NCBI GenBank assembly: GCA_021740745.1
Contig: JAIOZF010000025.1
Location: forward strand, 1 to 36,595
Direction of reading: 5' to 3'
From: Crocinitomicaceae bacterium
GTDB taxonomy: Bacteria > Bacteroidota > Bacteroidia > Flavobacteriales_D > Crocinitomicaceae
DNA: 36,595 nt
Under the pieces are notes generated by a model that did not search any database, was not told the origin of the DNA, and saw only the letters and a list, made by a program, of their open reading frames with translations. Made by a program: the position numbers and the translations under genes. Below are positions 1-36,595 of the stretch, piece after piece; positions within the stretch are counted from its first letter, which is position 1, and each line of letters opens with the position of its first letter.

Positions 1-2
1 AA

Positions 3-71
3 AAAGCGGATACTTCGAATATTGTGAGTCGCATTGAAAAGAACGTAGAGGAGTATATTTCGAAATTGTAG
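3..71 (+). CDS. C-terminal end of an unidentified protein (partial)
   Basis: Only the last 22 codons are present, in reading frame 3, ending at a TAG at 69-71. The tail is mixed-charge and predicted helical (ending in EEYISKL). The other two forward frames are stopped within the first 40 bases, so this is the only frame that can be the end of a plus-strand gene entering from the left. The family cannot be told from so little. It could also be a chance open stretch; the helical, charged composition favours a real C-terminus. Confidence 0.5.
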   Translation, partial: KADTSNIVSRIEKNVEEYISKL

Positions 72-136
72 GAAATAAATCCTTTTGATTAATGAATCCT
101 AGCTGAAGAGTTGGGATTTTTTTTGATCTTTCGGTG

Positions 137-303
137 TCTCGACTCCGCTCGACAACCGAAACGACTCCGCTCGACAACCGAAACGACTCCACTCGACAAC
201 CGAAACGACTCCACTTGATAACTGAAATGACTCCAACCGACATACGAACCTGAAGTTGACTTCAATCGTCAGCCTAACTAACGGACGTCGAGCGGAGCCG
301 AGA
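137..303. repeat. Inverted repeat enclosing 22-bp tandem repeats
   Basis: Bases 137-153 (TCTCGACTCCGCTCGAC) pair with 287-303 with one mismatch, giving a 17-base inverted repeat around about 130 bases. Inside, a 22-base unit beginning GACTCCGCTCGACAACCGAA starts at 141, 163, 185 and 207, with a degraded fifth copy at 229. Divergence grows towards the right. Similar CGACTCCGCTCGA-type words are often scattered between genes in Flavobacteriales genomes (from memory), so I take this as an intergenic repeat element. It fills most of the 358-base gap 72-429, in which I see no gene; the antisense open frame across it is made by the repeats. Confidence 0.75.
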
Positions 304-399
304 CGGTAGTATATCAACTTTCTAATTCAAAAAATCCAGCATCTCAAAATCAATTTGTAATAATATTTGTTAATACATCAATTGCACGGCTTCAATGCT

Positions 400-407
400 T
401 AAATTTG
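400..407 (+). promoter_or_regulatory. Possible -7 promoter element for ccsBA
   Basis: TAAATTTG fits the Bacteroidota -7 consensus TAnnTTTG exactly and lies 22 bases before the ccsBA ATG. The nearest upstream TTG (382-384) is 15 bases away, shorter than the usual spacer, so the -33 half is weak. Confidence 0.35.
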
Positions 408-429
408 CACCCAAAATACATCACATCAA

Positions 430-3400
430 ATGGAGAAATTATCTCGATCATTTTTTTCAATGCGCATGATGGCAGTAGCCATGATTATTTTCTTAGTCGC
501 AATTGGAGCAGCAACACTCATTGAATCAACGCACGATATTCAAACAGCAAAAATTCTTATCTATAATGCGCTTTGGTTTGAAGTATTGTTGGTGTATTTA
601 GCGTTGAATTTGATTGCTAATATTTTTCGCTATAGAATGTTTCAACGAGAAAAAATTGCAATGCTGATGTTCCACCTTTCTTTTCTTATTATCATCATTG
701 GTGCGGGAATTACACGATTCATCAGTTTTGAAGGACTAATGGTGATTCGAGAGGGCAAGCAAACTGATTTTATTTATTCATCTGATCCAAATCTTTGGTT
801 TCGTATAAATGATGGGAAAGTACAATATACGTATGCTGAGAAAAAATTTATGACAGCCTACAAGCCATTTGGAATGGATATAAATGATTTTTCTATTGAT
901 GTCGATTTTCCAAAACATAAAACGCCAATAACAATTGAATATGTGAATTACCAAAAGAAAATGGTCGATTCATTGGTAATCAATGACTCCATTAAAGGTC
1001 TTGTTTTAGAAATTACGACGAATGGAATGCAATCTAATTATTTGCAACCGGGTGGATTTTTAATGGTTGGTGATGTTGCTCTTTCCTTTGAAAAGAAAGA
1101 CGCAATGCCGGGAATTGATATTTTTCAACAAGGCGCAAAAATTATGATGCGTTCAAAGTTGCCTTTGCGAATGTTGCCAATGTCCGAAATGAAAAAGGCA
1201 CGTCAAACAGGTGAAGCACCGGCAGATTCATTGTTCGTTGAGATTCCAGTGGATAGTTTGGTTCCTTTTCAAACAACAACCTTGTATCAAGTAGGCGAGC
1301 AACAATTCGTTTTCAAATCAGTACTGAATCACGCGAAGAAAATGCTGCTTCCTTCGGGCAGGAGAGATGTGGGTTCTGATTATTTGACCATCAAAATTAC
1401 GGATGGAAATGTCTCCAAAATTGTTCAACTAAAAGGAGGAATTGGAACGATTCCAGAACACGAAATGTTCTCATTTAATGGATTGACGTATGAGATGGAA
1501 TATGGTTCCACGCCAATTGTTTTACCTTTTGCAATTGCTTGTCGCGATTTCCAATTGGATCGTTACCCAGGATCTAGCGCACCATCCTCGTTTGCAAGTG
1601 AAGTGACAATTGTTGATGAGAAAAACAAGTACAAACGGGATCAACGAATTTTCATGAATAATGTAATGGATTATGGTGGTTACCGCTTCTTTCAATCAAG
1701 TTATGATCCCGATGAAAAAGGTACGCGTTTAAGTGTGAACCATGACTGGTGGGGCACAAATATTACCTACGTTGGTTATTTACTAATGGCGTTGGCAATG
1801 ATTTTATCACTTTTTGCTCCAATTGGACGTTTTAGAGAATTGAATGATTTATTGCGAAAGTCAAAAATAAAGCGTGAAAAATTGATGATGCTCCTGTTGA
1901 TTGTAGGATTGTCATTTACGAATAGTGCTTTCGCACAGGACGAACATGCTGGTCATAACCATGAAGCGGAAGGTCACGAACATTTTGAAGGAGATGGACA
2001 CGATCACGGTCAAACCGAAACTCAACAACCCAAAACAAAAGCGGTTCATACGATTATGTCAGAGGCACATTCAGAAGAATTAGCTTCTTTATTAGTGCAA
2101 GATTTTGACGGGCGAATTATACCGATGCATACGATGTGTGATCAATTGATGCGCAAGATTTACAGAGGAAATGAATTCAATGGGAAGAATGCTGTTCAAA
2201 CAGTGATGAGTATGCATATGTATCCAGATTATTGGATGGATCAAAAGATAATCTCTGTACCTGCTAATTTACGTGATACCTTAAAAGTGAAAGGTGCATA
2301 TGCTTCATTCAAAGAATTAGCTGACATAAATGGTGAATTCCGTTTAATGAGAGATTACCAGAAAGCGCATCAAACGTTGGAGTCGAAAAGAAATGAATTC
2401 GATAAGAAGTTAATTAAATTGGTGGAGCGTTTTCAAGTCGTACAATCGATTTTTGCTTGGCAGTATATGCGAATTATTCCAGTTAAGAATGATGTGAATA
2501 ACACTTGGTTTATTCCGCTTAGCATGGATTTGTTGCAAAAGGACACCGTTTCATCAACGATTGCCTTGAAATACATTTCTGGTTTGGACAAAGCCGCGAA
2601 AACCAATCAATATGGCGAGTTGACAGATATATTGGCAGATTTGAAGAAATTCCAACGAGAAGCAGGATCGAAAGTTGTTCCTTCTGAAAGCGTTGTAGCA
2701 GTTGAAATCAGCTACAACAAAATGAATATATTCAAAAATTCGTTTCGTTCGTATTTACTGTTTGGTGTTTTATTGTTGTTTATTTTCTTCTTGAAAATTT
2801 TTGTAAATCCTTCCAAAAAGGCTTCAAAAAATTTATCCTTAGTCGCAAAAATTGTAGTTGGATTTCTAGTGGTAATTTTCGCTTACCATGGAACTGGACT
2901 TGGCTTCCGTTGGTACATTTCTGGTCACGCACCTTGGAGTAACGGTTACGAAGCGGTGGTGTTTATTGCTTGGGCGACAATGATTGCAGGTTTTGCTTTT
3001 GCAAAAAAGAATCCAGCTATTTTGGCAGGAACAGCAATTCTTGCGGCATTGATGATTTATGTCACAGAAATGAATTTGATGGATCCTGAAATAACGCCAT
3101 TACAACCAGTCTTGAAATCTTATTGGTTAATGATTCACGTAGCTATAATTACAGCAAGTTATGGTTTCTTAGGTTTAGCTGCTATTCTAGGTTTGTTCAA
3201 CCTTACACTATACACATTAAGAAATACGAATAACGGTAAACTGGTTACTTTAAACATTAATGAGTTGACCTACGTGTCAGAAATGACTATGACCATTGGA
3301 CTTTTCATGCTAACAATCGGAACCTTCCTTGGAGGGGTTTGGGCAAATGAATCATGGGGACGTTATTGGGGATGGGATCCAAAAGAAACATGGGCCTTGG

Positions 3401-3693
3401 TTTCAGTTTTAGTTTATGCTGTTATTTTACATTTCCGTATGATTCCAGCCTTGAAAGGTAAGTTCTTATTCAACGCAATGAGTTTTTGGGGTTATTCAGC
3501 CATAATTTTTACCTTCTTTGGTGTTAACTTCTATTTGGTAGGTTTACATTCATATGCTCAAGGTGAGGGACTTGGAACAATTCCTCCTGGAATAATCATC
3601 GCAGTAGTTGCCTTTGCAGTTTTCACAACAGTTGCAGCAATAAGAAATAAAAATTACAATCAAAGGATAAAGTCAGAGGTGGTGGATTTTTGA
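430..3693 (+). CDS. ccsBA: Fused System II cytochrome c biogenesis protein (ResB/CcsB + CcsA)
   Basis: This is the membrane heme exporter and heme-cysteine ligase of System II cytochrome c maturation, with both subunits in one 1087-residue chain. The N-terminal part has membrane helices near residues 10-95, a long periplasmic ResB domain and a helix near 442-462. The C-terminal CcsA part carries the tryptophan-rich WWD-type heme motif (NESWGRYWGWDPKETW, about 971-986) and the three expected histidines: H833 in GHAPWSN, H903 in IHVAIIT and H1040 in GLHSYA. Between the halves, residues 483-502 look like a signal peptide (MLLLIVGLSFTNSAFAQ), followed by a stretch with seven His in 24 residues (about 504-527). 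Its stop codon overlaps a heptamer array. It may serve the c-type hemes of CcoO and CcoP further along the window. Confidence 0.95.
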   Translation: MEKLSRSFFSMRMMAVAMIIFLVAIGAATLIESTHDIQTAKILIYNALWFEVLLVYLALNLIANIFRYRMFQREKIAMLMFHLSFLIIIIGAGITRFISFEGLMVIREGKQTDFIYSSDPNLWFRINDGKVQYTYAEKKFMTAYKPFGMDINDFSIDVDFPKHKTPITIEYVNYQKKMVDSLVINDSIKGLVLEITTNGMQSNYLQPGGFLMVGDVALSFEKKDAMPGIDIFQQGAKIMMRSKLPLRMLPMSEMKKARQTGEAPADSLFVEIPVDSLVPFQTTTLYQVGEQQFVFKSVLNHAKKMLLPSGRRDVGSDYLTIKITDGNVSKIVQLKGGIGTIPEHEMFSFNGLTYEMEYGSTPIVLPFAIACRDFQLDRYPGSSAPSSFASEVTIVDEKNKYKRDQRIFMNNVMDYGGYRFFQSSYDPDEKGTRLSVNHDWWGTNITYVGYLLMALAMILSLFAPIGRFRELNDLLRKSKIKREKLMMLLLIVGLSFTNSAFAQDEHAGHNHEAEGHEHFEGDGHDHGQTETQQPKTKAVHTIMSEAHSEELASLLVQDFDGRIIPMHTMCDQLMRKIYRGNEFNGKNAVQTVMSMHMYPDYWMDQKIISVPANLRDTLKVKGAYASFKELADINGEFRLMRDYQKAHQTLESKRNEFDKKLIKLVERFQVVQSIFAWQYMRIIPVKNDVNNTWFIPLSMDLLQKDTVSSTIALKYISGLDKAAKTNQYGELTDILADLKKFQREAGSKVVPSESVVAVEISYNKMNIFKNSFRSYLLFGVLLLFIFFLKIFVNPSKKASKNLSLVAKIVVGFLVVIFAYHGTGLGFRWYISGHAPWSNGYEAVVFIAWATMIAGFAFAKKNPAILAGTAILAALMIYVTEMNLMDPEITPLQPVLKSYWLMIHVAIITASYGFLGLAAILGLFNLTLYTLRNTNNGKLVTLNINELTYVSEMTMTIGLFMLTIGTFLGGVWANESWGRYWGWDPKETWALVSVLVYAVILHFRMIPALKGKFLFNAMSFWGYSAIIFTFFGVNFYLVGLHSYAQGEGLGTIPPGIIIAVVAFAVFTTVAAIRNKNYNQRIKSEVVDF

Positions 3694-3761
3694 ATTATGA
3701 ATTATGAATTATGAATTATGAATTATGAATTATGAATTATGAATTATGAATTATGAATTAT
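3692..3761 (+). repeat. Ten tandem copies of heptamer GAATTAT
   Basis: Bases 3692-3761 are ten perfect copies of GAATTAT, starting inside the TGA stop of ccsBA. The reverse-complement heptamer (AATTCAT register) appears at 4150-4177, just after the four-helix-bundle gene, so the two arrays face each other around that gene. The perfect copies suggest recent expansion by slippage. Confidence 0.95.
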
Positions 3762-3792
3762 AATTTTTAAATTCAAGTAAGTAATTCACAAA

Positions 3793-4158
3793 ATGAAAGA
3801 AAACATAATTCAAGATAAGAGTTTTCGGTTTGCAGTTAAATCGATTCATATTTACAAAACACTTCAATCAAGAAAAGAATACATATTAAGCAAACAATTA
3901 TTGCGTTCGGGAACTTCTGTTGGTGCAAATATTAGAGAATCAGCAAATGCTCAGTCAAAAGCAGATTTTGTACACAAACTCCACATCTCTCAAAAGGAAT
4001 GTGCCGAATCAATTTATTGGCTTGACTTGTTAAAAGAAACAGATTATATAACTTTGGAGGAATATGCTGAATTGCATGAACCAGCCAGGGAATTATTAAG
4101 AATTATTAGAAGCATTATATTGACCACAAAAAAGAATATGAGTTCAAGCAATTCATAA
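3793..4158 (+). CDS. Four-helix-bundle protein, S23/IVP family (TIGR02436-like)
   Basis: A 121-residue all-helical protein with the family's central signature LRSGTSVGANIRESANAQSK (about 37-56), followed by FVHKLHISQKECAESIYWLD. Members were first named from intervening sequences in 23S rRNA genes of spirochaetes and are common as free-standing genes in Bacteroidota. They form oligomers, and their biological role is not settled. The gene starts at an ATG 31 bases after a ten-copy heptamer array, and its stop TAA (4156-4158) lies inside the opposing array. This placement between ccsBA and bshB1, two unrelated housekeeping genes, suggests an inserted unit rather than an operon partner. Confidence 0.9.
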   Translation: MKENIIQDKSFRFAVKSIHIYKTLQSRKEYILSKQLLRSGTSVGANIRESANAQSKADFVHKLHISQKECAESIYWLDLLKETDYITLEEYAELHEPARELLRIIRSIILTTKKNMSSSNS

Positions 4159-4177
4159 CCCATAATTCATAATTGGT
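4150..4177 (+). repeat. Four heptamer units, inverted relative to 3692-3761
   Basis: Reads AATTCAT, AACCCAT, AATTCAT, AATTGGT: two perfect and two decayed copies in exact 7-base register. It is the reverse complement of the array upstream of the four-helix-bundle gene and overlaps that gene's stop codon. bshB1 starts five bases later. Confidence 0.85.
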
Positions 4178-4182
4178 GTAAC

Positions 4183-4899
4183 ATGAAAATAGATATTCTC
4201 GCATTTGCAGCACATCCTGATGACGTTGAGTTATCTTGTTCAGGAACAATAATGAAGCATATAGCTGCAGGTAAAAAAGTAGGCATTGTCGATTTGACAC
4301 AGGGAGAATTGGGGTCAAGAGGAACAAAGAATACTCGCTATGAAGAAGCTTCTACTGCATCGGAGATTATGAAGATTGATGTGAGGGTCAATTTGAAAAT
4401 GGCAGATGGATTCTTTGAAATCAATGAAGAAAATAAACGTTTAATAATTCAACAAATAAGACGGTTTAGACCTGAAATTGTGCTTGCGAATGCAATAACA
4501 GATAGACATCCTGATCATGGACGTGCTGCAAAATTAGTTTCTGAAGCTTGTTTTTTAGCTGGTTTAACGAAAATAGAGACGAGTTGGGAAGGTGTACCGC
4601 AAGATTTTTTTCGTCCAAAAGCAGTGTATCACTATATCCAAGATTATTTCATCAAACCCGATTTTGCTATTGATGTCACTGAATTTATTGATGACAAAAT
4701 AAATGCTATCAAAGCTTTTAAAACTCAATTTTACGATCCAACTTCCATAGAACCGCAAACGCCTATTTCTGGAGAAGAATTTTTTGATTTTATCAAAGGT
4801 CGAATGATGCAAATTGGTCGCCCAATAGGAGCGAAGTATGCTGAAGGATTCACAGTAGAACGAACGATAGGAGTTGATTTACTGAACGATTTGAAGTGA
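4183..4899 (+). CDS. bshB1: Bacillithiol biosynthesis deacetylase BshB1
   Basis: A zinc-dependent LmbE/PIG-L family deacetylase. It is expected to remove the acetyl group from GlcNAc-malate, the second step of bacillithiol synthesis in the cytoplasm. The metal/catalytic motif AHPDDVE is at residues 10-16 (H11, D13, D14) and the second motif DRHPDHGRA near 107-115 supplies the remaining histidines. The 238-residue length and the phrases QGELGSRGT and FKTQFYDP match BshB1 rather than other LmbE proteins. Bacillithiol is known in many Bacteroidota. The gene starts at the ATG right after the inverted heptamer array; no glutathione or other bsh gene is in view. Confidence 0.92.
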   Translation: MKIDILAFAAHPDDVELSCSGTIMKHIAAGKKVGIVDLTQGELGSRGTKNTRYEEASTASEIMKIDVRVNLKMADGFFEINEENKRLIIQQIRRFRPEIVLANAITDRHPDHGRAAKLVSEACFLAGLTKIETSWEGVPQDFFRPKAVYHYIQDYFIKPDFAIDVTEFIDDKINAIKAFKTQFYDPTSIEPQTPISGEEFFDFIKGRMMQIGRPIGAKYAEGFTVERTIGVDLLNDLK

Positions 4900-4903
4900 T
4901 ATT

Positions 4904-4938
4904 ATAGGCTGTCCTCAGGCCTGATGCCTTTAGCCTAT
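4904..4938. terminator. Imperfect hairpin between convergent genes
   Basis: ATAGGCT (4904-4910) pairs with AGCCTAT (4932-4938), with an inner AGGC/GCCT stem at 4917-4929. It lies between the convergent ends of bshB1 and the GreA-like gene and includes the latter's stop codon. There is no clear T-run on either side, so termination is only a guess. Confidence 0.4.
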
Positions 4939-5381
4939 TTACTGCTCAAAACAGTAATCTTTTCTCCCTGCCAATCAACTGCATCGCCGGTAGACTTTCC
5001 CATGAGAATTTTACAAAGTGGAGCCATGGGTGTTATGCAGAAGACACTTGTTCCTTCGAAATTAATTTGGCCAATTCCAACAGAGACATAAAACCAGCCT
5101 TTAGTTGTTTCGACAAGACTTCCCAATTGAATACTTTTAGATATACGCCTAGGATCGATACGAAAAAGGATTTCTTGTAATTTACTTAACTCTCCTAATT
5201 GAGCACCAATCTTTTCTTGCTCCAATTGAGCCATTGCACGACTCGTCTCATGCTTGTCACCTGCGCTGCTCTTCGTATCACCAGCAGTCGCTTCTAAGGC
5301 ATCATTTAAGAGGTGTTGAAGTTGATCAAAGCGACGCTTCAATTCAGTTAATACGTTTGAATGAACAGCCTCTTTATCCAT
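4935..5381 (-). CDS. GreA/GreB-like protein (coiled coil plus C-terminal FKBP-like domain)
   Basis: A 148-residue protein built like a Gre transcript-cleavage factor. A helical N-terminal hairpin (about 5-80) has a Gre-like tip (AGDKHETSRAMAQLEQEKIG), and a compact C-terminal domain (about 85-148) starts GSLVETTKGWFYVSVG and ends with PLCKILMGKSTGD. Gre factors enter the RNA polymerase secondary channel and stimulate cleavage of backtracked RNA; that this protein does so is inference. Its ATG lies inside the end of the glycosyltransferase gene (8-base overlap), implying coupled translation. A paralogue sits in the paa operon at 26153-26596. Proteins of this type are sometimes labelled 3-oxoacyl-ACP synthase in databases, which the sequence does not support. 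Confidence 0.75.
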   Translation of the reverse strand: MDKEAVHSNVLTELKRRFDQLQHLLNDALEATAGDTKSSAGDKHETSRAMAQLEQEKIGAQLGELSKLQEILFRIDPRRISKSIQLGSLVETTKGWFYVSVGIGQINFEGTSVFCITPMAPLCKILMGKSTGDAVDWQGEKITVLSSK

Positions 5382-6504
5382 TCAATTCGGTATAAATAGT
5401 TAATAGTTGACCTAAAATGTTTTGCATTGAATAGTTTTGACTTTTTGCGCGTATTACGTTAGAATCAAATGTGTGATTGTGTATGATTTTTTCCATGGCC
5501 ATTGCTAGACTCAACGAATCATTGATTTTAACCTGAATGCCATATTCTGCTTGTAAATTAAACCCAATTCCTACCGGAGTTGTCAAAGTAGGTAAACCAC
5601 AAGACCAAGCCTCAGCCAAGACAATCGAAAAACTTTCGTAGTTTGAAAAGAGTACAAAAGCATCACTTTTGTGATAAAATGGCAATAAATCTTCGTGTTC
5701 GAATGGTCCTGCAAAATGAATATATGTCGACAAGGATTTTTGCTCGGCATACTTCTGAAGTTCAGCGTAAGATTCGTCGCTGACAATGGTAAGTTCGAAG
5801 TCATGAAATCCTTTCCGTGCCAATAATTCAACAGCATCGATGATTCCATTAGGATTTTTAACTTCTTTATCGAGTGTTGAAATATGTAGAAATTGTTTTT
5901 TCTCGTTCGTTGGTTTTGATATTAATGGCTGAAACAATTCAGTGTTGATTGGATTGTGAACAATATCAATTGGAGTTGTATCGAAATATGCGGATATATC
6001 TTCTTGTTGAAATTCAGAAACAGCAATCAATTTATCGATGTGTTTTTTCACGTAATTCAAAATGAATTTCTCCTTTAAATTCCACTTTTTACGACGTTCT
6101 TTGCGGTAATAGGAAGCGTGTTCGGTCACAATTAGTGGGCAAGAAAATTCCTTTTTAGCACGGACAAACAAATAACCCTTGGGTAATAAAACATGTGCGT
6201 GAATCAAATCTACATCTTTCACCATTTTCAATCCGAAATCAAAGGCTTTGTCTTGTTCCTTTTTTCGCGAATAGAAATTGGAACCTTTTGGATGATAAAT
6301 GATAATTTCTTTCAGATTACCGGTTTCGATTACTACCGTTTCGATTGTGTTAATAGCTTCATCCGCAACGGTATATAAAACAGTAACCTGAAACAATTCT
6401 GCTACTAATTTGGCTTGTTGCTGCACAAAATTCCCTAAGAAAGGTGCGGTTCGATTTGGATACCAAGAACTTAATATGAGGATATGTTTTCTGAGCGCTG
6501 ACAT
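5374..6504 (-). CDS. GT4-family glycosyltransferase (group 1)
   Basis: A retaining GT-B glycosyltransferase, about 376 residues from the chosen start. The N-terminal half opens with HILILSSWYPNRTAPFLGNF, a common start for exopolysaccharide or LPS mannosyl/glucosyl transferases. The C-terminal half carries the GT4 donor-site pattern (SNYESFSIVLAEAWSCGLPT, with the two Glu seven residues apart) and a preceding HFAGPFEHEDLLPFY segment. I chose the ATG at 6504 because it sits five residues before the first strand; an in-frame ATG at 6522 adds only MYFSNV. Donor and acceptor cannot be read from sequence. It overlaps the GreA-like gene by 8 bases, and no other polysaccharide gene is nearby. Confidence 0.88.
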   Translation of the reverse strand: MSALRKHILILSSWYPNRTAPFLGNFVQQQAKLVAELFQVTVLYTVADEAINTIETVVIETGNLKEIIIYHPKGSNFYSRKKEQDKAFDFGLKMVKDVDLIHAHVLLPKGYLFVRAKKEFSCPLIVTEHASYYRKERRKKWNLKEKFILNYVKKHIDKLIAVSEFQQEDISAYFDTTPIDIVHNPINTELFQPLISKPTNEKKQFLHISTLDKEVKNPNGIIDAVELLARKGFHDFELTIVSDESYAELQKYAEQKSLSTYIHFAGPFEHEDLLPFYHKSDAFVLFSNYESFSIVLAEAWSCGLPTLTTPVGIGFNLQAEYGIQVKINDSLSLAMAMEKIIHNHTFDSNVIRAKSQNYSMQNILGQLLTIYTELNG

Positions 6505-6580
6505 TACATTACTAAAGTACATATTTAAGCGATAAGCTTAGAACAAGTTAGCACAAAAAACGAGGAGAAAAACCGAATAA

Positions 6581-7711
6581 TTAGATTTCAAATACAGATT
6601 TGATTTGAGTCAACGCAAAATCAATTTCTTCTTTTGTCGTGTAACGCGAGAAAGAAAAACGCACATTTGGTCGACTAGTATCTGCTTTAATTCCTTCCAA
6701 GACATGTGAACCTTTTGTAGCACCGGAAGTGCATGCACTTCCACCGCTAACAGCTACACCTTTTAAATCGAGTGTAAATAGCAAAATACCTGATTTATCT
6801 GTTCTTGGAAAACTTACGTTCAACACGGTGTAAAGTGATTTTTCAGGATTTGTTTCTCCATGAAAATACACATCGTTAAAAAGCTTATTTAGTTCATCAA
6901 TCATATAGGATTTCAGTGATTGAACATGTTCTTGATGCCCTTTTACATCTTCATAGGCTAATTCCACTGCTTTGGCAAGACCTACAATTCCGTGCACATT
7001 TTCCGTTCCACCGCGTAATCCGCGTTCTTGAGATCCACCGTGAATCAATACTTCACATTTGATGGATTTATTGATATATAAAAAGCCAATTCCTTTTGGT
7101 CCATGAAATTTATGGGCTGCACACGTTATGAAATCAATTCCTAATTCTTTCAAATCGAAGTCGTAATGTCCCATCGTTTGAACTGTATCTGAATGAAAAT
7201 AAGCACCATAACGTTTACATAATTCACTTACTTGTTTTAGTGGAAGAAGTGTAGAAATTTCATTGTTGGCGTGCATCAACGAAACGAGTGTTTTTTCACC
7301 GCTTTGCAACAATCGCTCTAAATCTAATAGGTCAACGTTCCCTTTTTCATCTATTTTAACTAAGCTAACTTTTGCGAGTCCTGCTTTTTCAATTGCTTCA
7401 GCTGTATGTCCAACAGCATGATGTTCTATTGATGAAGTAATAATTTGTTTGACCCCCATTTGATGAACGGATGAATAAAGCGCCATATTATCAGCCTCTG
7501 TGCCACCAGAGGTAAAAATAATTTCGGAAGGTTGGCAATTTAAAATTTTGGCAACAGTTCGGCGTGATGTTTCGATAAGTGCTTTGGTTTGACGCCCATA
7601 AAAGTGAGTAGAGGAAGGATTCCCAAAACCATCTTTTAATACTGGAATCATTGCATCAATAACTTCAGGAGCAATTGGCGTTGTCGCCGCATTATCGAGA
7701 TAAACACGCAT
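6581..7711 (-). CDS. Cysteine desulfurase (NifS/IscS family)
   Basis: A PLP-dependent enzyme that takes sulfur from L-cysteine for Fe-S clusters or tRNA thiolation. From ATG 7711 it has 376 residues, opening MRVYLDNAATT as in IscS/NifS. PLP-site residues visible are H98 (SIEHHAVG), D175 (HSDTVQTMG) and the Schiff-base lysine K201 (AAHKFHGPKG). The catalytic cysteine is C327 in SGGSACTSGA. An upstream in-frame start at 7726 is a GTG adding five residues; the internal ATG fits the family better. No iscU or scaffold gene is adjacent. It stands alone, with 240 bases before the next gene upstream. Confidence 0.93.
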   Translation of the reverse strand: MRVYLDNAATTPIAPEVIDAMIPVLKDGFGNPSSTHFYGRQTKALIETSRRTVAKILNCQPSEIIFTSGGTEADNMALYSSVHQMGVKQIITSSIEHHAVGHTAEAIEKAGLAKVSLVKIDEKGNVDLLDLERLLQSGEKTLVSLMHANNEISTLLPLKQVSELCKRYGAYFHSDTVQTMGHYDFDLKELGIDFITCAAHKFHGPKGIGFLYINKSIKCEVLIHGGSQERGLRGGTENVHGIVGLAKAVELAYEDVKGHQEHVQSLKSYMIDELNKLFNDVYFHGETNPEKSLYTVLNVSFPRTDKSGILLFTLDLKGVAVSGGSACTSGATKGSHVLEGIKADTSRPNVRFSFSRYTTKEEIDFALTQIKSVFEI

Positions 7712-7951
7712 AAAAATATTTTTCACGAAGATAAGAATTTGTCTTTGAAAAAGGAGCCTAAATGAAGGGCTATTCTTGAAGACTTATTCTTGATCAAAGA
7801 TGGTTTTCAATGTTCTCAAATCTAGGACTGTCAATTTCTACATTTAAAGTTGTAAGAATTTCGTCTGGAATTATAAAAAAAATCGAACCGAAAGCTTGAT
7901 GGTTAATCGCTCTAATTTCAAGTTTGATTGTAGTTAGTGTTAGGAGAAGGG

Positions 7952-8680
7952 CTACACATTTCGCACATAAATCAGTTTAAAACGCTTATTTCCTTGGTCA
8001 CGCTGTTCAATTTCAAATTGACTTAACGATGAAAACAACGGTGTCAATTTTTCAAATCCAAAATTACGTGAATCGAAATTCGGTTGTTTCTTAAGAATTA
8101 AAGAACCAACATCACCAAGAAAAGCCCATCCATCTTCATCTGCAGCATCTGCGACAGTGTTTTTAAGAAGGCGAAGTACTTCAGGTGTTAATTTATCGAC
8201 ATTCGTTTTATTTGTCTTGCCATTTCCGATTGCCTTGTTTTCTTCAGGATCAAGGATTTCTAAATAGATGAATTTATCACAAGCCACAATAAATGGACTC
8301 GGTGTTTTCTTTTCTCCGATACCATAAACTTGTAAACCTGCTTCTCTTAGGCGAGTAGCTAGTTTTGTGAAATCTGAATCGGATGAAACCAAACAAAATC
8401 CATCTACTTTATCAGAGTATAAAATGTCCATTGCATCAATAATCATTGCTGAATCTGTCGCATTTTTACCTGTTGTATATCCGTATTGTTGGATGGGGTT
8501 GATCGCATTTTCAAGTAAAATATTCTTCCATTTCGAAAGATGTGGCTTTGTCCAATCACCGTAAATTCGCTTGATGGTAGGAGTGCCATATTTTGTTATT
8601 TCCTCCATCATTTCTTTGATGTAACGCGAAGGTATATTGTCGCCATCAATTAAAACGGCCAGTTTTGTATCCTTAATCAT
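7952..8680 (-). CDS. NYN-domain (PIN-like) protein with C-terminal OST-HTH/LOTUS domain
   Basis: A 242-residue protein. Residues 5-150 are a NYN (LabA/DUF88-type) PIN-like nuclease fold with acidic residues in the expected places: D12 and D14 (LIDGDN), D76 (GKNATDSAMIIDAMD), and D101 and D103 (SSDSDF). Residues about 165-240 fit an OST-HTH/LOTUS domain (TPEVLRLLKNTV, then GWAFLGDVGSLI), which binds RNA in characterised proteins. Together these suggest an RNA-directed endonuclease in the cytoplasm. Substrate is unknown; only the domain assignment is firm. TAACTTTA close upstream (8687-8694, read on minus) could be part of its promoter. Confidence 0.85.
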   Translation of the reverse strand: MIKDTKLAVLIDGDNIPSRYIKEMMEEITKYGTPTIKRIYGDWTKPHLSKWKNILLENAINPIQQYGYTTGKNATDSAMIIDAMDILYSDKVDGFCLVSSDSDFTKLATRLREAGLQVYGIGEKKTPSPFIVACDKFIYLEILDPEENKAIGNGKTNKTNVDKLTPEVLRLLKNTVADAADEDGWAFLGDVGSLILKKQPNFDSRNFGFEKLTPLFSSLSQFEIEQRDQGNKRFKLIYVRNV

Positions 8681-8733
8681 AATTATTAAAGTTACAGATA
8701 AATATTGGATAGTACTAATCGAATTTTAGTGCA

Positions 8734-8766
8734 AAAAAAACACGCTCATAAGGAGCGTGTTTTTTT
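8734..8766 (-). terminator. Rho-independent terminator of the OmpA-family gene
   Basis: CACGCTC (8741-8747) and GAGCGTG (8753-8759) form a perfect 7-bp stem with a 5-base loop, flanked by A8 on the left and T7 on the right, so it can work in both directions. It begins 11 bases past the stop of the minus-strand OmpA-family gene. Confidence 0.88.
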
Positions 8767-8777
8767 GAGTCAAAATT

Positions 8778-10847
8778 TTATAAGGATAAGACTTTAAATT
8801 CTGTTCGTCGATTTAATTGACGTCCAGCATCTGTCTCATTTGTTGAGATTGGTTTTGTTTCGCCGTATCCAGCAGATTTTAATCGATCGGCTGTAATTCC
8901 TGCTTTTACCAAATAGTCAACAACAGCTTTTGCTCTATTTTCAGATAGTTTTTGGTTGTATTCATCAGCTCCTTTCGAATCCGTGTGTCCACCTAATTCT
9001 ATTTTAAGTGATGGCACATCGGTCATCAATTTAATCAAACGATTTAACTCAGCAGTTGATTCTGGACGTAAGGTAGCTTTATCGAAATCAAAGAAAATGT
9101 TCTTCAAAACGATGGTTCCACCAACTGCTAGTTTTTTCAACTCCACATCTTTCTCAACTTCTTGGAAAGCTGCTGTTTTCGGGATGTCGAAATTTTCTGA
9201 ATGGAATAAATACCCATCTTTCTTAACGGCAATTCCGTAGTTTTTACCCGCAGGAAGAGAAACCAAATACTTCCCTGTTGATGAATTTGATTTAAATGTT
9301 GCAATAACTTTATTGGCAGAGTTGTCAACGATTTCAATTTCAGCACTTAAAAATTCTTTTGAAATTGCATCAGTAATAACACCTCTCAACAAGGTAAGTT
9401 GTGCTTCTCTCACTTCAACTTCAGCTGCAATAACTGTTTCTTCGACAGGCTTCGCAGCACTTGCAATTAAGTTATCTTCGTTATTCAAAATCATTTGTTT
9501 TTCTGGACCAAGGAAAGTGATAATGTATAAATCTCTTAATCCAAGACTTTTTGAATCGAACGAAGTATAGTATCCATGACGACCATTCGCTGAAATAACG
9601 AAGAATACATCATCATCAGGTGTGTTTACAGGATAACCAATATTCTCTGGCTTGCTCCATGTTTTCGTATCCTGATTGAAGATAGATTTAAAAATATCGA
9701 ATCCACCCATCGAATTGTGTCCTTGCGAGCTAAAGTAAATTGTTTTCCCATCTGGGTGCATATAAATGCCTTCTTCGCTATATTTCGTATTGATAGTAGC
9801 TCCTAAGTTTATTGCTTCACCCCATTTTCCTTTATCATCTTTATATGATACATAAATATCGTGATCACCTAATCCATCTGGACGGTCTGAAACGAAATAA
9901 ATGGCATTACCGTCAGGAGAATAACAACCCGTTGGTTCATGGTATTTTGTGTTGATGTTTTTATTAAATGGTTCTGGTTTACTCCATTCTTTTCCTTCTA
10001 ACACGGATTCAAATAAATCACCACCGTTATCTTTTCCTAAATAAATAATGAATTTCTGTCCATCAGCTGAAACACCTGAATTCGCATCGTGATTGTCGCT
10101 ATTTACTGGTTTTGGTAAGTTCGTTCCTTTTGACCAAGTACCGTCTGCCTGACGCTCACTGATATAAATATCCTCAAACTGTTCATTGAGATAGGGGTCG
10201 ATTTTATCGCCCGTAGAACCTGGACGACGCGAAGTATAGAATAATACAGATTCATCTGCAGAAATCACTGCTCCATAGTCATTGTAGATAGAGTTGATAT
10301 TAGGTCCCAAGTTATCAATGAAAACACGAATTGGCGTTTTCACTAAATCACGGCCATTGTAGCATTGCTTAATGCGCATTGTCGTCTCTTCCCCGATTTT
10401 TGGATCTTGATTACTCATTGCAGTTTTTTGAAATTTACTATACGCTGCAATTGCTTGGTCCCAGCTCAAATTCAAGTGATAGGATTTTCCCAGATAATAC
10501 TGAATTGTTGGATCAATATTCGGATTCAACTGAAGCGCTTTTTCTAGAAAGGGTTGTGCCTTCAATTTATACATTGAGGCTAAGTAGCATTGACCTAGTT
10601 TATAGTTTAAGTCTGCATTGTTTGGATTGAAGTTTTGTGCTTTTTCGTAGTGAACAATTGCATCTTTGTAAAATACAGGTCCCTTTTCAAAAATTTCATT
10701 TCCTACAGCTAAATTTTCTTTAGCAGCTTTTAAACCATCCTTGTTTTCCTTAAAATTATCTTTATCAAACTCAACATTTTGAGCAAAGTTGACAAATGAT
10801 AGTGTCAACATAAAGAAGAGGATGCTAACTATTTTTAGATTTTTCAT
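8778..10847 (-). CDS. PorE-like outer-membrane protein (TPR, PD40 propeller, CRD, OmpA C-terminal domain)
   Basis: About 689 residues from ATG 10847, which starts directly at a signal peptide (MKNLKIVSILFFMLTLSFVN, cleavage after FAQ). Domains follow in order: TPRs (about 30-150), PD40/WD40-like beta-propeller blades with repeats such as SPDGNAIYFVSDRPDGLGDHD (in two parts: SPDGNAIYF, SDRPDGLGDHD) over about 175-440, a carboxypeptidase-regulatory-like domain (about 485-565), and an OmpA peptidoglycan-binding domain (about 575-689, with GGHTDSKGADEYNQ and NRRTEF). This order matches PorE (PG1058) of the Porphyromonas gingivalis T9SS, but there is no lipobox cysteine. A longer start at 10877 would overlap the upstream TPR gene and place ten residues before the signal peptide. 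It probably links outer-membrane structures to peptidoglycan; a direct T9SS role is inference. Confidence 0.85.
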   Translation of the reverse strand: MKNLKIVSILFFMLTLSFVNFAQNVEFDKDNFKENKDGLKAAKENLAVGNEIFEKGPVFYKDAIVHYEKAQNFNPNNADLNYKLGQCYLASMYKLKAQPFLEKALQLNPNIDPTIQYYLGKSYHLNLSWDQAIAAYSKFQKTAMSNQDPKIGEETTMRIKQCYNGRDLVKTPIRVFIDNLGPNINSIYNDYGAVISADESVLFYTSRRPGSTGDKIDPYLNEQFEDIYISERQADGTWSKGTNLPKPVNSDNHDANSGVSADGQKFIIYLGKDNGGDLFESVLEGKEWSKPEPFNKNINTKYHEPTGCYSPDGNAIYFVSDRPDGLGDHDIYVSYKDDKGKWGEAINLGATINTKYSEEGIYMHPDGKTIYFSSQGHNSMGGFDIFKSIFNQDTKTWSKPENIGYPVNTPDDDVFFVISANGRHGYYTSFDSKSLGLRDLYIITFLGPEKQMILNNEDNLIASAAKPVEETVIAAEVEVREAQLTLLRGVITDAISKEFLSAEIEIVDNSANKVIATFKSNSSTGKYLVSLPAGKNYGIAVKKDGYLFHSENFDIPKTAAFQEVEKDVELKKLAVGGTIVLKNIFFDFDKATLRPESTAELNRLIKLMTDVPSLKIELGGHTDSKGADEYNQKLSENRAKAVVDYLVKAGITADRLKSAGYGETKPISTNETDAGRQLNRRTEFKVLSL

Positions 10848-10867
10848 TTTATATTTAATTTGGCTGA

Positions 10868-11929
10868 TCAATAACAAATACTTATGGCACTTTTCGCAGA
10901 TTCAACACCTAGTTCGGCCGCTTTTTTCCAATCTTCACATGCTCCTGCGTCATCACGAACAATTTCTTTCGCATTTGCACGATTGAAATAGGCATAACCA
11001 TAATTTGGGTTGAGCTCAATAGCTTTGTTACAATCCTCAATTGCACCTTTGTAATCTTTTAATTTGAATTTTGCGCTCGCTCTGTTGTTATAAGCATAAG
11101 CGTATTTTGGATCCAATTGAATTGCTGAATTGAAATCACTAATAGCGCCTTGGTAATCAGCTGCATCATATTTCGCACTACCGCGATTGTTGTAAGCCAA
11201 GGTATATTTAGCATCAAGATTGATTGCTTTTGTATAATCAGAAATGGCTTCTTTAAATTCACCATTTTTTCTACGAGCACTTCCTAAGTTGTTATGCGCA
11301 AACGCAAGTGTTTTGTCAGCCATAACAGCCATTTTATAATCTTCGATTGCACCTTTGATATCGCCTAATTGACGTTTCGCACTGCCACGATCATTGTATG
11401 CGTATGCATAACTTTTATTGTTTTCAATCGCTTTTGTGAAATCGTTTATAGCGCTTTCAAAGTCCTTTTGATTAAATTTCATGACACCGCGATAATAATA
11501 TGCCTGCGCATATTGTGGTTTCACTTCGATTGTTTTTCCATAATCTGCTAAAGCACCATCTAAATCATTTGAAAGTTCTTTTGAACGTGCTCGGGTGAAA
11601 TAACTGTCAGGATTTTGATTGATTGCGACTGAACTATCGAAGTCTTTAATCGCTTGGTCAAATTGTTTCAATTCAAAATAACTGATTCCTCGATTGTAAA
11701 AAGCTTTTTCAAATCCAACTTTCTTTGAAATGGCTTCTGTGAAGGATTTGATAGCCTCATTGAATTGTTTGTTTTTGAATTGCTCAATACCAGAATTGTA
11801 AAGTTTGTCGGCAATTTCATTGTCTGTCTCCAGAATTATTGCCTTTACCACAGGCTGATCCTGGGCAATTGATTGATTAGTGAGTGCAGTAAACAGTATT
11901 CCGATTACCGCAGATTTAAAATAAATCAT
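10868..11929 (-). CDS. Secreted/periplasmic protein of nine TPR repeats
   Basis: A 353-residue protein with a signal peptide (cleavage near NQSIAQ, residue 23) followed by nine consecutive 34-residue TPR units up to the C-terminus. Typical repeats read YAYNNRASAKFKLKDYKGAI and TLAYNNRGSAKYDAADYQGA. TPRs are protein-protein docking surfaces; the partner is not evident. The gene ends 20 bases before the start of the PorE-like gene, so the two are probably co-transcribed and may work in one envelope complex. No enzyme domain is present. Confidence 0.88.
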   Translation of the reverse strand: MIYFKSAVIGILFTALTNQSIAQDQPVVKAIILETDNEIADKLYNSGIEQFKNKQFNEAIKSFTEAISKKVGFEKAFYNRGISYFELKQFDQAIKDFDSSVAINQNPDSYFTRARSKELSNDLDGALADYGKTIEVKPQYAQAYYYRGVMKFNQKDFESAINDFTKAIENNKSYAYAYNDRGSAKRQLGDIKGAIEDYKMAVMADKTLAFAHNNLGSARRKNGEFKEAISDYTKAINLDAKYTLAYNNRGSAKYDAADYQGAISDFNSAIQLDPKYAYAYNNRASAKFKLKDYKGAIEDCNKAIELNPNYGYAYFNRANAKEIVRDDAGACEDWKKAAELGVESAKSAISICY

Positions 11930-12000
11930 AAGGTTGATTTTTAATTGCGATATCGAATTTACAAAAACCTTTCCTAAAAATCACATTTCCTATTTCTCGA

Positions 12001-12030
12001 AAATAAAAAAAGCCGCAAAATGCAGCTTTT
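12001..12030 (-). terminator. Probable terminator of the coiled-coil gene
   Basis: AAAGC-c-GCA (12009-12017) pairs with TGC-a-GCTTT (12021-12029) across an AAA loop, with one internal C/A mismatch. Read on the minus strand it is followed by a T-rich run (12010-12001). It lies 22 bases past the stop of the gene at 12052-12435. Confidence 0.7.
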
Positions 12031-12051
12031 AAGTGTTTTTTTTTGGTTGGA

Positions 12052-12435
12052 TTACATCCATTTACTTGCGAATTCATTGAATTCAGCGCGTAATTCATTG
12101 AAGTTTTTCTCAAATGAATCTACCATGTCTTTTTCGTTGGAATGATATTCCACTTTACGGTGATCTACTGCAACTGGATTAGCATTTATTTCTTCAATTA
12201 ATACTTCTTCGTTTAATTTTACTAGATGTAAAATTTCATCGATATTGTTACGCTGAATGATTAATTGATTTTGGAAACGCTCAATTCCAACTAACACTTC
12301 ATTCGTTGTGTTTTTTGAAGCTAATTCTTCAAGGCGACCCGTTAAAATTTTAATTTCATCTTTATAGAATGACAATTTGCTTGTCCATTCTTTATTTTCT
12401 TCATGCTGTGTGTAAATTGTTCCTTGCGCTTCCAT
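12052..12435 (-). CDS. Unknown coiled-coil protein under a putative Fnr site
   Basis: A 127-residue cytoplasmic protein that I do not recognise. It has no signal peptide, membrane helix or cysteine. It is nearly all helical and charged, with heptad-like patterns over about 15-75 (SFYKDEIKILTGRLEELASK) and again over 98-127 (VDSFEKNFNELRAEFNEFAS). A break with Pro and His (ANPVAVDHRKVEYH, about 84-98) separates the two helices, so a helical hairpin or small bundle is likely. Its own promoter and terminator make it a single-gene unit. A 12-base Fnr-type palindrome with a well-placed -7 element lies upstream, so I infer oxygen-responsive expression. Confidence 0.75.
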   Translation of the reverse strand: MEAQGTIYTQHEENKEWTSKLSFYKDEIKILTGRLEELASKNTTNEVLVGIERFQNQLIIQRNNIDEILHLVKLNEEVLIEEINANPVAVDHRKVEYHSNEKDMVDSFEKNFNELRAEFNEFASKWM

Positions 12436-12468
12436 TTTTCTATAATTTTAAATATCCAACATATACTA

Positions 12469-12511
12469 CAAAGATGAATTTCATGAAGGTATTTAAATAT
12501 GATTTTGGTCA
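12469..12511 (-). promoter_or_regulatory. Putative Fnr box and -7 element of the coiled-coil gene
   Basis: On the minus strand TGACCAAAATCA (12511-12500) matches the TGA-N6-TCA core. CATCTTTG (12476-12469) is one base off TAnnTTTG. The -7 element ends 37 bases from the palindrome centre, the geometry of a class II (about -41.5) Crp/Fnr activator site. The ATG follows 33 bases later. Confidence 0.55.
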
Positions 12512-12547
12512 TGCTTCCAGGTGACTTTTATTAGTTCAAAGTGTTTT

Positions 12548-13684
12548 TTATTTGACTTTTTCTTTTTCGTATCCTAATTCATTCGCTTTTTTAAGAATAC
12601 TTTTTTGAACAGAAGTTCCAAAGTCATCTGCAATTCCAGCTTCGGTATTTTTCTTGCGCTCCTCGTCAATGTAATTCTGACGTTCTACGGCTAATTCATT
12701 AATTTTCTTTTGGTATGCTTGACGCTCAGAATCCTTTTGCTCAATTAATTTTTTCTTCTCTTCGTCTGTTTTACCTTTAAATTCTTCGGGTAATTCATCC
12801 TCTTTCAGTTCTTCTATTTTCTTTCCTTCAAGCTTTACGGCATCGATAAGGTCCCAAGAAGAGTTGCTATAATTATCTTTTGATTTAGCAATTGAGCGCT
12901 CTGCTTTTGTGGCAATGGATTGAGATTCTGCATTATTATCTTCTGCCACTTGTGACATTTTGCGCTGTGAACCGAGCGAACCATAACCATAATATGTTCT
13001 GTTCAATGAATCGTTATAGGTGTTAATAGCGTCATCGTATGGACTTACAACATGTGCAATGGCTTTATCGGAATCAATATTAAAATAATCTCCTTTCCCC
13101 AATTTTGCACCATCGTACCAAAATTCACGCACCCCTTGGTCATAATTTCCGCAGTAAATGGTATTCACTTGAATATCTCTCAATGCAGCGGTTGCACAAA
13201 CATCTTTGTAATTAATTGTACCTTGATTAAAAGGTTCGTTTCCTGCGATATAAATCATTCTCAAATCTTGAGGATGCACTGACCAATTTAATTCGCTCAG
13301 AGAAGAACTAATTACAGCACCACAATATTCGTTCCCGCCATTGGTTGTTAAACCGAATAATTTTTGGGAAATCATGTCAAGATCATTTGTTAGTTCAAGT
13401 TGTTTTCGAATGTAGTTGGATTCCGAGCTTAAACTAGAATTGCCGTAATCGTACAAAGCAATTTCAATTGTTGGAGCGGCTCCTTGATGTCGAAGGCCAC
13501 TTAAGTCATTGACGATTGTCCAAATTCTTGATTTGGCTTGTTCAATTAATCCATCCATACTGTTTGAAGTATCAAACAAGATTGCCACTTGAATTTTGCG
13601 TGGGCTAGGAGGGACAATGGCTTGTGCTAAAATGTATTGTACCGAAAATAGAAGGCCAATAAAAAGTGCTGCTAATTTTTTCAT
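12548..13684 (-). CDS. Exported VWA-domain protein with charged coiled-coil tail
   Basis: A 378-residue protein with a signal peptide (MKKLAALFIGLLFSVQYILA, cleavage after about residue 21). A von Willebrand A domain follows (about 30-225) with the metal-site motif DTSNSM (D38, S40, S42) and a TTNGGNEYCG segment that may give the distal residues. The C-terminal third (about 260-378) is Lys/Glu-rich and probably a coiled coil (KKINELAVERQNYIDEE). VWA domains use a bound divalent ion to grip protein ligands. The gene lies downstream of the cbb3 cluster on the same strand but 61 bases away from it, and nothing ties it to that pathway. Confidence 0.82.
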   Translation of the reverse strand: MKKLAALFIGLLFSVQYILAQAIVPPSPRKIQVAILFDTSNSMDGLIEQAKSRIWTIVNDLSGLRHQGAAPTIEIALYDYGNSSLSSESNYIRKQLELTNDLDMISQKLFGLTTNGGNEYCGAVISSSLSELNWSVHPQDLRMIYIAGNEPFNQGTINYKDVCATAALRDIQVNTIYCGNYDQGVREFWYDGAKLGKGDYFNIDSDKAIAHVVSPYDDAINTYNDSLNRTYYGYGSLGSQRKMSQVAEDNNAESQSIATKAERSIAKSKDNYSNSSWDLIDAVKLEGKKIEELKEDELPEEFKGKTDEEKKKLIEQKDSERQAYQKKINELAVERQNYIDEERKKNTEAGIADDFGTSVQKSILKKANELGYEKEKVK

Positions 13685-13745
13685 ACGATTGAGATTTTGA
13701 ACTGTTACATTTTAATTTTGTATTGGTTCAATCAATCTTTCGTAT

Positions 13746-14516
13746 TTATTTTTTTTCGCAGTTTTCGGGATGTGAATCATCTGCTACTCCTGAAGGACAG
13801 CAGGTCATTTCAATTTTTTTAGTTTGTTGATCAGTTATCGTAGTGCTAACTTTTGGACTGATATACGGAATATCTAAATTCATTCCTCTCAACACAATGA
13901 GCAAGCCAACGGCTGTGAGCATATATGGTATTATAACATTGATTCGTTGACGGAAGGTCGAATTGATTTTATTGGCGGCGAATCCCACGGCAATCATTGC
14001 CGGTAAAGTTCCAGCGCCAAATGCCAACATTGCTAGTGCACTTTGTCCAGGACTACCAGCTATTAGAGCGTTCATTAATCCTACATATACCATTCCACAA
14101 GGTAAAAGTCCGTTTAATGCTCCTAAAAATACATTTTTGAATGGCAGGTTACTAGAGATGACTTTCCCTAGGTTTTTACTTACAAAGGAATTTAACCCAA
14201 ACATTGGGAAAGTTGAATCGAAAATTTTACCGATATACTTTCGCCATGCATAGATGATAAGAAATACTCCTGTAATGATGCTCATTATTTGCAGAGCACC
14301 AAGTGTTTCAGCAGTTATACCAATTGCTCCAACGATAATGCCTAATTGCACATAAATCAATATTCTTCCGATGTTGTATTGTAGGATTCCAGAAAGAATT
14401 GTCAGATTGTTTTTGCGATTGACTGGAATTGCCATGGCGATGGGTCCGCACATACCAATACAGTGCAAATTGGCAGTTAAGCCAATTATAAAACCATATA
14501 GAATGAACGAATGCAT
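13746..14516 (-). CDS. SafE/DsbD_2-type membrane protein of the cbb3 locus
   Basis: A 256-residue polytopic membrane protein of the sulfite exporter TauE/SafE (cytochrome biogenesis transmembrane, PF13386-like) group. It opens with NLHCIGMCGPIAMAIP, the characteristic Cys-x3-Cys first helix (HCIGMCGP), and has about six helices. The C-terminal tail, after the last helix, is cysteine-rich (EMTCCPSGV, HPENCEKK) and may bind a metal. Such genes commonly end cco clusters in Bacteroidota and are thought to help copper delivery or maturation of the oxidase; that role is inferred here. It begins one base after ccoH, so it is surely co-translated with it. Confidence 0.85.
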   Translation of the reverse strand: MHSFILYGFIIGLTANLHCIGMCGPIAMAIPVNRKNNLTILSGILQYNIGRILIYVQLGIIVGAIGITAETLGALQIMSIITGVFLIIYAWRKYIGKIFDSTFPMFGLNSFVSKNLGKVISSNLPFKNVFLGALNGLLPCGMVYVGLMNALIAGSPGQSALAMLAFGAGTLPAMIAVGFAANKINSTFRQRINVIIPYMLTAVGLLIVLRGMNLDIPYISPKVSTTITDQQTKKIEMTCCPSGVADDSHPENCEKK

Positions 14517-14517
14517 C

Positions 14518-14940
14518 TTAAATAAGGATTGTTTGTTTTTGCATGTATTCAGTGCCCTTTACTTGATAGCGAATTTCAATATTGTAGTGACCTTTGACAA
14601 GCTTCGTTTTATCAATTAAATAGGACTTTGTATTATTTATATTGAATATTTGATCCAAATCTTTATTGTCTGGACGCTTCAATTCAATTTCAAGATTCTC
14701 ACAATTTAACGCTGTTGGAACGACCACAGAAACATGATTTTCCATGGATGTAACAACAACTTTTTCTTTGAGTTCATTTGATTTGTTCAGTGCTGTTATT
14801 TCTGACTGATAATTAATCTCACGTTGATAATAATCTTCGCTTTCCAAATCAACACTGTGACTCATTAAACTGATAACCAATACTAATATAAAAGTCATGA
14901 ATAAACTCATTCCGATAACGATTCCCTTTCCCCAATTCAT
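14518..14940 (-). CDS. ccoH: cbb3 oxidase assembly protein CcoH/FixH
   Basis: A 140-residue single-pass membrane protein. It starts MNWGKGIVIGMSLFMTF, has one N-terminal helix (about 6-27), then the FixH-type phrase ESEDYYQREINYQ and a periplasmic beta-rich domain. CcoH is needed for stable assembly of cbb3 oxidase and contacts CcoP/CcoN in alpha-proteobacteria. It lies 17 bases after ccoG and one base before the SafE-like gene. Confidence 0.92.
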   Translation of the reverse strand: MNWGKGIVIGMSLFMTFILVLVISLMSHSVDLESEDYYQREINYQSEITALNKSNELKEKVVVTSMENHVSVVVPTALNCENLEIELKRPDNKDLDQIFNINNTKSYLIDKTKLVKGHYNIEIRYQVKGTEYMQKQTILI

Positions 14941-14957
14941 AATTTAAATTTTATAGT

Positions 14958-16364
14958 TTACAATGAAGGACCAAGAAATTTCGTTTTGACAACATCAATT
15001 TCTTTTCCATTTCCTAGAATTTGAATATGCAGAATTTTCTTCCCATTGTCAATTTCATTTAACGGAAGTTTAACGATGAATCGTTCTTTTAGTGCTCCTT
15101 CTTTTTTCAAAATCATTTTTTTGACAACTGTTTCAATTTCACCCTCACCCGAACCAATTTTCAATTTAACAGAATAGTTCATTTGGGTCTTATTGATCAA
15201 ATTGATTTCAAAGATGTTGCTAACACGACCGTCATCCGTCATTTGGAAGGTTGTACCGCGCTGTCTAACAATTCGCGTTTCAAAATCTTTTCGTGTTGCA
15301 AGCAAAAAGAGCAAAACAATCATCATCCCAACAAGCAGAGCGGTATATGCTTTAACTCGTTTCGTCCATTCAAATTTCGTTCGGTTTATGATTCCGTTTT
15401 CTGAAACGAAGCGAATTAAGCCTTTTTCTTGTCCAACAGAATCCATAATTGTATCACATGCATCAATACATGCGGTGCAATTGATACATTCTAATTGAGT
15501 TCCATTGCGAATATCGATTCCGGTTGGACATACATATACACATTGCATACAATCAATACAATCTCCCTTCCCAGCTTCTTTTCGATCTTCTCCTTTTTTG
15601 AATTTCGCACGCGTTTCCCCTCTGTGATGATCATAGGCAACTGCCATTGAATTTGGATCTAAAAGCACGCCTTGTAATCTGCCATAAGGACAAATAGTTG
15701 TGCAGACTTGTTCTCTTAAACGTGCAAATACACCGTAAAATACAGTTGTAAAAACGGCAATGGAAATTAATCCACCTAAATGTTTGCCTACAGGATCTGT
15801 TTGGATATTGATTAATTGGTCTGATCCAATAATGTATGCAAGGAAAGTGTTGGCAATTAAAAAAGAAATAATCCAAAAGATGATATGTTTGATCACCCTT
15901 TTGGAGATTTTTTCCCGATTCCAAGGCATTGAATCGAGTTTCTTTTGGTACGTCCAGTCACCTTCTATTAAGTATTCAATTCGTCTGAATAGCATTTCCA
16001 TGAAAATGGTTTGGGGACAAACCCAGCCACAAAAAATTCTTCCATAAATGATGGTGAATAAAATAACGAAAACAACTGAAACAATCAAAGTAACAGCAAA
16101 CAAGAACATGTCCTGTGGCCAAAATACTTTTCCGAAAAGAATAAACTTTGGTTCAAGTACATTGAATAGCAATAATTGATGTCCACCTAATTTAATATGA
16201 GGAGCGGCGAATAGAAAGGCTAAGAGAAAATAACTAACTAGTTTTCTTTTATTGTAAAACTTTCCTTTCGGTTTTTTAGAGAATATCCAAATACGTTTTC
16301 CATCTTCATTTACTGTGGCTATTCGGTCTCTAAAAGCTTCTTCCTCTTCTATATTGTAATCCAT
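14958..16364 (-). CDS. ccoG: cbb3 oxidase accessory protein CcoG (FixG/RdxA), 4Fe-4S
   Basis: A 468-residue membrane ferredoxin-like protein. Several membrane helices (about 42-220) include FCGWVCPQTIF (C112, C116) and a CTTICPYGRLQG motif. A dicluster ferredoxin-type region follows (CIDCMQCVYVCP, then CINCTACIDACD, roughly 265-310). After a last helix comes a C-terminal Ig-like FixG domain with DGRVSNIFEINLINKT. CcoG acts as a cupric reductase that helps load copper into cbb3 oxidase in proteobacteria. All the cysteine motifs are intact. It follows ccoP with a 63-base gap. Confidence 0.95.
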   Translation of the reverse strand: MDYNIEEEEAFRDRIATVNEDGKRIWIFSKKPKGKFYNKRKLVSYFLLAFLFAAPHIKLGGHQLLLFNVLEPKFILFGKVFWPQDMFLFAVTLIVSVVFVILFTIIYGRIFCGWVCPQTIFMEMLFRRIEYLIEGDWTYQKKLDSMPWNREKISKRVIKHIIFWIISFLIANTFLAYIIGSDQLINIQTDPVGKHLGGLISIAVFTTVFYGVFARLREQVCTTICPYGRLQGVLLDPNSMAVAYDHHRGETRAKFKKGEDRKEAGKGDCIDCMQCVYVCPTGIDIRNGTQLECINCTACIDACDTIMDSVGQEKGLIRFVSENGIINRTKFEWTKRVKAYTALLVGMMIVLLFLLATRKDFETRIVRQRGTTFQMTDDGRVSNIFEINLINKTQMNYSVKLKIGSGEGEIETVVKKMILKKEGALKERFIVKLPLNEIDNGKKILHIQILGNGKEIDVVKTKFLGPSL

Positions 16365-16427
16365 TTTGCGTGCATTGTTGTATAGAATAAAAGTCGCGAG
16401 TTATTGTGACTTTTACTGTAACATTGG

Positions 16428-17852
16428 TTACTTTTTGAACTCTTTTCCTTGTGGTTCTTTTCCTTTTGTATATGGCAAGGAAAGTACAAAGGAGGCCACT
16501 TGTTGTATCTGAATTGGATTCAATTTGGAAGCATGTTCAGGCATACCATTTGCGTTTCCAAGCTTGACTAATTTAAAGATGTCTTTCACATCAGGAGAGT
16601 AGATCCAGAAGTCGTCTGTTAAGTTCGGACCAATGTTTCCTTCTCCTTTCGGATTATGACAAGCGATGCAGTTGATTTCGAATAATGCTTTACCTGCAGA
16701 TATGTCAGATTTTTCTGTCATCACGGTTGCACTTGTTTCATCGACGTTCATCGCCATTTTTGACAAATAAGCATCCACTTCTTTTTTCGCTTCAGCGACA
16801 CTTCTGTTATATTCTTGTGTTTGTAAATCTGCTGTTCCAAGAATGTGGTAATTGAAGATGTATATAACTGCGAAGATAATCGTAGCATAGAATCCCCATA
16901 CCCACCAAGGTGGAAGGTTGTTGTCCAATTCGCGGATTCCATCGTATTCGTGCTGCATCAAGATTGTTTGCTCTTCTTCAATTGGAACCACATCCGTTAA
17001 GATTTTGTTCAATTTCTTTAATGCTGGAGCTACTTCTTCAACAGTTGTTTTTGCTTTTTCAGGTCGCGCCATTACTAAGAAGTCTTTGAACATTCTTCTC
17101 AAGTATAGAAGTACACTTATCAAGATTAAATCTACGGCAACCATTGCATACAAATCGCTGTTTTCAACTTTCAACCATGGCATTCCTTCTACTGCTTCAC
17201 CGGGACCCATGTAAGAAAACGCGTGCACATCATTTACTGAGAACAAAGAAAACACACCAACTAATGCGATAATTGTTGGAAGAATTGCTTTACCTTTTTC
17301 TTCATTTTCAGCTAATTTTTTCTTGAAGTAATCGGAACGAATAAGTGTATTAATGGAAGATGACATAACAATTATTCCCAAAAGAAGTACGATTATACTT
17401 GTCAGAAGCCAGTAAAACAAGGTAAGATTCTCTTTGTAATTTGGAACAATTGTCGGAGTTAAAGCACCTGCTGTTGTCGAATCGCCAACTACAGGAGTAG
17501 GTGGAGTATATGTATCAACATAGTTTAGAATTGCATCGATTTCCTCATTTGTTACTGCTTGAGGTGTCATTGCGGATGCGCTGAAATTTTGAACTTCCAT
17601 GGCAACTTTACTTTTCCCTGTTGCAATTAAGTTTTGAGAGTTTTTTACCCATTCGTAAAGCATTTCACCTTCGCCTGCATCCGTCCATTTTTGCTTTGCC
17701 CCTTTTAATATTGGACCTGTAGAGTTTTTATCAACGATATGGCAAGTATTACATTTTGCCTTGAACAATTGTGCGCCATCCTGAGCATTCAGCAAAGTCG
17801 TGCTCAAAAGGATCATCAGGGTGAACAATTTATTTTTGAAATGTCTTTTCAT
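16428..17852 (-). CDS. ccoP: cbb3 oxidase cytochrome subunit CcoP with extra N-terminal cytochrome c domain
   Basis: A 474-residue protein with a signal peptide (to about residue 24). An N-terminal cytochrome c domain has heme motif CNTCH (C34, C37, H38). A membrane helix near 125-150, a second near 235-250 and the CcoP-type anchor (GIRELDNNLPPWWVWGFY) follow, with a C-terminal cytochrome c domain whose motif is CIACH (C395, C398, H399). In classic CcoP both hemes follow the anchor; here one precedes it, so the electron route is rearranged. The protein delivers electrons to CcoO/CcoN in the periplasm. Only two CxxCH motifs are present. It lies 22 bases after ccoQ. Confidence 0.9.
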   Translation of the reverse strand: MKRHFKNKLFTLMILLSTTLLNAQDGAQLFKAKCNTCHIVDKNSTGPILKGAKQKWTDAGEGEMLYEWVKNSQNLIATGKSKVAMEVQNFSASAMTPQAVTNEEIDAILNYVDTYTPPTPVVGDSTTAGALTPTIVPNYKENLTLFYWLLTSIIVLLLGIIVMSSSINTLIRSDYFKKKLAENEEKGKAILPTIIALVGVFSLFSVNDVHAFSYMGPGEAVEGMPWLKVENSDLYAMVAVDLILISVLLYLRRMFKDFLVMARPEKAKTTVEEVAPALKKLNKILTDVVPIEEEQTILMQHEYDGIRELDNNLPPWWVWGFYATIIFAVIYIFNYHILGTADLQTQEYNRSVAEAKKEVDAYLSKMAMNVDETSATVMTEKSDISAGKALFEINCIACHNPKGEGNIGPNLTDDFWIYSPDVKDIFKLVKLGNANGMPEHASKLNPIQIQQVASFVLSLPYTKGKEPQGKEFKK

Positions 17853-17874
17853 GACTTGAAAATTGATTTGTCAA

Positions 17875-18072
17875 TTATTGAATTAATTCATCTTTTAAGC
17901 TAGTCGCATCGTTAAGTGGCAAGTCACTTAATTCAGTGATTTCAGTTTTACTCATTCTTGCAACTCTTACAATAACGAGTACAAAGAATAGTACAAAAAT
18001 CAGTAGCGATAAAATAGGGTAGATCGCAACGCCATCAATACCTGTTAAGTTGTGTGTGATAAATCGTAACAT
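17875..18072 (-). CDS. ccoQ: cbb3 oxidase small subunit CcoQ-like
   Basis: A 65-residue protein with a single hydrophobic helix (YPILSLLIFVLFFVLVIV, about 18-35) followed by the basic stretch RVARMSK and an acidic tail. Size, topology and position between ccoNO and ccoP identify it as the CcoQ/subunit 4 homologue, which stabilises the complex. The start is 5 bases after the ccoNO stop. The sequence alone is too short for a firm family call. Confidence 0.85.
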   Translation of the reverse strand: MLRFITHNLTGIDGVAIYPILSLLIFVLFFVLVIVRVARMSKTEITELSDLPLNDATSLKDELIQ

Positions 18073-18077
18073 ACCTA

Positions 18078-20279
18078 TTATTTTTTAACAGTTTTTAATT
18101 GCGGATTTGCCTTGATATCCATACCTAAACGCTGTAGATATGCAATCATCGCTATAACTTCTTTCTTCTTAAGCTTGTTGATTTCTTGCTCTTTGTTCAA
18201 TGTTTTCAATACTTCTTTCGGAAGATTGTTTACAACATCTGTCGCAATTACCAATGCTTGAGATTCAAGGTCTTTTAAGGCTAACTTGTCATATCCTTTT
18301 TTATATGGTACACCAAGTGTTTGCATCGCTCTAATTTTCTTCTCAAGTAAAGACACATCCAAGTCGTTCTCTTTCATCCAAACATACGCTGGCATGATAG
18401 ATCCAGGAGAAACTTCTTTTGGTTTAATCATGTGTTGGTAGTGCCAAAAATTACTTCTTAATCCACCCTCACGCGCTAAATCTGGACCAGTTCGTTTAGA
18501 ACCCCATTGGAAAGGGTGGTCATAAACAAATTCACCTGATTTAGAGTAACCGCCACTTTCAGGACTTGGAGCGTAACGTGCAACTTCAAATCGCAATGGA
18601 CGAACCATTTGTGAGTGACAGTTATAACAGCCTTCTTTGATGTATAAATCACGTCCTTCTAATTCTAATGGAGTGTATGGTTTAACACTTGATATGGTTG
18701 GTACATTGCTCTTAACAATCATCGTTGGAATGATTTCAACTAAACCACCAATCGCAACAACCACAATTGCTAATACCATGAAGCGGATTGGCTTGCGCTC
18801 AATTGCTCTGTGCCAATATTCGCCTTTAGTAGCAACTTTCATATCTTTTGTAACAGTAGCTTCTGCTTCTTCATTAGCTAAGAAGTTTCCACTTTTCGCT
18901 GTTTTAATCAAGTTGTAAAACATCATTACCGCACCTACGATAAATAGTAATCCACCTAAAGAACGTAAGATGTAGTATGGATGCAATTCAGTTACTGTTT
19001 TCAAGAAATCAGCATTTGCTAAAGTTCCATCTGCATTGAAATCTCTCCACATTAATCCTTGCATGAATCCAGCGATATACATTGGAACTGCATATAAAAT
19101 AATACCTAAAGTTGCAATCCAGAAATGTTGGTTTGCCATTTTCTTAGAGTATAATTCAACTCGGAACATTCTAGGGAATAACCAATAAAGCATACCGAAT
19201 GTGAACATACCATTCCAACCTAAACCACCTACGTGAACGTGAGCAATTGTCCAGTCAGTAAAGTGAGAAATCATGTTGACATTTTTCAATGAAAGCAATG
19301 GACCTTCGAACGTAGCCATACCATAACATGTTAAAGCAACTACCATGAATTTCAACATTACATCATCTCTTACTCTGTCCCAAGCTCCTCTCAATGTTAA
19401 TAATCCATTCAACATTCCACCCCAAGATGGAGCAATAAGCATTACTGAGAAGACAACACCTAAACTTTGCGCCCAATCAGGCAGGGATGTATATAAAAGG
19501 TGATGAGGTCCAGCCCAGATATAGATAAAAATCAATGCCCAAAAGTGAATAATTGATAAACGGTATGAATAAACAGGTCGTTGTGCAGCTTTCGGAACGA
19601 AGTAATACATCAAACCTAAATAAGGTGTTGTTAAGAAGAATGCAACTGCATTGTGTCCGTACCACCACTGAACCAGTGCATCTTGAACACCGGCGTACCA
19701 GGAATAACTTTTAAAGAATGAAACGGGAAGTTCAAATGAGTTGAAAATATGTAAAATTGCAACAGTTACGAAGGTGGCAATAAAGAACCAAATCGCAACA
19801 TATAAGTGCTTTACACGACGAACTAAGATAGTTGCAAACATGTTCCAGCCCCAAACCACCCAGATACCTGCAATTAAAATGTCAATCCACCATTCAAGTT
19901 CTGCATATTCTTTTCCTGAGGTTATCCCAAATGGTAAGGTAGCAACAGCACACACAATAATGAACTGCCATCCCCAGAAATTAATGTAACTTAATTTGTC
20001 ACTCCACATTCTTGTTTTCAACAAACGCTGCAGTGAATAATAAACACCTGTGAAGATTCCATTACCTACAAAAGCAAAAATCACAGCGTTAGTGTGTAAT
20101 GGTCGCAGTCGACCGAATGACAAGAAACTAAACCCCAGGTAATCATTGAAAAATTCTGGGAAAGCAAGTTGAAGGGCTACGATGAGTCCTACCAACATAC
20201 CTGTGATACCCCAGATAATTGTCGCGTAAGCGAAATATTTTACGATCTTATTATCGTAACTAAACTTCTGTATTTCCAT
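18078..20279 (-). CDS. ccoNO: Fused cbb3 cytochrome oxidase subunits I and II (CcoN-CcoO)
   Basis: A 733-residue fusion. Residues 1 to about 470 are the twelve-helix CcoN heme-copper core, with the copper-site WYGHNAVAFFLT and GPHHLLYTSLP motifs and the heme ligand region AHVHVGGLGWNG. After a linker and another helix (about 500-520), the CcoO part has heme c motif CYNCH (C551, C554, H555) followed by SQMVRPLRFEVARYAPSPES (typical CcoO) and RTGPDLAREGG. It reduces O2 to water at low oxygen and pumps protons. The fusion of N and O is common in Bacteroidota. Its ATG lies 20 bases inside ccoS, so the two are translationally coupled. Confidence 0.96.
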   Translation of the reverse strand: MEIQKFSYDNKIVKYFAYATIIWGITGMLVGLIVALQLAFPEFFNDYLGFSFLSFGRLRPLHTNAVIFAFVGNGIFTGVYYSLQRLLKTRMWSDKLSYINFWGWQFIIVCAVATLPFGITSGKEYAELEWWIDILIAGIWVVWGWNMFATILVRRVKHLYVAIWFFIATFVTVAILHIFNSFELPVSFFKSYSWYAGVQDALVQWWYGHNAVAFFLTTPYLGLMYYFVPKAAQRPVYSYRLSIIHFWALIFIYIWAGPHHLLYTSLPDWAQSLGVVFSVMLIAPSWGGMLNGLLTLRGAWDRVRDDVMLKFMVVALTCYGMATFEGPLLSLKNVNMISHFTDWTIAHVHVGGLGWNGMFTFGMLYWLFPRMFRVELYSKKMANQHFWIATLGIILYAVPMYIAGFMQGLMWRDFNADGTLANADFLKTVTELHPYYILRSLGGLLFIVGAVMMFYNLIKTAKSGNFLANEEAEATVTKDMKVATKGEYWHRAIERKPIRFMVLAIVVVAIGGLVEIIPTMIVKSNVPTISSVKPYTPLELEGRDLYIKEGCYNCHSQMVRPLRFEVARYAPSPESGGYSKSGEFVYDHPFQWGSKRTGPDLAREGGLRSNFWHYQHMIKPKEVSPGSIMPAYVWMKENDLDVSLLEKKIRAMQTLGVPYKKGYDKLALKDLESQALVIATDVVNNLPKEVLKTLNKEQEINKLKKKEVIAMIAYLQRLGMDIKANPQLKTVKK

Positions 20280-20445
20280 CTGTTTTTTGTTTGTTTATTT
20301 TTATTGATTCGTCTTCATAAAGAATGCGAACTGAAGGTGTATAATCGTCGTCGAACTGCCCTGATTTCGTAGCCCAAAAGAAAGACACTAAGAAGAACAA
20401 AGCGATGATTAAACTGACAATTAACATTAGATATATCATTCCCAT
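20260..20445 (-). CDS. ccoS: cbb3 oxidase assembly protein CcoS
   Basis: A 61-residue single-helix protein (MIYLMLIVSLIIALFFLVSF) with the CcoS signature FFWATKSGQFDDDYTPS just after the helix. CcoS is needed for maturation of the oxidase, probably at the copper/heme insertion stage. It overlaps ccoNO by 20 bases. ATG 20445 is the first start; an ATG two codons later is possible. It is the first gene of the oxidase transcript behind the Fnr-type palindrome at 20503-20514. Confidence 0.92.
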   Translation of the reverse strand: MGMIYLMLIVSLIIALFFLVSFFWATKSGQFDDDYTPSVRILYEDESIKINKQKTDGNTEV

Positions 20446-20502
20446 GCAACAAAAATCTTCAAAATGTTAGCGTTAAAGAATGACAGCTATTATTAAAAAA
20501 AC

Positions 20503-20514
20503 TGATTTAAATCA
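20503..20514. promoter_or_regulatory. Putative Fnr box upstream of ccoS
   Basis: TGATTTAAATCA is a perfect 12-base palindrome matching the TGAT-N4-ATCA core of the Fnr consensus. Its centre is 63 bases before the ccoS ATG, in the 113-base gap between ccoS and ccoI. The -7 element downstream is weak (ATTCTTTA). Confidence 0.6.
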
Positions 20515-20558
20515 TATTTTCCTTTTAACAGAAGTTAATAAATTGATTTTCAATTGAT

Positions 20559-22910
20559 TTATTTTTTTCCTTGGATTAAAAAGGTGCTCAAAATCACTAC
20601 AGTTATTGAAGAAATGGGCATGAGTATTGCCGCAACTAAAGGACTCAAATTGCCAGAAATAGCGAAACTTAATCCAATGATATTATAGGTTAATGAAAAA
20701 ATCAAACAAACTAGAAGAACTGTTTTGGAATAATTTGAAATAGATAATAATTGGTCTAAAATTGAAAGTTTTGATGCTTCAATTATGGCGTCTGAAGAAG
20801 GTGTAAATCGAAATACATCTTCCGAAACAGCAATTCCTACATCGGCTTTTCCGAGTGCTCCAGCATCATTTAAGCCATCGCCTACCATTAACACTTTTTT
20901 TCCTTCAAGGCTCAAATTGGTAATATAATTTAACTTGTCGGCTGGGGATTGCTCAAATAGAATAACACTTTCATGGGGGAAAATTGATTTTAACAATGTC
21001 AAATCCTTGTCTTTATCGCCTGAAAGAACATGTAACTTGTAATTCGATAATCTATTCATGAGTTCAGGAATTCCAATTCTCAATTCTGACGAGAAAACAA
21101 ATCTTCCTTTTTTGTTACCAACAGTAAAATAACTTGCGGTTTCTGTGCTGTCTTTATTGACAATATTGCAATAGCTAGGACTCCCCAAATTCACATCTAA
21201 ACCATTTATACTTCCAGAAATACCTTTTCCTTGACTTTCTTGAAAGTTTTCAATTTCATCTTTAGAGGCAACTCCTTGTGATCTTAAATAATTTACGATA
21301 CCTCGAGATAATGGATGAGTAGAAGAATTGCATAATGCGTATAGCGCATTTTTTTCTTCAAACTGAAGCTCGTCCCCAATTAATTCTACTTTATCTGTGC
21401 TTCCTGAAGTTAGCGTTCCTGTTTTATCAAAAACTATATCTGTAATTGAATTCATTCGTTCAATCACATTCGTGTTTTTTAAATACAATCCTCTTCTTCC
21501 AAGCAGTCGCATAATATTGCCAAATGTAAAAGGAGCGGATAAAGCCAGTGCGCATGGACAAGCAACAATCAAAATGGCAACAACTATTCGCGTTATCTGA
21601 GTCGGGTCGATAAAAAACCAGCCAATGGATGCTCCAAGTGCAATTAGAAAAATGGCAATTAGAAAGTAATAAGAGAGTTGATTTTGATAGATAAATCCAG
21701 AAGTAGTTTCTTTTTCAGATTTAATTTCATTCCAAAGTCTGGTTAAATGACTTCTATTACTTTCATGTTGTACTTTCAGTGTTATTCGTTGACCTAGTAG
21801 TTTTCCGCCTGCATAGATGAATTCACCTTTTCTTTTTAAAACAGGAACGGATTCACCAGTTACAAATGAATAGTCAATTTTTGCCTCCTCAGATACAAGA
21901 ATCGAATCACTCGGTAATACTTCCTCGTTTCGGAGTAAAATCAAATCATCTACCTTTAATGCTTCAATTTCAACTATTTCCTCCTCATTATTTGTTAAGC
22001 GTGTAATGGCCAACGGGAAATAGGAAGTATAATCCCTTTCAAAAGATAGCATTTTGTAGGTTTTATTTTGAAACCATTTTCCAATTAACAAAAAGAAAAT
22101 AAAACCAGCAAAGGAGTCCATGTATCCTGGTCCTTCTCCAGCTAAGATGCTATAGGCACTTTGCACGTATAATGCAATGATCCCGATAGTTATCGGTACA
22201 TCAAGATTTAAACTTTTGAATTTTAACGCTTTGTAAGCTGAGACAAAATATTCGCGTGCAGAATAGATAAGCACTGGAATTGAAACTGCGAGTGATAAAT
22301 AGGCCGTAAAATTTCTAAATTCTGGGTTGTCATTTTCAACACCTAAGTATTCTGGAAAACTCCAAAGCATGATACTGCCAAAAGCAAATCCAGCAACACC
22401 TAATTTATATAAATACTGTTTGTCTATACTTTTTTCATTTTGTACGCGATTTCCAAAATTTGGAGCGTAACCAATTTTATCCAAGAACAGAGCTAATCCT
22501 GATAGGGAAATTTTAGTTGGGTCGAATTGAATTGATGCTTCACGTTTAGCAAAATTTAATTGACAGCTTTGGATGGCAGGTTCAATTTTTGGACTGTTTT
22601 CTAATAAATAGATACAAGAGGAGCAATGTATTGCGGGCAGATATAAATTGACTCGAACTGTTGATTCATCTTCAAATTCAATTGTTTTTGCTCGAATCGC
22701 TTCGACATCCAAGAAAGCATATTTATGCAAATTACTTTCGGAGGGTTTTACCCCAGCATTTTTTTCAATCTGATAAAAGTTGCCGAGATTGTTATCACGC
22801 AACAATTGGTATACACTCTTACATCCATTACAGCAAAACTCATGCGTATCAAAAACAATTGGTTTTCCAATTATATCATCACTGCAATGGTAACATTTTT
22901 CCTCGCTCAT
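20559..22910 (-). CDS. ccoI: Copper-transporting P1B-type ATPase CcoI/FixI
   Basis: A 783-residue heavy-metal P-type ATPase. An N-terminal treble-cysteine region (C6, C9, C26, C27, C30; FCCNGCKSVY) of the type found in CcoI precedes an HMA-like domain with CSSC (C96, C99). Eight membrane helices follow, with the transport motif CPC at 451-453, phosphorylated D495 in FDKTGTLTSG, the STHPLSRG nucleotide motif, and MVGDGLNDAGALGKADVGI. The protein exports Cu(I) for CuB insertion into CcoN rather than for detoxification. Its ATG overlaps the hemN TGA by four bases (ATGA), and ccoS starts 113 bases after its stop. Confidence 0.94.
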   Translation of the reverse strand: MSEEKCYHCSDDIIGKPIVFDTHEFCCNGCKSVYQLLRDNNLGNFYQIEKNAGVKPSESNLHKYAFLDVEAIRAKTIEFEDESTVRVNLYLPAIHCSSCIYLLENSPKIEPAIQSCQLNFAKREASIQFDPTKISLSGLALFLDKIGYAPNFGNRVQNEKSIDKQYLYKLGVAGFAFGSIMLWSFPEYLGVENDNPEFRNFTAYLSLAVSIPVLIYSAREYFVSAYKALKFKSLNLDVPITIGIIALYVQSAYSILAGEGPGYMDSFAGFIFFLLIGKWFQNKTYKMLSFERDYTSYFPLAITRLTNNEEEIVEIEALKVDDLILLRNEEVLPSDSILVSEEAKIDYSFVTGESVPVLKRKGEFIYAGGKLLGQRITLKVQHESNRSHLTRLWNEIKSEKETTSGFIYQNQLSYYFLIAIFLIALGASIGWFFIDPTQITRIVVAILIVACPCALALSAPFTFGNIMRLLGRRGLYLKNTNVIERMNSITDIVFDKTGTLTSGSTDKVELIGDELQFEEKNALYALCNSSTHPLSRGIVNYLRSQGVASKDEIENFQESQGKGISGSINGLDVNLGSPSYCNIVNKDSTETASYFTVGNKKGRFVFSSELRIGIPELMNRLSNYKLHVLSGDKDKDLTLLKSIFPHESVILFEQSPADKLNYITNLSLEGKKVLMVGDGLNDAGALGKADVGIAVSEDVFRFTPSSDAIIEASKLSILDQLLSISNYSKTVLLVCLIFSLTYNIIGLSFAISGNLSPLVAAILMPISSITVVILSTFLIQGKK

Positions 22911-24271
22911 ATGGTCTGTGAAAACATTCTATCTGTTGAAATTCCTGTTGCTAAATTTTGATCGAAGGCCATACAACAGTTACGTACGAACGGAATTCCT
23001 TTTTCACTTACTTTGATTGTGTTACCATGAATTTCTACAAGTTGATCTTTGAGCATTTCGCTCAGTCTACTCTTAATTATTTCGTGTTCATCTTTGTATA
23101 TTGAATCTTGATTGAATCTTGTTTCAAAGTGACACATTAAGTCTAATATATACGTTCTGATTTCAAGATCTAGATCGCTTAAAAGATGACCTTTGAATAC
23201 AGGTATTTTTCCTTCGTTCACTTGTTGCGTGTATCCTTCAACCGATTTATCATTTTGTGCAAATCCAAACCATGAATCGGAAATAGATGACATCCCAAGT
23301 CCAATCATTGTATGCGTACTTTTAGTGGTGTACCCCATAAAATTACGGTGCAATTTCTTGCGATTAAAAGCCAGTGCTAAATCATCATGCGCTTTTGCGA
23401 AATGATCCATTCCAACTTCTAAATAACCATCGTCTTCCAGCATTGATTTTGCTGTTTCGTATAATTCTCTTTTTTGTTCACTTTGTGGCAAGTCAGATTC
23501 ATCATAGCCTCTTTGACCATTTCCTTTAATCCATGGTACATGGGCATAACTATAAAGTGAAATTCTGTCAGGTTGTAATTCTAAAGTTCTTTCAACAGTA
23601 TGAATAATATCCGCTAATTGTTGTTTGGGTAAGCCAAAGACTAAATCATGACTGATGGAAGAATAGCCGATCGATTTTGCTTCATCATGCACTTTTTTAA
23701 CCGTCGAAAAAGGTTGAATGCGGTGAATAGCTTTTTGTACGGTAGGATTGTAATCTTGGACACCTAGACTCAATCTTCTAAATCCAAAATTATATAATTT
23801 AATGAGATGTTCAGAAGTGGTATTATTAGGGTGGGCTTCGAAACTTAATTCAACGTCCGCAGGATTAACAGCTTTCGTTTGAAACAAATTTTTAAGTAAA
23901 TGAATTAAACTATCTGCCTCGAAAAAAGTTGGAGTTCCACCACCAAAATGTATTTCTTTAATGGTCGGTGAATAGGGTAGAGCCGTAAGGTATAATTTCC
24001 ATTCTTTAATTAGCGTTTCAATATATGGCTCCTCAACCGAGTGATTCTTTGTAATTCTTTTATGACAACCGCAGAATGTGCACAAGCTTTCACAAAAAGG
24101 TAAATGAATGTATAAACTTATATCTGGTGATTTAAAAACATCATAATTTTTTTGAAGAGAACCTATCCAATCAGTAGCTGTCAAAGGTTCATTTTTCCAA
24201 AAAGGGACGGTTGGGTAAGAGGTATATCTTGGCCCAGGTATGTTGTATTTTCGAATTAATTCGATATCCAT
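22907..24271 (-). CDS. hemN: Oxygen-independent coproporphyrinogen III oxidase HemN
   Basis: A 454-residue radical-SAM enzyme that makes protoporphyrinogen IX when oxygen is scarce. The opening RKYNIPGPRYTSYPTVPFW is typical of true HemN. The iron-sulfur motif is CESLCTFC (C60, C64, C67, with C69 next), followed by HFGGGTPTF and LSFEAHPNNTT. The full-length C-terminal HemN domain is present. It is the first gene of the operon and reads divergently from the Crp/Fnr gene, with a shared palindrome at 24322-24333. On the minus strand TAATTTTA (24298-24291) ends 37 bases from that palindrome's centre, as expected for an Fnr-activated promoter. Confidence 0.96.
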   Translation of the reverse strand: MDIELIRKYNIPGPRYTSYPTVPFWKNEPLTATDWIGSLQKNYDVFKSPDISLYIHLPFCESLCTFCGCHKRITKNHSVEEPYIETLIKEWKLYLTALPYSPTIKEIHFGGGTPTFFEADSLIHLLKNLFQTKAVNPADVELSFEAHPNNTTSEHLIKLYNFGFRRLSLGVQDYNPTVQKAIHRIQPFSTVKKVHDEAKSIGYSSISHDLVFGLPKQQLADIIHTVERTLELQPDRISLYSYAHVPWIKGNGQRGYDESDLPQSEQKRELYETAKSMLEDDGYLEVGMDHFAKAHDDLALAFNRKKLHRNFMGYTTKSTHTMIGLGMSSISDSWFGFAQNDKSVEGYTQQVNEGKIPVFKGHLLSDLDLEIRTYILDLMCHFETRFNQDSIYKDEHEIIKSRLSEMLKDQLVEIHGNTIKVSEKGIPFVRNCCMAFDQNLATGISTDRMFSQTI

Positions 24272-24321
24272 TTTTAATTATTAGGTTGGGTAAAATTAAG
24301 TTACGGATAAAAATAAAAAAA

Positions 24322-24333
24322 TGACATACATCA
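24322..24333. promoter_or_regulatory. Putative Fnr box shared by hemN and the fnr-like gene
   Basis: TGACATACATCA matches TGA(C/T)-N4-ATCA. Its centre is 56 bases from the hemN ATG and 61 from the regulator's ATG. Towards hemN, TAATTTTA ends 37 bases away. Towards the regulator, TAACTTTA (24361-24368) ends 41 bases away. This suggests activation of hemN and autoregulation. Confidence 0.6.
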
Positions 24334-24388
24334 TCTTTCGTTTTTAAATCGATTTATTTCTAACTTTACAACTAGAAAACCATTTTTT

Positions 24389-25081
24389 ATGTTGGATAAA
24401 TCACACAAGCATGTAAGTTGTGCAACGTGTCAAGCTCGAAAGAAATCGCTGTTTTCGGCGAATTTTGATGAAAACCTGAGTCATTTGGAAGAACATAAAT
24501 CTTGTTCATATTTCAAAAAAAATCAACCCTTATTTATTGAAGGTAGTTTTCCAAGAGGTGTATATTGTTTGAACCAAGGAAAAGTCAAGGTTTTTGCAAG
24601 GGGAGACGAAGGGAAGGAGCAGATTATTCATATTGCGAAAGAAGGAGAAATTATTGGCTTTAGAGCCATGTTTAGTGGAGATATGTATAAAGTATCCGCA
24701 ACTGCGCTTGAAGATGCAAATATCTGCTTTATTTCAAAAGATGATTTTTTGGATATGATTGATACCAATCCAACATTGCGAAATGGAATCATGCGCGAGC
24801 TATCGAAAGAACTTGGAGATAGAGCAGTATTTATTACAAATATGGCTCAAAAATCAGTTCGTGAACGTTTAGCTGCTGCCTTAATCATTTTGGATGATGT
24901 TTATAGCGGTGAACAAATTAATTTGACTCGTGAAGATTTGGCCAACTTTGTTGGTACAGCAACAGAAACATTGATCCGACTTTTAAAGGATTTAAAAGAA
25001 GAGGGTGTGATTGATATACACACCCGTAAATTGGAAATTATCGATAAAGATAAATTGATGAAAATAGCTGGGGGACGCTAA
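24389..25081 (+). CDS. fnr: Crp/Fnr-family transcription regulator
   Basis: A 230-residue regulator. The cyclic-nucleotide-binding fold (about 40-150) contains GSFPRGVYCLNQGKVKVF, and a winged helix follows. The recognition helix GTATETLIRLLKDLK keeps the Glu (E193) and Arg (R197) that contact TGA half-sites in E. coli FNR (known E209 and R213). Cysteines at 11, 14, 39 and 60, plus one near 108, could hold a 4Fe-4S cluster, but the spacing is not that of E. coli FNR. Its place next to hemN and cco supports oxygen sensing. It ends 10 bases from the convergent paaC stop. Confident as Crp/Fnr family, less so as a strict FNR orthologue. Confidence 0.88.
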   Translation: MLDKSHKHVSCATCQARKKSLFSANFDENLSHLEEHKSCSYFKKNQPLFIEGSFPRGVYCLNQGKVKVFARGDEGKEQIIHIAKEGEIIGFRAMFSGDMYKVSATALEDANICFISKDDFLDMIDTNPTLRNGIMRELSKELGDRAVFITNMAQKSVRERLAAALIILDDVYSGEQINLTREDLANFVGTATETLIRLLKDLKEEGVIDIHTRKLEIIDKDKLMKIAGGR

Positions 25082-25091
25082 TTCTCGTTCC

Positions 25092-25844
25092 TTACCATTT
25101 TGCATCTGGATATTTGTTTGGTAAAAATTGCATTTCCGCTAGAATATGCCCTAAATACTCGCTATGTTTCCCTTCTTTTCCGCCATAAACTTGACTATCG
25201 TTTAGTGGAGGGTATTTGAGAGTAGCCATAATATAGATTTCACGGATTTTTTGATTCCAAGCTGTTTCAACTTTACTTAAATCCGCGCCAAATCCCTTGT
25301 TTTGCATAAAAATATCTGCATCTGTTTCTTTGAAAAATTCTTTGGCGAATTTCCATAAAGAATCAAGGGCAGTTTGCACTTTAACATGTGCTTCTTCTGT
25401 TCCATCACCCAAGCGCACCATCCATTCTGAACTTCTTCTTAAGTGATATGTTACTTCTTTGATTGATTTGTATGCTAACGCTGATAAAAATGGATCCTTA
25501 CTTTTTGTCAATTCACTGAAAAATGCAACATGATAAGCATCAGTTAAAAATTGACGAACAACGATATAAGCAAAGTCCTTATTTGGTTGTTCAACCAGTA
25601 ATGTGTTGTAGAACTCGTTTTCTGGTCTGCGATATGCAAGATCATCGCCACTTAAGCCTTTACCTTGAATAATTGCTGCTTGTTCCAAGGTCGCTTCTGC
25701 AATACCTATTAAATCCAAGGCCACATTCGTGTTTGCTAAATCTTCTTCAAGAAATGGAGCACGACTGCAATATTCACTCAAGCGATGACTTAGTATAAGC
25801 GCATTATCGGCTATTTGCAAGTAGTATTTTAATTTAAGATCCAT
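25092..25844 (-). CDS. paaC: Phenylacetyl-CoA epoxidase subunit PaaC
   Basis: A 250-residue ferritin-like structural partner of PaaA. Family features are NALILSHRLSEYCSRAPFLE, YRRPENEFYNTLLVEQPN, VTYHLRRSSEWMVRLGDGT and the closing HSEYLGHILAEMQFL. PaaA and PaaC form the heterodimeric core of the multicomponent epoxidase that opens aerobic phenylacetate breakdown. It is the last paa gene of the run, starting 4 bases after paaB. The next gene is the convergent regulator, so paaD and paaE are not here. Confidence 0.95.
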   Translation of the reverse strand: MDLKLKYYLQIADNALILSHRLSEYCSRAPFLEEDLANTNVALDLIGIAEATLEQAAIIQGKGLSGDDLAYRRPENEFYNTLLVEQPNKDFAYIVVRQFLTDAYHVAFFSELTKSKDPFLSALAYKSIKEVTYHLRRSSEWMVRLGDGTEEAHVKVQTALDSLWKFAKEFFKETDADIFMQNKGFGADLSKVETAWNQKIREIYIMATLKYPPLNDSQVYGGKEGKHSEYLGHILAEMQFLPNKYPDAKW

Positions 25845-25848
25845 TTTC

Positions 25849-26142
25849 TTACATATTTGTTACTCCTTCTGGGACGTTGTAAAAAGTTGGGTGTCGGTAT
25901 ATTTTGACATCAGCAGGTTCGAAAAAGTATTCTGCTTCATTTTCGGTCACAGCTACAATTTCAGAACTTGGAATTAACCATAATCCTGTTCCTTCCCCAC
26001 GACGAGTATAGGTGTCACGTGCATTCTCAATGGCCATGTTTTTGTCGTATGCATGCACACTCCCAGCATGTTTAAACGCTTGACCGGGTTTGCTTTGGAT
26101 AAATACTTCCCAAAGTTGACCTTGATTGTCTCTTGTTTCCAT
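25849..26142 (-). CDS. paaB: Phenylacetyl-CoA epoxidase subunit PaaB
   Basis: A 97-residue subunit of the expected size. It opens with GQLWEVFIQSKPGQAFKHAG and contains SVHAYDKNMAIENARDTYTR, both diagnostic of PaaB, which bridges the PaaAC dimers. The gene starts 10 bases after the GreA-like gene and 4 bases before paaC. Confidence 0.95.
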   Translation of the reverse strand: METRDNQGQLWEVFIQSKPGQAFKHAGSVHAYDKNMAIENARDTYTRRGEGTGLWLIPSSEIVAVTENEAEYFFEPADVKIYRHPTFYNVPEGVTNM

Positions 26143-26152
26143 AGAAAAGTTT

Positions 26153-26596
26153 TTAATTGATTTCTAAAATAGTATAAGATTTATCTGTGAAGTTGAAACT
26201 TTCACCTTTCTCTAAACCTTTCATTTCTGTATAAATGGGTGATTCAGAAGAGATACCAATAATATGAATTCCATCTAAGTCGAATGGGACGGTAGCCATC
26301 GCAACAATAAAATGAAACATTTCAGTTTTTACAAGAGCTCCTGGTTCAACTTTTGTTTTTACATCAAAATTTATTTTGTGCAACAGCTGCAGGTCATTTT
26401 CAGCTTTTTTCAGCTTTACGTTGAACAGCTGTTCTATAAACATCGATTCTGATTGATGCGATAAATCTTCAGGATCTATTGTGTCGCTTTCGTCAACATC
26501 TACCATACTGTGTGTGGTAATAATCTTTTCGTTTATTTCGTATATGACCTTTTTCTGAATTTCAATCAGTCTATCTTTTAGTGTTGATTTGTTCAT
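26153..26596 (-). CDS. GreA/GreB-like protein encoded inside the paa operon
   Basis: A 147-residue protein with the same build as the GreA-like protein at 4935-5381. A charged helical N-terminal part (about 5-80) has an acidic turn (DVDESDTIDPEDLSHQSES), and a C-terminal domain of about 62 residues begins GALVKTEMFHFIVAM and ends KSYTILEIN. Aligned by eye, the two C-terminal domains share G-x-LV-x-T near the start, a central F, the segment ending in IS/IT-x-x-P, and a G-[ED]-x-x-x-(F/W) near the end. Its role in phenylacetate metabolism is unknown. It is one base after paaA and 10 before paaB, so it is certainly in the operon. Confidence 0.72.
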   Translation of the reverse strand: MNKSTLKDRLIEIQKKVIYEINEKIITTHSMVDVDESDTIDPEDLSHQSESMFIEQLFNVKLKKAENDLQLLHKINFDVKTKVEPGALVKTEMFHFIVAMATVPFDLDGIHIIGISSESPIYTEMKGLEKGESFNFTDKSYTILEIN

Positions 26597-26597
26597 A

Positions 26598-27542
26598 TTA
26601 CTGATTGTTTGTGTGTTTTATGTTATAGGCAATAGCTGATTCTCTTACCCAAGCACCTTCTTTATGAACATTGAAATGATGTTCTAATCGCTGCTGATTG
26701 CATGGGCCATTTCCTCCAACAACTTGCCAAAATTCATCCCAATTTATATCACCATGTTTAAATGTGCCATCTTCATTTCTAATCAAATTTGGATCGGGAA
26801 CTTTTAAACCGATAATTTCTGCTTGAGATATGGTTTTATTAATGAATTTCTCACGCAATTGATCGTTTGATTCACGTTTAATTCGCCACTTCATCGCCAA
26901 ACTAGTGCGAGGTGAATCAGTATCATGAGGACCGAACATCATTAATGCTGGCCACCACCAACGATCAATTGCATCTTGAGCCATTTTTTGTTGATCCACT
27001 GTTCCTTCCATCATTCGCCACATTATTTCGTAACCTTGACGTTGGTGAAAAGATTCTTCTTTACAAATTCGAACCATTGCTCGTGAATAGGGTCCATAAG
27101 ATGTTCGTTGTAAAGAAACTTGATTGGTAATTGCAGCACCATCGACCAACCAGCCAATTGCACCTATATCTGCCCAATTCAATGTTGGGTAATTAAAAAC
27201 GGATGAATATTTCGCTTTACCTTCATGCAGCCATTGTATAAATTGGTCGCGACTTACACCAAGTGTTTCAGCCGCGCTGTATAGATAAAGACCATGCCCT
27301 CCTTCATCTTGTATTTTGGCCAATAGGATTTTTTTACTTCTCAATGAAGGTGCTCGTGTAATCCAATTTCCTTCGGGTTGCATGCCAATTACTTCAGAAT
27401 GGGCGTGTTGTGACATTTGTCTTATAAGATGCTTTCTATATTCATCAGGCATCCAATCCTTAGGTTCAATCTTGATTTCGGCATTAATTTTTGCTTCGAA
27501 TTCTGCTAAAAGCTTTTCTTCATTTATTGTTTGAGTAAGCAT
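26598..27542 (-). CDS. paaA: Phenylacetyl-CoA epoxidase catalytic subunit PaaA
   Basis: A 314-residue di-iron monooxygenase subunit that makes the ring-1,2-epoxide of phenylacetyl-CoA using O2. Visible family motifs are [20 protein letters not shown], the metal-site stretch [19 protein letters not shown], and the second metal-site stretch [18 protein letters not shown]. It also has [12 protein letters not shown] and the C-terminal [16 protein letters not shown]. The iron-binding Glu and His residues in both helices appear intact. It is the first gene of a paaA-(GreA-like)-paaB-paaC run. No ligase or reductase gene is next to it. Confidence 0.95.
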
Positions 27543-27659
27543 AACTAAAATCCTTTTGTTCGTTTCAACTAATAAATCTGATTCAGAATAATCCAGGTTT
27601 ACAATGTATTAGTTGCAAAGAAACAGCAGAGAAGCTAGTTTGGAAATGATTAAATTCAA

Positions 27660-27689
27660 CTCAAAATATGATAAAAGTCATGATTTGAG
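27660..27689. promoter_or_regulatory. 30-base imperfect palindrome centred on an Fnr-like core
   Basis: CTCAAA at 27660-27665 pairs with TTTGAG at 27684-27689, and the centre holds TGATAAAAGTCA (27669-27680). It lies 127 bases before paaA and 10 bases past the stop of the propeller gene. It could be an operator of paaA or simply a weak terminator hairpin; no good -7 element follows at the expected distance. Confidence 0.35.
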
Positions 27690-27698
27690 GGTGTAAAT

Positions 27699-28940
27699 TT
27701 AGTTTTTGATAATTCGGTATGTTTGAATACCGTTATCAGTGGAAATTACAAGTAAGTAAATTCCTTGATGCAGTTGGCTTGTATTGATTTGTGCTATTGA
27801 TGAACTTAACCAGTTTTGTTGAATTAGATTATTCATGTTTTTACCAGAAATATCTATTAGATCTACTAAATCGGTCTCATTAAGTGACCCAATCTGTATA
27901 AAATCATTGAATGGGTTAGGGGAATATGAAATCACTTTTTCAGATACTTCATTTAAAGAAGCGGTATTTTTTGTCATTTTAACTAAACCGTGTGAATTCG
28001 TTCCTATCCACAAGGATTCTTCATTTCTATATAAACTTAAAATATGGTTATCAGGAAGATTTGAATTAGCAGAATTCAGATTACTCCATTGGCTTGGAGG
28101 TGTAAAGAGAATCAAACCGCTTTCTTGCGTCCCAAGTGTAAATTCATTTTGAGCATCTACTACAATTGATGTTAAACCATTTGAAATAATCGGAGAATTA
28201 AGTATTGTGTAGCTTGTCCAATTCTGGTTTCCATCTTCTGTGAAAAGACCATGAGAAGGTGAAGCAAACCATGGGAGATTTTGATTATCGAAAACGATAC
28301 CAATGGAAGAATTGTCTGGAACGCCACCCTCTAATAAAGTATATTCTGTGAGCGAGGTATTGTTATAGTAAATCAATCCACCATTAATAGTACCTATGTA
28401 TTTAGTATTGTCTAAACCAACAGCAATTGAAGTAATATTATTGGAGTTTAATGCTGCGTTTTCAATGGTCCATACTTGCCAGTTAGTCCCATCAAATCGT
28501 ACCAAACCTTCCACCGTTCCAATCCAAATATCTCCAATTGAATCTTGGGTGATTGTGCGGATAAAATAATCAGGTAGTCCAGAATTGGTAGGAGTATAAT
28601 TAATCCAATTTGTTCCATCAAATGAATAGATTCCGCTGTGAGTTGTGCCTATCCAAACAGTCCCATCGTTCATGTGGTGAATGGCTCGTATATAATTATC
28701 AGTAATGGGAGAATTCGCTGTATTATAGATTTCCCAATTCGTCCCATCAAATGCAGCTAATCCATTATCTGTTCCTAGCCAAAGTTTTTGATTTGCATCC
28801 ATTGCTAAACAGCGCACCGAATTGTCAGGAATTACTGAATTGGACGTTGAATAAAACTCCCAATCATAATTTTGAGCATTCAAAAAAAAGCTTCCGCTGC
28901 AAAATAGCAACGGAAGCGTTAATACAAATCGAAGTTTCAT
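27699..28940 (-). CDS. Secreted seven-bladed propeller protein with T9SS sorting domain
   Basis: About 413 residues from ATG 28940, which begins at the signal peptide MKLRFVLTLPLLFCSGSFFL (cleavage after NAQ). Seven repeats of about 42 residues of the two-component-regulator propeller type follow (typical WIGTTHSGIYSFDGTNWINY), probably one seven-bladed beta-propeller. The last 80 residues are a type A T9SS sorting domain (SYSPNPFNDFI at its start, HQGIYLLVIS near its end). No enzymatic motif is seen; binding or surface display is likely. A longer start at 28988 would overlap the upstream gene by 41 bases. The chosen start is 7 bases after the lysyl oxidase stop, so they form an operon. Confidence 0.85.
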   Translation of the reverse strand: MKLRFVLTLPLLFCSGSFFLNAQNYDWEFYSTSNSVIPDNSVRCLAMDANQKLWLGTDNGLAAFDGTNWEIYNTANSPITDNYIRAIHHMNDGTVWIGTTHSGIYSFDGTNWINYTPTNSGLPDYFIRTITQDSIGDIWIGTVEGLVRFDGTNWQVWTIENAALNSNNITSIAVGLDNTKYIGTINGGLIYYNNTSLTEYTLLEGGVPDNSSIGIVFDNQNLPWFASPSHGLFTEDGNQNWTSYTILNSPIISNGLTSIVVDAQNEFTLGTQESGLILFTPPSQWSNLNSANSNLPDNHILSLYRNEESLWIGTNSHGLVKMTKNTASLNEVSEKVISYSPNPFNDFIQIGSLNETDLVDLIDISGKNMNNLIQQNWLSSSIAQINTSQLHQGIYLLVISTDNGIQTYRIIKN

Positions 28941-28947
28941 TTTAAAA

Positions 28948-31050
28948 TTAATCGATGATGATTTTTTGTGTGTAAGGTTTCCCTTCATAAATTACATTGA
29001 ACAAGTACACTCCTTTCGACAAACTTGAAACATTAATGTCATAAGTTACTTCGCCTTGTGCTTGTTCGATTTTCTTAGAATAAACTTTTGTACCAATCAA
29101 ACTAACCAATTCTAATTCAACATCAGCTTTATTGTTCGCATTGAACATAACAGAGAAGTTTCCGTTGTTTGGATTTGGCGCAATTTTCATTGAGTTTTTG
29201 AATGGAATATTCTCTCCAATTCCTAAGCATGATTCAACAACTGCTTGAACAGGCACAAGGTCACTTGGACAAGTACCATTGCTCGCAACAATCTCTAAAT
29301 CATAGAAAAAGTAGTAGTAAGAAGCACCCGCTGATGCTCCAGTTATCTTCATAACATTGTCAATCATGTAAGGGTACGACGCACTATTGTTGTTACGGTA
29401 CAAACCTCCAGTTGTGATGTTTTTACCAACTAATCTAAAGTTGTAACCTACAGGGACATTAAAATTAAGATTAATTCTGCTTTCACCTGCAGGAACAGTT
29501 GTGGTTACAGTTCCAAGTACATTTAATCCGCCATCAACAAGTTCAATTGTTATTGATCCTGCACCTTGAGAGTAAACTAAAGTTGATTTTATATCAATCG
29601 GAGTATAGGTATCGAAAAGTTCATATTGTTCCGATGAAACAAATCCTCCACCGCCGATTCCATTCGTGTGCGGTTCTGAAAAAATAGTATCTTGATAAGT
29701 ATCTGTATTTTGAACATAATACGTTGTAGTTGTATTTAAAAGCGGTGTAGTAAAAGTACCACCTGTTCCAACTAAATTACCTTGAGCATCAAACCAGTTT
29801 AATGAACCAGTTGAAGAGGCAGCTAAGTCCATAATTCCCTCAACACAGACAGTATCTCCTGTAACAACTGGAGTATTTACTTGAACTTCATTAACGATAA
29901 AAGGTTCAGATGTGCTAGTCCCACAATAATTAGTAACTGTACACGTATAGCTTCCTGGTTGAGTTACATTAATTGTTTGTGTTGTTTCACCATTCGACCA
30001 AAGAAACGCACTACCACCCGTCGCAGAAAGTGAAACACTATTGTTTCCACAAATATTTGTTGTTCCATTTGCCCAGATTAAAGGTGCTTGTCCTGAGCCT
30101 GCAGGATTTTGCATTGTAAGGGTTACGGGAACAGCTGTAAAATTGTTGTTTTCATTTTCTTCAAGAAAATTATTGTTTTTATCTACTTCAAGAACTATGT
30201 AGTAATTTCCGTTACAAACATTTTTTGGTAAATTAATCCACATACCGTCTAAGTGCTTTCCGTAAACATCGGTCCACCCTGATGAGATACCTTGCTCTGT
30301 AGTTGAGCAATTATAATTACCTCCACCTAAGTTCCAGTTAGGAAAATCTCCATTATGCAATGTGTTTCCACCTAAATATACAGTATTGTTATCTCTACAG
30401 TGACCATCGTAGGTTGTCCCTGTATTACCGCACTGCCCATAATCCATTAAGCAAAAACCGATTTTTGCACCATCACCAAGAATTGGCCAGTTTAATGGGT
30501 TCGGATCTGCGGTTTGAACTCTCAATGTCATAACCGCCCAATCATCTACGTGGTTGTGTCCATGAGATGGGTGATAGGTCATACTACCACTCCAGAAATC
30601 GGTGTAACTCATTACGTTTCCTTCCTTTTTGTAAACGCGTTGAATTACTAATTGACGTGGATTTGGATCGCCGTTTGGACAAGTAAATGCTCCACCTGCG
30701 TTCACATTAAACACAGTGTCGGTGCCACATACAAATGCACGATTTCCATTCACATCAAGTCCTCGAACAGTGAAAGATCCATGTCCAATATTTGGAGTTG
30801 ATCCAGAAACACGCAATCTTCCATCATCTGGACCTTGTCCAGCGTAATTCGTTCCTGCGTTCGTTTGTGGATACTCGATAAATCCATTGTTGCTAATCCC
30901 TTTCCATGAAGCAGTAATATCCGGAAATAAATAACAACTGTTTGAAGCATCTTCACATACACAAGAAGTTGCGTTTGTTGTTGTACATTGGGCGTTTGCG
31001 GAAATAATTCCAATTAAACACGTTGTAAATGAGAGTAATAATTTTTTCAT
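28948..31050 (-). CDS. Secreted lysyl oxidase-like copper amine oxidase with T9SS sorting domain
   Basis: A 700-residue T9SS cargo protein: signal peptide (to residue 20), lysyl oxidase domain (about 130-312), Ig-like segments (about 320-450), a further beta-rich region and a type A sorting domain (about 610-700). The copper motif YHPSHGHNH gives H160, H163, H165 and H167, aligning with human LOX WHSCHQHYH. K196 (GAKIGFCL) and Y263 (WTDVYGKHLDG) align with human K320 and Y355, which form the lysyl tyrosylquinone cofactor. TEQGISSGWTDVY and DKNNNFLEENENNNF also match LOX. It is therefore probably an active quinone amine oxidase acting outside the cell; the substrate is unknown. The propeller gene follows after 7 bases. 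Confidence 0.88.
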   Translation of the reverse strand: MKKLLLSFTTCLIGIISANAQCTTTNATSCVCEDASNSCYLFPDITASWKGISNNGFIEYPQTNAGTNYAGQGPDDGRLRVSGSTPNIGHGSFTVRGLDVNGNRAFVCGTDTVFNVNAGGAFTCPNGDPNPRQLVIQRVYKKEGNVMSYTDFWSGSMTYHPSHGHNHVDDWAVMTLRVQTADPNPLNWPILGDGAKIGFCLMDYGQCGNTGTTYDGHCRDNNTVYLGGNTLHNGDFPNWNLGGGNYNCSTTEQGISSGWTDVYGKHLDGMWINLPKNVCNGNYYIVLEVDKNNNFLEENENNNFTAVPVTLTMQNPAGSGQAPLIWANGTTNICGNNSVSLSATGGSAFLWSNGETTQTINVTQPGSYTCTVTNYCGTSTSEPFIVNEVQVNTPVVTGDTVCVEGIMDLAASSTGSLNWFDAQGNLVGTGGTFTTPLLNTTTTYYVQNTDTYQDTIFSEPHTNGIGGGGFVSSEQYELFDTYTPIDIKSTLVYSQGAGSITIELVDGGLNVLGTVTTTVPAGESRINLNFNVPVGYNFRLVGKNITTGGLYRNNNSASYPYMIDNVMKITGASAGASYYYFFYDLEIVASNGTCPSDLVPVQAVVESCLGIGENIPFKNSMKIAPNPNNGNFSVMFNANNKADVELELVSLIGTKVYSKKIEQAQGEVTYDINVSSLSKGVYLFNVIYEGKPYTQKIIID

Positions 31051-31110
31051 AGTTTGCTTTAGTTTGGCATGCTAAATATACATTTTTTTCCATTAAAAAG
31101 AATTATAATG

Positions 31111-31153
31111 TGATAAATGTCATTTTTTTCGACTTCAATCCAATTTAACTTTG
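31111..31153 (+). promoter_or_regulatory. Putative Fnr box and -7 element of the DUF983 gene
   Basis: TGATAAATGTCA (31111-31122) matches the Fnr core. TAACTTTG (31146-31153) is a perfect TAnnTTTG and ends 37 bases from the palindrome centre. The box is also 66 bases before the divergent lysyl oxidase ATG, where TATATTTA is the best -7 candidate, ending 44 bases away. Confidence 0.6.
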
Positions 31154-31219
31154 TGTATGTAACTTTTGTCACCTTAGGACGCAATTGACTCTCTTACATT
31201 TGTATTTAAATATTGAATA

Positions 31220-31609
31220 ATGAAAAAAGGAACCAAGATTTATAGTATTCTGAACAAAAAATGTCCGCAATGTCATGAGGGAGATTTTTTTGTTTCAAGT
31301 ATTTACGTTTTTAAATACATGGGAGATGTAAAAGAAAATTGCCCTCATTGTGGACTGAAATATTCAAAGGAACCGGGCTTTTTCTATGGTGCTATGTATG
31401 TAGCTTATGCATTGGGAGTTGCCACTTTCGTTACGTTATGGGTTTCTTTTAATTTATTTTTTGACAATGTTTCGATTGGATGGCAAATTGGTAGTATCGT
31501 CACTTCAATTATTATTTTGAGTCCCGCAATCTATGCTTATTCAAAAATAATTTGGTCAAACATGTTTGTGAAGTATAAGCATAATGCTAAACCTAAAGTG
31601 ATTAGTTGA
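31220..31609 (+). CDS. DUF983 membrane protein with zinc-ribbon-like cysteines
   Basis: A 129-residue protein of the DUF983 family. The N-terminal half has two Cys pairs (KKCPQCHEGDFF near 13-24 and NCPHCGLKYSKEPGFFYGAM near 40-59) that could bind zinc. Two membrane helices follow (about 59-83 and 93-115). DUF983 genes occur next to aa3 oxidase genes in some alpha-proteobacteria, but the function is not established. Here it stands as a single gene behind a well-formed Fnr-type promoter, which points to a respiratory or low-oxygen role. Confidence 0.85.
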   Translation: MKKGTKIYSILNKKCPQCHEGDFFVSSIYVFKYMGDVKENCPHCGLKYSKEPGFFYGAMYVAYALGVATFVTLWVSFNLFFDNVSIGWQIGSIVTSIIILSPAIYAYSKIIWSNMFVKYKHNAKPKVIS

Positions 31610-31675
31610 TTTTTAATACACATCTGATTGTTGTTTAATTTTTAGTTTATTAAATGTACAATGTTTTAATAATTG

Positions 31676-31683
31676 TATATTTG
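31676..31683 (+). promoter_or_regulatory. Possible -7 promoter element
   Basis: TATATTTG matches TAnnTTTG exactly, 30 bases before the ATG of the secreted protein at 31713. I see no clear -33 TTG at normal spacing. Confidence 0.4.
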
Positions 31684-31712
31684 TTTATCTATTAACATAT
31701 AATTTATATACT

Positions 31713-32549
31713 ATGAAAAAACTTTTACTTTCTGTTGGGGTTATTTTAACTTCACTTACTGCAACTTCACAATTGTTTAACGCTTCAAGTGCTGCAGATT
31801 TCGCAACTTTTGCTGCAGTTGATGCTGATGGCGATACATTTAGTTGGGGTATTTACGATTTATTGACAGCGAATGCAGGTGCTCCAGTAGGAACTTCGTT
31901 TGATGCTCAAGGTGACGTTTTGGGATCTTTTTCTTACGACAACGCAACCATGGCTGCATTAACGCCAGATAACTGGATCGTTTCTCCAGCAATTAATTTA
32001 ACAGGACAAACAGTAGCAACTCTATCTTGGGGACGTGCTTCAGTAGATCCTAATTATCCTGCAGAAAACTATTCAGTTTATGTAGTTTCTGCTGCTGATC
32101 CAACGACTGTTGTAGCTGCATTAACTGCTGCAACTCCAGTTTTCACTGAAACAATTGCAACTGCTGATGTTTGGGAGTCTAAATTTGTAAATATCAATAC
32201 GTTTGCTGGCCAAAACAATGTGTATGTTGCCTTTAGACACCACGCATGTACTGATGAGTTTTTATTCATTTTGGATGATATTAAAATTACTAACGTGGCT
32301 TCAATTGTTGAAAGTACAATTACAACTTCAGCATACCCGAATCCAGCAAGTGATGAATTGAACATTAAATTGAGTGCAAATGCAACCTCAGTTTCAATCA
32401 TTGGTTTAGATGGAAAAGTAATTTCTACTGAGTCAGTTAATTCAAATGCTGTTACAGTTAATGTTTCTGCTTTAGTTGCAGGTGTTTATTTGTACGAAGT
32501 AGTTGCTGAAAACGGTGAAGTAGTTCGTAATACTTTCGTTAAGAAATAA
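31713..32549 (+). CDS. Secreted choice-of-anchor/cleaved-adhesin-type protein with T9SS sorting domain
   Basis: A 278-residue protein with a signal peptide (MKKLLLSVGVILTSLTATSQ). A jelly-roll-like domain of the choice-of-anchor J/cleaved adhesin type follows (about 25-195). Signature phrases are DNWIVSPAINLTGQTVATLS, VYVAFRHHACTDEFLFILDD and IKITN. A type A T9SS sorting domain (about 205-278, ending AGVYLYEVVAENG) completes it. Such domains mediate adhesion or carbohydrate binding in related proteins; the ligand here is unknown. It is flanked by its own -7 element and a strong terminator, so it is transcribed alone. Confidence 0.85.
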   Translation: MKKLLLSVGVILTSLTATSQLFNASSAADFATFAAVDADGDTFSWGIYDLLTANAGAPVGTSFDAQGDVLGSFSYDNATMAALTPDNWIVSPAINLTGQTVATLSWGRASVDPNYPAENYSVYVVSAADPTTVVAALTAATPVFTETIATADVWESKFVNINTFAGQNNVYVAFRHHACTDEFLFILDDIKITNVASIVESTITTSAYPNPASDELNIKLSANATSVSIIGLDGKVISTESVNSNAVTVNVSALVAGVYLYEVVAENGEVVRNTFVKK

Positions 32550-32568
32550 TTTCATTTTTTTAGAAAAG

Positions 32569-32596
32569 AAGGGATCAGAAATGGTCCCTTTTTTTT
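32569..32596 (+). terminator. Rho-independent terminator of the secreted adhesin-like gene
   Basis: GGGATCA (32571-32577) pairs with TGGTCCC (32582-32588), with one G-T wobble, around a GAAA loop, followed by eight T. It lies 22 bases after the stop at 32549. Confidence 0.9.
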
Positions 32597-32657
32597 ATGT
32601 TCTTTTTTTAATATTGTATATTTACAACCTATTCATTATTGCACTTTATAATCTAAT

Positions 32658-33218
32658 ATGAAGGAAATTTTATTAGTTACGGGTCTGCCAAGATCAGGTA
32701 CCTCGTTGATGATGCAAATTCTTGATAAAGCTGGGATTGAAGTATTATCTGATGGAAAAAGAGAATCTGATATTAGTAATCCAGAAGGTTACTATGAGTT
32801 AGAGGCAGTCAAAAAAATTGTTACCAATAATTCTTTTTTAAAGGAGGCAGTAGGAAAGGCCGTAAAAATTGTTGCACCCTTACCGTTGTTTATCGATCAA
32901 ACATTATCGTATAAGGTGATTTTCATGAAACGTTCCATAGATGAAGTGTTAAAATCACAAGAAATTATGCTTAACAAGGATCAACAATCTGAAAGAGAAA
33001 AATTTGCAACTATTTTTTCAAGTCATATAGATAAAACACAGCGATTTTTCACGGATAAAAAAATACCATTCATAGAAATGAATTATGCACAGTTAATTCA
33101 AAATCCGGAGGAAGAAATAGCTCGCCTAGTTGATTTTTTAGAAATAGATGCAAATAAAGAATTGATGCTGAGCGCTATTAAACCTGAACTTTATCGAAAT
33201 AGAAATGAGTCAAAATAA
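32658..33218 (+). CDS. Small sulfotransferase-like P-loop protein
   Basis: A 186-residue cytoplasmic protein with the fold of PAPS-dependent sulfotransferases. The N-terminal phosphate loop is VTGLPRSGTSLMMQ (G9-S16), matching the 5'-PSB motif. The 3'-phosphate motif is recognisable as MKRSIDEVLKSQE, with Arg and Ser in the usual spacing, and it ends with a YAQLIQNPEEEIARLVDFL segment typical of these proteins. It is short for the family (usually 250 or more), so the acceptor-binding part is reduced. The same domain forms the C-terminus of the protein two genes downstream. Its end overlaps the next gene by 14 bases. Sulfate transfer is inferred; another nucleotide-dependent role is possible. 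Confidence 0.8.
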   Translation: MKEILLVTGLPRSGTSLMMQILDKAGIEVLSDGKRESDISNPEGYYELEAVKKIVTNNSFLKEAVGKAVKIVAPLPLFIDQTLSYKVIFMKRSIDEVLKSQEIMLNKDQQSEREKFATIFSSHIDKTQRFFTDKKIPFIEMNYAQLIQNPEEEIARLVDFLEIDANKELMLSAIKPELYRNRNESK

Positions 33219-33369
33219 AAATAGAATAGTTGAGATTGGTCCACAAGGATCATTAGCAGTTTTGGCGCTAGGCTCAGTAGGCTTGAAAAAATGGCGTGAA
33301 GCTGTTCGTGAAGCCCAAGAAAAAGAAGCTAAATCAAAGAAAAAAGATGGCGAAGAAACTGGCAAATAA
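33205..33369 (+). CDS. 54-residue protein nested between two overlapping genes
   Basis: An ATG-to-TAA open frame of 54 codons that starts 14 bases before the end of the sulfotransferase-like gene and ends 23 bases inside the next gene. The protein has a glycine-rich apolar stretch (GPQGSLAVLALGSVGLKKW, about 13-31) and then a highly charged helix (REAVREAQEKEAKSKKKDG). It could be a small membrane-associated or scaffold peptide. Without it there would be a 128-base unexplained gap in an otherwise overlapping operon. I do not recognise a family. Confidence 0.65.
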   Translation: MSQNKNRIVEIGPQGSLAVLALGSVGLKKWREAVREAQEKEAKSKKKDGEETGK

Positions 33370-35965
33370 GATTTTAGTCATCGGGTGGGATGCTGCAGAA
33401 TGGTCAATAATTGAACCTTTATTGCAACAAGGTAAAATGCCTGCTTTGCAACGTTTAATGAGTGAGGGAGTTTATGGTCGTTTAAAAACATTAGATCCAC
33501 CTTTGTCTCCAATGTTATGGACTAGCATTGCTACGGGTTTAAGAGCTGATAAGCATGGTGTTTGCGGTTTTGTGGAACCCATTCCAACAGGTGAAGGTTT
33601 GCGCCCAGTAACTTCAACTTCTCGCAAGGTGAAGGCAATTTGGAACATGTTTACACAAGAAAATTTAAAATCTAACGTGGTGGCTTGGTGGCCAAGTAAT
33701 CCTGTTGAACAAATAAATGGTGTCATGGTTTCCAATTTATATCAAGTAGCAACGAAAGCTGCTCGAGAAGATTGGAAAATGCCAGATGGTACAATTCACC
33801 CCAAAGAAAAGGAAGAAGAAATGATGGAGTTTCGTGTGCATCCGCACGAAATTACCTTGAATATGGTGGCTCCATTTGTGCCGAATATAGTTGAAGATAT
33901 TGAACTCAGAAAGGATAAACGAGTTGCTAGTGTTATCAAAATAATTGCGAATGCAGCATCCGTTCATGCAGCTTCAACTCATTTAATGGAAAAAACAGAA
34001 TGGGATTTTATGGCTGTTTATCATGATGCTATTGATCACTTCTGTCACACCGCAATGCGCTATCACCCGCCTTTGCGAAAACACATCGATGAAAAGGAAT
34101 TTGATAACTTTCAACATGTTGTGGAGGCAGGTTATCAATTTCATGACATGATGCTGGAGCGAACCTTAGAATTGATTGATGACCAAACAACCGTTATTTT
34201 ACTTTCTGATCATGGATTCTATTCAGATCATCGAAGACCTTTACAAATACCAAAAGAACCTTCTGGTCCCGCGGCAGAGCATAGTCCGTATGGCGTAATT
34301 GTAATGAAAGGACCTGGAATTAAAAATACGGGAGAAGAAATAACGGGTGCATCTGTAATTGATATTACACCAACAATTCTTGCGCTTTCCGGCTTGCCGA
34401 TTGGAAATGATATGGAAGGTAAGGCCCTTACTTACGCTTTTAGCGAAGATATTCAACCTGAATTTATTCCAAGTTGGGAGAACAGAGAAGGGTTCAGTGG
34501 TATGCATGATAAAAATGTAGTCGAAGACCCTTGGGCGGCCCAAGAAGCATTGCAACAATTAGTGGAATTGGGTTATATCGAAGCAATGGATGACAATAAA
34601 CTTGAACAGGTCGCCAAAGCAAAATTGGAAAGTGATTATTATGTTGCTCGAAATATGATTGATGGCGGTCGTTTAAAAGAAGCTATTCCCATTTTCGAGC
34701 GAATATTTGCTGAATCATCTGTTATCCGATATGGCCAGCGTATGGCTTTCGCTTATTTAAGTTTAAAACGCTATGATAAAGTCGCGGAAATCATTGCTCG
34801 ATTAAAAGAAATTGAAAAAGCAGATTTAGAGGATCTTAAAAAGAAAGCACAAGAAAAAAATCCTAAGGATCCATTTTTGAATAAGGAATTTGAAGAGCCT
34901 AACTATTTAGATTTCATTGAAGGATTGATGTTACTTGCATTGAACAAGCCAGGTAAAGCGCTTCCATTGTTAGAAAAAGTACAGCAAAAAAATCCAAATA
35001 GTCTAGATGTAGCCTTGAATATTGCTAAAATTCATAAGTTAAGAAAGAGCTATTCGAAAGCTGAAAAGCAATATATAAAAGCACTCGCAATTGATGAACG
35101 CAATGCCGCTGCCCATCATGGTTTAGGAATTTGTTTGCTTCGACAAAACAAATATGATATAGCCATAGATGAATTTTTGTCGGCTTTAGAATCAAATTTT
35201 TACATGCCAAGTGTTCATTATCACTTAGGCGAAGCATTATATAAAGTAGAAGATTTTTCTGAAGCAGCGGAAGCCTTTGAAGTGGCCATTCATTTGGCAC
35301 CGGGAATGACAAAGGCGCATAAATGGTTATTCGAAATTTATACGGATAAATTGAATGATACTGAAAAAGCGTCCAAGCAAAAGGAGTTCTTAGATAATAA
35401 TATCAAAGGTGAAATTGTAGTTGTTACTGGATTGCCTAAAACTGGTTCTTCGTTGATGATGGAAATGTTACAAGTTGGAGGTATGCCAATCTTGGTGGAT
35501 GACACAGAAACTACTGATAAATCGCCGAAGAAAACAATGGAATTTGCCAAGGTCAATTTGATTCAAAAAGATATCTCTTGGATGGTTGATGCGCGTGGTA
35601 AAGCAGTGAAGATGATTGTTCAATTGCTGAATTATTTACCTCCAAACTACAATTACAAGGTAATTCAAATGAACCGTGATATATCTGAATTAATGATGTC
35701 ACAGCAAGTTCACTTAGGAAAGAAAGCGACTCCTGAGACCTTGCCATTAAAATTATTTAATAATTATTTATCTCAGCTCAGCAAACTAAATACGTGGGTT
35801 GAGGCACAACCGAATGTGCAAGTATTGAAGGTGGAGTTTGATGATTTAATTGAAAATCCGATTGAACAAGCGGAGATAATCGCAGATTTTTTAGGAGAAG
35901 AACTTGATTTCAATTCTATGGCAAAGGTTATTAACCCTGAATTAGTTAAAATCAAGAAAAAATAA
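33347..35965 (+). CDS. Alkaline phosphatase-superfamily / TPR / sulfotransferase fusion protein
   Basis: About 872 residues from ATG 33347 (MAKKLANKILVIGWDAAEWS). Residues 8-400 are a type I phosphodiesterase/nucleotide pyrophosphatase domain: metal ligand D15 (IGWDAAEW), probable nucleophile T58 (SPMLWTSIATGLRADKHG), DAIDHFCHTAMRYHP, LLSDHGFYSDH and AAEHSPYGV supply the remaining Asp/His ligands, so the two-metal site looks intact. Residues about 420-680 are helical TPR repeats (AAAHHGLGICLLRQNKYDIA). Residues about 687-872 are a sulfotransferase-like P-loop domain (VTGLPKTGSSLMMEML; VIQMNRDISELMMSQ) homologous to the product at 32658-33218. No signal peptide is seen, so it is cytoplasmic. 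A start at 33296 would deepen the overlap with the 54-aa gene to 74 bases and adds a lysine-rich extension. Substrate unknown. Confidence 0.85.
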   Translation: MAKKLANKILVIGWDAAEWSIIEPLLQQGKMPALQRLMSEGVYGRLKTLDPPLSPMLWTSIATGLRADKHGVCGFVEPIPTGEGLRPVTSTSRKVKAIWNMFTQENLKSNVVAWWPSNPVEQINGVMVSNLYQVATKAAREDWKMPDGTIHPKEKEEEMMEFRVHPHEITLNMVAPFVPNIVEDIELRKDKRVASVIKIIANAASVHAASTHLMEKTEWDFMAVYHDAIDHFCHTAMRYHPPLRKHIDEKEFDNFQHVVEAGYQFHDMMLERTLELIDDQTTVILLSDHGFYSDHRRPLQIPKEPSGPAAEHSPYGVIVMKGPGIKNTGEEITGASVIDITPTILALSGLPIGNDMEGKALTYAFSEDIQPEFIPSWENREGFSGMHDKNVVEDPWAAQEALQQLVELGYIEAMDDNKLEQVAKAKLESDYYVARNMIDGGRLKEAIPIFERIFAESSVIRYGQRMAFAYLSLKRYDKVAEIIARLKEIEKADLEDLKKKAQEKNPKDPFLNKEFEEPNYLDFIEGLMLLALNKPGKALPLLEKVQQKNPNSLDVALNIAKIHKLRKSYSKAEKQYIKALAIDERNAAAHHGLGICLLRQNKYDIAIDEFLSALESNFYMPSVHYHLGEALYKVEDFSEAAEAFEVAIHLAPGMTKAHKWLFEIYTDKLNDTEKASKQKEFLDNNIKGEIVVVTGLPKTGSSLMMEMLQVGGMPILVDDTETTDKSPKKTMEFAKVNLIQKDISWMVDARGKAVKMIVQLLNYLPPNYNYKVIQMNRDISELMMSQQVHLGKKATPETLPLKLFNNYLSQLSKLNTWVEAQPNVQVLKVEFDDLIENPIEQAEIIADFLGEELDFNSMAKVINPELVKIKKK

Positions 35966-36019
35966 TTTTTTTTATTTTAAAAAGAAACAATAAATTAGCG
36001 CAACCAAATCATTTTCTAT

Positions 36020-36595
36020 ATGAGTAAAAATACTACTAAAACAGAAAGAAATTCAAAGTTAGCAAAGTATTCAGCAGTTGCTGGAGCAGTTATTGCTTCA
36101 AGTGCTGTAAACGCACAAGTTCAATATACAGATGTTAACCCTGATGTTGTCATTGATAAAAATACGGCTCCATACCAATTAGATTTTAATGCAGATGCTA
36201 CAGTTGACTTGACATTTGCTGTAACTTCCGCACAAGGTTCTGGAACATATATGTATGGATACGTTCCAATTTCTTATACTTATCAGATCTCTTATGCTGG
36301 TGTTTCAGCTGGAGCAGGTGCACAAGTGATGGGATTTGTTTCTGGAAGTAGTTCAACATTTGCACCTAGTGCTTTAAATTCTGGTGATTTGATTAGTAAC
36401 GCAGGTATATTTGGTTCAGGCGGTGTGCTTGCTGCTGAAGGATTAATAACGGCATCAGCATTAAGTTTTACATATCCTGTCGCGCTAGGTGAGTTCCTTG
36501 GAGCAACAGATAAGTTTTTAGGAGCTAATTTTACAGTTGGACCAAATACTCACTACGGTTGGGTTCGTTTAACCGTTGCAGCTGACGCATCTACA
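36020..36595 (+). CDS. Secreted protein, C-terminus beyond the window (partial)
   Basis: An open frame of 192 codons runs from ATG 36020 to the window edge without a stop. After a basic N-terminal extension (MSKNTTKTERNSKLAKYS) comes a signal sequence (AVAGAVIASSAVNAQ, cleavage near residue 33). The next part has DVNPDVVIDKNTAPYQLDFN, and near the end GANFTVGPNTHYGWVRLTVA. This pattern of an Asp/Asn-rich start plus a HYGWVRL stretch is familiar from secreted Bacteroidota proteins that usually end in a T9SS sorting domain; that end lies outside the window. No enzyme motif is visible. Confidence 0.8.
   Translation, partial: MSKNTTKTERNSKLAKYSAVAGAVIASSAVNAQVQYTDVNPDVVIDKNTAPYQLDFNADATVDLTFAVTSAQGSGTYMYGYVPISYTYQISYAGVSAGAGAQVMGFVSGSSSTFAPSALNSGDLISNAGIFGSGGVLAAEGLITASALSFTYPVALGEFLGATDKFLGANFTVGPNTHYGWVRLTVAADAST

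Follow-up and report, generated by a model that had tools for sequence, protein, structure and literature searches.

Four adjoining genes of the window, encoding a free sulfotransferase, a 54-aa protein, a phosphodiesterase-TPR-sulfotransferase enzyme (here referred to as the enzyme) and an exported protein, form one unit, and comparison across genomes identifies this unit as an undescribed module of several phyla. The window is the whole stretch of DNA analyzed, 36,595 nucleotides of contig JAIOZF010000025.1 from a Crocinitomicaceae bacterium. The exported protein belongs to a family of exported proteins found beside the enzyme, which we named YGW from its most conserved stretch. Sequence comparison shows the unit itself, the leader of the YGW proteins, the similarity between the 54-aa protein and PEP-CTERM tails, a single working sulfotransferase site and an intact hydrolase site. 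The best explanation for this arrangement, held with about equal measures of belief and doubt, is a cytosolic PAPS-using system that would modify one dedicated surface protein, YGW, before its export.

Gene layout and distribution of the enzyme

A preliminary description of this DNA had reported three overlapping open reading frames between 32658 and 35965. Re-reading of the frames confirmed all three, with overlaps of 14 bases (33205-33218) and 23 bases (33347-33369) at the places claimed, and the sulfotransferase, phosphodiesterase and TPR assignments were supported by Pfam. The first frame matched Sulfotransfer_3 (5.7e-11) and Sulfotransfer_1 (1.8e-8), and the third matched Phosphodiest (3.6e-25), several TPR models and Sulfotransfer_3 (7.7e-9); for the 54-aa frame, there was no Pfam match above the cut-off. 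Gene starts were set mechanically, and an in-frame GTG at 33296, 5' of the ATG of the enzyme, is the less likely start. The 54-aa frame is a real gene, since a homologue occupies the same position in 16 of 21 Bacteroidota loci (it is absent at L007-L009, L023 and L026). The layout is conserved across loci and appears to be functional. As a delimited unit, the three-gene region did not stand; its genes did, but the conserved unit extends one gene further, from 36020 (Table 1).

Table 1. Positions of the module features in the window
Feature	Position	Strand	Size or basis
Free PAPS-type sulfotransferase	32658..33218	+	186 aa; Pfam, alignment A9
54-aa protein, stand-alone PEP-CTERM-like tail	33205..33369	+	Family conservation, co-occurrence with the enzyme
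Core GSLAVLALGSVGLKKWR of the 54-aa protein	about 33247-33297	+	Conserved in the family
Phosphodiesterase-TPR-sulfotransferase enzyme	33347 (ATG)..35965	+	872 aa; Pfam, AlphaFold model, fold match
Fused sulfotransferase domain of the enzyme, eroding	35411..35965	+	Loop GLPKTGSS; no NPxGYxE; 19 of 30 invariant residues kept
Exported YGW protein, N-terminal 192 residues, likely partner or substrate	36020..36595	+	Gene leaves the contig and resumes on C68
YGW leader motif KLAKYSAVAGA with invariant Tyr17	36056..36088	+	Alignment A8

Two exact peptide patterns were run against 84,980 species genomes, and this search, the counts from which are a lower bound, revealed at least 31 further enzyme loci, 28 of which encode the phosphodiesterase, the TPRs and the C-terminal domain in a single chain. 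These loci are found in Bacteroidota, Verrucomicrobiota, Planctomycetota, Gammaproteobacteria and the cyanobacterium Cyanobium, and comparison of them indicates that the enzyme is an old conserved protein of five phylum-level groups. Most of the compared genomes are metagenome assemblies. The enzyme was found in at least 2 of 395 Bacteroidota genomes by a single-sequence query, which again gives a lower bound, and in 15 of 120 genomes of the window's own order by a profile search; 13 of 241 genomes matched in Verrucomicrobiota (the phylum of G420), 2 of the 13 in the sulfotransferase part only. Phage records gave no match. A phage or plasmid origin was rejected, the plasmid matches listed being only relatives of the phosphodiesterase domain in haloarchaea.

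An intact hydrolase site in the enzyme

The enzyme is composed of an NPP/AlkP-type phosphodiesterase (residues ~1-400), TPRs (~418-685) and a C-terminal sulfotransferase domain (689-872), and its AlphaFold model has a mean pLDDT of 87.6. In VIA-align comparisons, the first domain matched PafA (Z 27.8, rmsd 3.4, 329 residues aligned), ENPP1 (Z 27.5, rmsd 3.1) and Xac NPP (Z 27.1), and ENPP6 and ENPP7 are also among its fold matches. All 30 enzymes of the alignment share the two-metal ligands and the nucleophile (D15, S54, D230, H234, D288, H289 and H312) without exception, in agreement with the intact two-metal hydrolase site that had been claimed, and this site is under selection. In phosphonoacetate hydrolase, the counterpart of S54 is the Thr of PSFTNP, the nucleophile of that protein. 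Fold and metal-site residues together place the enzyme among the NPP-type members of the AlkP superfamily. It shares both with the NPP/AlkP phosphodiesterases but differs from them in its predicted cytosolic location, its serine nucleophile and its joining to TPRs and a sulfotransferase; neither a signal peptide nor a hydrophobic segment was found in it (maximum KD19 1.45).

One intact sulfotransferase site per locus

The free sulfotransferase of the window has an intact GLPRSGTS loop as well as the NPxGYxE and R..S motifs. All 14 members of its family match Sulfotransfer_3, with GLPRSGTS, R92 and S100 being invariant, and the family profile reaches SULT1 chains at 2e-5. Judged by the 5'-PSB loop and the 3'-phosphate motif, the free copy is a member of the PAPS-dependent sulfotransferase family, while the fused copy of the window has these features in part, retaining 19 of the 30 columns that are invariant in alignment A9 of the sulfotransferase family. 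For RaxST, three essential kinds of residue have been named (PMC6637879), and the invariant R12, S100 and E47 correspond to them. Family matches and motifs thus support a PAPS-type sulfotransferase as part of the layout.

The state of the fused domain varies with the presence of a free gene. In the first set of loci, PRSGTS is intact in the fused domain at all 24 loci without a free gene, and the P-loop is gone at all of those with one (L007-L009 and L021). The loci of the window's order gave the same picture: the fused loop is intact in six loci that lack a free gene (L140-L142, L144, L153 and L154) and at none that have one (L145-L152 and L155), and G691 has no fused sulfotransferase domain at all. 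Of the 30 invariant positions, L007 keeps only 2, compared with 30 in each of three intact controls from outside the training set; the altered loop of the window and its loss of NPxGYxE are given in Table 1. In G673, two enzyme copies are served by one free sulfotransferase gene. At every locus seen, a free gene is accompanied by decay of the fused domain, so the activity has moved out of the fusion. The comparison indicates that selection maintains a single intact sulfotransferase site at each Bacteroidota locus, in the window that of the free gene. The domain is present in both outer genes, as previously described, but the two are not equal twins. Two active sulfotransferases in the window were rejected, since the fused copy decays and loses its PAPS motif wherever a free copy exists.

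YGW proteins and their leader

A YGW protein adjoins the enzyme in nearly all loci of the first set. In Bacteroidota, it is usually encoded directly downstream of the enzyme and ends in a T9SS domain, whereas in the other phyla, its usual place is upstream and its C terminus is a PEP-CTERM tail. The YGW gene of the window is truncated by the contig end; contig C68, with a shared overlap of 51 bases, supplies the remainder, and a T9SS-type C-terminal domain read from this continuation marks the partner as T9SS cargo. Por_Secre_tail was found in 11 to 12 of 24 partners, and the model of the L015 partner matched the RemA CTD (Z 10.7, rmsd 1.8, 73 aligned). Neither the YGW core nor the 54-aa protein fits a named family in Pfam or NCBIfam. 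In an independent Verrucomicrobiota set, a YGW/PEP-CTERM neighbor is present at 11 of 14 enzyme loci (10 of 13 when the training locus is removed), and one genome of this set has three enzyme copies with a PEP-CTERM partner at each. Six enzyme genomes of 1.7 to 5.9 Mb contain 11 to 59 PEP-CTERM genes each, so that chance alone would place such a neighbor at just a few per cent of loci. The acceptor assumed in the preliminary description is probably the YGW precursor encoded from 36020, beyond the three genes described there.

The partners in Bacteroidota have a leader of the form [LIM]xxY(S/T)xxA, which lies inside the signal peptide or immediately ahead of it and whose Tyr is invariant in 17 of 17 sequences (alignment A8). 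A 32-position leader profile matched 16 of 21 enzyme-bearing Bacteroidota genomes, with 1 to 3 copies each, and none of 394 other Bacteroidota genomes, the window genome being the sole match among 395. Leader copies elsewhere in these genomes were all on YGW proteins except for one weak match (L139), and those at L135 and L137 lie beside further copies of the enzyme. The five leader-negative enzyme genomes are Saprospiraceae, as far as their titles show, and their partners have longer N-terminal regions, several of which still hold LxxY-like stretches; several partners outside Bacteroidota also lack a compact leader. YGW-like domains without the enzyme were found in 20 of 395 genomes, the window's own genome included, and the YGW-like proteins of enzyme-less genomes have ordinary or lipoprotein signals where the start is readable. 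In the exosortase phyla, the profile trained on Bacteroidota scored linked PEP-CTERM proteins higher than unlinked ones (21 versus 26, Mann-Whitney P = 3e-5), a difference that may in part reflect YGW homology. The context of the leader tyrosine is not acidic, and the residue is probably cleaved off with the signal peptide; for these reasons, it may be a docking site only.

The 54-aa protein resembles enzyme-linked PEP-CTERM tails

The 54-aa family has the core IPxxGSLGLLALGxxGLxAWRK, in which G15, L20, A21, G23 and W30 are invariant. In the order sample, it is present in 12 of 15 enzyme genomes and in 0 of 105 others (P = 4e-14). In an unfiltered search of all open reading frames of the loci, the sequences ranking next after the family itself were enzyme-linked PEP-CTERM tails of other phyla (L032 at 3e-5 and L022 at 4e-5), and in the independent set, the profile matched L074 at 1e-8 and also L070 and L071 (L070 and L032 being one locus). 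Linked tails (n = 23) had a median score of 10.0 bits, compared with -1.5 bits for unlinked tails (n = 26; P = 3e-5), and 11 linked and 0 unlinked tails scored above 10.1 bits.

Most enzyme genomes of the other phyla gave strong matches to the exosortase model PF09721, and the window genome, which is 96% complete, gave none. The 54-aa tail is consequently not an exosortase signal in this genome. The tail stands alone as a protein at loci whose partner has a T9SS domain at its end, and enzyme-less genomes lack it, which suggests a docking tag. A sulfated RaxX-like peptide was rejected as the main idea for the 54-aa protein, as its core contains no invariant Tyr, Ser or Thr.

Proposed mechanism and alternatives

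In the proposed system, the sulfotransferase, which is the free gene product in the window, would use PAPS, the TPRs would hold the target, and the phosphodiesterase domain would hydrolyze or edit an ester, of phosphate or of sulfate, borne by that target or by a carried group; editing, recycling and reversal are candidate roles for the hydrolase. The target would most likely be the adjoining YGW precursor or a group that it carries. Recognition before export might proceed through the LxxYS leader together with the PEP-CTERM-like tail. This tail is part of YGW itself in the phyla that have exosortase; in Bacteroidota, the 54-aa protein would supply it as an adaptor peptide of its own. The modified YGW protein would then be exported by Sec and the T9SS in Bacteroidota or by the exosortase route. 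A bolder extension, which we offer tentatively, is that the PEP-CTERM-like tail is a docking tag for a modifying enzyme, turned into a free adaptor in exosortase-less Bacteroidota, and that with the tyrosine leader it defines an undescribed class of surface proteins that are sulfo- or phospho-tagged in the cytosol and are common to exosortase and T9SS bacteria.

A rival reading, which has an appreciable chance of being correct, is that the likeness between the 54-aa protein and the tails is convergence and that the small protein is simply a membrane anchor or a translational coupler of the enzyme. The overlapping frames fit this, as do the short hydrophobic stretch followed by basic residues and the weak matches of single family proteins to PEP-CTERM models (best E value, 0.015). 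In several members, however, D, E, K or H residues interrupt the stretch, which is weakly hydrophobic (maximum KD15, 0.45 to 2.0); it may serve as a membrane anchor but does not strongly suggest one. The invariant G, L, A, G and W positions and the better fit of the profile to linked than to unlinked tails of the same genomes also speak against this reading. It is very improbable that the genes merely travel jointly without a joint function: their spread is patchy, at 2 or more of 395 Bacteroidota genomes and 15 of 120 in the order, but the association holds although the partner lies upstream or downstream depending on the phylum, and distant extra copies (L135 and L137) retain the pairing.

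As to what is modified, the enzyme could act on a cell surface glycan or lipid, with YGW being coexpressed as a carrier, anchor or binder of the sulfated or phosphorylated ligand. We regard this as rather unlikely, although NPP/AlkP enzymes often use lipids and nucleotides, as the fold matches to ENPP6 and ENPP7 recall, Sulfotransfer_3 members are broad, and the published PEP-CTERM system is linked to exopolysaccharide (PMC1569441). Among the neighbors listed, no conserved glycosyltransferase or lipid gene lies beside the unit, and one-to-one pairing in multicopy genomes, together with a leader on the protein, points to the protein as the target. Less probable still is the make-and-remove switch, in which the sulfotransferase would add and the phosphodiesterase remove the same group on one acceptor. 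Both active sites are conserved, in most loci in one chain, and AlkP folds include sulfatases; nevertheless, the serine nucleophile of an NPP-like site favors phosphate esters or diesters over sulfate, and no regulatory input was seen.

Relation to known systems

Accessory Sec glycoproteins, like the YGW proteins, carry a special leader motif. As is proposed for the module, the accessory Sec systems for serine-rich repeat glycoproteins modify a surface protein in the cytosol by co-encoded dedicated enzymes (PMC5578698, PMC7948813), but in the module no glycosyltransferase was seen and the leader is different. The RaxST-RaxX pair of Xanthomonas, a cytosolic tyrosylprotein sulfotransferase and its adjacent precursor, likewise places a PAPS-type enzyme beside an exported precursor, and RaxST shares the conserved Arg, Ser and Glu candidate base with the module sulfotransferase (PMC6637879). 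The module sulfotransferase, in contrast, is either joined to a phosphodiesterase and TPRs in one chain or encoded beside them, and it is paired with a beta-rich protein of the T9SS or PEP-CTERM kind; no RaxX-like peptide is found among the module neighbors, and none of the neighbors at 31220-36595 is a RaxA/RaxB-type peptidase transporter gene. With the PEP-CTERM/exosortase system, the module has in common the partner tail at the loci in Verrucomicrobiota, Planctomycetota, Gammaproteobacteria and the cyanobacterium, mostly in exosortase genomes. In the window, however, the genome lacks exosortase, the partner lacks the tail and the tail is a separate protein, and the module enzyme is not among the genes listed for the PEP-CTERM system in the available text of its description (PMC1569441). 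The window module belongs to neither the PEP-CTERM/exosortase nor the Rax system and would work most like RaxST-RaxX and accessory Sec. No description of its layout was found in the open-license literature, in line with the novelty that had been claimed.

In 2019, RaxX was stated to be the sole documented case of tyrosine sulfation in bacteria (PMC6637879). The sulfation of exported bacterial proteins is nearly unexplored. If YGW is modified, the module would be a dedicated system widespread in five or more phylum-level groups, leader and tail would make up its built-in list of substrates, and the PEP-CTERM-like tail would gain a function independent of exosortase. Consisting of one enzyme, one peptide and one substrate, the module is open to direct tests of its function.

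APS kinase and the supply of PAPS

APS kinase was found in 13 of the 15 enzyme genomes of the order, leaving two in which it was not found, compared with 52 of 105 other genomes (P = 0.006). Within the window's family, the corresponding numbers among the genomes listed are 6 of 7 and 3 of 22 (P = 0.001). The APS kinase gene of G715 is convergent with the enzyme gene and overlaps its 3' end by 4 bases. The co-occurrence and this one adjacency bear indirectly on the putative PAPS binding and sulfate transfer. In the window genome, APS kinase adjoins genes that read as cysD, cysN and cysQ, the kinase alone having been family-tested.

Genomic context and variant forms of the fusion enzyme

Within the YGW gene, which encodes an exported protein, the end of the window contig overlaps contig C68 of the same genome by 51 bases, and the two contigs are therefore probably neighbors in the genome. 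A DUF983-type gene is found upstream of the unit at three Crocinitomicaceae loci, including the window. In genomes that lack the phosphodiesterase-TPR-sulfotransferase enzyme, YGW-like domains, some of them repeated, are located within proteins of 700 to 1500 amino acids (L047-L066), which look like metallopeptidases.

Several loci carry variant forms. The fusion at L018 has about 190 additional residues at its C-terminal end, with an EIGIGEGHL stretch that looks methyltransferase-like. At L036, which belongs to a lichen PVC-group genome, the phosphodiesterase-TPR part and the sulfotransferase of the enzyme are encoded by distinct ORFs that overlap. At L162 (G673:C6), the enzyme and YGW genes are each present twice and stand in a row with a single free sulfotransferase gene, together with a tandem pair of 54-aa-type ORFs; the P-loop is absent from both fused domains.

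With regard to PAPS-related genes, the enzyme gene in G715 (L158) shares 4 bases at its 3' end with a convergent APS kinase gene. The window genome also has one additional, stronger Sulfotransfer_1 match (E = 3e-36) at an unrelated position (L001), which could be another PAPS user.

Coordinates of the features described
Feature	Location
DUF983-type gene	window 31220-31609
DUF983-type gene	L008:879-1265
DUF983-type gene	L009:1163-1543
Overlap with G000:C68	window 36545-36595
Extended fusion	L018:5980-9102
Split enzyme	L036:6001-8681
APS kinase gene, convergent with enzyme gene	L158:4426-4950
Sulfotransfer_1 gene	G000:C32:15572-16324
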